From contig CM027380.1 in the NCBI GenBank assembly GCA_015680905.1, forward strand, positions 18,432,001-18,496,000: a stretch of DNA of 64,000 bases, in the 5' to 3' direction. A program made the position numbers and the translations under genes. Every line of letters starts with the position of its first letter. The stretch's first letter is position 1. Source of the stretch: Coptis chinensis (taxonomy: Eukaryota > Streptophyta > Magnoliopsida > Ranunculales > Ranunculaceae). Positions 1 to 64,000 of the stretch are shown piece by piece. The notes under the pieces were generated by a model, which did not search any database, was not told the DNA's origin, and saw only the letters and a program-made list of their open reading frames with translations.

Positions 1-3000
1 TCAAATCTCATGTTAAAAACGAAGGTAATGAGACTAATCCGACTGCAACTCCAGTAGTGGTAGATACTAGGGTTCAGGATGAGAGTGAAACTGCACAGTT
101 GGATAACGATTTGTCTGTGGTTGACGTTCATGGTAGTCCTGCTAAGCTGGCTGAAGGGAAAACCGAAGAGGGAGAATCAGTGGTTACTATTGACACAGTT
201 GAGGTGGTCAGTCAGACGACAGTTGTAGGAGATTCTGTGGAAACCAATATCACAGAGACTAGTGTGGTAACTGTAACATCCAGCCGTCTAGAGTCGCAGA
301 ACGATGAAATCGAGATTGGGAAGGAGGATTCAGTCCCTCCCTCCAATGATGCTGAGCTCAATATTTCCAGTCCGAACAATCAGGTATCTGAGGTCAGCCC
401 TTGTTTAGGGTTTCAAGTAAAATCTGATTCTATTTCTACTGATTCTGTGTCAATTAATGAAAAGAATGAACTAAAGGATAATTTGAATGCTGATAATTTC
501 CATATAGAACTAGATAATGTTAAGCCGGAGATGGTGCAACCATCATCCAGCGATGTTCCCCACATTGGTGGAGATATACATCCACGGGATGACCAAGAGC
601 CTTGTGAGAACCAGGGCTCTGTTGAAGAGATAGATGACGTCAATGCTACTAATGTGGACCTTAGCAAAAAAAATGATAGTGGAGATGGGGGGTCCTCGGA
701 AAAATTAAACTTAGATCGAAGTTCAGGGGATGATTCTATGGAGGAGGACGTATTGGAGAGTAAGCAAGTTGAGTCAAATCATATCTCTGCTGAAGTTGGG
801 GATAAGAGTGAGCTAACCAAAGACCACATCATGAAAGAGGGAAGTCCTATTGATGTTACAGGGGTTGGTTTCTCTCCTGAAATGAAAGATGGATCCACTG
901 ACGCTAAGAGCAGTGTTGGTGTTCAAGCAGAGAAACGTAAACTTGAAGGTAAACTTTGTATGTCTTTTCCTTGTGTTTGAAGTTTTCTGTATGGCATATG
1001 CTTACCTTATGGATTATATACTTCCTAAACTATAGAATAAGATTCTTTTTTTTTTTTTAATCGCTTGTCAGATACTTATCTCAAGACTGTTTTTGCTGAT
1101 TGTGCTGACATATTTACTCATTTCGCTATTAATGATATAAAATTTGTTGAAACTTGTTTGTTCTCGCCTTAGAAAATAATTATTTACTTGTTTTGCTTTA
1201 AATGATATAAAGTTTGTTGTAACTTGTTTGGTCCCGCCTTAGGAAATGCCGATGTCTCTGTTGGAATGCAGAGCATGCATTGCAGATAGATGGTATTGGG
1301 CAAATCTTTTTAAAGAACTTTGGCCTAAATAATGTGCATTTTGTTGTAACAATTTCTAGTGAGCTTGCTAATATCTGTTCGTGGTTTTAATCAATTTGTT
1401 TTTCAGGTCTGCTTTTATGCAGTGGAATATTCTATATGTATGGGGGTGCTTTGGCATGTTTTTTTATTTGTTTTTTAAATAAAAATTCATTGCCTTGCTG
1501 TAGTTGTTTTTTGTGTTTTGAGTTCTGTGTACAATTTGCCTTCAGAGGTGCAGTCGACCTTTGATATGTTGTAAGATGTATCATGTATGTCACATGAAAA
1601 TTAGATTTACGAAAATTTGTTATTGTGAATTATATGGTTACCTAATCTTTTATTGATTTGCTTGTTCTACTCTGTCCACCACTAAATGTGCTTAAATTGT
1701 AAGATTGGTGGTAGTGTTTTTAAAAGAGATGGACCAATTTTCCACTTGTTAATGCATTATTCTCATGGTTTTATAACGTATCTGCTTCAGATCAAGAAGT
1801 TCGAAACAATGAACCTCCCAAGAGGCGTAGGTGGAATACGGAATCCCTCAAACTTCCTGACCCACAGGCCTCTATTCTCACGCCTTCAACAACACCGAAG
1901 GATGCTCATCTGTCTACATTTCCTAAACGCAACTTCAATCGGTCAGATTCAGCACTTAGTGGGGGTGATACCCCAAAGGAGCGTGTTGGTAAGAGACTAT
2001 TGTTTGTTTGTGTTTAGTTTATCTAGATGTGCTAAATTAATATTTCCTGTTTAATCGCTGGATTCTATTTTTATTGGCAGTTCCACCATCCCCAAAACCT
2101 CCAACTACGTCTCTGAGAATTGATCGTTTTCTCCGTCCATTCACTCTGAAAGCAGTACAAGAACTTCTTGCAAAAACTGGTACTGTCTGCGGTTTTTGGA
2201 TGGACCAGATTAAGACTCACTGCTATGTGACGGTACACCATCCTTCTTTATTTTACTTATTTGCTTATGTACCCCTCCACTTTATAATAGTTTACGTTTT
2301 GGTTAGAGATTGAGTTGCATTGGTTCTCCTTTGCACATTGCTTTGTCAGTTCTTCATTCTGAGATATGTTGGTTATCTATTCTGTCGTGGTCATATTTTA
2401 ATTTCAATATGCTTCCTTGTCTCTACCTTTTCTTGTTGTCATGTTATTTGTTAGGTTAGCAGTAAAGTTGGCATGTGTGTTGTCCTATACTGGGGATTAC
2501 TCACTCTAACCATCATACTTCTTATCTGACTTTGATCTCCATGTATACATATTTGCTATTACCCATCTAAAAATGAAGTTGGGGATCAATGCAATATTCA
2601 AATTTTCCAGTACTTGAATGCATAGTACAAATATCGCGATATAACGTGATATTTGTCGATATCTATTGAGATTTCAGAGAAAGATATATAAAATATCACG
2701 ATCTTGTTTAGAGATATATACGACTGCAAATATCAGTGATATTTCAATGATATTTGTGATATTTGGGGATATTTGGCAATATTTTGTGTATGTAACAATT
2801 TTATTTAATATTTACTATTATATTTCAAATAAATATAAATAATGTATCATGATATATTAAGAAATATCTACAATATCCATGATATTTGTTGATATATTGG
2901 ATATATTTACAATATTTGCATGTAAAACAATGTCAAATATCCCCAAAGAGGGGGATATATCCACGATACATATCGAGAAATTAAGTATCAATAAATACCC

Positions 3001-3747
3001 ATATCCTGATATTTTGTACTATGCTTGAATGCAATCTGTTAAAGTTCAAGAATTTTTCATTTCCTTCAAAACAAACGTCGGACCAAATGCAGGACCCAGA
3101 TATCTCGGTATATTACTCCAACATGTCAACTGACTAAGCTTTTTGAAAGGGAAAAAATTGATGTTGATTGCTTTCAACAGATGAAATGTCGATAATCAAA
3201 TCAACTTACATACGTTTATGGCTTAGTCTTACCTATGTAGCATGAGTTTATTTGATCTTGTATGATTATGTTCTTGTAGTTTTCATCGACGGAGGAAGCC
3301 ATAGAGACTCGAAATGCTCTTTACAACCTTCAATGGCCTCAAAATGGTGGAAGGCTCCTGGTTGCTGAATTTGTTGACCCCCAAGATGTGAAATTACGGG
3401 CGGATGCTTCTACTCAGCCCCAGGTACCTCCGGTCAGCAACAAACCAGCTCCAGTTCCAGTTCCAGCTCCAGCTCCATCACAGCCCAAACCGTCCCCTCG
3501 CCAAAATGTTTTAAAGCAGCAACTGCCTCCCCCTCCCCCACCACCACCAATTACTAACCCTCACACTGTAAGGGAGCGACTTCCGCCTCCACCCCCGGCT
3601 TCGGTTCCCAAGAAACCGGACCCACCTATTGTTACACTTGATGATCTATTCAGGAAAACCAGAGCAACTCCTAGGATCTACTATTTGCCACTGTCTGAAG
3701 AGCAGGTAGCAGCAAAGCTTGCAACGCAGACAAAAAACGCCAACTAG
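1..3747 (+). CDS. ACINUS: Acinus homologue (ASAP/PSAP splicing complex subunit), 5' part outside the window
   Basis: Four exons are visible: 1-948, 1791-1988, 2081-2232 and 3280-3747, all with GT/AG borders and compatible phases (1, 1, 0). The first exon is acidic, Ser/Asp-rich low-complexity sequence. The second holds a basic PPKRRRWNTE motif. The third and fourth form the Acinus-type RRM (SLRIDRFLRPFT to LLVAEFVDP). A proline-rich linker follows, then the RNPS1-SAP18-binding motif (VTLDDLFRKTRATPRIYYLP) close to the stop. In the known family this protein scaffolds RNPS1 and SAP18 in the nucleus and influences splicing and transcription; plants have one such gene with an N-terminal SAP domain, which would lie upstream of base 1. 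A further intron (3760-3840) sits just after the stop in the 3' UTR, a position that can affect nonsense-mediated decay. Identity is firm; expression is not shown by sequence. Confidence 0.93.
2621..3023. mobile_element. hAT-type MITE in the last coding intron of ACINUS
   Basis: The element starts CATAGTACAAATATC and ends GATATTTTGTACTATG, so it has terminal inverted repeats of about 15 bp. An exact 8-bp direct repeat, CTTGAATG, flanks it (2613-2620 and 3024-3031), the hallmark of hAT insertion. The 403-bp interior has no coding capacity and is a dense array of GATATTTG/ATATCG-like words, which gives it high self-folding potential. Confidence 0.85.
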
Positions 3748-4730
3748 TCAAAGATCAAGGTGTGTTGCATAACAGTCGCTACTAATTTAGGAATGTGATT
3801 ATTTGATTTTTATGATATTGAGTTTGTATTATTGTTTCAGGGAGCTTCACTTGGGGCAAGAAATTGAGATGTGAGTTTGTCGAAGAAGGGATCGATATTG
3901 TGTATTGGCCTTGAACATTTTAGGTCGCCCTTGAACATGTTTGTCCTGAGTTAGTCTCGAGTTGGGATTGCTTGGCAACTTTATATTATGCAAAAAAATT
4001 AGGATCGAGTAATCTGTTACTACTGTATTTCCTATAATCAGGATTTTCATTTTGTAGCCTATGGAACTCCGGCTCTCTTTTATGTTTTTGACATTTTAAT
4101 TTTATTTCTATTGGCCTTCTCCCCTGATCCGATTCATCACTTAATGTCCAAACGTATCCTGATGGGCTGATTCAACCCAGTAAAATCCACATCTGAGAGC
4201 TGAAAGTAGTAATTGAAGATTAATAATGTCATATAGTAATTATGATGTAAGTAAATTATGCACACAATTAAGATTCAATGATATGATTGTTCTTTTCACC
4301 CCCGATGGGTGAAGTAATATTGGTTGAGAGTCTGAGATCAATGAACCAAATTGTAGGTTTACCAAAATTGCAATTTTGGGCTAGCCATATAACATATATA
4401 ACATGTGTATTTCAAAATCCGCATGTGGATAGTACTAAATCTACTATTAAATCAAGGATTCTCGGATTGAACTGTGGTTTTCACTGTGTTGAGACAGCTT
4501 TACTCTGGTTTGAAGTAAAAGAGGCGTCCAAGTGGCAAGTGGTGAATGGATTCTAATTGCGTCTATGCACCCACCCATCTTTTACTTTCACTCTTTGACA
4601 AGATGACAATATCTTGTTTTTGGCGCTGGATGGTGGATATGGTGTCGTGCCTAAACGCTCAACTTTACCGACATTCGAAATTTCTCTTATCCTCTATACT
4701 TGTATTACTTTTTCTTCAATGCCACAAAAA
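3748..4730. other. ACINUS 3' UTR and intergenic DNA
   Basis: Bases 3748 to about 4090 are the 3' UTR of ACINUS, including a small intron at 3760-3840. From about 4090 to 4730 I see AT-rich DNA with short chance reading frames, and no recognisable gene, repeat or RNA. Confidence 0.6.
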
Positions 4731-4960
4731 TGTAAATGCACTCAATGTGCAGTGTTCTGGTTGTGGACCGTTGATTTCGAATCTCTTATCAAAATTGAAT
4801 AAGAGTAAAACCGGTAGATCAGTTATTTAACTAGCTACACCAAATCATAAATCTTTACGTGTTTGTTTATTTCTCTCTCGCCGCCCTTCCAAAAATAAAA
4901 AGAAATAAATCACTCTTCATTCTCAACCTCCATCGCCCTCCTCCTTCACCAAAAAAAAAA
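4731..4960 (+). repeat. Dispersed A-tailed repeat, copy 1 (SINE-like)
   Basis: About 230 bp beginning TGTAAATGCACTCAATGTGC and ending TTCACC plus a run of ten A. The same sequence recurs on the opposite strand at 44892-45116, also ending in an A run at the equivalent place. The shared A tail suggests a retroposon. A weak B-box-like stretch (TTTCGAATCTC) lies near the 5' end, but no convincing A box is seen, so a SINE is only one possibility. Confidence 0.6.
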
Positions 4961-5010
4961 CTCGATATCATTTGTAGCGCAACTTGTTGCACTTTTGTCA
5001 TAATTTTGCC

Positions 5011-5110
5011 ATTCAGAAAAGACTTGCAACGCAATTTGTTGCATGGTTGTCTTAATCATTTGTAAAACTCGTTATTATTATAAATAAAATTTCAAAAAAA
5101 TAAAAAATCA
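5011..5110 (+). mobile_element. 5'-truncated LINE 3' end
   Basis: This stretch matches the last 100 bp of the long LINE downstream (about 9534-9625): the words GACTTGC, GTTGCA, ATTTGTAAAACTC and AATAAAATTTC occur in the same order, followed by an A-rich tail. It is a dead 5'-truncated copy of the same or a sister family, typical of incomplete target-primed reverse transcription. Confidence 0.7.
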
Positions 5111-5120
5111 AAAAAAAAAC

Positions 5121-5143
5121 AAATAATAATAATAATAATAATA
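5121..5143. repeat. (AAT)n microsatellite
   Basis: A short run of AAT triplets within the A-rich tail of the truncated LINE copy. It probably grew from that tail. Confidence 0.85.
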
Positions 5144-5199
5144 GGATAAAAATTAAAATATATAAATATTGAAGGGTGCTGAAAAGTTAGAAGGATTCA

Positions 5200-8100
5200 G
5201 GCTCAGGTGAAATGGAAAGTTGTGGGTTCATAGTTGTGATGAAGGTTGGGTATCCGGTGGTGTGTGAATTGGGCAGTGGAGAATGGGTTGTAGTAAAGGT
5301 GTTGGTAGTGACTACTGTTTTGATGCTATTGTGGAGGTTGGGCTGTGATGGTGGTACAGGCGGTGGGGATGAGAAGAAGGTGGTGGTGGACGTTCGATTG
5401 TGTGCAATGGTGGTGGTGAGAGATGGTGAATAAGTTTTGGGATTTGTTGAACTGTCAACGAGATTTGGTTTTGCCGATTTGGGATTTGTTCTACGGGAGT
5501 TGGGATTTGTCAATTTTGGCATTTGGGTTTTGTTCGACCGGATTTTTTGAGTTTTCGATGGGATTATTTGGCTATGAGAAGGAAGAAAAGTCTTGCTCTC
5601 TTGGTTGCTTCTTCTGGTTTCATTGCCCCAACACCTAATAAGCGTGTTCACTGTCCTTTCCGGGATCGTCATAGATGCACCAATGGGGTAAACAATAATG
5701 GGTTTAATGTTCCCTATATTTTCATGCATTTCGATAAACAACACATGGATTGTCAGTTAAGTATCGACAGGGCGGGAGATGAACTTAAGGAGGATCGTGA
5801 ACTTTTTTTGTCACTAGAGGATTCCTTAAAGTCATTAGACAAATGGATTTGTGGCATTTGTCTTTGCATCCATGCATTTGGTATACCATGTCGTCATCCA
5901 GATGATACCATACAACCACCTGCTTTGATAGAGAATGGGGAACCCGAATGTGTCATTGTGGGCATACCACAACCACCCCCTAAGCCCAACACTACAAATC
6001 ATACACCCACAACATAGAGGGGTGACAATAATACCCCTAATCCACTTGTTGATGCGTCCTCTCTTGATGAGACGCTACTTGACATCGTATTCCATATATC
6101 TTTTCGTACGGTGAAAAGTATACCACGTGCTGTCGTTTGGCCTTTTCTGGTGCACTAAAATCAGACCTTTGGGATATCATGGTTGATCCGGGTTCAGTTA
6201 TGTCCTTGGTTCATCTCCTCCTTTTACCACGTTGCACTTTACTAGTTTTTCAACCACAGAACCGGTAGGAACGTCGTTCTGGTACCAGGAAAAACCTTTA
6301 GCGGAAACATATTCTCCATGCTTTGACGACATGGAATAAGAGCCTGGGGGGATGTTTCGTCTCTTAGAGTCCGTAATAGAGCATCCTTCAATCTAGTCTA
6401 CCAGGAAATCCTCCCCTACTCAAAATGTGCGTCGATGCTTACAGAAAGTTGCTGATGGACATTTTGCTGCAACGGTAAAAGTGTTATCATCATCAGGGGT
6501 TGCTTCTAATACTATAGAGACTATACAAGTATTAGAGGAGAAACGAACACCCGATACGACAACCGCCTGTGAGACCTTCTGTTCCTTTTGCTGAGCCCCC
6601 TTTATTGGTAGAGAGACACCTTATTGTCATGCATTAGGTCATTTCCAAAAGGTACTTTTTGTGGTCGTGATGGTCTCCGGGCTCAGCACTTGTTGGATGC
6701 CATGAGTGGTGCTGTGGCAGCTATATCGTATGATTTGCTAGATGCTTTGACCCCTGTGGTGAATCTTTGGTTACAGAGACACTGTCCACAGTTGTTAGCA
6801 AAATTCATAGCGAGTGCTTCGCTTACTCCACTTCTTAAGCCATATAATAGCATTCATCCTATAGTTGTGGGCATGGTTTGGTGCTACTTGGTCTCCAAGA
6901 TTGCAATGAAAAGAGTTTCCAAAGGTGTGGTAGGGTACTTATAGGTTTTTCAGTATGGGGTTGGTGTATCTGGTGGAGCGGAAGCAATTTTGCATGTTGT
7001 CAACCGTATAGTGTATACTAACAGTGACAATACCTCTCTTTCGGTGCTGCTAGTAGATTTTCAGAATATTTTTAACATGGTTGATCGGACTACCATGTTG
7101 AGAGAAGTTTGTATCCGTTGCCCAACTATTACCCCTTGGGTCGAGTACTTGTATTGTCAGCCTGCGAGGTAATATTTGGGGGATGGCTACATATATGGTC
7201 TGCTACTGGGCTCCAGCAAGGCCACCCTTTGGGTGCCCTTCTCTTTGCATTAGTGTTGCATCCCTTAATTTTCTACGGATCCAGTCCAGTTGCCAATTAT
7301 TGCTACAGGCTTGGTACCTAGATGATAGGACTCTGATCGGAGATATAGAACAGGTGGCGATAGCGTTGGGTATGATTTAGGAAGAAGGACTTTACGGGTT
7401 GGTTTTTAATATAGCTAAAACTGAGATATTTTGGCCATCACTGGATCCACGTAACTCCACTCCTAGTCTTTTTTTTTTTCAGATTTGTCCCGTCCTCAGT
7501 AGGGGGTCAAGTTGCTTGGAGGTGCGGTCAGCACTGATTCATCCTTTGTCATGGGCCTTGCTTGCAAGTGTGTTGAAAAGGCTATAACTTTGATGGACCG
7601 TTTAGCTATTTTGGAAGATCCACAGTGTGAGTTAGCGCTCTTACGAGCTTGTGTTGGGCTCTCTAAGTTAGTCTTTGCGATTCGTACTTGTCTACCAACT
7701 TTTTTCAGAGAGGCGGCTAATACTTTTGATCCGGCATCTTCGCAGTGTTCTCCAGGGTATTGTCACACCCCGAATTTCGACAGAATTCGGAAAAACAACA
7801 TTTGTTCCTGACTCTTCGATCTTCGAGGTGTGATGCACTCTCAACTCCCAAAAACCCATAAACAGTTTAAATATGCGGATAATTAAAAACCAATAAAAAT
7901 TTTAAACTTAAACAAAAGTCATTTTCATTACAAAAATTTACAAATAAGATTAGGTTACAAATCTCTTTTCAATAACTCTTTATTTAAATTTACAAATGAA
8001 AATACAAATAACCTTGTCTCAACCACCTCAAGGGAAAACAAAGCATATCCTGAAATGCAATGCTAACGCAAACCACAAGCAGCAACTAACATTCTTCAAC

Positions 8101-9648
8101 ACTCAACCTGTCAAGACTTATCAACTATGTTCATTTAATGAACACACCCGATAAGCAAACATGCAAATCGGGTCAACATTATAAAAATGCTGGTGTGAGT
8201 AGCCCTACAATACAAATCATACTAATACATATATATACCCAATAAATAAGGCAGTTAGTTCCTCCACCGAGGCGCCTTAACTTCCAACGACTAATACAAC
8301 ATCCTTAAATACGCGGATAATTAAAAACCAATAAAAATTTCAAATTAACAAAAGTCATCTTCATTACAAAAATTCACAAAACTGATTAAGGGTTTTTGGG
8401 AGTGGAGAGTGCATCACACCTCGAAAATCGAAGAGTCGGGAACAAATATTATTTTTTCGAATTCTGTCGAAATTCAGGGTGTGATAGGTATTGTGTTTCT
8501 GATAGTCCTCGCTTTGGTGATTTGCAGTGGCGTTTATCGATACTCCCATTACGTCTTGGTGGGTTAGGTATTTATTGTGCCACTAATGTCTCTACTTTTG
8601 CTTTTGTGGTCTCCCGTTATTAGACTTATGAGCTTCAGAACCACATTCTTAGGAGTTGTGACACAGTGCCTTTGGATGAGATTCTTGATGTTCTTATCAG
8701 TGCATTGAGTCTCTGTCTACCCAATTTTGACCTCAATTCTATGGATGTGAATGCTACCGTCCCCTCAAAACCACAAAAAGTTTTGGCGAAAGCGTTCTAT
8801 GGTAAGAATGTTGCTGGTATTGAGAGGGAGTTTGAGTTATCTGCTCATCAGAAAGCAGTCATTGGATGCTTGCAGTCAGAACACGCAAAGGATTTTCTAC
8901 TTGTTATTTCGATGGAGGGACTTGGACAGCGTATGTCGCAGGTGGAGTATCGTTCTATTATTCGGTACTATCTCATGATTCCTTTGTACTCTGATGGTGG
9001 TTTATGCCCTGTTTGCAAAAAGAGTAGATTAGATGCTTTCGGGGACCATGCAACATATTGTAGACATTTTTCAGGTTTCAAATTATAGTGACATGATCAT
9101 GTCAGAGATATTTTATGTGATGCATTTTGGAGGGCTGGGATACAAGTGAAGAAGGAGGCTCCCGTGAATTTTCTCACTGATCCGAATGAGGGAAGATCAA
9201 CACTTCGGCCTGTGGATGTATTGATCTACAGTTGGGATGAGGGGAGACATGCATGTGTTGATATAACTGGAGCCTCTCTGTTGGTAGGGCTTGGGAATGG
9301 AGTCTCTGAGGTGGGAGAAGTGGCTAATAGAGCAGCGGCAGGAAAAATTGCGAAACACGAGGAAGCTTGTAAAGCTAACCAGCATTATTTCATTTCGTTT
9401 AGTTTTGACACTTTTGGTTTCTTGGCACAACAATCTGTTGAGCTCCTTAAGAGATTGCAGAAAGTTATGGACTGCAATGTAATGATAGCTGGTTCTAACG
9501 AGTTTGTATTTAGGAGGATAGAATTTTCCATTCAGAAAGGACTTGCGGCGCAGCTTGTTGCACGTTTGTCCTAATTATTTGTAAAACTCATTATTTTCAT
9601 CAATAAAATTTCCACTTGAAGAAAAAAAAAAAAAAAAAAAAAAAAAAA
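5200..9648 (+). mobile_element. Long LINE (non-LTR retrotransposon) with C-terminal nuclease-like domain, degraded
   Basis: Coding remnants run in order on the + strand. An N-terminal Cys/His region lies near 5575-6017 (HCPFRDRHRCTN). A conserved middle block (IPRAVVWPFSGALKS, LLLPRCTLLVF) lies near 6100-6270. Reverse transcriptase spans 6660-7560 (GRDGLRAQHL, VLLVDFQNIFNMVDR, LQQGHPLGALLFALVLHPL, WYLDD). After a nested insertion come FGDLQWRLSILPLRLGGLG, a Cys-Cys-His-Cys cluster (CPVCKK then GDHATYC) near 9005-9063, and RPVDVLIYSWDEGRHACVD near 9201-9257. The last block resembles the R-P-D...D core of restriction-like endonucleases in early-branching LINEs. The reading frame ends at 9572-9574, with AATAAA at 9602 and an A run at 9622-9648. 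Several stops and frame changes (for example near 6018, 6258, 6943, 7173 and 9086) mean this copy is dead. The 5' end is approximate and I found no target-site duplication. Confidence 0.85.
7761..8486. mobile_element. 726-bp foldback-like insertion inside the LINE
   Basis: The insertion splits the LINE coding region exactly, with a GGTAT direct repeat on each side (7756-7760, 8487-8491); the repeat can be read as 8 bp, GGTATTGT. The outer ~97 bp at each end are inverted copies (TGTCACACCCCGAATTTCGA against its complement). Just inside them is a ~80-bp direct repeat (about 7867-7947 and 8305-8386, containing GCGGATAATTAAAAACCA). The ends TGTCACACCC...GGGTGTGATA look LTR-like, but the long inverted arms do not fit a plain solo LTR. 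No coding sequence is present. Class left open. Confidence 0.75.
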
Positions 9649-9736
9649 CGGAAGGACAAAAATGGGGTTACGTTGGTGGCGATAGGCACCACGTAAAAAA
9701 TTTCTCCAAGATCGAACTAGTACTCTGTTAGAGAAT

Positions 9737-9955
9737 TTAACCTCTTGATACCATAAAGAAAATGAGAATATGATTTTATTATTGTAATTAGGATGATTAC
9801 ATCAATCCTTTAAATAAGTTTATATATAGATAGCCAATAAACCTAATAAGAAAACTAGAATAACAAGATCATTATCAAATCAATTATGTCTCCACTGTTA
9901 TAGAATATCCTAATCTACTGTTCTAGAATAATATTATATTCTCATATCTTCCATT
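9737..9955 (-). mobile_element. Fossil LTR-retrotransposon fragment (LTR plus primer-binding site)
   Basis: Read on the minus strand, an AT-rich stretch beginning TGGAAGATATGAGAAT leads into TTCTCATTTTCTTTA followed by TGGTATCAAGAGG. That last motif resembles the initiator-Met tRNA primer-binding site of Ty1/copia elements. Only the LTR and the first internal bases seem to remain. The outer border is uncertain. Confidence 0.4.
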
Positions 9956-10158
9956 TCTTCAATAATTATATGGCATCTGGGGGCATGAGAAATCTATATA
10001 AGTTTGAACAAGGGATACCAAATGAGGAGAAGTTGCTAAGGACTTATAAGCTGTGCTGGACCAAGAGTAGTAAAGTGTTTGAATATATAGGGAGACCCTG
10101 ACCCTAACCTTAACATAAACTAGTATTATGCATGTGCATGTGTATGATATGGAGCCCA

Positions 10159-10547
10159 CAGGGCCGGCTGTGAGGGGTAGGCAACATAGGCAACCACCTA
10201 GGGCCCCCACAGCCAAATAAAAAGGCCCCCAATCAGTGACACTATACTAGGCCCAATTTGCATGGAAAAGATGATGCTGGAAGGAGTTGAACACGGGTTG
10301 TGAATATTAAAGGTCATCAGCACTAGATTACCATCATTTTGATGTTATTTGAGCCTTAAATTTTTTATTATTATTATCAACAAATTTGCAAATGATTTTT
10401 CTTATTATTATTAACAAATTTGCAAATGATTTTTCTTATTATTATTAACAAATTTGCAAATGATTTTTCACTTGTAGTTTTTTTGGGTTTTACAAGGGCC
10501 CAATGTAAGAGCTCGCCGAGAGCCCCACAAACTCAGAGTCAGCCCTG
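10159..10547. mobile_element. Non-autonomous hAT element (CAGGGCCGGC family)
   Basis: The element opens CAGGGCCGGCTGTGAGG and closes CTCAGAGTCAGCCCTG, an imperfect terminal inverted repeat. Exact 8-bp target duplications GGAGCCCA lie at 10151-10158 and 10548-10555. The C-rich stretch just inside the left end (GGGCCCCC) is typical of this plant hAT group. There is no transposase remnant. Three tandem units sit in the middle. Confidence 0.88.
10366..10469. repeat. 34-bp tandem repeat, three units, inside the hAT element
   Basis: Three near-identical head-to-tail units built on ACAAATTTGCAAATGATTTT, spaced by TTATTATTA. The units are so alike that the array must have arisen recently by slippage or unequal exchange within the element. 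Confidence 0.85.
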
Positions 10548-10555
10548 GGAGCCCA

Positions 10556-11121
10556 CAATTTTTTTTTGCAGGAAACGTGTAGTAGTAGCCAATTGTCTTT
10601 TTCCGATTTCCCTTTGCACCCTTACAATACAACACTTATTACCATATTTTGAAAAAACAACTATTGAAATTTAATAATTTAAATAGGGATAAAACCGTCC
10701 AAAAATATGGACCAAAAATTACACATAAAATATTATAAACTACTGTTGCTGTAGGTCAGGATCACGATTTTTAAAATAGTAAAAGATAATTATATGCATT
10801 ATATTTTGGTACATAATGATCTAAGGATCGATATATTATTTTGCTTTGACTAAGGTTCAATTTGATACGTACTGCATATAACAAAGACACCAAGACTGGT
10901 GCTGCAGCCTGCAGGTGTTGTGTGTTTTGGACAAAGACGACAAACAGATGGTAGCAATAGCTTATAAGGGGTCGAGGAGTGGATCTCCAGCCGAATACTT
11001 GGCTGGCTGAAGTTGGAGCAATGCCTGCAAAGAAAGAGGGAGCCAACTACATCGGCATGCAAGGAGATTGCCCAGACGGTGATTAAAGCCCTCAAAGGTC
11101 GGTGTACTGGGCCTAGGGGGG
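10556..11121. other. No gene seen; upstream region of a small gene
   Basis: Bases 10556-10850 are AT-rich with no feature I can support. From about 10850 to 11121 the GC content rises. This may be the promoter region of the reading frame starting at 11186. Confidence 0.5.
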
Positions 11122-11129
11122 TATAAATA
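11122..11129 (+). promoter_or_regulatory. TATA box of the 11186 gene
   Basis: TATAAATA sits 57 bases upstream of the start codon. The following leader is A-rich and contains ACTAGGGTTTCTC, a motif common in plant 5' UTRs. The spacing predicts a transcription start near 11155. Confidence 0.55.
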
Positions 11130-11185
11130 GAAAAAAACAAAAACAAAACTAGGGTTTCTCATATCTTCCAATCACAATTGTAGCG

Positions 11186-11573
11186 ATGGACGAAGCCGCT
11201 ATTCTAGAGATCGAAGAAATATATCGTCATGCTGCGAAAATAAGGTCTAAAGATGATATATTCGGAAAAATATTTAGCAAGGAAGACGAGGAGCGAACTC
11301 GAATGGCAAGAGCTGCGTGTGAAGCTCGTCACCATGAGCGGATGAAATCCGTGTTCTTGTTGGATTATAAACCAATTGAGGAGATCCCAGATCCCAGGGT
11401 CCCAGTTCTGACGCCGTGGTCAAACTATGTACCTTCCTTTTCGTCACACATCCATATTTGTTGCATAGCGCCCTCCTGCTATCCCCAGTCGGGTGGAGAA
11501 GATTATTAATGAGGCTCCTCCTCCTCCTGTGGCTGTAGCTCGGGAAGCCTTGCAGGAACTGCAGATTAATTGA
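11186..11573 (+). CDS. Small unrecognised plant gene with a good promoter, possibly frameshifted
   Basis: An ATG in a favourable context opens a charged, helix-rich protein (MDEAAILEIEEIYRHAAKI) with many Glu, Arg and Lys residues and a stretch IPDPRVPVLTPWSNY. I do not recognise the family. The frame in use stops at 11507-11509. A different frame just downstream reads SRVEKIINEAPPPPVAVARE and ends at 11571-11573, and it looks like a natural continuation. No intron of ordinary size joins the two, so the gene is either frameshifted or ends at 11509. It has a TATA box 57 bases upstream and a 5' leader typical of expressed plant genes. Function is not inferred. Confidence 0.45.
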
Positions 11574-12864
11574 CTAATCTTCAGAGTTAGGTAAGTGGGG
11601 ATATATATAAATTCCAAAAAACATGGGGTTAGATGTTTGGACTCTTCTCCCCCACTGAGGTGGCGTTACTATGTTATGTACCTATTTTGTTACTGAGGTG
11701 GCGTTACTAAAAAGGTTTTGTATGCCCATTTTAGTTGTAGAGGACATGGCTGTTGTTTGAATGTCAAGAATTTTGTTTTTTCCACATTTGGGTCTTTGGA
11801 TAATGAGAATGTTTATTGGCTAGATTAGACAATATCTCATGTAGAGGCAGGCGTAGAGCTTTTCATATCTTACCTTGGTATTAATCCTTTAAAATCCACA
11901 AACTGAGTTCAGTATCCGAAATGTAGAACAGAGATGATAAACAACCAGTCCTTTGGAACACTGCCTACTTGCACAAAGTATCTGCGTTCTGCTACTCATT
12001 AGAAGATACGATTTTACGTCCTTTCGACTGACAGACGTACATAGAAAATATATACTCATTCGAGTAAACGTTTCAATTAATACAGAATCACACCACTCAC
12101 CACAATTGAATCTCGAAAAGCGAAGTTCACGTCGAAAGGTCTATAATGTGCAGCTTCATAGCTAGGGTCCTGGCATCCGTCTCCACTGAGTACGAATATA
12201 TCTCATAGACTCATACTATAACCAAATTGATCGGAAAACATGTGTAAATGTGTAATACTACTTCACATACTTTATTAAACGGATTTTACGGAAGGGAACT
12301 GAGAGCTTAGAACTACGCGGGCAATGTGAAGGTCTGAAGGACATTATTAGGATCTGTCACGTCCTTAACAGCGGAATTAGTGACATGAAGCAGTCTGTGT
12401 TCTTTAAATACTTTGATAATACTTCATAGCAAGCAAGCCATTGGCCATTTTTATCTCCCGCATGCCACAGTTCAACTTTTGGCGTGGCACGATAAGTGAG
12501 ACTGCTAACGGAACGAGGAGTAGCAAATGTACCAGCGACGACGAGGAAAAATGGTTCAGGAACACCTAGAATGACAATATATTTTCCGAATACGGGAACA
12601 CTACTTAAAAGCGATACTGGACAAAATACAGATCGGAATTCTGTATTCTCATATCGTTTCGGTTGGACATCAAAAAAAACCAAACGAAATACCGTGCGTT
12701 TGCTTGAAAAGTAATGTACGTGATGACTAGATAATATTATTTGGTATTACAACTGACAAATGGACACTTGGGGAAAAAGACAACGTCCGCAAGTATAGGG
12801 GAAAGTAAAGAGTGAAAACCCCTAGCTAAACCCTTAAACCCCTGCCAACTCGCTCTCTTCGCCA
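11574..12864. other. No gene recognised
   Basis: Mixed-composition DNA of about 1.3 kb. A 108-residue open frame on the minus strand (12357-12683) has no family signature I know. I see no terminal repeats, RNA gene or satellite. The first few hundred bases may be the 3' UTR of the preceding small gene. Confidence 0.4.
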
Positions 12865-13580
12865 GTGGCATCTCTCAAAGTCAGAGGCGTTCAAGGAGAA
12901 CAATATATTAAAATGTTTGTAGAGTTGGAGGGGACACTTGGTTTACTGAAATCAGAGATTTCCAAGAGACGAGGGTGCAATCCCAGCGAAATAAATGTAG
13001 TTTTTCAAGGAAGGGTAATGAACGATGACAACAAAACAATGTTTTTGAAAACCGAACTGTTAATCGAACCGATTTTTTATTAAAATGGTTCAACCAGGTT
13101 TAACTATGGTTCGACTTGGTCGGACCGATTGATGTTTATTTAGCAAATTTTTTAATAATTACAATAATAAAATGAATAAATACATGTTTTAATTCAATAT
13201 TAATTGGTATTATATATCAAAATAAATTTCTTATACAAGAAATACATAGTAGTATGTTGGTTTGGAGTTTGGATTATCTTGTTTAGGTGTTAGGCTCAAC
13301 TCCCCACATTATCAATTTTTTAAAAAAAGAAAAAAAAAAAAATTTATATAAGGGTGATCCGGTTTAGAATTGAACCGGTTTGCCGGTTCAACTACGGTTT
13401 AAGCTTAGACCAAGGGTCCAACCATAAACTCAAGTTTTAACTGAACCGAACTGAAAATTTACTGGTTCCGATCGGACCCCGATTCAACCACCGGTCCGAT
13501 CCGGTTTTCTAAACACTGCAACAAAACCTTGAGGAATTCATTCGCATGCAAAGATAAAACTCCTGAACATGGGGTTGGTA
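12865..13580 (+). pseudogene. Ubiquitin-like domain gene fragment split by a hAT element
   Basis: A stretch reading KMFVELEGTLGLLKSEIS then NPSEINVVFQGRVMNDDNKT follows the beta-grasp pattern of ubiquitin-like domains (compare L-K-x-x-I and F-x-G-R-x-x-x-D). The frame shown begins at a GTG, with no upstream ATG in frame, so the true start is missing or lies in another exon. At residue ~57 it is interrupted by a hAT insertion (13037-13518). Host sequence resumes after it with the duplicated target CAACAAAA, but the reading frame does not continue cleanly into a known Ubl tail. I regard it as a dead fragment; the family assignment is tentative. Confidence 0.45.
13037..13518. mobile_element. hAT-type MITE (CAGTGTTT...AAAACCG family)
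   Basis: The ends CAATGTTTTTGAAAACCG and, inverted, CAGTGTTTAGAAAACCG form the terminal repeats. Exact 8-bp target duplications CAACAAAA flank the element (13029-13036 and 13519-13526). The interior is rich in CCGGTTCAACC-like words near both ends, which extend the inverted repeat, and AT-rich in the middle. There is no coding sequence. Confidence 0.85.
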
Positions 13581-13744
13581 GATTCAAGGGGAAGAGAAAT
13601 TTTTAAGGATAAACAACTCAGGATACTAAGTTGACTTTTTTTTTTTTGTGTGTATGGGAGGAGGGGATTGGCTCATCTAGTGGGGTAATATTCGTTAACC
13701 CTTTCTTTTTTCTTCTTTTAGGTTAACTGTTATTTAATTAAAAC

Positions 13745-14751
13745 TAGGGGTGTGCATGGGTACCCAATTATCCGAACCCGAACCCGAACCCAAACCGAAA
13801 TCGTTTATAGTGGTTTTGGGTCCTAAAATGTTAGACCCATTTAAAGTGGGTCTTCAAGAACCGAACCGATAAAGAACCAAAATCTTTAGAACCGAATAGT
13901 AAAAAACCGATGGGTACCCGAACCGAAACCGGAATCGATTAGTATGATTTTGATATATAGAATTTAGTATTATATTACACTAAATAAAGGCAAACCCAAA
14001 CATTATTATTATATATAGTCTATATTTGTTAGGTGTAAAATTATACTAAATATATATAACATTTAGCATAATAGTGAATGTGTGTTATTAAATGCATCTT
14101 TTATAATATTACATTAAATATGTATCTTATAAATATTAATAATAATGTTTACGTGTCTACGTCTACATGTATAGTCGTATACTATGAATTAACTAATGTA
14201 CTGTTTATATTAACTAATGCATGAACGTGTACATGCTTGATATATTACATGTATATATATTGGATAACGAATACGTGCAATGCTAATTAACTAACAATTG
14301 TGGTACATGTGGTATTTATTCTATACATGACGCATTACGTATAGTATAATATACACATGTTCGATTTAAAATATACACATACGTATAATGTATGAGAATG
14401 TATTTAAAGTTTTTAGATAACTTTCAAATACTATTATTGAATTTAGGACCATTACTTCTTATGAGAGGACAAAAATATCGACTACAAGTGTTATAGTCGC
14501 CGTAAACCAACTTTTATATCGGTTATATAACTAAAAAAAATAATTTTAGCAATAAAAATGTATAACCCAAGAAGGAACCGAAACCCGAACCGGAACCGGA
14601 ACCGGAACCGACTTAATTAATGGGTATGGATCCGAGTTTTCAAAATATAAGAAAAAAACCGAAAGAATCGAACCAGATAGGAACCGCTAAAAGTAGACCC
14701 AGAACCGAAACCGATAAGAACCGACCTAGAACTGACCCATGAACACCCCTA
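13745..14751. mobile_element. hAT-type non-autonomous element (TAGGGGTGTGCA family), 1007 bp
   Basis: It starts TAGGGGTGTGCATGGGT and ends ACCCATGAACACCCCTA, with exact 8-bp target duplications ATTAAAAC at 13737-13744 and 14752-14759. The subterminal regions are packed with AACCCGAACCG-type repeats on both sides. The centre is AT-rich and non-coding. Confidence 0.88.
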
Positions 14752-14788
14752 ATTAAAACTTTGGCACTTAAAGATTCTTGGATTATTC

Positions 14789-15002
14789 TGTTAAGATATC
14801 TACACGTGTTTACTCCAAGAATCAAGGAACTACTTGATAAGATTTGGAGTCTATCCTTCCTGTTAGTTACGCCAATGTAATATTTGTTTAGTAAGATAGG
14901 TAGAGTGAATCTCTCCATACGGTTGTAATCTCTCTTTTAAATACATGTTAATCAATAGAACAAAACACTTGTGGAAATCAATATAGAGTGTTTCTTTTCT
15001 CA
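14789..15002 (+). repeat. Left LTR of the copia fossil
   Basis: 214 bp, about 97 per cent identical to the right LTR, immediately followed by the primer-binding site. Confidence 0.92.
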
Positions 15003-15092
15003 TGGTATCGGAGTAACACTTCTATTCAAGTCAAAACACTCAATTTTTTTTTTCAATCTTTCTCTTTATTTTCTCTGTTCAATGGTTGTGCC

Positions 15093-15743
15093 TAGTGGTG
15101 TCAAATGGCTGGCCCGGCTCTCGAACAACAAATCCCTCATGCTTTGAGGGTCGTGCCAGCCTTACCCTCATTTTCCTCGAGGGCCGGGTCGGGTCAGGCC
15201 AATGCTTAAATCTTGAAGCCTTTACCCGTCCCTCAACCCTCTTGAGAAGGCTTGAGGGCCAAATGTGAGGGTTGGATATTATGTTATATATTTGATTTAC
15301 AAAATAAATTTATAAACATATATTAGTTAAAAATGATAAAATTAAATGCACTTCACAATTCAACCTTCAAACTACTAAAAAAAACGTGGTAAAGTTGTAT
15401 TAGTCAATTAAGATAAACTAAATTCATTTCATAAAATATTATAATGAAATTATAAGGTTGCCAAACTTAAGAGATAAACGTTCTTTTAAGTGATTTTTAG
15501 TGTATTAATGCTAAAATGAAATATATTGTATGAAGATTTATTAAAATATATGTGATAAATGTTGAGGGCCTAATGAGGACCGAGCTTAAAGGAGGGCTTA
15601 AGTTAAAAGTCTAGGCCCCTACCCTCCCTTAAAAGGCTTGAGGGCCGGGCCTGCCCGGCCCACGAATGCGTGAGGGCCTCATTTTGAAGGCTTTTTCGGC
15701 CTATGGGCTGGGTTGGGGCTTGAAGGCCATTTTGACACCTCTA
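15093..15743. mobile_element. hAT-type MITE (GAGGGCC-rich family) nested in the copia fossil
   Basis: The ends TAGTGGTGTCAAATGG and ...CCATTTTGACACCTCTA are inverted repeats. The flanks GTTGTGCC (15085-15092) and GTTGTACC (15744-15751) are an 8-bp duplication with one later change. The subterminal parts are full of GAGGGCCGGG words and the middle is AT-rich. The same family recurs at 18843-19622. Confidence 0.85.
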
Positions 15744-16243
15744 GTTGTACCACCAGAGTCTACTGAAACTCAAGCCCCTTTCTTTGTTCATCACTTAGAC
15801 AATCCATCCACTGTGTTGGTTGCTCCTTCTTTATTAGGTAACAACTATATCACATGGATTCGTGCCATGACTATAGCCTTATGAGCGAAGAACAAATTTG
15901 GTTTTGTTAATGGCACGATTGAGAAACCAATTGATGCTGCTGAAATTCTTCAATGGCAGAGATGTAATGATCTTGTTTCATGCTGGCTCCTCAATTCTGT
16001 GAATCTTGAAATTTGTGGAAGCATTGCGTACTCTGAATCTGCAAGAGAAATCTGGAAGGACCTTGCGGAACGCTTCTCTCAATCAAATGCTCTTTTAGTT
16101 TTTCAACTCAAGGAATCCATTAAAGATACAAAGCAGGACGACATGTCTATCTTTGCTTATTTTACCAAGCTCAAGTCCTTGTGGAATGAACTTGATTCTC
16201 TCACTATCACTCAGCCATGCACTTGTGGATATTGTAAGCTTCT

Positions 16244-17290
16244 TATAACACCCCGTGTTTTATTCTTTTATTTTTATCCTAATAATAATAATAATTAAAC
16301 TAGATAAAATGAATAGATATAGATAACTATCAGATACGGATAAAAGCCCGTAGATAAATAGATAAGTGTTGTCCTTGTTTTTTTTGGGATGTTTTCTCAC
16401 GTAGAGTTTTGGAAAAAAAAACACAGAAAATGAGGGTTTTAGAAAAAATGAGAGTTTTACTGAAGGAAGGAAAGGAAGGTTTTTCCTGGTAGCTGGTGGA
16501 TAATCGGAGCGCGCTAAAGGTGAGTAGCTATTTTGCTATTTCACCGGATTTATAGTTTACGTATATCGGTGTATACTGTCTAATGTTTTTATACTGCTCA
16601 TTGTCTTGTTTTTATTCTATGTCGTATCGCCGAAGTTGTTAAAACTCTAGAGAAACTTCGGATTTGATATAGAACCGTCAAACCAGATTCTTGGATATCT
16701 TGTCGCTGAACTGCCGGCTCTCGAGGCCGTTAATGGCGGCGTGAGCACGGAGGCGTCCTGTAACGCCCGTATTTTTTAAATACGTATTTTTCTACTTAAT
16801 TAATTAATTTAATTATTTATTTTAAAAATTCGTCGGATTGGACTCGGGATACGTGGGCTTGGTTTTGGGCCCGAGTCGGTGTTGGGCTTGGGGTTTCGGA
16901 CCCAAGTATATAAAACACATTGTTCTAGAGAATAGGGTTTTGAAGATAATAAAATATAAAAAATGGAGGCAGAGAAAGAAGCTGGTTTGCTGGAGAGGTG
17001 GAGCACGACGATTCGGGCTAGGAAAATTCGTCGAGCTGTTAGTTAAGGTGAGTAGCTATTTTTGCTATTTCACGTAATTATAGTTTTCCGTGTACCGGGC
17101 ATATACCGTTATAAAGTTTCGCCATATTTTCGGTTCATTATTTGGTTATTAGCTTTAGATCCCCGCTTTTGAAACTCCCACCGCTCATATTGTTGAGACG
17201 ATATTTTGTTCTCGCTCATACCGCTGAAAATTGGTTAAACTGTATTTTGAAACTCTATTGGGAGCTTGGGATAACCGTTAATGGCGGCCT
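16244..17290. repeat. Partial tandem duplication of the LTR-like 5' end
   Basis: Three landmarks occur twice, 515-550 bp apart: an LTR-start motif (16244 TATAACACCCCGTG, 16759 TGTAACGCCCGTAT), GGTGAGTAGCTATTTT (16519, 17047) and GTTAATGGCGGC (16729, 17277). The two units are diverged. Either the 5' end was duplicated, or a related LTR piece inserted into it. Confidence 0.6.
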
Positions 17291-18842
17291 TAAGAAAAAA
17301 AAAAATCAAAGAAAAAGTTAGGTGAACGGTGGTTGTTGTTTTTGTGTTGATTGAAGTTTGGGTAGTAAAGGGGGTTGAGGCGCGGGTATGAGGTCGTCGA
17401 ATGGGTGCCGGGGAAGCTCGGTGGAAGCTCCCAAGACTTGTTAATGGCGCATCGCCATTACCGTGGATAATGGAACTTGGGGTTATCGCTTTTAAAAATC
17501 GCTTTGAACTGCTTTTGTTTGGATTTGATGTTTGTTTGATGTTGGAATGTGGATGGGGTGGTTGAAAGGTTGGGGAAGCCATTAATGGCGGTCCGAGATT
17601 GTAGATCCAGTTAAGGGAAGTGAGTGATGTGAGTAAATCGAAGTTTTTGGTTTTATGAAAGTGCTTTGGTTTTTCATAAGGAGTCGAACCGACTTGATGG
17701 AGAGGTGAGATGGTGGGCGCGCGGAGGCCGGTGGTGGAGCTTTCTTTGGAGGAAGAAGATGACAATCGCTCATCTTAGTTGGGCCTTTGTTAGTTTAGAT
17801 TGTTTTGGGCCGGTTTAGATTGTTTTGTTTGGGCCCGATTCTATTTTTAAATTGTGGGCGAACCCATTTGTATTTTTGGATCGGTTTAATTAAGTTTAGT
17901 TTGGGCCCGCTTTAAGTTAAGTTTTGGGACGATTTTGTTTGTTTGTTTTTGGGCCTAACTTCGGTTGTTTTTTAGGCCCGCTTCTAATATTATTGGGCCA
18001 TCATAGGACTTAAAATGGATCTATTTGGGTCTTCCAACTTTTAGACTTTCGGGTTCTAAGTTTTGGGCTTGGCCAGTTGGGTCCGAACCATTACCTTAGT
18101 CATGAGCCCTTGAGCCATGCACATTGACCTTAGCTATGAACCATGGCTATGACCCTGAACCTGTTGAACTTGGAAACGACAGTTTGACTTTGACAACGAC
18201 AGTTTGACTTTGACCAGGGTTGACTGTTGACTAGGGTTGACTTTGACCAGTTGACCCAATTTGACCTTTTAACTCGGATTATGATTTGGGTTATTAAGGT
18301 AGGTCTAGGGCTATTAGCATGCTTGGCTTTAGGCTAAGACCTCTATATATACGTGTGTATGTGTATTAACTATATGTGATTTTGCAGTATTTTATGATAT
18401 GCAACGTTATGACACTTAGACATCCAGGAAATTAATAACGCCAGAATAAAAATACAGAATCAAGATACTCATTCGTTATCTTAAATGATATATAAAATAA
18501 AGTTCAATAATGCGTAAATAAATTTACCGCACTCTTTTAGAACTCTCCACGCCTCAAGTTTTGGAATTGAGTTTTATGACTGATGATGTCATATGTTAGG
18601 TGGGCATTTATTGAATGTGCCATAAATGGCCCGCTAAGCGTTATATAGGGTATTCATTGAATGTGCCATGAATGACCGTGAGATTGTTTGGACCGCCTCT
18701 AGAGAGGAACTAAGGTATTAGCGCCATGAGTTAGTGGTATTAATTTGATTATGTGAGTGTTTGGGTTTTCTTGTGAATACCTAATATAATATCTACATAT
18801 GATATATAGAAGTTCTAACTTTCTTTTGCAGGAGGGTAGGAC

Positions 18843-19622
18843 TAGGGGTGTTAAAAGGGCCGGGTCGGGCTAGCCCGGCCCTCAAACCATAAAAGCCCTC
18901 ATGACTGAGGGCCGGGTCAGCCCGCCCCTAATGTGTGTTGAGGGCCGGGTCGAGTAGGGTCAGAACATAAATACACAAGCCCTTACCCGCCCCTCGGCCC
19001 TCAATTTTGAGGGCCAAATGAGGGCCGGGCCGGGCCCAATCAAATTATACACTACTAATTTACTTAATTTTTTTTAGTAGTTTTAATTTTTTTATTATAC
19101 TTTTGATTATATATATCAATTTTAACTAAATATATAAAACTTATTTTTATATATTTAGAAAATAAGATATAGAGATGGTGGAAGAGATGAGAGCCTTACA
19201 CTTTCAATATTGAACTATGTTACTACGTTAGAATTGCATGTTAATTTTGTCTTTATATAACGTATATATCTCTCTTTCATTTAATTATAAAAAATGTATA
19301 CTGTTATATTCCAAGCTACTCCTTATTAAATACTAGTTGTAGCGAAAAAAGTTGATATAGCCTAGATAATTAAATTATAAAATATATATACAATGTAAAA
19401 CAACAACAAAAATTATGAGGGCCAAGTGAGGGCTGGTGAGGGCCTAATGAGGGCCGGGCTCACGTTCCAGAACCTAAGCCCTAGCCCGCCCCTAATAGGC
19501 ATGAGGGCCGGGCCGGCCCGCCCCTCAAATCTATGAGGGCCAGCTTTTGAGGGCTTTTACAAACATTTTTGAGGGCCGGGTCGGGCCGGGTTGAGGGCCT
19601 GAGGGCCAAATTATCACCCCTA
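18843..19622. mobile_element. hAT-type MITE (GAGGGCC-rich family) nested in the solo LTR
   Basis: The ends TAGGGGTGTTAAAAGGG and CCAAATTATCACCCCTA are inverted. Exact 8-bp duplications GGTAGGAC lie at 18835-18842 and 19623-19630. It shares the GAGGGCCGGG-rich subterminal regions with 15093-15743. It must be younger than the LTR it sits in. Confidence 0.87.
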
Positions 19623-22600
19623 GGTAGGACTTAATAACATTTTGTGCAGGGACGCGGTCCTACCCTTATACAGCAGTGGATATCGGTAAGTTTTAATTCA
19701 ATGGTTTAGATATTAAAATGAGGTATTATAATGAGTTATATAATGGAAGTCTTGCTTGGGAAGAAATTATGTCGGTTAAAATGACGGAACTACCTGTCTT
19801 CCAAGCTGTGAATGATTGAGTTATGGGATAAAATAAAGTGATTGTTTGAATAATTAAAGTATGATAATGGTTATATGTGGTTAGTCTACTCATACCAAAG
19901 AAATTCCATTTTTGCTTGACCCATGTTTGCTTTGTTTTGGCGTGGGTGTGTCCTTTAGGAACATAGGTGGAAGGCAAAGGAATCAAATCGCGTGTGATTG
20001 GGATTCTCACCGAGCAGTCCTGAGTTTAGTTTATTAGGTCCCGATCTTTTTGGGAGGATGTAATAACGTAGGGTTACATTTTTATATGACATGAAATACA
20101 ATGTTGAAGACCTGTTATTCTTAAAGTTTGTTTATGTTTGTATTGGGATGGAAGAAAGTTTTTAATAAAGTGATAGTTGAGGAATTTGGAGATTTTTGTT
20201 GTTAAGTTGATCCTTGCCAGATGTGGGTTTTAGGTTTTGACATGTGTTGTATCCCCGTCATAGCCCGAAGTTTTAGACAATTGAACCAAGTGATGGTTGA
20301 GATATTTATATTTCAATTATTCATTTTTTTTTAATTGTTTAGAAATTCGGGCTGTGACACTTCTTGTAGATCAAATTCTTGACGATCGAGCAATGAAATT
20401 TCTTCAAGGTCTCCATGATAGGTATAAACCAATACGCAATCAAATACTTCTCATGGAGCCCTTTCCTCCCATTACCAAGATTTATTCGCTTGTCCGTCAA
20501 GAAGAAAAGCAACAAGAGATCCATTCATTCCCATCTCTTGTTCTAGAAGCAGCAGCACTTGTTGCGAAGTCCGTGCCTTGTGGAAACATTCTCAACCGTG
20601 GCAATCAAAAACCACATTTTCATTGCGATCATTGTGGTAGAGACAATCATACCATAGATCGTTGTTTCAAACTCCATGGCTTCCCTTATAAGAAATCTGT
20701 TGAACCACAGAAAGCAACAAAGAACAATGAACATGAAATGTTGGCACCTCCTAATGTCACTAAGGAACAATACAACAAATTACTTGCCATGCTTTCTTTA
20801 GGTAGTGCAGATTATAGTGCAAACCTAGCAGGTCTTGTTCTCACTGTTCCCACAAAATCGGTATGGATTATTGATACAGGAGCATCTAATCATATGTGCT
20901 ATAGCTTATCTTCTTCATATAAACCATGTCCCAATCCTTTTAGTGTTGGTCTTCCTGATGGTTTAAATGCTTTTGTAACTCATATTGGTACTGTTCAGTT
21001 GTCTCCTACTATTAAACTTGAAAATGTTTTCTTCATTCCCTCTTTCAAGTTTAACCTTTTATTTGTTAGTCAACTTACCAATTCAAATGATTGTGCTATA
21101 ACATTTTTTCCTCGTGAATGTGTTTTTCAGGACCAATCAACTAAGAGGACGATTGGGAAGGGTAACATTCATGAAGGGTTATACTATTTTCAAGCAGCTT
21201 CAACCATGGCCGTTATCAAACCACCCTTTATCGACTTATGGCGCATTGGTGCCTTGGTCACATTTCTTATCGCTCTTTAAGTCATCTAGTTAAAGACGTT
21301 TCAATTATTTCTTGTTCAGAAACTAAAGCTTGCAATATTTGCCCTCAAGCAAAACATGCTTGTTTATCGTTTCCTTCAAGTTATATTAATACTATTAGAC
21401 CTTTTCATTTAATTCATTGCAATATATAGGGTCTTTTTTCTCAACCATCATTAAATGGTTCTCGTTATTTTTTAACTATTGTAGATGATTTTAGTCGTTG
21501 CATTTGGCTCTATCTCATGCATTTTAAATCAGAAACAAAACAAATTTTGCAATCTTTTTTTGCCATGGTTCGCACACAATTTCAGTATCGCATACATCGT
21601 GTTTACTCTAACAATGGTACTGAGATTCTTCCATCTATTCAACTTGTTCGTTCCGATAATGGAACTGAGTTTTTATCTAAAGATATGCAAAAGGCTTTTT
21701 TTTTTGACAATGGTGTTATTCACCAACGAAGTTGTGTTGGAACTCCCCAGCAATTGTTAAACGTTGGTCTCTACACCAACTTGATGTTAACAATGCCTTC
21801 TTACAAGGTGATCTTAACGAAGAGGTTTACATGACACTTCCACCCAGTTTTACTTGACAGGGGGACACTCGGGTTTGTAAGCTTAACAAATCCATTTATG
21901 GGTTGAAACAAGCATCTCGCCAATGGTTTGCAAAGTTCTCTTCTACACTCCTTGGTGCAGGCTTTTCCCAATCTAAGGTTGATTACTCTTTATTCAATAT
22001 TTATCATAAAGGCAGTTCTTCGATATTTGTTCTCATATATGTGGATGATATTATTATTATCGGCAATGAAGAACATGCTATTCAGCCAAATTTTTCATCA
22101 AAGACTTGGGAAAATTGAAACATTTCCTTGGTATTGAGGTTGCTCACTCACAAAAGGGCATTTTTATCTCCCAAAGGAAATACGTTTTGGACATTCTCAA
22201 GGACACCGGTTTTATTGGTGGACGTATTGCTGATTTTCCTATGGAGCAGAAACTTCGATTATCTAAAGAAGGTGATACATTGCTCCCTGATCCGACTCCT
22301 TATCGTCGTCTAGTGGGTCGCTTAATTTATCTGACGGTGACACAACTAGATATTACTTATTCTGTTAACATTCTAAGTCAGTTTATGCAATCTCCTCGCA
22401 TTACACATCTTGATTCAGCTCATCGAGTGGTTCGCTATTTGAAAGGCTCTCTTGATACAGGAATCTTTTTCTCATCTTCTAGCAGTCTTCATTTACGAGG
22501 TTACTGTGACTCTGATTGGGCACGATGCCCAGATACTCGATGCTCAACAATTGGTTATTGCACTTTTTTGGGATCTAATCTTGTTTCATGAAAAACTAAG

Positions 22601-22983
22601 AAACAAGTGACAATTTCCCGTTCTTCCGTCAAAGCTGAGTATAGGGCTATGGCTACGCTCACTTGTGAATTACAGTGGTTAAAATAACTACTCAGTGATT
22701 TTGGATTGTCTCATCCATCTCCTATCTTCATGTTCTGTGATAATAAAGCTGCTCTGCATATCGCTAATTAACAACCCTGTATTTCATGAGCGCACTAAGC
22801 ACATAGAACTTGATTGTCACTTCATTAGAGAGAATATTCAATCCAAGCTTTTAGCCCCATGGTATATCTCTTCTAGTGCTCAGCTTGCAGACATTTTCAC
22901 TAAACCATTGGGCAAAGATCAAATTTCCAATTTGCTTGGCAAGCTCAGCGTGCACTCCTTGCACGCTCCACCTTGAGGGGGAC

Positions 22984-23196
22984 TGTTAAGATATCTACAC
23001 ATGTTTACTCCAAAAATCAAGGAACTACTTGATAAGATTTGGAGTCTATCCTTCCTGTTAGTTACACCAATGTAATCTTTGTTTAGTTAGATAGGTAGAG
23101 TGAATCTCTCCATACGGTGTAATCTCTCTTTTAAATACATGTTAATCAATAGAACAAAACACTTGTGGAAATCAATATAGAGTGTTTCTTTTCTCA
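22984..23196 (+). repeat. Right LTR of the copia fossil
   Basis: 213 bp, preceded by the polypurine tract and followed by the TATTC target duplication. Confidence 0.92.
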
Positions 23197-23201
23197 TATT
23201 C

Positions 23202-24100
23202 CTTTGTGCTGTGTGTGACGTGCTTACTAATACCGACATTGGGGAGGGGAAATCAAATTGCTTACCACATTGAATCTGGCAGGCAAAGCTATTCGTTTCC
23301 TTTTCCAATTAGGAAACATGATACCTAGCAGGCTAGCAGTATAAGCTATATTCGGTTGTTGCCATACGCCCACACATCGACAATCTCCTCCTTGGCGAGT
23401 GATTCACCACCCTGGACCTCTTGTTGCCGACTCCTCTGTTGCATGGGTACGCCCTAATTTCCTTTGTATCACGTACCCGTGTCCTGCGGACACGGACACG
23501 GACACGGACACACGGACACAAGCAAAATAGACCCTAATTCTCGATCTCGCCCGTCCAAATCGCCGCACCCGCGGTCCAAACCCGGACACTCGTCGCCCGC
23601 ACCCATGCAACACAGGCCGACTCCCATCACAATTAACCATCGCCACCAACTCGATCAAGTGCACCTTCAATTCACACACTCACACTCACACTAACACTCA
23701 CTTCACTAAATGTGTAACAAGTCGAGGGTAAAGCCTGAACATGTTTTGGGAACCACCTTTGTCAACATACGTACTGCATTGTTGTAATATGTCCCTTACG
23801 AATTTTTAGTTAAATTATAGCTATTTTTAAGTCTTTTTACTTGGTCATATCTAAGACCATTAATACTGAGTAGTTGAGAATGCTCCCAGTGACCCACGTC
23901 AGCCCCCCTTTTTTCTCTCAGACTGACACATCAGATTTTACCTAAAAAAATGAATTCTACCTCTTTTTTGGCAATTTCAATTGTTCGTAGTCCAAAATAG
24001 ATAAAAACCCAAAATAGATAAGTAGATAAAAACCTCATTCTTAAATCTTATCTCCATTCTTAAAACCTGGAATTTTTATATCATCGAATTGGACGAAAGA
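23202..24100. other. No gene; holds a small TIR element
   Basis: Apart from the MITE at 23435-23615, I see no gene. Around 23893-23940 a C/T-rich block (CACGTCAGCCCCCC then TTTTTTCTCTCAG) recurs at 28652-28695, so a short dispersed motif is shared between the two places. Confidence 0.5.
23435..23615. mobile_element. 181-bp MITE (TGTTGCATGGGT ends)
   Basis: TGTTGCATGGGTAC at the left is inverted as CGCACCCATGCAACA at the right. The 9-bp sequence GCCGACTCC is repeated exactly on both sides (23426-23434, 23616-23624). The interior carries a short GACACG tandem array. A relative lies in the CID-gene intron at 52056-52204. The 9-bp duplication hints at a Mutator-type origin, but 8 bp (hAT) cannot be excluded. 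Confidence 0.75.
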
Positions 24101-24103
24101 AAA

Positions 24104-24326
24104 TCACATGGCTTGGGTATCAACCGTTACCTCTCCATTATATACATCGACTTCAACCCCTAATGATTCGAGAACTAATATCATAGTTCTAATGTCAGAA
24201 ACATTAGGAATGTTATGAAGTTTTGAATTTCCAGAACAACAAAGAGTTCCGGCAAGAACTGCCAATGCTGAGTTCTTCGACCCGCTAATGTGAACATGAC
24301 CAGATAGCTTGGACGTATGAGTTTTT
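24104..24326 (-). pseudogene. MurA-like (UDP-GlcNAc enolpyruvyl transferase) exon fragment
   Basis: The minus strand reads KLSGHVHISGSKNSALAVLA, then GTLCCSG and a run ending LESLGVEVDVYNGEVTVD. This is the N-terminal part of plant MurA homologues, whose bacterial kin catalyse the first committed step of peptidoglycan synthesis; plant copies are plastid-targeted. About 70 of more than 400 residues are present, with neither a start nor the catalytic region. It abuts an mTERF fragment in another reading frame, so it is a captured piece rather than a gene. Recognition is by motif memory only. Confidence 0.75.
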
Positions 24327-25081
24327 GGCAAGACGTTCAGCCTCCCAATTCTTTCCGTTCATGAAAAAATCTAATCCAATCCTAAGCTTTTCCTCTGAAA
24401 TAGCTATGCACTTAGGTTGCTGTCTAATCGCCAAACGAATTTCCTCATCTGACCAGCCAAAACTTCTTAAAATTCCCATTTTCGCTTCTCGCTTAGCCTT
24501 ACACACACTTGACACATCACGAACAGCATAGACAAACATTAACCTATTTCAAGAACTTCTTTGACCGCGTCACTAAAATTATCATTTTCTTGCCCACATG
24601 CTCGATGTCCAATCAAGAGTAGTTTGGAGATACTAGAATCTGGTACACCAAGATCATGCAAAATCTGAACTTTGGGCTCCAAATGATTCTGAGGATCCAA
24701 ACGAAGAAAGGCAACACTACCCACTTTGCTTATTGCTGAAACAACATTCTCTTCTCTTGGCAGTAACGTCTTGAGCAGTTGGAAACACGGGATGATTGTG
24801 TATTCTAAACTGGAATGTAAAATGTTACAGCATTTTGTAAGGAATTGGCATATGTCAGTGTCAGAAAAACCAACCTGTTTGAGATATTGAATTTTGGGTT
24901 CAAGGGTTTGGTCTGGATTGGACAACAGAACCACGGGGAATTTACTGATCATAAATGTGATTTGAGTATTGGTAAATTCATATTTTTGGAAGAGCTTCAA
25001 AACTGAGTCAGGATTAGTTGTGCTCTCAAAGTGAACTTTTTTAGCAGCTTTAAGAGCTGCTTCAATGGAGAGACCACATGA
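24327..25081 (-). pseudogene. mTERF-family protein fragment
   Basis: Repeated ~30-residue mTERF helices are visible on the minus strand: FTNTQITFMISKFPVVLL, LKQVGFSDTDICQFLTKC, LGVPDSSISKLLL and MGILRSFGWSDEEIRLAI with LDFFMN near the end. Plant mTERF proteins bind organellar nucleic acids and are usually single-exon genes with a transit peptide. Here the upstream limit (about 25081) is a hard edge, with a stop in frame and no transit peptide. At least one in-frame stop near 24540 separates the two blocks. The downstream end runs into MurA-like sequence out of frame. It is therefore truncated at both ends. Confidence 0.8.
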
Positions 25082-25520
25082 CTTTTCAAGTTAAAAACCT
25101 CTTTCTACACCCTTTTTTCAATTCTTTTGATAGCTTCATGCAAAATTTTAATTTAAACATCTTATTTGTTTCCATGAGCGATATCCATGATCATGACTTG
25201 CTAAACCTCGTGAAAATTCTAGGACGCCATAAAGAAAAGTATTTCCTTTATGATCTGAAGAGCCAAGAGTCACAGCTGATTGGAAACGTAAAGAAGAATT
25301 CTAAGTTGTATTATCCATCTGTGTTTCATACAAATAGCTTTGTCAGTTAGTAAGGATCGGGATTTAGTCTGTTCTTTCTGTCTTTCTATTTTTTTCATTG
25401 TTTTTCGTTTTTGTTTTAATTGCATTATGGTGTGGGCATCAGTTCAATTTTACGTTTCAGTACACTTTGAGAATGATTTGGAGAATGGGTTTTGTATTCA
25501 GATTTCTACCTCTATTGGCT
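25078..25520 (+). pseudogene. Possible F-box-associated domain fragment
   Basis: Starting exactly where the mTERF fragment stops, the + strand reads KEKYFLYDLKSQESQLIGN followed by LYYPSVFHTNSFVSV. This resembles the C-terminal beta-propeller-like repeats of plant F-box proteins (x-FxLYDx...VYxxSLVS). Only about 80 residues fit and no F-box is seen. The assignment is weak, but the abrupt border with the mTERF fragment supports the idea of another captured piece. Confidence 0.35.
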
Positions 25521-25544
25521 TGAAATAGCAATTTAAGCAGGATA

Positions 25545-26084
25545 TTGGAGTGTTCGGATGAACTTCCGGAGGTCCTTTTGTTACCACCAGTTATGATTAT
25601 GATGCTCCCATAGATGAATATGGTGAGATAAGATTCTTCCGAGAAGTCTGCATGCATTGGTTGCTCATGAATTTTGTTGGTTTTGATTGCTTTAAACTTC
25701 ACGACTTGCAGGTTTGGTAAGGCAGCCTAAATTTGGGCATCTGAAAAATCTTCATATGGGCTATTAAGCTCTGTGAGGGTGCTTTAATTTTTGTCGACCC
25801 CGTTACTACTTCTTTAGGAAGCTTCCAACAGGTAACAATTTTTCTAATATCACGAAGTTTTCCACCTGTTCTAACTTGGTAACTCAGTTGCCTTAATCAA
25901 TCATATATATATTTCAGGAAAGTGTATTCTCTTCCAACTCCGGAGGTTGTGCAGCCTTTCTCGCGAACTACAATTCCAAGTCTGCTGCCAAAGTTGTGTT
26001 CAGTAACAAGCACTATAACTTGCTTCCTTGGTCAATCAAAGATCTTCCCTGATTGTGAGAATATAGTCTTTAATACCGCAAAAA
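25545..26084 (+). pseudogene. Beta-galactosidase (GH35) gene fragment
   Basis: Three exons keep their introns: about 25545-25622 ([21 protein letters not shown] without its last residue), 25712-25831 ([16 protein letters not shown], then AIKLCEGALIFVDP) and 25918-26084 ([20 protein letters not shown], then [12 protein letters not shown]). They match consecutive central exons of plant cell-wall beta-galactosidases, just after the GGTNFGRT motif. One extra base before AIKLCEG and another before the PDCEN block break the frame. Neither the catalytic N-terminal half nor the C-terminal domains are nearby. It is a partial genomic copy, not a processed one. Confidence 0.85.
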
Positions 26085-26143
26085 GTAAGTAGTGTAAGCT
26101 ATAAAGAAGCTCTGTATAAACCTATTTTAATATCTTAACCAAT

Positions 26144-26206
<63 letters not shown>
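26144..26206. repeat. (TA)n microsatellite
   Basis: About 30 uninterrupted TA units in the stretch between the beta-galactosidase and topoisomerase fragments. Confidence 0.95.
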
Positions 26207-26207
<1 letters not shown>

Positions 26208-26849
26208 CATAATCGAAGGTAACTAAATCCTAGCTGTTTAAAGATGTATTTTTGGCGTGCTTTTCCACTGCCCCGATGCCCTTTGGCGGCTTGGCCCCCT
26301 ATCTTTCTCTCTTCGGTAGATTGACCGGATATTTCCTTTAAGTTCTTTCCCTTCTCTTTACTGGTAGATGTATACGTATTTTTAAGTATATGTCTTTCCC
26401 CTTTTCTTTCAATTCTATATATATATATTTTTAAACCCATGATGGCATGATATACCCTTGCTTCTCTTGCATTTAATTCTTTTACCTACTGAATGTTTAT
26501 TCTTTTTGGAATAGCTCCATCTCCTTTTGAGGCGCCAAACTCTGTTTTTCCGAGTAGCAGTACAATTGCAACCAAGGCAGTCACCACCAGCGCACCTTTT
26601 AGTGCTTCAGCAATGTATCATTGAGTTTTGGATACGGGTTTCCACTTCCCACGGACTACTCAAAACCGAGACACGGACCTCTTGTTTTAGTAGCCACAAG
26701 TGGAGAAACCAACAAATAACAATTGAATTAATCTACTTCACTTTTGATTTTACGCTTTGACCATGAATTCGATCTTGATGCTTTCTTGCCAAAAAACACA
26801 GTTTTGATCCATTTTCTTAGAGATTTCCCCATTCCAAGAAGTAAAGATC

Positions 26850-28459
26850 CAGATAAAATTTTAAAGAATTTCATGACTGATTGGAGAACAGTAATAGGGA
26901 AGAATCATATTATAAAGAAATTTGAACTTTGTGATTTCACCCCAATCTATGAATGGCATCAAAATGAGGAGAAGAAAAAACAAATGAGTACAGAAGTATG
27001 TTAGTGTGATTACTGTTACATAAAGAAACAGTTGTATATGGATCTTAGCTTATTGTTCAATGTTGTTTTGATTTGACTAACATTCATGACTTTTGCAGGA
27101 GAAAAAGCTCATGAAAGAAGAAAAGATGAAGCAAGAAGAGAAGTATATGTGGGCTATTGTTGACGGTGTCAAAGATAAGGTTACCTTTGACTTTGACGTA
27201 TATAAGCTCTTAGATATTTATTTAAATGTAACATGAATTTTATGCTGGTAATTGCACTTAATTCTTTCTAATAAAATAGGTCTCAGTTTGAGTCATATAT
27301 AAACTCTGATTAGAAAGAATTAAGATGATGGTGTATATCGAAGTCGTGGTTTGGGGAAATTAGGAACGTAGAATGATAAAAAGCATACACAATTATCTAG
27401 AGTTGGTGTTGTTTAGGGGTTGTGCTTTGTTGCATAGTACATAGTCCCCATTATGGATGGCCATGAGCGGGCCGATTATGGTTTTCGCTTTGTAATAGCA
27501 TACATGCACCTAGAGTACTTGCATTTTACCAAAAAAAAAAGGGTGGGGGTGGTGTTTAGTTTTTCCGCTGAAAACGTTTTTTTTTATATGCATATGTAAT
27601 TTTAGGTACATGCTAATTTATTCAAGGATTACATTTTTTTTTAATGGATGTGACATTCTCAATCTCAGGTTGGAAACTTTAGAGTTGAACCACCGGATTT
27701 GTTAAAAGTGGTCGTGGAGAGCATCCCAAGGTTTATATACTTTGTTGTTTATAAAATGATTGATTTTTAGAAAAGCATGCGATTAAAAGCTTAGAATGGC
27801 TATTAATAAAGTTTATTTTTATCATAGAGGTTATTATATGTAGTCTTATTTGTTTTTATGCTTTCAGATAGGAAAACTGAAAAAGCGCATTCATCCAAGA
27901 GATATTACCATCAATATAGGAAAAGGTGCTCCAGTTCCGTAGTGCTCAATACCTGGTGAAAGGTTCCTGAATCCAATTGCATTAAGATTGCACTTATTTT
28001 GTGTTTTGAGGTGTGAATGAGGATTTATTATGTTATCCTTCCAAGGGTTAATTTATTTGGGGTGCCTTGCAGGTGGAAAGAAGTAAAGCATGACAATACC
28101 GTTACATGGTTAGCATTTTGGAATGACCCTATCAATCCAAAAGAATTCAAGTATGTATTCTTGGCAGCTAGCAGTTCATTAAAAGGCCAAAGTGACAAGG
28201 AAAAATATGAGAAGGCTAGGCTGCTGAAAGTAAATTCTCAACTCATTTCCATGTATTGTTTTTTATGTTTGTTCTTGAGTACTGTTTGTGTGCATATGTG
28301 GTAATAACTGTACATTAATCGATATCTGTGCAGGAATACATTGAAAATATAAGAGTAAATTACGCCAAGGATTTCACGAACAAAGATGTTGTGAAGCGGC
28401 AAGTAGCAGTTGCTACTTATCTTATTGATAAGTTAGCTTTCAGGGCAGGAAATGAAAAG
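26850..28459 (+). pseudogene. DNA topoisomerase I gene fragment with introns
   Basis: Exons at about 26850-26995, 27099-27179, 27669-27731, 27869-27961, 28073-28229 and 28334-28459 read [81 protein letters not shown] and VAVATYLIDKLAFRAGNEK. These follow the N-terminal core of eukaryotic type IB topoisomerase in order, with GT/AG introns. The exon at 27669 carries a one-base shift before GRGEHPK, and the next has a TAG where the family has Glu (PVP-stop-CSIPGE). The catalytic tyrosine region and the N-terminal tail are absent. The copy is partial, unprocessed and dead. Confidence 0.88.
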
Positions 28460-31400
28460 GTAACTTGTGAATGAATGTGCTTTGGCTTCTTCTGTGATCC
28501 ATTTTGTTTTGTTATACTTAATTTCTTACGAAAGCATTTTCTTATTTTTGAATAATTGATTATTTTCTGATTGGTTTCTTTATAAAGTTACTGCTTAACT
28601 TATGGAAACTCTGGATATCAAGTTCGGAAACTAAGGGGATGAAACTTTAAGACACGTCAGCCCCCTTTTTTCTCTTAGTAGGACACCTCAGCTTTTCCAA
28701 GAATTCGGCAAGAAAAAATGAAATACTCTATTATCCTTATTTCTCTTTTCTCCTCTGCCCTCCTCCAAAGTATTAACTCAAGAAACCCTTGATTTCAAAT
28801 TATAAGAACAACAAAGCGAAACGCCCGGTTTTGCTTTTTCTTTGGTTTTTCAATTGTTAAGCTATCCACCCGAAAACCCCAAACTCTCTAAAAAAAAGGG
28901 GAAAAATCATCTAGCCTTCTCGAACCGCTCCAATGATTATTCCCGTGTCTTCGGTTCGAATTGAACCGCTTTCGATCCAACTCTATATGCCTAAACGCTA
29001 CATTACTCCAAGTCAAATTGATCGCTTTTTTTCTTGAAGAGACCCCGGCGGGTAATTCCCCTAGCTTTTGTTTTCCTCAATTTCTTAATTCAATTATATT
29101 TATTTCCTCATATGTGACTCCTGGGATTTCTTCTACAAGAGAAATCATGGTCCAATCCCAAAGAGAGTTGATGATATTGACGAAAGTGTGGGAGGCATTA
29201 CGCATACACTTGCGGCCACAATTGCTGCAATGTATGGTGGGAAAATCCATGCTACGTTGAAAAAAATGGCAGAGAGACAAATAAGAGGGCCTATGGCAGT
29301 TGCACCACCAAAGATGAGATTGTGGTTCCTGCCGTGGTCCAGTGGACAACTGATTAAGATCAGGATTGGAGTCGCAAGACATATACCAGCAGCTCATGAA
29401 ATTGCAGTCCATTCCAGTGGTCTGAACGAGTAATTGCTAACCTTTATTGATGGAGAAAGAAGATCTTGGTACCTGAAATTGGATCCGTCTATTTCAACAA
29501 TATTGCTATATTGCTATGTGAATTGAAGTAACAATACGTGAATGTTGTTGCTTGGCTTTTGTTTGTTCAGGACGATAGTTTTTCATCTTATTTACATTAT
29601 TATTGACACACAGGAAATTGTGTTCTTGGCTTTTTTTTACATTTTGATAGTCTACTACTGTCTATACTGCAAGGAAGTTTTCATTCAGGCAAGGCCATTG
29701 CTTAGCCATTTCTTAGCTTACAAAACTAGGTCGGGGACTTTAAAGCCAGGGTGCTGGAACCAGCCCATGGTCCGAAGGCTAGGTACCTGAGTCTGGTCAA
29801 ATCAGCAATCCCCTATCTAGAGAGTCCCAAGAGACTCAAATGTCAGATGTCTAATGAGTCACGAGTGTTGGTGTACTCCAAACCAAACCGAAGCTGCGTT
29901 TGGGTACACAAAGGCTTCATGAAGCGTGTTCTAAACTTCTAATCTATACTGAAAATGAAATATAAAATGAAATAAATAATTAATTGTATTTAGAACTCAC
30001 AGTTTCATTTCTTTTGGGGAATCCTAAAACAATGCCAAATGACTTAATAACTGGAGCTATTACAGAAGGGCCGCGGTATTGGCACCCCCATAAATGGGAC
30101 TTGCACCCCTTTGACCAATTCAACGGTACTAACACCTTTCCATTAAATACACAAAAAACACTAACGGTAAGCACCTACCGCGGGATCGCACAATCCACGG
30201 CATCGGGTTGCCGCGAGATCCTATATCCCACGGAAGGTGGCTGCCGTGGGTTTTTTTAATTTTTTTTTTTAATAGTCACCGTAAAAAAAATTAGTTGTCG
30301 CGAGATGATTTTGATTCTAAAGTTGCAATATGTGCATGCATCATAAAACATAAATGTAGATTTGATTGTCATCAAATAGAAGTATTGAGAAAATGCATAC
30401 TACAACAATAAAAATATTCAAGTATAATATAAATGCTCAGCATGAACCAGTATGTTACATACTCACATCTTCCTTTTTCGGTTCCAAAAAAACTAAAATG
30501 TGCTTGCACGCAATTGTAAAAAAGTTACAAACACACTCATAACTTTTCGAAGGACATAGAACATACTAAAAACACCTATGAAGGGTTGGAACTATACCCA
30601 GACTAAACAAAGATTTTTGAAGATTATAGATCATCATATGCAGGCCAAACCCCATTTTGATAAGACATCAAAAACAAAATGGCTTTGAGCTTTTCGGGCT
30701 TAGAAAATTCGCAAGCAGAATTTTTCGCATTTTTCAACCCAATTTCAGGTTTGTGACCCTCCACATCGAGCTATACCACTCTAATTGCCTCTCTTGTTTC
30801 TCTGCATATTTTTTAATAATCAACTGAGATGAGTTTAAGGTAGCCACATGGATCAACTCATCAGACAGCTTAATTTTCCAAATATAGTATTTTCTATGTC
30901 CAGCAAGAGATATATGTACAGTATATTACTAAAAATTGACTTTTGCCCAGTTGGTGAAGTATGAGTACCACATGACCTCCGACTTTATTCAATTAAATAA
31001 TCCTAATTAAATAATTAACTCTTTATGGACTTGATCCGTCAGTAACTTTGTGGAGAAATTTAGATATTGACCTAACGTCCACATCTGTGATGAATCAAAG
31101 ATTAAGGTTTTCTAATACTTTGAGCTATGGAATGGAATAGGAATTACTGTGACTTGATTTGTAATGTTGTGATTGGATATAGAGTTGATAATCACACTAA
31201 CATGCACACTTTTGTAGATGTGTCAGTAAATAATCATGGTTACCTTACTTTGTAATCCAACTAATTCATAGTAATTGTGCTACAGGTATGAGACAGTTAC
31301 AAAGACATAGTCACAATATAGGAGATTACACTGCTTTTGTATTGAATGTTTCATTGTAAAATGTGTGTTGAGACTTGGGATTCTGCTCTCAAATATATCT

Positions 31401-32018
31401 TTTATAAATTGTAAAATTGTATATACATCTAGGTAACTAAAGAGTCATTACGAGTTTACTGATTTTCATTATTTCTATGTATAGAACTCCGAATGTAAAT
31501 AAATGTCATTAAATCATTGATTGTCGTCACAACATAAACAATTGTGTATTAACTTCTGTTTAGTTTGTTTAATGATTAAAATAGGATCTCGATTCTTATT
31601 TATAACTATTATGATGCATTAGTATGTAGGAGTATCCGCATTACATAATTGAAATGTCGTTAGCCATTTGTTTTTTAAGAGCAATCTGTGGCATATCACT
31701 TATATGCCCACTTGCTCAGTTTCCCTTGAATAGTTCTTTGTATGTTATTCCCTACTCCGTTGGTCCTCTAAATGATCTTCTGTTGAGTGGACCTTGGAAG
31801 AAGTCAATTTTAGATACAAGTAGTGGTTCGATATAGTTCTAAGATTGATATCCGGATTTACATTCACAAAACTTGGCAGACAACTCATCCATACATTAAT
31901 TGGGACTGGAAATCCAATTTATTTGCATATCAAACAGACTATAAAATGTGTTCCTGAAGATTGACCTCTCAAGAAATCGACTCTTTTGGCTATCGATCGG
32001 TCGGTCAACATTGTACAC
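28460..32018. other. Rest of the gene-fragment mosaic; no firm gene
   Basis: I cannot identify a gene here. An open stretch at 29188-29430 (+) and another at 29984-30140 (+) look protein-like in composition and may be further captured exons, but I recognise neither. At 30159 a CACTA start is followed by repeated CCGCGGGAT/GCCGCGAGAT/GCCGTGGG words, the style of CACTA transposon subterminal DNA; it lacks a matching far end. A TCTATACT motif after A at about 29943 is a weak candidate for a Helitron 5' end. Confidence 0.35.
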
Positions 32019-32230
32019 GATCCTTTCTTGGGTGGGGAGGACTTTGGCAATGTCATAGTGGAGTATTTGGTGAGTGAGATCAAATGCATTCATGGGATTG
32101 ATGCTACAATATAATCGCCAAGTTAGCTGTCCAAATGCTTCGTCAAGCAGTTGAGAAAGCTAAGGTAGGACTCTCATCTAGATTTGAAATTGACATCGAT
32201 TTGTCTTTCGCTACTGCTGATGTATCAGCC
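32019..32230 (+). pseudogene. HSP70 (mitochondrial type) exon fragment
   Basis: DPFLGGEDFGNVIVEYLVSE and KLAVQMLRQAVEKAKVGLSS with IDIDLSFATAD reproduce the HSP70 stretch TFLGGEDFDN...L-R-x-A-x-E-K-A-K...IxLPFITAD, in the version found in mitochondrial HSP70. A frame change lies between the two halves near 32105. Only about 70 of more than 600 residues are present. It lies 190 bp from a Helitron 3' end, which is where captured sequence is often found. Confidence 0.75.
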
Positions 32231-32419
32231 AGAAAAAATATATGTACGATTTACACTTACTAGATCAAGGTTTGAGAGCTTGCAATCCCCTTCAAAAAAT
32301 ATTAGAAAAACATAATCTCTTCAAACAAAATATGCAATGAATAATTTGCTATCAATATACATATATTATTTATTCAAGTGGACTTTAGGTTTTTGAGTAA
32401 TTAGCTATCTATGCAGCAA

Positions 32420-32449
32420 GTCCGGCCATAGGCCGGGCCAAATGGCTAG
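32420..32449 (+). mobile_element. Helitron 3' terminus
   Basis: A hairpin GTCCGGCC-ATA-GGCCGGGC (8-bp stem with one G-T pair, 3-nt loop) is followed seven bases later by CTAG, and the next host base is T. This matches the Helitron rule: a GC-rich hairpin near the end, terminus CTRR, insertion between A and T. The 5' end (TC after A) was not fixed, so the full extent is unknown; it could cover all fragments from 24.1 kb onward or only the last part. Confidence 0.7.
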
Positions 32450-32582
32450 TATAATACAGTAAGTGCATTCTGTTTTGGTAGCTTCGTTTTGTCACTATTA
32501 TTTTGGGTCCGCGCGTGTCATATATTGTGGGCGTTATAGGGTGGTCATTCTCTTAAGCCTACAAGTTAGCATTGTATAGCAT

Positions 32583-32841
32583 TTACCCCAAAGGAATTCA
32601 TGATTGCCTTTGCATGACTCAGGGATGTTGCCATGAGATGCACCAAATCAGAGCATGTGAACGGAATACCAGAAGAGTAAGATTCTTATTTAAAAGTTAG
32701 TTGTGTGAATTTTTTTTGTTTTTGATAATTACTCTTCTCCTTGATAGGTTAAAGATGGTCCAAGTGTCTTATGCAACCGCTAAGCATCTAATGAAAAAAG
32801 AGATGTATAAGGACGCTATTTTCATGCTTGCCGTGGCGGAG
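32583..32841 (+). pseudogene. Two exons of an unrecognised conserved-looking gene
   Basis: Exon A (about 32583-32676) ends MRCTKSEHVNGIPEE. After a GT...AG intron, exon B (32748-32841) reads MVQVSYATAKHLMKKEMYKD then AIFMLAVAE and ends at a clear GTGAGT donor. Intron phase and frame agree across the junction, so this is real exon structure. A TGA interrupts exon A a few codons earlier (IAFA-stop-LRDVAM). I do not recognise the family. It lies immediately outside the Helitron terminus and could be another captured fragment or a decayed host gene. Confidence 0.4.
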
Positions 32842-33595
32842 GTGAGTTGTTTCACTCATTATTGATAATTTTAGTTTACTAATCTTGTTGGAAATTATAG
32901 CATAGATCTGATAGCAATTTCACGATGTTTCCTAAACAGAACCGCACTTGTTTTTTTTCTACTAAATCTATTGACCAGAAAAAATAACATTTACTGATTC
33001 CACATTTTATTTACAAGAAATTGGTGGAGAGGACCAATTTTGAACCAAAATCATTCTAGAGGACAACTTATTTTAGAAATCACTCACAAAACCAAATTCC
33101 ACATTTTAATAATTCACGGACCAGTCTTTTAATTAAAATAACCCTCAAGAACAAAATAAATTGGCTAGTCCATTTTATTTTATTTTATTCTCACTTTTAC
33201 CCTTCAAATTAATTTTCTCCTTCCCGATAACAGTCTCACTAAAAAGAGAGAAAGTTGTGATAGCGATCTCAAGTGATTTAAGAGTATGTACAATAAAATA
33301 AGAAGATCTAGTTCTACCTCACCTTAAGAAGGGCTAAAGCTCAATTTGTGCTTTCCCTGATTCACTTCTCTACGTAAGTGTCTCTATTTTTATTCTATTG
33401 TTTGGGGTTGTTTATTTTATTGTTTTAATGATTGGTTGTGCGTGATTTGGATCTTTAGCTCAAATGGTCGAGTACTTTGGAGATATCCAAAGGTGATGGT
33501 GGTTCGATATTCCATCAAGATCGTCTAAATTTTAACGTTAATCAAACAAGGAATCAAGTGTGTAATGTGATTAATTTTCAACTTAGACAATACTT
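32842..33595. other. No gene seen
   Basis: AT-rich DNA without a recognisable gene or terminal repeats. The base composition resembles the surrounding transposon-derived sequence. Confidence 0.45.
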
Positions 33596-34885
33596 CCAAA
33601 AGAAATTCTTGAAATTCAGTTCCAAAAGAAGTTCATAGTCCAAAAACAGTTCATAGTTGTTAAGGTATGAACAATGATTGTTCATAGTCTAATAGGGATG
33701 TGAACAATGGTTGTTCATAGTCCAATAGGTGTTCTCATTGATCATTCCTCATGTTGTTGATATATGAACAATCATTGTTCATAGTCCACTAGGGGTATGA
33801 ACAATATATGATTGTTTAGTTTCATAGTCCAATAGGTATGAACAATGATTCTTCATAGTCCAATAGAGGTATGAACAATGATTCTTCATAGTCCAATAAG
33901 TATGAACAATGATTGTTCATTTGTTACTGTTGAACACGTATTGTTCATACCTACTTTAAGTATGAACACGTATTGTTCATATCTGTTTTGGGTATAAACA
34001 TTTATTATTCATATCTGTTTTGGATATGAACAATCAATCTTTATATCTGTTTTGGGTTCGTATTTTTTTTGGGTATGAACACGCATTGTTCATATATATG
34101 TTTTGGGTATGAACATTTATTGTTCATATTTGTTTTGAGTAAATATCTTTTTTGACTAATGATTATTTCTTATGTTTTTTGAAGAGCAATCGCTTGGTCA
34201 GATGAAATTTTACAAATACAAGGTGTTCTAGTTGAAGATCTTCTATTTGATAGAGAAATTGATCATCAGGTAAATTTAGTTCATATCACAATTGGACTAT
34301 GAACAATGATTGATCATAACTACCTAGCTATGATCAATCATTGTTTATAGTCATGAGCTATGGAATGAGTGTTCATAGTCATGAACAATGATTGTTCATA
34401 GCTCATGTTGATGTATAAACAGTGATTGTTCATACTCCAATAAGTGGTCTTATTGATCATACATTATGTCGAGGTATGAACATTGATTGTTCATACCCCA
34501 AATAGGTATGAACAATTATTGTTAGCTTATGTTGATGTATGAACAATAATTGTTCATACTCTAATAAATGTTCTTATTGATCATACATTATGTTGAGGTA
34601 TGAACAATCAGTGTTCATACCCAAATAGGTATGAACAATCAATGTTCATATATATGAACAATAATTATTCATAGCCCATGTTGAGGTATAAACAATGATT
34701 GGTCATACTTCAACATGTGTTTTTACTGTTCATACATTATGTTGACTTGTTGTGGATACCCCAAATAGATATGAATAATCAACAATGACTGTTTATATGA
34801 ACAATGAATGTTTATAACTCATGTTAATGTATGAATAGTAATTGTTCATATCTCAAATAGGTATGAACAATCATTGTTCATACTA
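33596..34885. repeat. Palindromic minisatellite (ATGAACAATGATTGTTCAT)
   Basis: Dozens of degenerate units of about 25-40 bp, each centred on the self-complementary word ATGAACAATGATTGTTCAT and joined by spacers such as AGTCCAATAGGT. A non-repeat island lies near 34145-34275. The single strands could fold into serial hairpins or cruciforms. Confidence 0.9.
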
Positions 34886-34912
34886 TATACAGCGGGTCGT
34901 TTCGGTTGGGCC

Positions 34913-35012
34913 GGGCCGTTTATTATTTCGTACCAGGGGTATACTTGACATTTCATCCACCCGAGCCGTTTTTAATTTCGCGTCAAGGGCATACTTGAAC
35001 TTTCATCTACCC
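34913..35012. repeat. 50-bp direct repeat, two units
   Basis: Two adjacent units (from 34913 and 34963) share GCCGTTT..TATTTCG, then CAAGGG-like and ATACTTGA..TTTCATC blocks. They directly follow the palindromic array. Confidence 0.75.
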
Positions 35013-36150
35013 AGTACTTGTGAGTGATTAAAAAAAAGGTGTTCTCTCGAGTTACTTTTTCTCCCGATTTGTCCTCTAGAGTTCCTCCTTATCTTATTTA
35101 ACTCGTCCTAAAGCCCCTGGCTAAGCATGGATTGTTCTACATTTTTGTTCAGGAAAAGAAATACATTTAGTTCTTGTGAGATATTTCTTGTGAGATACTA
35201 CTTGGATTTATTCAGTACTAGGGTTTGCCTGTGCCGTACGACACTGAACAACTCGTCGCGCCTTTGGCGCCAGAAAACCCAATCAAGGCCAGCCCAATTT
35301 CCCATTATATATAAGCCCACCATATCAAATTTGGAGGCCCAACAGTATATGGGCTAGCCCAGTGTTTAAGCCCAACCGTAATTGTTGACTTTCTGGAAAG
35401 ATCCGATGGATACTGAGTGATTTAACAAAATTGCACAAGCCCCTAAGTCACTTGGATTCGCCATGTCATATTTTTTTGAAAAAGATTTTGAGACGTCATA
35501 TAGGACCCTTTGGGCCCCACACCATTATGTTTTGTTAGATAGATGTTTGTATAATTTGGCGTTACATTGTTATCATGTTATACTTGTAACTTATTTGCTG
35601 TAAAACCATTCTCTGACAATTACAAACCATGCCCCTGAGATTCTACTATTTGTATATGATTTCTTATTATATGACCCTGAAATATGGAAAGGGGAGCAAA
35701 AGTTCAAGAGCTTTCATAAAGAACACGTAAAAAGTTGAATTTAACACATACATCCTTTTAGAATCTTCTTTTCATGACCTTTTCTGTCTATACAATTTGA
35801 GATGGTTAATGATCTGTGCCTTAAGGAATCTCAAGTCTTAAATGCGACTGGTTTTGCAGTGTAGCGTGTGCTATTCTGCAACTCTATGCTTGTTACTTGT
35901 TTTTCCTGAATTTATTATATTGTGCAGACTTTGTTTTCGTTTATATAGAAATTATGATAATTTGGAAGTCAAGGCATCTGTGGCTCTTACCAATATCTAC
36001 ACCCCAAACATATACCAATTCAAAGTCGTGCTATTCAATGTCGACAAGTGCTCTCCCCAGTTTTAAGTTATGTCTGAAATATTAGTGAAACTTGAGCTTT
36101 GTTGTAATATTAATTTTTCAATATTTCTTCAATTTTCTTCAATTGGTGTG
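35013..36150. other. No gene seen
   Basis: Mixed transposon-like DNA. Short open frames are not supported by any motif or exon pattern. Confidence 0.45.
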
Positions 36151-36151
36151 T

Positions 36152-36385
36152 AATTAGATGTGTTGAATAAGGTGTTGCAAACGCAAACTCCATGAATTTT
36201 TGATGCGTGGACTAAGGTATTGCAAACGCAAAGTCCACAACTTTGGATGTGTGGAGTAAGGTGTTGCAAACACAAACTCCATGACTTTTTGATGCATGGA
36301 GTAAGATGTTGCAAACGCAAACTCTACGACTTTTTGATGCCTAGTGTAATTAAAGTGTTGCAAACGCAAACTCCACAACTTTGAA
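36152..36385. repeat. About 60-bp tandem repeat, four units
   Basis: Units built on GTTGCAAACGCAAACTCCA followed by a TTTTTGATGC..TGGA spacer repeat about four times. They lie next to the gypsy integrase relic and interrupt that open stretch. Confidence 0.8.
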
Positions 36386-36900
36386 TTGGCAGAATGAGCT
36401 AGCAATTCATCATTATGACTATTGTTTAAGGCGGCAGTGCGAGTTGCCCCAAAAAAAAAAACTTCAGTAGGTAACACTGTTTCTACTCCATAAGCCAGGT
36501 TAAATGGTGACATATTGTCAAACGCTTTGGAGTTGTTCTATATGCCCAAAAAACGACTGGTAACTATGTTGTCCACCTGCCTTTAGCTTGCTGGAGATGA
36601 CGTTTGAGGATTGCTAAGATGGATTTATTTGTCGCTTCGGCTTGCCCATTTGCTTTGGGGTGATAGAGTGCGGAAAAATTGTGTTGAATATGAAGACTGG
36701 CATAAAGCCTATGTATTTCTTTTGCATCAAACTGCTTTCCGTTATCTGATATTAACTCATCGGGGATACCAAATCGGTAAACTATATCCTTCCATATGAA
36801 GCGTTTGACGTTCGAAGCTTGTATGTGCACCAAGGGTTATACTTCTGCCCATTTGGTAAAGTAATCTTTTTCAATCATCCAATTACATGTATTGCATCTT
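36386..36900 (-). mobile_element. Ty3/gypsy integrase fossil fragment
   Basis: Minus-strand blocks GIPDELISDNGKQF, HPKANGQAEATNKSI and MSPFNLAYGVETVLPTE are the core and C-terminal parts of a plant Ty3/gypsy integrase, of the kind found in the Athila/Tat group. No LTRs were found for it, so only a scrap survives. It is broken. Confidence 0.8.
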
Positions 36901-37058
36901 TTCAATTGATGTGTTTGTTTGTGATAAAATCTTGCAAAACTGAAACTGTAGAAATTAGTGAGTGCTTCTTCCGACTTCTTTGATTGTAGGTGTATGATTG
37001 ATGTTTACATTATTAATGTTCTTCAATTGATCAAAAGTTTAGAATTGGTTTTGTGAAT

Positions 37059-37705
37059 TGTTAGAATAGTTGTATGTAAACAGCAACTAGAGTATAACAG
37101 AAGGAACATTAGGCAAGGACAGCAGTAACAGGGAACCACCAAGGCGCGTATTAGATTGTCCTTAAAGAAAGATTTCACCCCTTCCAGTGGTGCAGAAAGG
37201 CAGCAGTGCCGTCTTCTTCACAGGATTCAATGGTGTACAACAATTTGACTTTGCACTAGAACAAACTACTCTCTAGAACAGCAATATAACTCCCTCTGGA
37301 GGCTACAGGAAGAAGAGAAGAAAAATAAGGCAGGTGCGAGTTTCTGTTTCTCTGAGATGGGTTTCTATTGAAGTGCATCCCTCTATGGACTCACAATCCT
37401 ATTTATAGAGGTTAGGTCGGTCTCCTAAACAAATAAGAAAGAGAGACCAACTCTTAATATAACACCGAAACTTACTGCTCAAGAAAAAAGCAAAACAAGT
37501 TTAGGCAATTGGTCAAACCACTACCCACAACAGTAAGCCCAAGCCCAAGCCCAAGCCCGAACCCGACCCGATGTGGTGGATAACCAATGTGGGACTATCT
37601 ACTATGCACTAAAGTGGAGAGAACACCCTTTGTTCATCTCCTCCACTTTGCACACACACACACACACACACACTAGTATTTAGAAATACACAAGAGATTC
37701 CAACA
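37059..37705 (-). repeat. LTR of the minus-strand element (left copy)
   Basis: 647 bp; contains a (CA)n run near 37652-37672 and the TATA motif on the minus strand. It matches 42113-42664 plus 44240-44314. Confidence 0.85.
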
Positions 37706-40700
37706 ATCCCCCACTATTTCAAAATACTAATAGTCCCCCACTATTTTGGAATATGATATTACAAAAGAAATGGGTTAACTAAATGGCAGAGAGAATCGAA
37801 AAAACAATGCATAAGATACTGGTGCTTTACGGGCTTGAACCAGTCATAGGGTAACATGTCTTATAATACGTGAAAGTGGTGGATTAAAAAATCTTTGAAC
37901 CAATATTCCCTTGTAGTAAAATAGATTACATGCACCCACACTGCTCTTTCATTATATGCCTGTTTTGCGGTGTTGCACTTTTTGGCCTTTGCGCTGCCTG
38001 TGTTCCATGAATGCTCTAGAGCCCGTATACTCATAAGAATCGACCCAGTTCTACATTCACATAGGTGGATATCCATCAAATGTACATTACAGTTAAAATA
38101 CACTATCTCATTATAAAATGGACTATGGATTCCAATAAGAGTAACATAACTCATCCTTACTCATTGCAATTCTAGTTATACAAAGTATACTATAGTACCA
38201 TCTCGCCATAGGGTGGGACGTCTCATAAATATATAAGATGATAGTACTGCAGGACGACGAAGTGACTTGTTTTTCCCTTTGAACCTACTTCATGGGATCT
38301 CCAATCACATAGGTAGGGTTGTCGTCAGTGTCGCCCTCTATATGGGCATAAGTCCCATCCCCCTCGACGTATAACCACTTGCCTCCAAAAAGTGGTGGGT
38401 CAAATATGTGGCCAAATGAAGTCCAACCTAACATAATCTCTAGGAGCTACTTGATTAAGTTATATCTCAAACTTACATGTATTCATTTCCCATTGCACAT
38501 ATTTCTTTATGTCTTAGCTATTGCAATGAGACAGTTGCAAAGCATATACACATCAGGAGACTGTTTAGAACCAATAGGAAGATTTACCAAGAGGTTGCTA
38601 ACCCACTCAGCATCATCACATGCTTTTTCTAAGGCGATTAGCTTAGACGATATCCAAGACACTCAATTTCCACCAAGGGTAAACACATAAACATGATTGG
38701 ATCCAATTTATAACACATTACCCTTCCAACAATGATGGAAATCTACTGTATATAAGTCCATAATCAATGGCTCCACTATAGTACTTGGATAATCTGACAA
38801 TATACATCCAATGTTCCTTATAAGAACAATGGGTTATCAACTCAGTATGCCATTAATATAGGCAATGTCATGTCTCACATATACAATCCATCAAGTACAA
38901 TAGGCTACCAATGATATTGACATATTTAGTATGAGAAAACACAAGTAGATTTTTTTTTCTTCATAAGATAGATATTTGCCACAATTGGTGTTAACACATG
39001 CTTACTATCATAATACCCATACTTTTCAATGAAAAATATTTCTACTAAGTGCTATAACAACATAATGAGACCAACATGAGCTTTAATTCCTATATTCACC
39101 AGTCATTCAATTCTATAGTGCCCGAAATTCCCCTATACCATCCGGTCGGTCTGGTTTAAGGTACGCTATGGGCTTCAACCATATTCAAACGTCAACATCT
39201 TGACAACTGAATATAGCAATTACAGAAATGAGTTTAACAACATAATGAACTATCATCTCCAATGATGGTCTATTATGTATTTCAAATAGGAATTTCTTTG
39301 TCTCATACACATTCTCAATGCTAGCACTCATGATATGAAATCATCTAAACAAATAGAGATTAACACATATGTCTTGCTTTACTCTAAAGAAAGGACACAT
39401 CTTTATCAACAACGATATTTTGACATCCATACGACACCAATATGTTGTTGAATTGCTTATGCCATTTATAGGCACTTGAATCAATTCATACAAAGATTTA
39501 ACTAAATTGTATATCTTAAGCTCATTACCTTGTACTACTTGGTATTGTAGTTCCGCACAACTACTCAACTAGAGTCTTTAGAATTCTGAAGAAGAAATTC
39601 TAGTTACATGAGCAAGGTTCTAAAGTAATATAAATCTTGTCTCTGAGTGAAACCCCTTGGCTATTATTATTAGCCTTGTATTTTGCAATACAACTATCAC
39701 ATTTTAGTTTTCTCTTGAAGATCCAAATTCAACCTATAGATCCCCCCAATAAATCAAGAGTCCAGTTTAGAAGAGTTGTATCCTTCAAAAAGGACACTTC
39801 TCATTGACAGACAACTTCCTTATAGGTTAATGAATATTCCTCAAGAAACATATACACATCATCACCGTGAATGGTGGATACACTCACTGATAGTCTTCCA
39901 AATTTCTTGTTCAGAAATTATGGGATCCTCTTATGTAGTTCATTATGAACATCCAACCACTATATGGCAATTTCATAGAAAGCACATCCTCAAATAAAAT
40001 TAGCATATAAGAAATTCAATAATAGTGCGGTATCTACAAGATTGTTATCACGCATGATAAATAAAAACAAACACCACTATTATGAGTTTCACCAATGAAT
40101 ATCTACTAGATAGTTTTAGGTCTAAAAAAAAAAATTCTTTTAGATTCATTCACAATAATCTTGGCAAGACACCCCCTACAATTTGAAGCATTTTTGGATA
40201 GGCCCAAGACCTTTCCATACTTTATAGGTCGGTGTCTTTCCAGTTATCTTGTGAGGTAAACTATGGTAAAACAATGTCATGCATATGGGTCACCACCCCC
40301 ACAGTTCAATGGTTACTCAACCTAATCAAACTTACATGCAAAACACATTATACTGCTACAAACACTAAAAGAAACACCAACAATAATATGCACTCTTATG
40401 ACAAGAATATACTTTACTCAAGTCTATGATTATGGATCATATTAAACATAGTTTTATTATGTTCATGCTATCTATATGAAAGAAAATCCACAAGTGATTC
40501 AAATGAATTTTAAAGAATAGAAAAATTAGATGAAAAGGGTTTTACCCAAAATAATATCATTATCATTCTTCTTTTCATCATTTAACATTCCAACTTACAT
40601 AGTGAGACAATCCACGTACTTGTATATCACCTCGGCTATTTATTCATAGTCATAAGAGGATAATGCCTAATAAGATAATCTACAAGCGTTACATCTCCTT

Positions 40701-42664
40701 GTCTAAAATAGTCACTGGAGGATATTGTCTAAGAAGACAATCCATAACCTTACATCTCCTTAACTAAATTAGGTTTAGGAGGATATTGATTGTTTCCTAT
40801 ATTGTTTCCTTTCATAGGCAACGATGCTCATTACTTAATAATATATGACAAGGTTAAGCTTCATGCCAATGTTAAATAATGCATCCATGCCAAACATGGT
40901 TCATATCATATCATAGGTTCAGGAAAAGTAAACTTTAATTGTACCCCTCACAACAAAAAGTATATGATATTTAAGCAAATCTAGCCACTGAATATGCAAA
41001 ACAACTGAGGACTCCACCTCCTCTTTTTACATGAGCTCAAGTAAGATAGAATACCCTATCAACAAGACCTCAAGTACTACCACAACATCTAATGACTCAA
41101 CCCATTAATGTCTTCAACTAGAAAAATTTACCAATAAACTATCATCAAGTTCAAAGTAAATCCACGATGATTAATATCCAAAACTAGCATGCTACACAAC
41201 TTTAACATATGCTATATTGGATATAAGCTACAAGTTACTTCATCTAACATGTATTTTCACAACAGTACAATTATAACCATCGTCTAACAACACGTACACT
41301 CAATAGAGGTAAACAATTATGCATTGAATACATTATAATTATTATCCAAGATTTGAGTGTGGTTGATATTAACTATCTTAAGGTCTTTCTTAGACCATCT
41401 ACATACATTTACATATATACAAAGAAAATTAATATCAAACTACTTCTAGTCCAACCAATTAATATCTTAGTGATAAACACGTATAATTTGTTGACTAGGT
41501 TATTAAAGAAGTTTAAGCTTAGGGATTTCCATCATAAGAAAAACTAGCATGCAACTCAAGGCAAGAATATCACCATATAATCAAACCAAAGGAATTGCAA
41601 AGAGTGAAAGAATACGATACCTAACCGATTGAAAAACCGGATTACCATATTTTCCTCCTAGAAAAATAGTTCAAAAGAACTGTAATTCTAAACCAGCTTA
41701 AGACAAATTGGGTATCAAGCCTTATACCACTGGAAATCTCTTTGAATCAGCTATCCAACACAAAAAGCGGATTGCAAGACCGAGCTCTGAGCTGAAAGTT
41801 ACAGCAGTTTTTGTAACGAGCGATGCAGCTATCAAAAAGACAAACTTTGATGTTTTTCTTGATAGAAATCTCATATTTAACTCCCACAAACGTAGGAAAA
41901 AGGTCTACAACCATATAGGGTTTGATAAACTACAAAAGATCAATAAATATTCAATCTTTAATTGGTTTCCCTAACAAAAATGAACTTATCAGAAAATTTC
42001 TAAAGTCATAACCCAATAACACAAACAATAACTCAAAGTAAAAGACTTATCTTTTGATTTGCCGTATTAAAGCACTCTCCTTTGTTCTACTACGAAAATC
42101 TTCCCTTCAGATTGTTAGAATAGTTGTATGTAAACAACAACTAGAGTAGAACAGAAGGAACAGTAGACAAGGATAGCAGTAACAGGGAACCACCAAGGCG
42201 CGTATTAGATTGTCCTTAAGGAAAGATTTCGCCCCTTCCAGTGGTGCAGAAAGGCAGCAGTGGCGTCTTCCTCACAAAATTCAATGGTGTACAGCAGTTT
42301 GACTTTGCACTAGAACAAATTACTCTCTAGAACAGCAATATAACTCTCTCTGGAGGCTACAGGAAGAAGAGAAGAAGAATAGGGCAGGTGCGAGTTTCTG
42401 TTTCTCTGAGATGGGTTTCTATTGAAGCGCATCCCTCTATGGACTCACATTCCTATTTATAGAGGTTAGGTCGGTCTCCTAAACAGATAAGGAAGAGAGA
42501 CCAACTCCTAATAGAACATTGAAACTTGCCGCTCAAGAAAAAAGCAAAACAAGTTTAGGCAATTGGTCAAACCACTATCCAAAACAGTAAGCCCAAGCCC
42601 AAACCCGACCCGATGTGGTGGATAACCAATGTTAGACTATCTACTATGCACTAAAGTGGAGAAT

Positions 42665-44239
42665 GTAGGAACCGTTATGGTCGCAGTTAATGATTTACGA
42701 ACTACGAACACCCACGTGCAACGGAATAAGGGGTGTCCACGATTTTGGTTAGAAATGTACCTTTAGATCTACTAAGATAACTCTGAGAATCCAAGCTTTA
42801 CGATTCTGCAACCTTTTGATCTTCTGTTGTATTCCTATCTTTAGATTAGATGTTGTGTGGGTAACGATCTACCAACCCTTTCTTTCTCTCTTTCCTTGCC
42901 TCTCTTTTCCAATTAATGAATAGTGAATTCGGCCTGGAGAGAAGGGTTTCTATAGGCTACAACAGGGACCATGAGGAGAAATTAGGGTTGGGCCTCCTGA
43001 TGGGCTTGGGCTTCCCATGTTCGCCCAAAACACACAGCCCATGTCCGTCAACAAATGGCTTATTCCACTAAAGGCCATTGTTGCACTACCACCCTAATCC
43101 CAAATTACGTGTTACGTTTATGGGCTCCATATTATATGCTTGTTGATATCCCCATGTTTAAGATATCGAATGCCCGTTGATTAAGTCAAGTTACTGACAA
43201 CTACATTAATCAACTTCTTATATCCTTGAGTAGTACCACTCAACCTCATTGTCATGTCGGATTAAATCCACCTGCAGGGTTTACATGACAATCCTTATGA
43301 GCTCCTTAAGGGGACATCATCAGCCCGACTGCCTACGGGTCATGGATTCCTTCTATAATTAACAGCACACCTTACATACAATGTCATTTCCCAATCTATT
43401 GAGTTTGTTGATTCACAAATGAATCTCACTCATTGATGATTTAAAGCAATGTACAATGCACGTAAGTGCCAGTTATTATATTCGGATTAAAAGGACAAAC
43501 ATCCATAATAACAGAGGTGTTTGTTATTTTATATAGTCAGTATAAAGAGAAACAATTAGTCCTGTTCAATATACACAAAGTGTACTAGTGTAATCCTATA
43601 GTCAAGATAGACTAATACCAGATTTTATTACAACCGTACCAATAGTTTGTCCAAATCCATCTAGGTTGTGAACATTTGCTTATACTTTATAAGGTATTGA
43701 TGATAGGCAAAAAGGCAGTTTTCACCCTCGAACTTGTCAAGTTTTACCACTTACCCCCCTGAACTTCACTTCAAGCAATTTTAACCCTGGACTTGTAAAA
43801 CGTATCCAGCTCCATTTTTCCAGTTCATTTCCGGCACCTGAAAAGTGACGTGGAATTATATTTTCTGACGTGGCAAAATTAGAATTTGACACGTGGCAAA
43901 ATTAGAAATTCCACGTCATAAAATATAATTCCACGTCACTCCACGCCACTCTTGGTCCGGAAATGTACCGAAATATGAAGGTGGATATCACGTTTTACAA
44001 GTCTGAGGTTAAAATTGCCTAAACTGAATTTTAGGGGGGTAAGTGGTAAAACTTGACAAGTTCGAGGGTGAAATATGCTAATTTGCCTTGATGATATGAT
44101 CTTCTGTGTGTCACCACACACCATATCATCTACAACATAAAGTATTAGACACATGCATATAACTAATAACATATATAATATGCATAACGTTTGCCCATAT
44201 GATTCTCATTCAAAATATAAAGAATTAGAGTTAATACAA
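42665..44239. mobile_element. LTR-like insertion inside the right LTR
   Basis: The inserted piece begins TGTAGGAACCGTTATGG and ends GAGTTAATACA, suggesting a solo LTR, with no coding sequence. No clean duplication is visible at its borders, so its class is provisional. It carries a Mutator-type MITE. Confidence 0.5.
43706..44087. mobile_element. Mutator-type MITE nested three levels deep
   Basis: Long inverted ends share CCCTCGAACTTGTCAAGTTT and TACCACTTACCCCCCT on opposite strands, starting GGCAAA. An exact 9-bp target duplication TTGATGATA (43697-43705, 44088-44096) supports a Mutator-like mechanism. It is 382 bp and non-coding. Confidence 0.85.
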
Positions 44240-44314
44240 ATTTTGTTCATCTCCTCTACTTTGCACACACACACACACACACTAGTATTTAGAAATACAT
44301 AAGAGATTCCAATA

Positions 44315-44891
44315 ATCATATCACTTAAGTTAATTGATAGTTACCAAATATCCTTGAGGGTAATTATGGCCTATTAATGCAAAGACAGAATCTGACTAGC
44401 TTTTAAAGTCACCTATTACATTATATATGACAATGAGTGTATGTCATAGATTAAATCTGCGGAATGGTTTTTTGATTTTTCCCTTCTGATTTTTAACTTT
44501 TTTTTTGTCTAAATACTTATTTCCCTGATCTATTTATAAACATATATTTTAGTATATTTCAGCTAACAAAGACAGAGAGACTACCGTGTGTAAGAAACCA
44601 TACATGATACTTTTAGGCTATGTGCACACATAATACAAAAATAGTAGCATGAATTTCATGTCTAGTTAATGATTTTGTATTGATAATACCACGCCCTGAA
44701 TACAAGTTTTAGTATGACCAAACAAACTTATCCCTCATTTGGGTTCATGAAGACTGAGTTTGTTCAGCCTCGAGGTACATTAGCATCACTATAGTTTAGG
44801 AGAATAACGGTATGGCCTCGAGGCTATATCATTGACACCCTTATGTATGTATGGCATTGGGAGGTCTACTTATGGCATTGGGAGGAGAGTG
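44315..44891. other. No gene seen
   Basis: AT-rich intergenic DNA with no motif or repeat that I can support. Confidence 0.5.
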
Positions 44892-45116
44892 TTTTTTTTG
44901 GTGAAGGACGAGGGCGATGGAGGTTGAGAATGAAAAGAGTGATTTCTTTCCTTTTTGTTTCTGGAAGGGCGGTGGGAGAGAAATCAACAAACACGTAGAG
45001 ATTTATGACTTGGTGTAGCTAGTTAAACAACTGATCTACCGGTTTTACCATTATTCAATTTTGATAAGAGATTTGAAATCCACGGTCCAGAACATTGCAC
45101 ATTGAGTGCATTTACA
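44892..45116 (-). repeat. Dispersed A-tailed repeat, copy 2 (SINE-like)
   Basis: Inverted relative to 4731-4960 and roughly 85-90 per cent alike by eye. On the minus strand it runs from TGTAAATGCACTCAATGTGC to TTCACC and an A run at 44899-44892. Confidence 0.6.
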
Positions 45117-45599
45117 CTTCTACACATTAAAGAAAAAGTATGTTATACTTGTAGAGTTGAGTTGAAGTTGGTTAAGAACTTGAGACTATAAGGTTAACAA
45201 AAAGGTAGTTTAATCGGGCACTCATGAAATTGTATTGGGCAACCCCAAAAAAATAAATATTACAAGTTTGCCATTTTCTATAAAAAAAAAAATGTTTTGT
45301 ATTGTTCCCAATCTCAACAACCAATCCAACCGGTCTCACCATGTTAAAACCACCGGGTTGTTTGAGTGTACACTTAAACGGTCTCACCATGTCGTTTCAA
45401 TGTACACTCAAGCGGTTTTCGCGATGTTATTTGAGACAAAGCTCTCGGGGTTTTTAACTAGATGATATGGCGGGGTTGTTTGGGAAGTCTCTAGGACGAC
45501 ATGACTAGGTCGTTTGGGGATCATCTTGGGCGACATATCTATGTCGTTTGGACTAAAAAAATTGAAAAGTTTATTTTGTTTTTTGGTCACTAAAAAAAT
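45117..45599. other. No gene seen
   Basis: The stretch near 45325-45420 repeats the words CGGTCTCACCATGT and TGTACACT twice. Nothing else is recognisable. Confidence 0.45.
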
Positions 45600-45799
45600 A
45601 ATTTTTTTGGCTCTTGATTAAACGAAAGTGCAACACTAAGGGAACTTGGTGACTTGAATGAAGTGCACATTCACATAGACCCAGGAGACACGATAGTGTC
45701 ATTTGGAAATAACTGAATGTGGCTTCACTGAGTTGTTCGAAGTAATTGAATATGGTTGGAAATATACAATGTTTTGTAACCCTTAACCAAATACAAACA

Positions 45800-46023
45800 A
45801 CAGTGAAACTAAGAACCAAGCTAAAAAACCCACTTCCAAAATCAATCCCAACAATGGCCATTATTGATAATCTTTTACTCTTTGAAGGTGGAAATGGGTA
45901 TCCAAAAAGATCCTTGTTCTCTTGAAATGAAATAGCATTGAACATAGGCAAATTATCATTTCTATTCCCAAGTGAAATTGGTACTGGACCTAATAATCGA
46001 TTATTCGAAACATCGAAAACCAA
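45800..46023 (-). pseudogene. LRR receptor-like protein fragment
   Basis: The minus strand reads [18 protein letters not shown] (end of an LRR block), then [16 protein letters not shown] (the usual Cys-poor cap, as F-x-x-N-x-x-L-x-G-x-P), then a hydrophobic run [20 protein letters not shown] resembling a single membrane helix. This is the juncture between ectodomain and membrane anchor in plant LRR receptor kinases/proteins. Upstream repeats and a kinase domain are not found nearby. A short isolated remnant. Confidence 0.55.
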
Positions 46024-46334
46024 ATAATCGATTAGTTAATGAAGCAATTAGTTAATGAATGTAACCCTTAGTGTTTGATTGAAGGAAGAAGACTCACAAG
46101 TATTATTTTTGGACGAGTATTGTATTGGTTGGGATGGGAGGGAGATGAGAAAAAATGGTAATTTAGTTCAAAACTGCTGGAGAAGTTATAACCGTTTTCC
46201 GGTTTCTCATTTTAGGTGGGAGTGTAACTGGACTCTTTCTATTCGACTCTATGTTGGGCTTGGGTAGGAGGCTGCCCAATCTAATTTTATGAGACCCAGC
46301 CCTAACAAAAAATTGGATGCATTTTATGAGACCC

Positions 46335-46432
46335 AGCCCATTAAAATGTGTAAGGCCCACTATAGAGAGAGAGAGAGAAAACCTAACTTGACAAACTCAA
46401 ATTCGCCTCCATTCTCTCTGAACAAACCCTAA
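46335..46432 (+). promoter_or_regulatory. RPL30 promoter: site II motifs and telo-box
   Basis: AGCCCAT (46335-46341) and AGGCCCA (46353-46359) are site II (TGGGCY) elements on the minus strand. AAACCCTAA (46424-46432) is a telo-box about 28 bases before the ATG. A GA run (46363-46379) lies between. This combination is characteristic of plant ribosomal protein and other growth-related genes, where TCP factors and telo-box binders act. Confidence 0.75.
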
Positions 46433-46459
46433 TAATTTCCTTCACTCTCAGAAACAAAC

Positions 46460-48037
<1,578 letters not shown>

Positions 48038-48460
48038 GCAGATTCACGGTTGTCATGTTGGTGGCCCTGTCATCCTGCCAACTTCTGTTATGATAAATAC
48101 TTTTAGAGACATTCGAGTTCTGTTGTTTAAGCAACCTTTGTTGTGCTGCTTTCATTATCAGAACTAGTTTTATTTATTCAATATCGGTAGCGAATTTTGT
48201 TGGGATTTTCTGGTATTCGGATAAAGATTCTATGAATGATGGTTTATGTGTTCCATACTTCCATTAGTTCCATACTTGCATTCCCAGAAAAAATGTATGG
48301 GAGGCATTGCAGTTAACTTAACTACTTCATGCTTTCTCGAATCTAATTAATATCAAATTGAAATAGTAATGCAAGATGTCAGACTTTTCAAAACCGGTGC
48401 TGTGGTTAATTTCTTTACCGCTCTTCCATTTCTAATGAGTGCGGTACTGTGGTAACTGTA

Positions 48461-48841
48461 CTGCTGTAAATATCGGTCGATTTTTGGGAAAAATCGCCGA
48501 TATATATCGTTTTTATTCCGATTTGGAAAAATCCGAAATTTCGAATACAAAATTTGATATTTTTTGTCCTATATATCAAAACCGAATAAAGATTTATTGA
48601 ACGATATATTTCGACATATTCCGTATATTCGATATATAAGTTTGACTTTTGGACAGTTTGATTTTAACCATTTTGTTGAGTTGACCGATATATCCCGTAT
48701 ATATATAATTATTATCGGCGATTACGATATATTCCGATTTTTCGTTTTTTTTTTATCACGGAAATTGGCTCTTTTATTTATAACGATATATCCGTATATA
48801 TCTTTTTTTGCCCCTCCGATATATCCTAATATCGTATTTGA
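48461..48841. mobile_element. Probable hAT-type MITE rich in ATATCG words
   Basis: The 381-bp stretch of GATATATCG-like words is flanked by an exact 8-bp repeat TAACTGTA (48453-48460, 48842-48849). Terminal inversion is weak. The composition resembles the 2621-3023 element but the ends differ. Confidence 0.5.
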
Positions 48842-49571
48842 TAACTGTAGCTGTATTTCCCATTTTGTGGGAAAAGCAAATATTGATATATTCTTGATCT
48901 CGAATACAGCTTGGCATCTGTTGTCCTATCTTTCATGAAGATTTAAAGTCCGTAATTATTACAAATTTTTTGAAATCTTAGTCATGTTTTCTACGATGAT
49001 ATTTTCTCTTGAAAATGTCACACACACGATGTAGATTGTTCGTTTCTTTCGGAATATCTCGGTTCTTCACTTATAACTCTGGTATTAGCTATTAGCCGAT
49101 ATTTCTAGAGTCTGGCATACTGCCGTCTATTGACTTTAAAATGGGATTGGTACGTTGACTACGTTCGGCATTATTGACTTTAATTATATCGGTATCTCGT
49201 TTATTGACTTTAATTATATCGGTATCTCGTTTAATCTCTTTGCGAAAACGTTCCTAATAAAATAAGCCTAAACCCGCTCTCTGCAACTTGTTCAGCTTCA
49301 AATGTGCGTTTATTTCTGCCAATCTCAAGTTAGGGTTTTCAAAACTATCTTCGTAACTTCATTGGCCCCAATGCCAAAGATGAAATTCAGGTAACAAAAA
49401 TTCATTATTAGGGCTTTTTTTTTTTTTGTGGAGGCTCAGTAGATCTGTTCAGCTTGTTTTTTATATTCAAATTGAGGCTGTATCTCTTTTTTCTTTTCAT
49501 AGGGCATGATGGTTCGATATATTATTGAAATATAGTCTTAATTTTTCTTATCGGCGAAAAGGGCGGAAGGG

Positions 49572-52500
49572 ATGAATAGTGTATTCAGTGAACAAATACT
49601 TGCTGATAAGCTTACTAAGCTCAATAGCACTCAACAATGTATTGAAAGTATCCTTTTCTTTTTATTTTTAGTTCAGCTTCGTTTTCAATTTCTTTACAAG
49701 TGTCACTATGGAAGAGAAGTTTTTTAAAAGTTCAACAACCCTTTTTTCATGTAAGTAATTAGTTAACCATGTGAACTAAAAATAATGATGTGGCTGTAAA
49801 CCTTAACTATTATTCTATAGCTCTATCACACTGGTGTATCTTTCACCAGAGCAAAGCAGAACAGGTGGTTTCTACATGGGATAAACAGTTTCATAGTTCA
49901 GAAATGGCACATAAAATTCCGTACCTGTATCTTGCAAACGACATTCTACAGAACAGCAAGCGCAAGGGGAATGAATTTGTGACTGAGTTCTGGAAAGTTC
50001 TTCCTGCTGCAGTCAAGGACATTTTTGATAATGGCGATGATCATGGAAAGACTGTCGTCTCCAGATTGGTATGCTCTTATTATTAAACATTGCAATCAAT
50101 AGTTGAAAGTTTAAAACACTATATTATTTTCTCGACTTCCTAATCCTTGTATTGATATAGGTTAATATTTGGGAAGAAAGGAGAGTGTTTGGGTCTCGGG
50201 CTCAGGGTCTTAAAGATTTAATGCTTGGAAAAGAATTACTACCAGCACTGGAGCTCAGTAAGAAACGGTCACGGGCTGTTAGAATCTTAAAGAGGGATTC
50301 ACGCTCCGTAAGAATTGTAAGAGCCTTTTCCTTTTCTCCTCACTTCTTTCTCTTTTGATATTTTCAGCTTCATACAAAATTTGTACTTCCTCTGACTTGT
50401 CGTTAAAAAAAGCATCTCATTATCTGTTTCTTGGAAACTAGAAATTGTCCACTGGAGGCACCACGGAGAAAATAGTGTTGGCTTTTCATGCTGTGCTTAG
50501 TGAACATTCCGATGAAGACGTACTGATGCACAAATGCAAGTCATCTGTCCATCGTGTGAGGAAAATGGAGAAAGAAGTGGAAGTTGCTTGTAGGACAGGT
50601 ATGTTTACTATTTAAAGTTACAAAACTGCTGATTGAAAACTGTGTACTATTTAGCGGGAGTTTTTCATATGCAGATAAAAACTTAAATGAAACTTATTAC
50701 ATGTTTTTGGAATGATTTTTGAAGGATTTTCAGTCTGAACTGTTTAACCTTTTCTTCTTATTTTTTATTTATTTATTTAACTGTACAAATTTTTTCTATT
50801 GGTCCCTTATCTGAGCATTTATAATTCCTGTGCAACAAGTTTGAGTCTAATTAATTTACCTGCTCTTCAGAGGAAGATATAAAAAGGACAACCTTGGCTA
50901 GTGAACTGGAGGAACAAGAATCCCTTTTAAAACAATGCATTGAAAAACTTAAATCTGTTGAAGCAACCAGGGAAGTTCTGGTGACTCAGCTAAAAGAAGC
51001 ATTGCATGAGCAGGTATGTTCTTTAGAGCATCTTTAGGAGAGCAACCAAAAAAACACCAAAATTTTGAACCAAACCAAACACCAAACAAAAAAAAACACC
51101 AACCATCTTTAGGAGCAACATCAAATTTTCGACATCAAATGATGCGGTTTTGGATAAACCGCAACATATAACCCACGCGGTTTTCCCAACATCGCGCCAG
51201 TGAGGCCCATCTTAAAAGCCTAAGCCCATGCTGTTTTTCAAAAACCGTGCAATCAACTTTCTTATTTTTCTTCTTTCCCAATCTCTGGCGCGGTTTTGGC
51301 AAAATTGCGTGATTGGAGCCCACAATCTAGTCCAAGCCCACACGGTGTTGGCAAAACCGTTTTTAAAACATAGTATTAAATGATTTATTTGGAAGTACTT
51401 GGAGTTAGAACCAAATATTAGCTGATTTGGTGTTTGGTTTGGTGTTTTTTTTGTGTTTTCATCAACATGTGACTCTCCTGAAGTTGAAAAAACACTAAAT
51501 TGTTGGAATTTGGTGTTTTGATGCTAGGTTGGTATCACTCCTAAAGATGCTCTTAGTTAGTGAATGTTTGAAACTTTTGGCCACTATGCTCATCATAGAC
51601 GTTCATAGTATTAAATATTTATTTGGAAGTACTTGGAGTTCTGAATTTTTACTTTGAACTTCTTCAGGAGTCGGAACTGGAAAGCGTGCGAACTCAAATA
51701 CAGGTAAATTTCCATAACTCCATCTGGAATTTATAAGTTCCTCACTGCATTAGATTCTTCTATATTTTCCCATGACAAATTACCCTTCAACTGTAAAACT
51801 ATATAGATTGGTGGAGCCGAAGCAGAATCTGTGTAATCATGTTAATCTCTTTTTACACAAGTGTTGTAATCGTTTGTTGCAACATTTTCAGTAGTGTTCC
51901 ATAAATCAATCATCTGTTCATGAAATTCTTTTTCTTGTTTCTTATGAAGACGGCTGACTACCCATCCTTTTTAATTATTATTCATAAGAGGATTAGAATG
52001 GCTATAGAATTTAGCATTTTTACATCTGTTCATGAAATTCTTTTAGCACCTTATGAAGCATGGGTACACTACCCAATTTTTTTATTATTATTCATAAGAC
52101 GGACACAGACACAAAAAACAGACCCTATGGGTTTAGCATCTTTACTGCACCAAATGTGAGTCCCGTGTCCAAACCAGGACATTCCGTCCGCACCCATGCA
52201 ACAAAATCCCGCACAATTAATATTTAAAATCCCGGCGATTTTGTAAAATGGAAATAAATAAAAATAATTGGAGAGTGCTAGATACTGGTCGGAGTATACA
52301 GTTGTCACTGTGTTTTGTTTAATCTAGTGCTTTGGTATCATATTGTCAGACAGCGAAATTATTGTATATTTCCTTTCTTTCCCTTTTATATTTCCCTCTC
52401 TTTTCCTAAAGTAGAAATTATTGTATCATCTTTCTGAATAAAAATTAAATAAAAGTTTCATCAATTATTGGGAAACCCAAACTCTAAAAGTTGCATTTAT

Positions 52501-53135
52501 ACTGTTTCTTTTTGGGTGATTAGGTTGCACAGGCTCAGGTAGACGAATCCTGCCATTTGAGAAAGCGGTTGAGCAATGAAATAGATGTTTTAGTCCCTAA
52601 TTCTAATTCTTCAGCTACTGCTACTACTCCACAAGTAGATTCTAATGGAAATTCTGGAGAAACACATAAGAGAACAGCTGCAGCCATTGCAGACAAGCTG
52701 GCAGCGTCTACCTCCTCCCAGCAGATCATGTCAGCTGTTCTTTCAAGCTTTGTAAAACAGGAGGCAAAGAAGTCTGGTTTGACGTCTGCAACCACTCCTC
52801 CTAATTCTTTTACTGTTGCTTCAACTAATCCATCCAGTGATATGAGGCTGACTCATGAAAGGCCCATGACAGTTGCAGATTCGAGTGCTTTTATTGCAGC
52901 ACAACCTCTTGCCATTGCTACAAGCAATCCCTACCAAACTGTCTTGATTCACCAATCGCCCATGCACGGCCACCCGTCAACTCCCCAACCCCAGTATCAT
53001 TTAGTTACTAACACACCTTCCCAACAATACCTCCAAGCATCCGGAGGGATTGTAACTGGGCTGTCTTATGGATACAGTAACATGGTACCACCACCGCCTC
53101 CACCATCTGCTCCACCACCGCCCCCTCTCATATGA
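49572..53135 (+). CDS. CID-domain protein, RPRD1-like (RNA polymerase II CTD-binding)
   Basis: Seven exons: 49572-49647, 49821-50068, 50161-50316, 50442-50598, 50871-51013, 51668-51703 and 52524-53135. The N-terminal ~135 residues form a CTD-interacting domain (FSEQILADKLTKLNSTQQCI, SHWCIFHQSKAEQVVSTWDK, KIPYLYLANDILQNSKRKG, VSRLVNIWEERRVFG). A coiled coil follows (ELEEQESLLKQCIEKLKSVE), then a Ser/Thr/Pro-rich tail. In the known family such proteins bind the phosphorylated Pol II tail and help recruit CTD phosphatases during transcription and termination. In this sequence a run of five C (53121-53125) puts the last part in a frame that ends at 53133-53135. One more C would extend it through SHMNMSSQFSQHQPIPMIQQ and another 25 or so residues to a stop just before 53262. 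The gene otherwise looks intact. Confidence 0.9.
51026..51552. mobile_element. Tourist-like (PIF/Harbinger) MITE in intron 5 of the CID gene
   Basis: GAGCATCTTTAGGAG at the left is matched by CTCCTAAAGATGCTC at the right, a perfect 15-bp inverted end. TTA target duplications (51023-51025, 51553-51555) fit PIF/Harbinger. The 527-bp interior has no reading frame of note. Confidence 0.88.
52056..52204. mobile_element. MITE relative of 23435-23615 in intron 6 of the CID gene
   Basis: It shares GCATGGGTAC at the left, the internal CAGACACA..AACAGACCCTA block, and CGCACCCATGCAAC at the right with the copy at 23.4 kb. An ~80-bp direct duplication of flanking intron DNA (51912 onward and 52023 onward, both starting CTGTTCATGAAATTCTTTT) touches its left side. 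Confidence 0.6.
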
Positions 53136-53277
53136 ATATGTCATCACAGTTCTCCCAGCACCAACCGATACCAATGATTCAGCAACCTCCAGCACCTCCC
53201 AGTTTCCGTCCGCTTCAGCCTCCTGGAATGTTGTATTACACTCATCCTCATATTCAATGAGCATATTTATCGACTAA

Positions 53278-55410
53278 ATTAGATAACCTTATTAATGAAT
53301 GTAACCAAATGTTTTTGCATATAGGGAGACACTAAAACACTATTGCAGTTTGTACTTTGCGAGATGAGGTAGGAATTAGATTAATCAGTTTTCATTTTTG
53401 ACAGCCAATCAAAGATGTTTAATCTTTTTCTCTCTTTTATTTTTGGGAAAAAAAACCGGCAGGGGAAAAAGTGAAACAGTGGGGCTCTTTTAATCAACTA
53501 TTTATAAATCTTGGTGAACATTTATTGAAAGAGACCGCGACTGACTTCTAAAGTTGGGGCCGTCTAAAGTTCTAATTGAAATTGACATGTGAGCCCGTTA
53601 TTTCAAACCTTTTAACAAACATAAATTCCTCTTCTACCTTTGTTTATAAACTAGAAATTAACCCGAGTCATAAAGTTATTTATTTTTTTTATTAATTAAA
53701 TTAAAAACTGCAAAAAAAAAAAAAAACACAAAAATCTAATAACTATTATTTACAAAATTAATATTGAGTGCTTATGTAGAGTGTATGTTATTTAGATTGT
53801 TTTGGATTAGGATGACTTTTGTTATATAAACATATACATCAAATTCATTTATTTATCAAAAAAATTAAGAAGTCATTACAATACAAAAATAACTTTACAG
53901 GTCCACTCTTGGCTACCTAAGCAGCAAGTGTTTTTGAGCAAGCATGTTACATGCTTTAAGGGTATGTCTAAAAGAAACGAAGTTTATTACATAAAGATTT
54001 ATAACAAAACATATTTGTAAGCACTGGTTTCCACCTCCATGGTGCATTGTTAGCTCCATCCCTACATGCATCTATAACTTGCTTGGCATCCCCTTCATAA
54101 AAAGTACTGCTCCATTGTTTCTAGTGTGAAAATTCCCCTGCTGATGTAGCATCTAGTAATTTTGCTTATGCAGACGTATTAGCCTTCTTTTTTCTTGAAC
54201 AAGCACCTTGAAAACTTTCTTCATTGTCCCTTCCAGCCACAGCTAGAGTATCATGATAACCATCACTTTTAAAAGCATCATAAAACTTAATCTTCACCAA
54301 ACCAAGTGGTGGGCAAATGGTGATGAATATGTTATTGTCTTGTTGCCCCTGCTAAGAAGCTCCAATGCAATCAATTACGCCCCAAATGACATATGACATA
54401 TGAAGCATTTATAGATATCTCAAGCAAGATGCCCCTTAAGACTATGATGTGTGTCTTCTTAGTGTATGATGGATTTCAAGAATCGCCGAGTAATGAAATC
54501 ATTAAGGCAAAATGGCATAGTAAATAAGATTGTGTCAAATTCCAACAACAACATGTCACTAAATGCAAGAACTCTATTGATAATGGCAAAATAGTAGCAA
54601 ACACATCTTTTATGGAATTTAAACAGTATATCATCAACCTTTTATATAAATGATAAAATATTATAAACACACAACAGTGGTTGTTCTCTACTTTCTCTAA
54701 CCACTCCCTAATATTGGTTGTGATTTCAACCTCATGGCCATGAAAGATGAAAAGAGCTAGTGTTCTCAAATTTCAAAAATCCTTGTTGCAAAGCCAACCA
54801 TTATAGACATAGAACATTGTATTTCTCATTTCATTGCAAGTACCAATGAACTCCTTAAAGGTAATATTCATGCTCATTTACCTACTTTCCACCACCATGA
54901 TACACTTGGTTCTACTCTAAATTTATTTCAACAACCAATCATCTGCTTCAAGCTCGTATATTTTACTTGATGCTGAAGTTGATATTTCATTCGTCATATT
55001 AAATGGAATTTAGGCTTTTCAAAATTAGAACCAACAAACTTATAGTAGCTACTTTCTAAAGGTCAGATTTGAAGCTATTTGTTTTGTCTGTCATCTTAAT
55101 ACTACGAAAAAAAAATCAAGATAAATGTTTGAAAATGTAAAACTGGTAAAGAAAAATCTTACATGCTAGCTAGATCAGAATAGATGTTTTCATAAAGAAC
55201 TTTTATAGCAACCTTCGTCGTCCCATTCCATTTACCTACTTAATTGATTTGATTAATGTAAGGGGAAAAGTAAAATTGATTTGGAGCATTTTCTCATTGG
55301 TTTCTCTAGAAACAAATGAGATGACAATAATTACATACATATAATCTTTCAAATGTCAATTTTTATTGTCATTAGGAATAAATACGATTTGTCGAAAGTG
55401 CATCCGTGAA
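53278..55410. other. No gene recognised
   Basis: The first part is the 3' UTR and tail of the CID gene. From about 53.9 to 55.0 kb, minus-strand stretches look like worn coding sequence (for example DACRDGANNAPW near 54030-54065), perhaps a decayed transposase-associated gene, but no family could be named. Confidence 0.35.
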
Positions 55411-55413
55411 TGA

Positions 55414-56112
55414 TCAATTTGTTGTGAAACGGTAAGAGGCATAAGAAATTGAACCAAAGCTCCAACTATGATGGATCTGTTCCGCCTTAGACTTGTCCCT
55501 TGCAGCCCTTAGTGCTACGTACAAAGGGTAAAAGTGATCTGGGTGGGGGTGTGCCTTTCTGCCATATGGGGCCTTCTTCTCGTAATGGTTCACATCTTCA
55601 TATTTGCAAAACAATCCTTTCCAAGTTCAACATATAATTATAGAATTCCCCTTGTTTATGAACATAAGTTACCAACAATGTTTTTCTCTATCTCCATATT
55701 TTTTTTAAATAATCAATGGAAAAACTTAGATTTTGAGTGCAGTTACCTTCCGTTTAATAGAGACTCTTTGAGCCATGTATCAAAGACTTCAGCCCAAGAA
55801 ACAACATGACCGTTACTCATACCCATTTTTCTTAAGTTGTGTGTAGCACTTCTTGATCCAAATATAAGTACCCCTTTTTCTCTAAGAGGAGCCAATGCCT
55901 TGCCCATGTTATAATGATAGGTTCCATCCTTGTTGGTTTGAATAGAAAGTTGACACACTGGAATATCGGCATTGGGATACATGAGCATGGTGGGCACCCA
56001 AGCACCATGGTCAAGTATGCATCCTTTTTCTACATTTATGCGCGTTTAAAGCCGCTCACTATCAACAACTCCTTCACTCTCATTGCTAGGTCTGGTGCAC
56101 CTGGTGCAGGGT
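55414..56112 (-). pseudogene. LigB/DODA-like extradiol dioxygenase pseudogene
   Basis: Two exon regions on the minus strand read [70 protein letters not shown], and then YEDVNHYEKKAPYG, HPDHFYPLYVALRAARDKSK and HHSWSFGSISYASYRF. This is the C-terminal two thirds of plant 4,5-DOPA extradiol dioxygenase-like proteins (non-haem iron, betalain-pathway family and its widespread non-betalain kin). The first exon with the early metal-binding His is missing. The frame changes between GFKRA and LDHGAW near 56030. The intron acceptor before the last exon reads AA instead of AG (about 55604). These three defects make it a pseudogene. Confidence 0.88.
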
Positions 56113-57276
56113 ACTTAATCTAGTGTATAAAGAACCCAAGTTCAGGGAAATTCATTAAATCTTTTAATTATGATTAAGACTTCAAAAACATAAAATCATC
56201 TACTATTAAAGCATTAAACTAATAGCAGAATTAGGAAAAACCCAGACAGTCTACCTTATCTCACCAGCCATAACTATTCAATTGTATATAAGACAATGAA
56301 ACCTTTATGAAGAGCAATGTGGCAAAACATAATATTGAATTAAAGGATTGAAAAATAAGTCTGGTCACGGTTCATTGGATTAACGCACCTAATACATGGA
56401 TTTATGAAAACCATAAAAATCATAGATGGTGTCATTGGGACCATTTACAACGTTCACTGTCGGTTCTGAAGTCTCCCAATGCCCATATGGTGATTTTTTA
56501 GAGTAAGTAGGACTCTTTAGTTTAGAGTAAGTAGGACTCTTAAAAGAAAGTATAACTCTTTAGTTTAGAGTAAGTAGGACTCTTAAAAGAAATTGATTTA
56601 TCACCGTAGGATCATCCCAAAACTGTTTTCTCCCCGACCGCTCGATATAACAACATAAAAAGACCAAGCTGCTTTATTATATAGATAATAATCTATGAAA
56701 ATCAACCATCTATATTTGGTACGTTCCAATGGGTTTATAATTGATAAAAGTATCTATGTTTTTTATTTATTTATTGGTAAGCCTATTTTAAATGAGATCA
56801 GTAACTCTTTGATGCTGATGGGGTTTGAGCCCTAGACCTATGGTATCATCACCCAAAGGTTTTATTGACTTTGCTAGTCGGCACCTGCAAAGTATCTATG
56901 TTTTGTGCAGATATAAATGATAAAAGTATCTATGTTTTGTGCAGATATAATCTATTTTCATTGAATAAATTTAAAGCCTAGCTCTATATATCAGGGACAT
57001 GGATGTTGCTTAGGAGTTAGGAAATGGGTCCAAGACCTAAGAATGAATCACGTTGATATCTAAAGTTTTATGATCTCTACATCATACAAAAGAGACACCT
57101 ACACGAAGACTTGTTTTTGCTTTGGACCATCCACCTAAGTTGCCATGTTTCTGTCCATAAAATCCATCATTACCAGCCGTGAAGGTTAATCGTCTAATCG
57201 AGCAAGGAGCAGAAGTCAGGAACCCACCATAGAGAAACTTGGACTGAAAGCTATAGCCACCAAGCCAGAAGAACGT
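56113..57276. other. No gene; short tandem repeat at 56500-56600
   Basis: AT-rich DNA. Around 56500-56600 the unit TAGAGTAAGTAGGACTCTT repeats three times. At 56885-56950 the phrase AAAGTATCTATGTTTTGTGC occurs twice. Nothing else is supported. Confidence 0.55.
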
Positions 57277-57285
57277 TTAAAATAA

Positions 57286-59013
57286 GGGGTTTTTAGGTTT
57301 TGGTCCTCCTAATAATAACATAATTAGGTTTTGGTCCAACAATGATCATTTATTAGGTTTTGGTCCTCTGACCGTGAGTTGACCGGGTTGACTAACTATG
57401 GGCGTTAGTCAATCTCCTATGATTTTTCTATTACCCACAATACCCCTCCTCGTGCCTTACACGTGAGTCATGAGTAAACATAAATTAGTTTTTGGTCCTT
57501 CTGAAAATATCTTCATTTAGGTTTTGGTCCTTCTGCAGTAAAAATTGCATAAATTAGTTTTTGGTCCTTCTGAAAATATCTTCGTTTAGGTTTTGGTCCT
57601 TTTGCAGTAAAAGTTGATGCCAAGACTAGTGGGTTACGATGTAATTCTAAGCATAAAGAAGATAGTTCCAACATTTCGAAAGAAAAGAATGGGGAGAGTA
57701 TACTTGGCAGATGTAACAAATGTGAAGCACATACTCAAAGATTTGAATTCCAAGCCGGAATTGTTATATCTTGATTCATATGGCCACCTTGACTTTATCT
57801 GGAGTGTAAAAGAAAAAGAAGATGTGTATAATGATATGATCAGGTTCTTTGGCTCGTTGGGTTCTTGGGGAAAGTCAATGAGTTTTTAAGCTGTTGGTTA
57901 CCATTTTTTAGTAATAATTTCTGAATGCCAGATGCTGCAGGTGGATGTATATAAAGACACAAAATCGTAGTAAGGGGCTAACCTTGATTTATATGCATAG
58001 CAAAGGAAGAGGCTTCCCTTGGCGAGATGTGCCCGATGATATTATGGTCAAAAGTCAACGGTGGATCTCCACAATTTAGGACAATGCTACACTTAAAGTG
58101 ATTAAAGGCTATATAGTAAGTGGCTATCATTGTATAAACGCGATGGGCGTTTTAATGTCTCGATGGTGGGATCTCTCTAGACATTAAGAATACTACTGTA
58201 TATTCCACATACCCATTGGAAAAATCCTGCCTATAAAAGGAAGCCTTAAGGGTTACATTATTGAAAGCTAAGTACAAATTAAAAGCGTAATTATGTTGTA
58301 GTTTCCTAGTTGGAACTTCGTCAAGTTGAGAGTATCATTTAGGGTCATCCACTAGAACATATGATTTGGTTATAAAAAAAGGTAAAAAATCGTCTCTAAG
58401 TTATGATCAATAACAACAACAAAATGCCGACAAAATTGTCTTCGTCCTGCTATAGGCGATTGTGTGGTACCGTAGCAAAATGGCGTGAAACAGTTAATTA
58501 TTTTGGGTTCGGTATTAAAAAATCATGTGGGTTCCGTATCACAACATCATACATGTGTTTCGAACATTGTATAAATGCCTTAACTTATATGTGCTTCACA
58601 TGTGGGTTCTGGATTGGAATTCAAATCCTTGAGTATGTGCTTCACATTTGTTATATCTGCCAAGTATACTCTCCCCATTCTTTTCTTTCGAAATGTTGGA
58701 ACTATCTTTCTTATGCTTAGAATTACATCGTGACCCAGTAGTCTTGGCATCAATTTTTACTGCAGAAGGACCAAAACCTAAATGAAGATATTTTCAGAAG
58801 GACCAAAAACTAATTTATGCTTACTCATGACTCACGTGTAAAGCACGTGGAGGGGTATTGTGGGTAATAGAAAAATCATAGGAGATTGACTAACGCCTAT
58901 AGTTAGTCAACCCGGTCAACTCACGGTCAGGAGGACCAAAACCTAATAAACGATCATTGTTAGACCAAAGCCTAATTATGCTATTATTAGGAGGACCAAA
59001 ACCTAAAAACCCC
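57286..59013. mobile_element. Mutator-like element with long TIRs carrying a lipase gene fragment (Pack-MULE)
   Basis: The ends GGGGTTTTTAGGTTTTGGTC and its complement ACCAAAACCTAAAAACCCC begin inverted repeats of about 400-480 bp (left 57286 to about 57767, right from about 58611). An exact 9-bp target duplication TTAAAATAA (57277-57285, 59014-59022) is diagnostic of Mutator-like elements. The left arm contains one extra internal GGTCCTTCTGAAAATATCTTC unit, a short tandem duplication absent from the right arm. There is no transposase; it carries the 3' end of a lipase gene. Confidence 0.88.
57660..57889 (+). pseudogene. Captured C-terminal exon of a triacylglycerol lipase-like gene
   Basis: The frame reads MGRVYLADVTNVKHILKDLN, PELLYLDSYGHLDFIWSVKE and YNDMIRFFGSLG to a stop at 57887-57889. 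This is the C-terminal ~70 residues of plant acid/triacylglycerol lipases, including the catalytic His in YGHLDF. Ser and Asp of the triad would lie upstream and are absent. The captured piece begins inside the inverted repeat arm, and part of it (up to about 57767) is mirrored in the other arm. Confidence 0.75.
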
Positions 59014-59022
59014 TTAAAATAA

Positions 59023-59750
59023 TTGCACGAGTGCAAAGTGCAAACTCCATAGATATCGTTGAGTTTCAAACCCGCACCATCGACCCACAAGCTCATGTGC
59101 AAGGTTGACATATTCAACTAATCAACTATCCATACAAATTCAATAATTTATTACGCCTCAATTTATAAAAGAAACCTATCACTAGATGGTTCTCAATTTG
59201 TTAAGGCGCTCTGTCTCCAGGTTAAGCTTTTTTATTATAGAACTTTCGTTTCTTAGGAGCAATGCAGGAAGGGGAGATTGTCATTAGTGTCAATTTTATA
59301 ACACTTTTGAGCTCGAAAGGAAGCCCGCAAAGGAATTTTGTCACTTTTGAGCTAGCAAGGAACAGAGCTATTACCAAACGAGCTCTCTTACTGCTTCAAT
59401 CGTACGCAACCACCATTAGTGTCACTTTAAGTCTCTGAGTACAATTTTTCTTTTTACAACTTCAGGATAGGGCCTTCTTTTGATGGTTTTGTGGCATTCG
59501 AGGAAACAAATTCAATCTTCCATGTATACCTGAGTAAGTATGCAGTACTGCAATTGCCAGCAGCATCATTTTTGAGCCTCTAATCAGCATCCACACATTT
59601 GTACACATTGTTTACTACTCCTATAAGTGCACTGCTTCTCTTAAATGAAATGGACTTACGAAATACAGTTATACAGGTTGTAAAGGTTGTTTTTGGTAAA
59701 CCTTACCAATATAGGTAGTTTGGGGGAAGATGGTGTTTGTGGATTGTGTA
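59023..59750. other. No gene seen
   Basis: AT-rich DNA between the Pack-MULE and the copia fossil. The phrase TGTCA(C/T)TTTTGAGCT with AAGGAA recurs in 59300-59370. No exon pattern or terminal repeat is seen. Confidence 0.45.
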
Positions 59751-62700
59751 GGATTTTATCGATATCTCATGCATGATTCCTATGATATATACAATTACGT
59801 TATACCACATGCATAAAATAGCCTTGGGAAAGATCGTACCTTGGTCACAAACTTTCAATTTGAAGTTCCAAGCTTTGATCTACGGAGAAGATGTTCTTGA
59901 CACACTCAAGATCTTCTTCTTCTTTAACTTTTGAGTCAAGTTCCAACCACGAGCGGAAGCAACCTTTTTTTTTTCACGAACCAAGAACCAAGAACCGACA
60001 ATGGCTAGGGAGGATACCACCTATGGAATCTCCACAAATTCATGGCTTCTACTTTAGAAAATGTTGGAGGCTTAAAGGAGAGCTTTTTTCTTGTTGTTCG
60101 ATTATTGTTATGTGAGAGGTGGGGGTCTATTTATAGAGGTTCCCACCTCCTCAATATTGGATAGGATAGAGTCCTATACTCATCTAATATCGATAGGATA
60201 GAGTTATATACTCATCTAATATCGATAGGATTTAGAGTCCTATACTCATCTAATATCGATAGGATAGAGTCATATACTTATCTAATATCTGATAGGGATA
60301 GAGTCCTATACTCATCTAATATCGATAGGATAGAGTCCTATACTTCGTGGTTTATCCTTATCTTGGTGAAGCGTCTATCCAACCTTTATTTCCAACATCT
60401 CCCACTCGCCCACAACGGCGAAGAAGGTTTTCTAAGAGAAGCATTTAAGTAGAATGCTTAGCCATTTGTGTGTCTCACACGGCAAATGGTTCGTGTGACC
60501 CTAGCACACGATCATGATATCTATGAAGTAGCAAGTCGCAATGAAAAGCACGACCGCGATGATCTACCATGAAAGTGATCTTAAAGAAGATGAATCCAAA
60601 ACCTAATATCCGGAGAGTGTGTGTATACCCCAAGATCTGTTTGTTTCATCACTTTGACAAATAGCACTCATCCCTATGAGTCCACACCATAAAGTCAAAA
60701 ACGTATCACATGATTCACAATTATCATCAATTGTCCGGCGGAGTAGAATCCGGTGATTGTGTGATAAACCTTCGGTTCTTTTACCCTTTGCACGCAAAGT
60801 CATTGTCGTCGAGTTCTACCAACTTCCCAAAAGATGCATCCAAATCGACCTTTTAGTAAGAGCTTGTGGGGAGCAAACCAAAGTTACGAGTAGTCCTCTT
60901 ATTTTCTTAACAAGGTCAAAAGTTCAAGGAGGGTACCATTAGATATGTTTTAAACAAAAAAATATATCAATAGAGCTCACATAGCAAGAATTTTAGGGAT
61001 ATTTCTTTTCTTGCTCTCGGTGGTCAACTATACACATGTTGTGTGAAAACATGTCATGGCAAGAGTATCTAATTTGTTTACTCAACAATAGATATCTGTA
61101 TGTCCACTCATACCATGCAAGTGTTGTCATCCCTAATGACAATTCTAAGGATACTATGCTCCCACTTGGCAACAACCGCTTTGTAGGTTTAGACGAATCT
61201 TCCCTATGAAGCCTTTCTTTCTTCTTATCCAATTATAAGAAGGGGCATGACTCGCGACTAGGTCCACCCTTCCTATAAGGTTTAGTGACTTGTCAAGCTA
61301 AACTCCCATCTGTTTAAAATGGAAGTGATTGTTCATGTGAGTTGAACCAGTCAACCCTATTGACATACATATGAGATGATAAAAAAATTATAATGAGAAT
61401 GCAATCGATCCGGAAAGAATGCACTTTTATTCATTAAACCATCAAAGTGTTCTTAACATAATCACATCCTCTTTAACCCAAGCATTTTTACATGTGCAAG
61501 GAAGAGTTCCTTTGGAATAGGTTTGGTCGATGGATCCAAACCATCCGATCGGTGGATATATGTTGTAGAACCACTTTCTTTTTCAAGATCATTTGTCGTG
61601 ATGCGTAGTGGTATTTTAACTCTATATGCTTGGTTCTTCCATGGTACTTTGGATCTTTAGCATATGCAAGAGCAGCATCTTTGTCGATCCGATATGAACC
61701 GGTTCAAGAAATCTTGAGAACACCGACAAGTGTTTGATGAATCGTCTGAGCCACCATGACCTCACGTGGCAGAAAGCAACATGCATATATACTCGGCTTC
61801 CATAGTTGAAAGTGCTATGGAAGTTTGCTTCTTCGCTCTCGATATAGCACCTCCATTCATTATGTAGGTATATCCCGAAGTTGACTTCCTCTCATCAAGG
61901 TCTCCCCATCGGAGTACCCAATCACAAGATCTTTCCCTTGGTAGACAAGTGAGTAGTCCACGGTGCCTTTTAGATACCTCATTATCTTCTTGATATTTCC
62001 AAAGGGCGCCCCCCAAAACCTTGATAATAGCGGATGTCCGCCTTGTACACAACATTGCATACATAAAGGCTTCCATTTTGCTTTGAGTATGGTACATTTT
62101 TCATAGCCCGAAGTTTCATGGGATTCTTGGGAGACATTTTAGAACTCAAAGACTCTCCTAGACTTCTTGGGAGATCCACTTGCTTACAATCAGTCATGTT
62201 GAATCTTTCCAAAACCTTCTTGATATATGTCTCCTCGAGACAAAGATAACAAGCGTTTGGGCCGATCCACGAAGTTATTTTAACTCCTAAGACATAACTT
62301 GCTTCACCCATGTCCTTCATTTCAAGTTTAATGACAACCACTCCTTAGTGGAATTTATCAATGCCTTATTGTTACCTTTGCTAACAAAATGTCATCCACA
62401 TATAGAGATAGAATCACAAAACCATTTTTAGATGTCTTGACATATACCAATGGTCCTCATTTACCATTTCGAATTTGTCTTGAAGCATTGCTTCATGGAA
62501 TCTCGTATTCCACTCGCCTAGAGGCCTCATGTTTTAAACCATATATGGATCTGCTCGGTTTTACACACTTTGTGTTCCCTCCCTTGATTGAAAAACCAAT
62601 TGGGTTGATCCATATAGATTTCCTCTTGTAATTCTCCATTGAGAAAAGCAGTTTTGACATCCATCCGGTAAAGCTCTAAATCTAAATGGGCAACCATTGA

Positions 62701-64000
62701 CAAGAGGGAGACGTTCTGGAGGCAAATCTCACTCAAAAGGTGTCCTCATAGTCTATTCCTTCTTTTTGGTGTAACCTTTTGCAACAAGCCTAGCTTTGAA
62801 TTTGTCTATGTTCCTTCCTCGCATTTTTCTTGATCTTGAGAACCCACTTGTTCCCAATAGATCTCCCCGTTTGGAGGTAGATCAACTAAGTCCCATACTT
62901 TGTTTTTCTTCATCGACTCCAATTCTTCCTTCATAGCTTCCATCCACTTAAATAGCCTCCTTGAACGTTTTAGGTTCATCGGATATTTCGTAAGTGCATT
63001 GGTCATATTTATCTCCCTTCAATCTCAAACCCGACGTTTGGGGATATGGCCTCTAACACTTTACGAGGTTGGGATTGATCAATCATTTGACCAATGCCAT
63101 TGTTACTAGAATCGGGGTTGATGAAAGTTTCATCTTCGCCTTGTTCATCGCCAGCTTATAAGGTTATCAACTTCAGTGAAGTTGTATATCCTTATCAACC
63201 TCACCCCTCATTGGGTATTGATCCTCTAAGAATCGGCGTTACGTTGCTTCTATTTCGTGACATGCCCTTGAGTATCCTCCCTAGGAAGACATACCCCTTA
63301 AAGTCTCAATCCGATCTTATAAAGATACACTTCTTTCCGGAGCACTCTTCTTTCCAAATTCTCGATTTTGAGAAGTGACAAAGGCCGACACCCCCATGGT
63401 CTAAGGTAGTTCAAAACGGGTTGTCTACCAGTCCATAGTTCATAGGGTGTTTTGTCAACGATTTTGAAGGAACTAGGTTAAGTATGTCTTGCTACCGCTT
63501 AACAATGCATCACCCCAAAATGAGATAGGCAAGTTAGCCTAAGCCATCATAGATCTAACCATGTCCAGCAGGGTTCTATTCCTTCTCTCGAGACACCATT
63601 CTGGCGGGGGGTATAAGGAATAGTTAGTCAAGCTATACCCTTATTTTCACGAGTTCCTTAAACTCATCGAAAGATATTCACGCCCATTCAGTTCTTAAGG
63701 CCTTTATTGTCCTATCAAGTTGATTCTCAACTAAGTTCTTGTACTTTTAAAATAGTCCAAGGCGCCTGATTTGTGAGACATCAAGTACACGGTCCCATAA
63801 TAAATAGTCATCCTGTGAAGGTAATGAAATACAAAGCCCCATGCCTTTGCACATTCATTGGTCCACGGATGTCCGAGTGAATAAGTTGTAAAGGATAAGT
63901 TGCCCTTTGGGCTTTCCCAAAAGGTTTCTTGGTGGCTTTTCCAAAGAAGACAACTTTCCGCAGTTTCCATTTTAACAGAGGTTAAGTTACCTAATAACCC
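59750..64000 (-). mobile_element. Ty1/copia fossil, 3' half, running off the right edge
   Basis: On the minus strand an LTR starts TGTTGGAAATAAAGG at 60397, preceded by a purine tract (GTGGGCGAGTGGGAGA). It extends leftward past a TATA (TCTATAAATAGA, near 60128-60139) to an edge I could not fix, about 59.7-59.8 kb. Interior parts in minus-strand order are integrase and linker remnants (62.8-64.0 kb), reverse transcriptase (LYRMDVKTAFLNGELQEEI, KLEMKDMGEASYVLGVKI) and RNase H (GDLDERKSTSGYTYIMNGG, ALSTMEAEYI). The other LTR lies beyond base 64000. It is broken, with around ten visible breaks. Confidence 0.88.
60153..60352. repeat. 33-bp tandem repeat in the copia LTR, six units
   Basis: Six units of ATCGATAGGATAGAGTCCTA plus TACTCATCTAAT, varying slightly. 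They lie in the U3 part of the LTR, upstream of its TATA box as read on the minus strand, where such repeats often act as promoter elements. Confidence 0.88.

Follow-up and report, generated by a model that had tools for sequence, protein, structure and literature searches.

The window, a 64-kb stretch of Coptis DNA (C4:18432001–18496000 of a searched genome of 936 Mb in 116 contigs), contains one non-autonomous Helitron carrying shuffled scraps of several unrelated plant genes. The whole element occupies 23850–32449 on the plus strand (8,600 bp; all positions are those of the window unless a locus is named), and is preceded by an A at 23849 and followed by a T at 32450. Both termini were aligned with family copies, from which 20 loci were fetched out of the 39 other best 3′-end matches and chosen for likeness to the 3′ end of the window copy. 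The original prediction had placed the start of the mosaic at 24104; comparison with the 20 fetched family loci revealed a second conserved block at 23847–24064, and the start was corrected to 23850. The description of the interior as a mosaic of gene pieces in both orientations was upheld.

The 5′ terminal region (23850–24064, plus strand) begins TCTAAGACCATTAATACTGAGTAG and is present in full in ten other copies, eight among the 20 fetched loci and two besides. All ten share the 5′ TC end and have an A immediately before it. At the other terminus, CTAG (32446–32449, plus strand) is followed by T in the window and in all 20 fetched copies. A hairpin with a 6-bp stem and a 3-nt loop (32422–32436, plus strand) stands 13 nt before the end, which bears out the predicted Helitron-type 3′ terminus. 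The hairpin is identical in 19 of the 20 fetched copies, themselves picked by 3′-end likeness, and its fold (−8.7 kcal/mol) is only modestly more stable than those of shuffled sequences (z = −1.96; 9 of 200 shuffles equally stable). The borders of the window copy run from a flank ending GGTCATA into TCTAAGACC and, at the far end, from AAATGGCTAG into TATAATAC. The family terminus motifs, also expected at the ends of any autonomous partner, are TCWAAGACCATTAATACTGAG and GGCCATAGGCCGGGCCAAATGGCTAG; each exact pattern has one match in the whole window.

These ends agree, family-wide, with the TC 5′ end (here at 23850) and CTRR 3′ end (here the terminal CTAG) that define Helitrons. The position between an A and a T, with no target-site duplication, is likewise of the Helitron type; the flanks of the window copy share TA and nothing longer, which, judged from that copy alone, would allow a 2-bp duplication. 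No terminal inverted repeats were found at the ends, as the first and last 300 bp gave only weak, short matches to each other (E of 0.13 or worse). Pack-MULEs have long terminal inverted repeats and a 9-bp target-site duplication; the Coptis element, without a terminal inverted repeat and with a longest shared flank of 2 bp, has neither. An empty insertion site, which the original prediction had named as a check, was recovered in part: when the joined window flanks were used as a query, a paralogous place on C7 (17640674–17640907, minus strand) held both flanks nearly contiguous and lacked the element. At this near-empty place 97 query bases (146–242, the junction lying at 150) are replaced by 16, so the insertion border is not fixed to the base, and no base-exact empty site was found in the genome match of the joined flanks.

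Allowing up to two mismatches, the 3′ pattern with its following T had 500 matches in the genome and the 5′ pattern with its preceding A had 750. The reversed controls gave none in either case, so both counts are above chance. The 3′ terminus is therefore present in hundreds of copies elsewhere, and the outcome named beforehand as fatal to a Helitron reading, a terminus with no other copy in the genome, did not arise. For pairing of ends we took 93 3′ ends among the matches listed, leaving out seven beyond C3:103.3 Mb. A same-strand upstream 5′ end lay within 30 kb of 42 of these 93 (median about 7.4 kb), compared with no pairs in the wrong order and two on opposite strands, as expected of a multi-copy Helitron family whose two ends occur together and point the same way.

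No Rep or helicase domain was detected by Pfam in ten pieces of the window, and the sole stop-to-stop frame of at least 130 aa is that of mTERF. As the element shows no RepHel, it is non-autonomous. The genome is rich in RepHel genes (at least 157 matches), and we compared the 59 matches on C1–C3 with the 42 paired elements. None lay inside a paired element or within 2 kb of one. Three of the 59 were less than 20 kb from a terminus, in arrangements that do not fit, and no autonomous partner with the same ends was found among them.

The captured part begins with a 200-bp N-terminal piece of MurA (UDP-GlcNAc 1-carboxyvinyltransferase; 24114–24313, minus strand). It passes the Pfam cut-off for PF00275 (E = 3.3 × 10−11), and its 32 best PDB relatives are UDP-GlcNAc 1-carboxyvinyltransferases. 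Its likely source gene, judged by identity of 100% over the 200 bp, is at C4:90644624, a locus 72 Mb away with additional matches to the family. The adjoining mTERF piece (24313–25089, minus strand) is above the Pfam cut-off for PF02536 in two frames (E = 3.8 × 10−16 and 2.2 × 10−6) and has long matches of 90–93% on C6. Eleven mTERF loci were recorded there (L031–L041), ten at 2.66–2.86 Mb and one at 1.09 Mb, and nine of the 11 have frames of 377–387 codons including the stop. This C6 cluster is the likely source of the piece. Abrupt junctions, also part of the original prediction, are real, and their demonstration against donor loci comes from mTERF alone, where the piece ends abruptly against four C6 loci.

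The mTERF sequence is interrupted by 365 bp of filler (25090–25454), of which a similar copy (94%) exists at C9:61636894, and it resumes at 25455–25534 (minus strand), colinear with the same mTERF loci at 75–81%. Those loci hold only about 22–33 bases at the position of the filler. An F-box gene piece had also been suggested in this region. The F-box reading of 25054–25347 was not supported, as Pfam returned only a noise-level SPATA2 match (E = 0.033) and 25090–25454 is an insertion within the mTERF piece.

Downstream lies a probable beta-galactosidase piece (25535–26252, plus strand), for which the evidence is suggestive only: the GHD match (E = 9.2 × 10−4) scores 19.3 bits against a cut-off of 34.5. 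The assignment also leans on a resemblance at the peptide level. The piece has 96% copies at C1:62524514 and C9:41888332, which are sequence matches and not themselves identified as beta-galactosidase. A further short piece (26447–26620, plus strand) is 96% identical to C8:36275028. The topoisomerase I piece (26855–28638, plus strand), comprising exons and intervening sequence, passes the Pfam cut-offs for PF02919 (E = 5.9 × 10−10 and 4.9 × 10−9) and PF01028 (E = 7.2 × 10−13). It matches C1:15950304–15952298 at 95% and 97%, and both matches span sequence between exons, which indicates that genomic DNA was copied. Of 13 topoisomerase I family matches, this locus alone also covers the later catalytic domain. 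The others therefore look like fragments, and the C1 locus is the likely source of the piece; some 210 bp of it are absent from the window copy. The MurA, mTERF and topoisomerase I fragments do not adjoin their likely sources, contrary to what local duplication beside full-length parent genes would have produced. The reading of this stretch as a gene-collecting Helitron thus withstood both of the findings that had been named as able to overturn it.

Four modules separate the topoisomerase I piece from the 3′ part of the element. Module X (28652–29177) recurs at 75–76% at three loci without a listed topoisomerase I match, and is weakly similar at its start to the 5′ region of the element itself. 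Module Y (29178–30066) was rejected as coding sequence, having no Pfam or PDB match of note. Its first part lies about 2.7–2.8 kb downstream of MurA fragments at C8:76.18, C8:27.87, C4:104.18 and C6:42.27 Mb, while at C7:67.09 Mb the distance to such a fragment is 11.5 kb; given this recurrent proximity, Y may share the source region of the MurA piece. Module Z (30067–30319) has independent matches elsewhere. Module V (30320–30973) is common to other family members and stands upstream of X in all seven fetched related elements that hold both, the opposite of the order in the window.

The independent matches of X, Y, Z and of 29679–30021 within Y are what would be expected if other transposons nested in the Helitron, through Pack-MULEs or retrotransposon transduction, and not the Helitron itself, had carried the gene pieces in. 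The same origin would account for the recurrence of topoisomerase I together with X at C7:45.65, C9:38.56, C9:24.38 and C4:72.10 Mb, where no MurA or mTERF is among the matches listed. It fits poorly with the filler, which replaces mTERF bases and duplicates no target. Weaker evidence in the same direction is that no inverted repeats frame the MurA, mTERF or filler pieces among the 20 inverted pairs listed, most of which are a TA run. We consider delivery by nested transposons improbable, and a Helitron that gathered the pieces itself is preferred.

Twelve of the 20 fetched copies have the 3′ core of the family (30974–32449, plus strand), starting at either 30974 or 31156 and complete as far as the terminus. 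Within it is a degraded HSP70 remnant (32016–32165, plus strand), whose PF00012 match at 32016–32105 (E = 3.6 × 10−4) falls just under the cut-off, with 19.3 bits against 20.6. The HSP70 assignment in the original prediction was accordingly marginal in the window itself and clear in a sister element, L026, which has a longer form (E = 6.3 × 10−36); L023 has, by eye, a similar one. A 759-bp stretch of L026 that holds the HSP70 sequence has copies at 83–98% and a remoter group at 65–72% over at least about 300 bp, presumably HSP70 genes. The longer form and the remoter group mark the HSP70 piece as an old passenger and not a recent capture; the core that holds it is whole or largely present in those 12 fetched family members. 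Intron loss in the HSP70 piece, considered because of gapped C1 and C8 matches, was rejected because the opening 189 bases, when read, do not look like HSP70.

Three other loci, C4:12.85–12.86 Mb, C3:115.61 Mb and C4:77.64 Mb, share the modules of the window copy and their order. For the last of these the 5′ part was read and the remainder taken from match coordinates up to window position 29513. At C4:12.85–12.86 Mb the TC and CTAG ends are both intact and the flanks differ from those of the window; at C4:77.64 Mb the 5′ end is again the same and the flank another. The 5′ end of the C3 copy lacks its initial 29 bp, and the MurA piece is unmatched there. Ungapped substitutions relative to the window amount to 116 of 7,273 sites (1.6%) at C4:12.85 Mb, 200 of 7,923 (2.5%) at C3 and 56 of 2,588 (2.2%) in the part read at C4:77.64 Mb. 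BLAST identity between copies varies along the element, and substitutions are uneven by 400-bp window; strong recombination between copies, considered on this account, is at most a possible cause.

Each sister mosaic has its own deletions or insertions, such as the approximately 3.5 kb that replaces window 26165–27048 at C4:12.85 Mb. Internal variation of this kind would also suit nested pseudogenes and segmental duplications clustered, by chance, next to a Helitron 3′ end. However, a chance neighbourhood is very hard to reconcile with four loci that agree in their modules and module order as far as read, or with the C4:12.85 Mb copy, which is bounded by the same TC and CTAG in different flanks, and the C4:77.64 Mb copy, with its same 5′ end beside yet another flank. 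We regard the pseudogene explanation as highly improbable.

Helitron gene capture is well documented, and its route of entry is debated. In the window, the sequence leaves mTERF at about 25089/25090, passes through the 365-bp filler and re-enters mTERF at 25455. Filler repair leaves this kind of trace, a few bases exchanged for DNA copied from another place. Three related elements (C2:104.2, C5:97.9 and C3:93.6 Mb) match the MurA piece only as far as 24278, and in the first two of these the beta-galactosidase piece also starts at 25535. All five elements examined for the preceding interval (L009, L013, L014, L018 and L022) show no match to window 24065–25534 in the 79–637 bp read ahead of the beta-galactosidase piece. 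The filler within mTERF, together with the other DNA at the mTERF position in relatives, makes internal stepwise patching probable, on the basis of a single clear set of junctions and a single interval that differs. The differing intervals and the reversal of V and X indicate that pieces have been exchanged and reordered within a family of fixed ends.

Pieces could also have been added at the ends, by read-through at the 3′ terminus or by adoption of a new upstream 5′ start, with older ends left buried inside. A truncated copy of the 5′ end lies inside L026 (the first 18 bp missing) and another in L023 (the first 33 bp missing), the latter with modules upstream of it, as if an upstream start had been newly taken. 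The weak resemblance of module X to the 5′ region could be read in the same way, and the relevant passages of PMC4778049 report that 3′ bypass was demonstrated as a route of capture for the Helraiser element. Against this, the single occurrence of each exact terminus pattern in the window leaves no buried end of that form, and the filler and the differing interval from MurA to beta-galactosidase are internal events. Growth at the ends is a possible but doubtful account of the mosaic; internal patching probably supplied its pieces stepwise.

In the mechanism that we propose, a RepHel protein from an autonomous Helitron would act in trans on the element, as general Helitron knowledge leads one to expect, and the element would be copied by rolling-circle (peel-and-paste) transposition. 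The gene pieces would be copies of genomic DNA acquired step by step within the element, in part at least through patch repair in which a few bases give way to filler DNA copied from elsewhere, and transposition would then have amplified them. Overall, we are highly confident that this is a trans-mobilised, non-autonomous plant Helitron of a family of hundreds of copies, with pieces gained internally and amplified by transposition. We put forward only tentatively that the family works as an internal cassette exchanger, placing mTERF or other DNA between fixed MurA and beta-galactosidase neighbours. It is likewise speculative that captured pieces would change more through template-switching repair within existing copies than through gains at the ends. 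If the family does exchange cassettes, it is a natural record with which to decide between capture models. The captured pieces are truncated and most likely non-functional, and a transcript across them could form a chimeric RNA.

The family numbers hundreds of copies, its likely source genes can be named, and its junctions can be aligned to those sources; it could serve for a tally of internal filler events versus read-through at the ends. It is also a hazard for annotation, because annotators may take its MurA, mTERF, topoisomerase I and HSP70 pieces for genes. A literature search returned no report of Helitron gene capture in Coptis or other Ranunculales, the papers returned for Coptis being judged by title. 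The word "Helitron" is absent from the main texts of two Coptis genome papers, including PMC8172641, and the consulted portion of a Ranunculus paper (PMC12448783) gives a Helitron total and the software used, with nothing further on Helitrons.

Rice Pack-MULEs, as described in a section of PMC13317346, resemble the Coptis element in being DNA elements with host gene pieces. Helraiser and Helibat1, as described in parts of PMC4778049, share with it TC and CTAG ends, a 3′ hairpin and an AT target. The hairpin stands 11 nt from the end in Helraiser and 13 nt in the Coptis element, and Helraiser is a reconstructed autonomous bat element, whereas no RepHel gene was found in ours. Unlike the 3′ bypass of Helraiser, internal patching is favoured for at least one piece of the Coptis element. 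That maize Helitrons can contain fragments of several genes is established, according to the relevant passages of PMC4528327 and PMC13317346, which cite Du et al. 2009 and Morgante et al. 2005 for gene-capturing maize elements. As characterised there, the maize elements are likewise non-autonomous, present in many copies and composed of truncated pieces of unrelated genes, and differ from the Coptis element in genome and in the genes captured. The behaviour is thus already well known in maize, and the Coptis element is a good example of it, not a new kind.

Degraded pieces of a Copia-type retrotransposon were found at window positions 20294-22976, approximately 0.9 kb upstream of the Helitron. 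They carry Pol_BBD, integrase core and RVT_2 domains, the last scoring just below the cut-off, and no LTR pair for them was found in the searched interval (16001-26000). Inside the Helitron, a (TA)n run spans 26146-26206. Near this run, at 26164, the sister copy at C4:12.85 Mb diverges from the window, and past that point it holds approximately 3.5 kb of other DNA. The (TA)n run is a possible break hotspot.

Across the genome, at an equal mismatch level, the 5' terminus pattern gave more matches than the 3' pattern (750 v 500). Because of this excess, some elements may pair the Helitron 5' end with different 3' ends. Shortened copies of the 5' terminus were also present in sister elements at two loci (L026, 1271-1771; L023, oriented position 3674), placed within, or downstream of, other modules. 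This arrangement looks as if a new 5' end had been adopted further upstream.

At C2:44.27-44.28 Mb, and likewise at C7:45.65 Mb, a distance of approximately 5.7 kb separates two stretches of the Helitron, modules X (28652-29177) and Y (29178-30066), and at the C2 locus a perfect Helitron 5' end is situated between them. In the window, by contrast, X abuts Y without a gap, at junction 29178.
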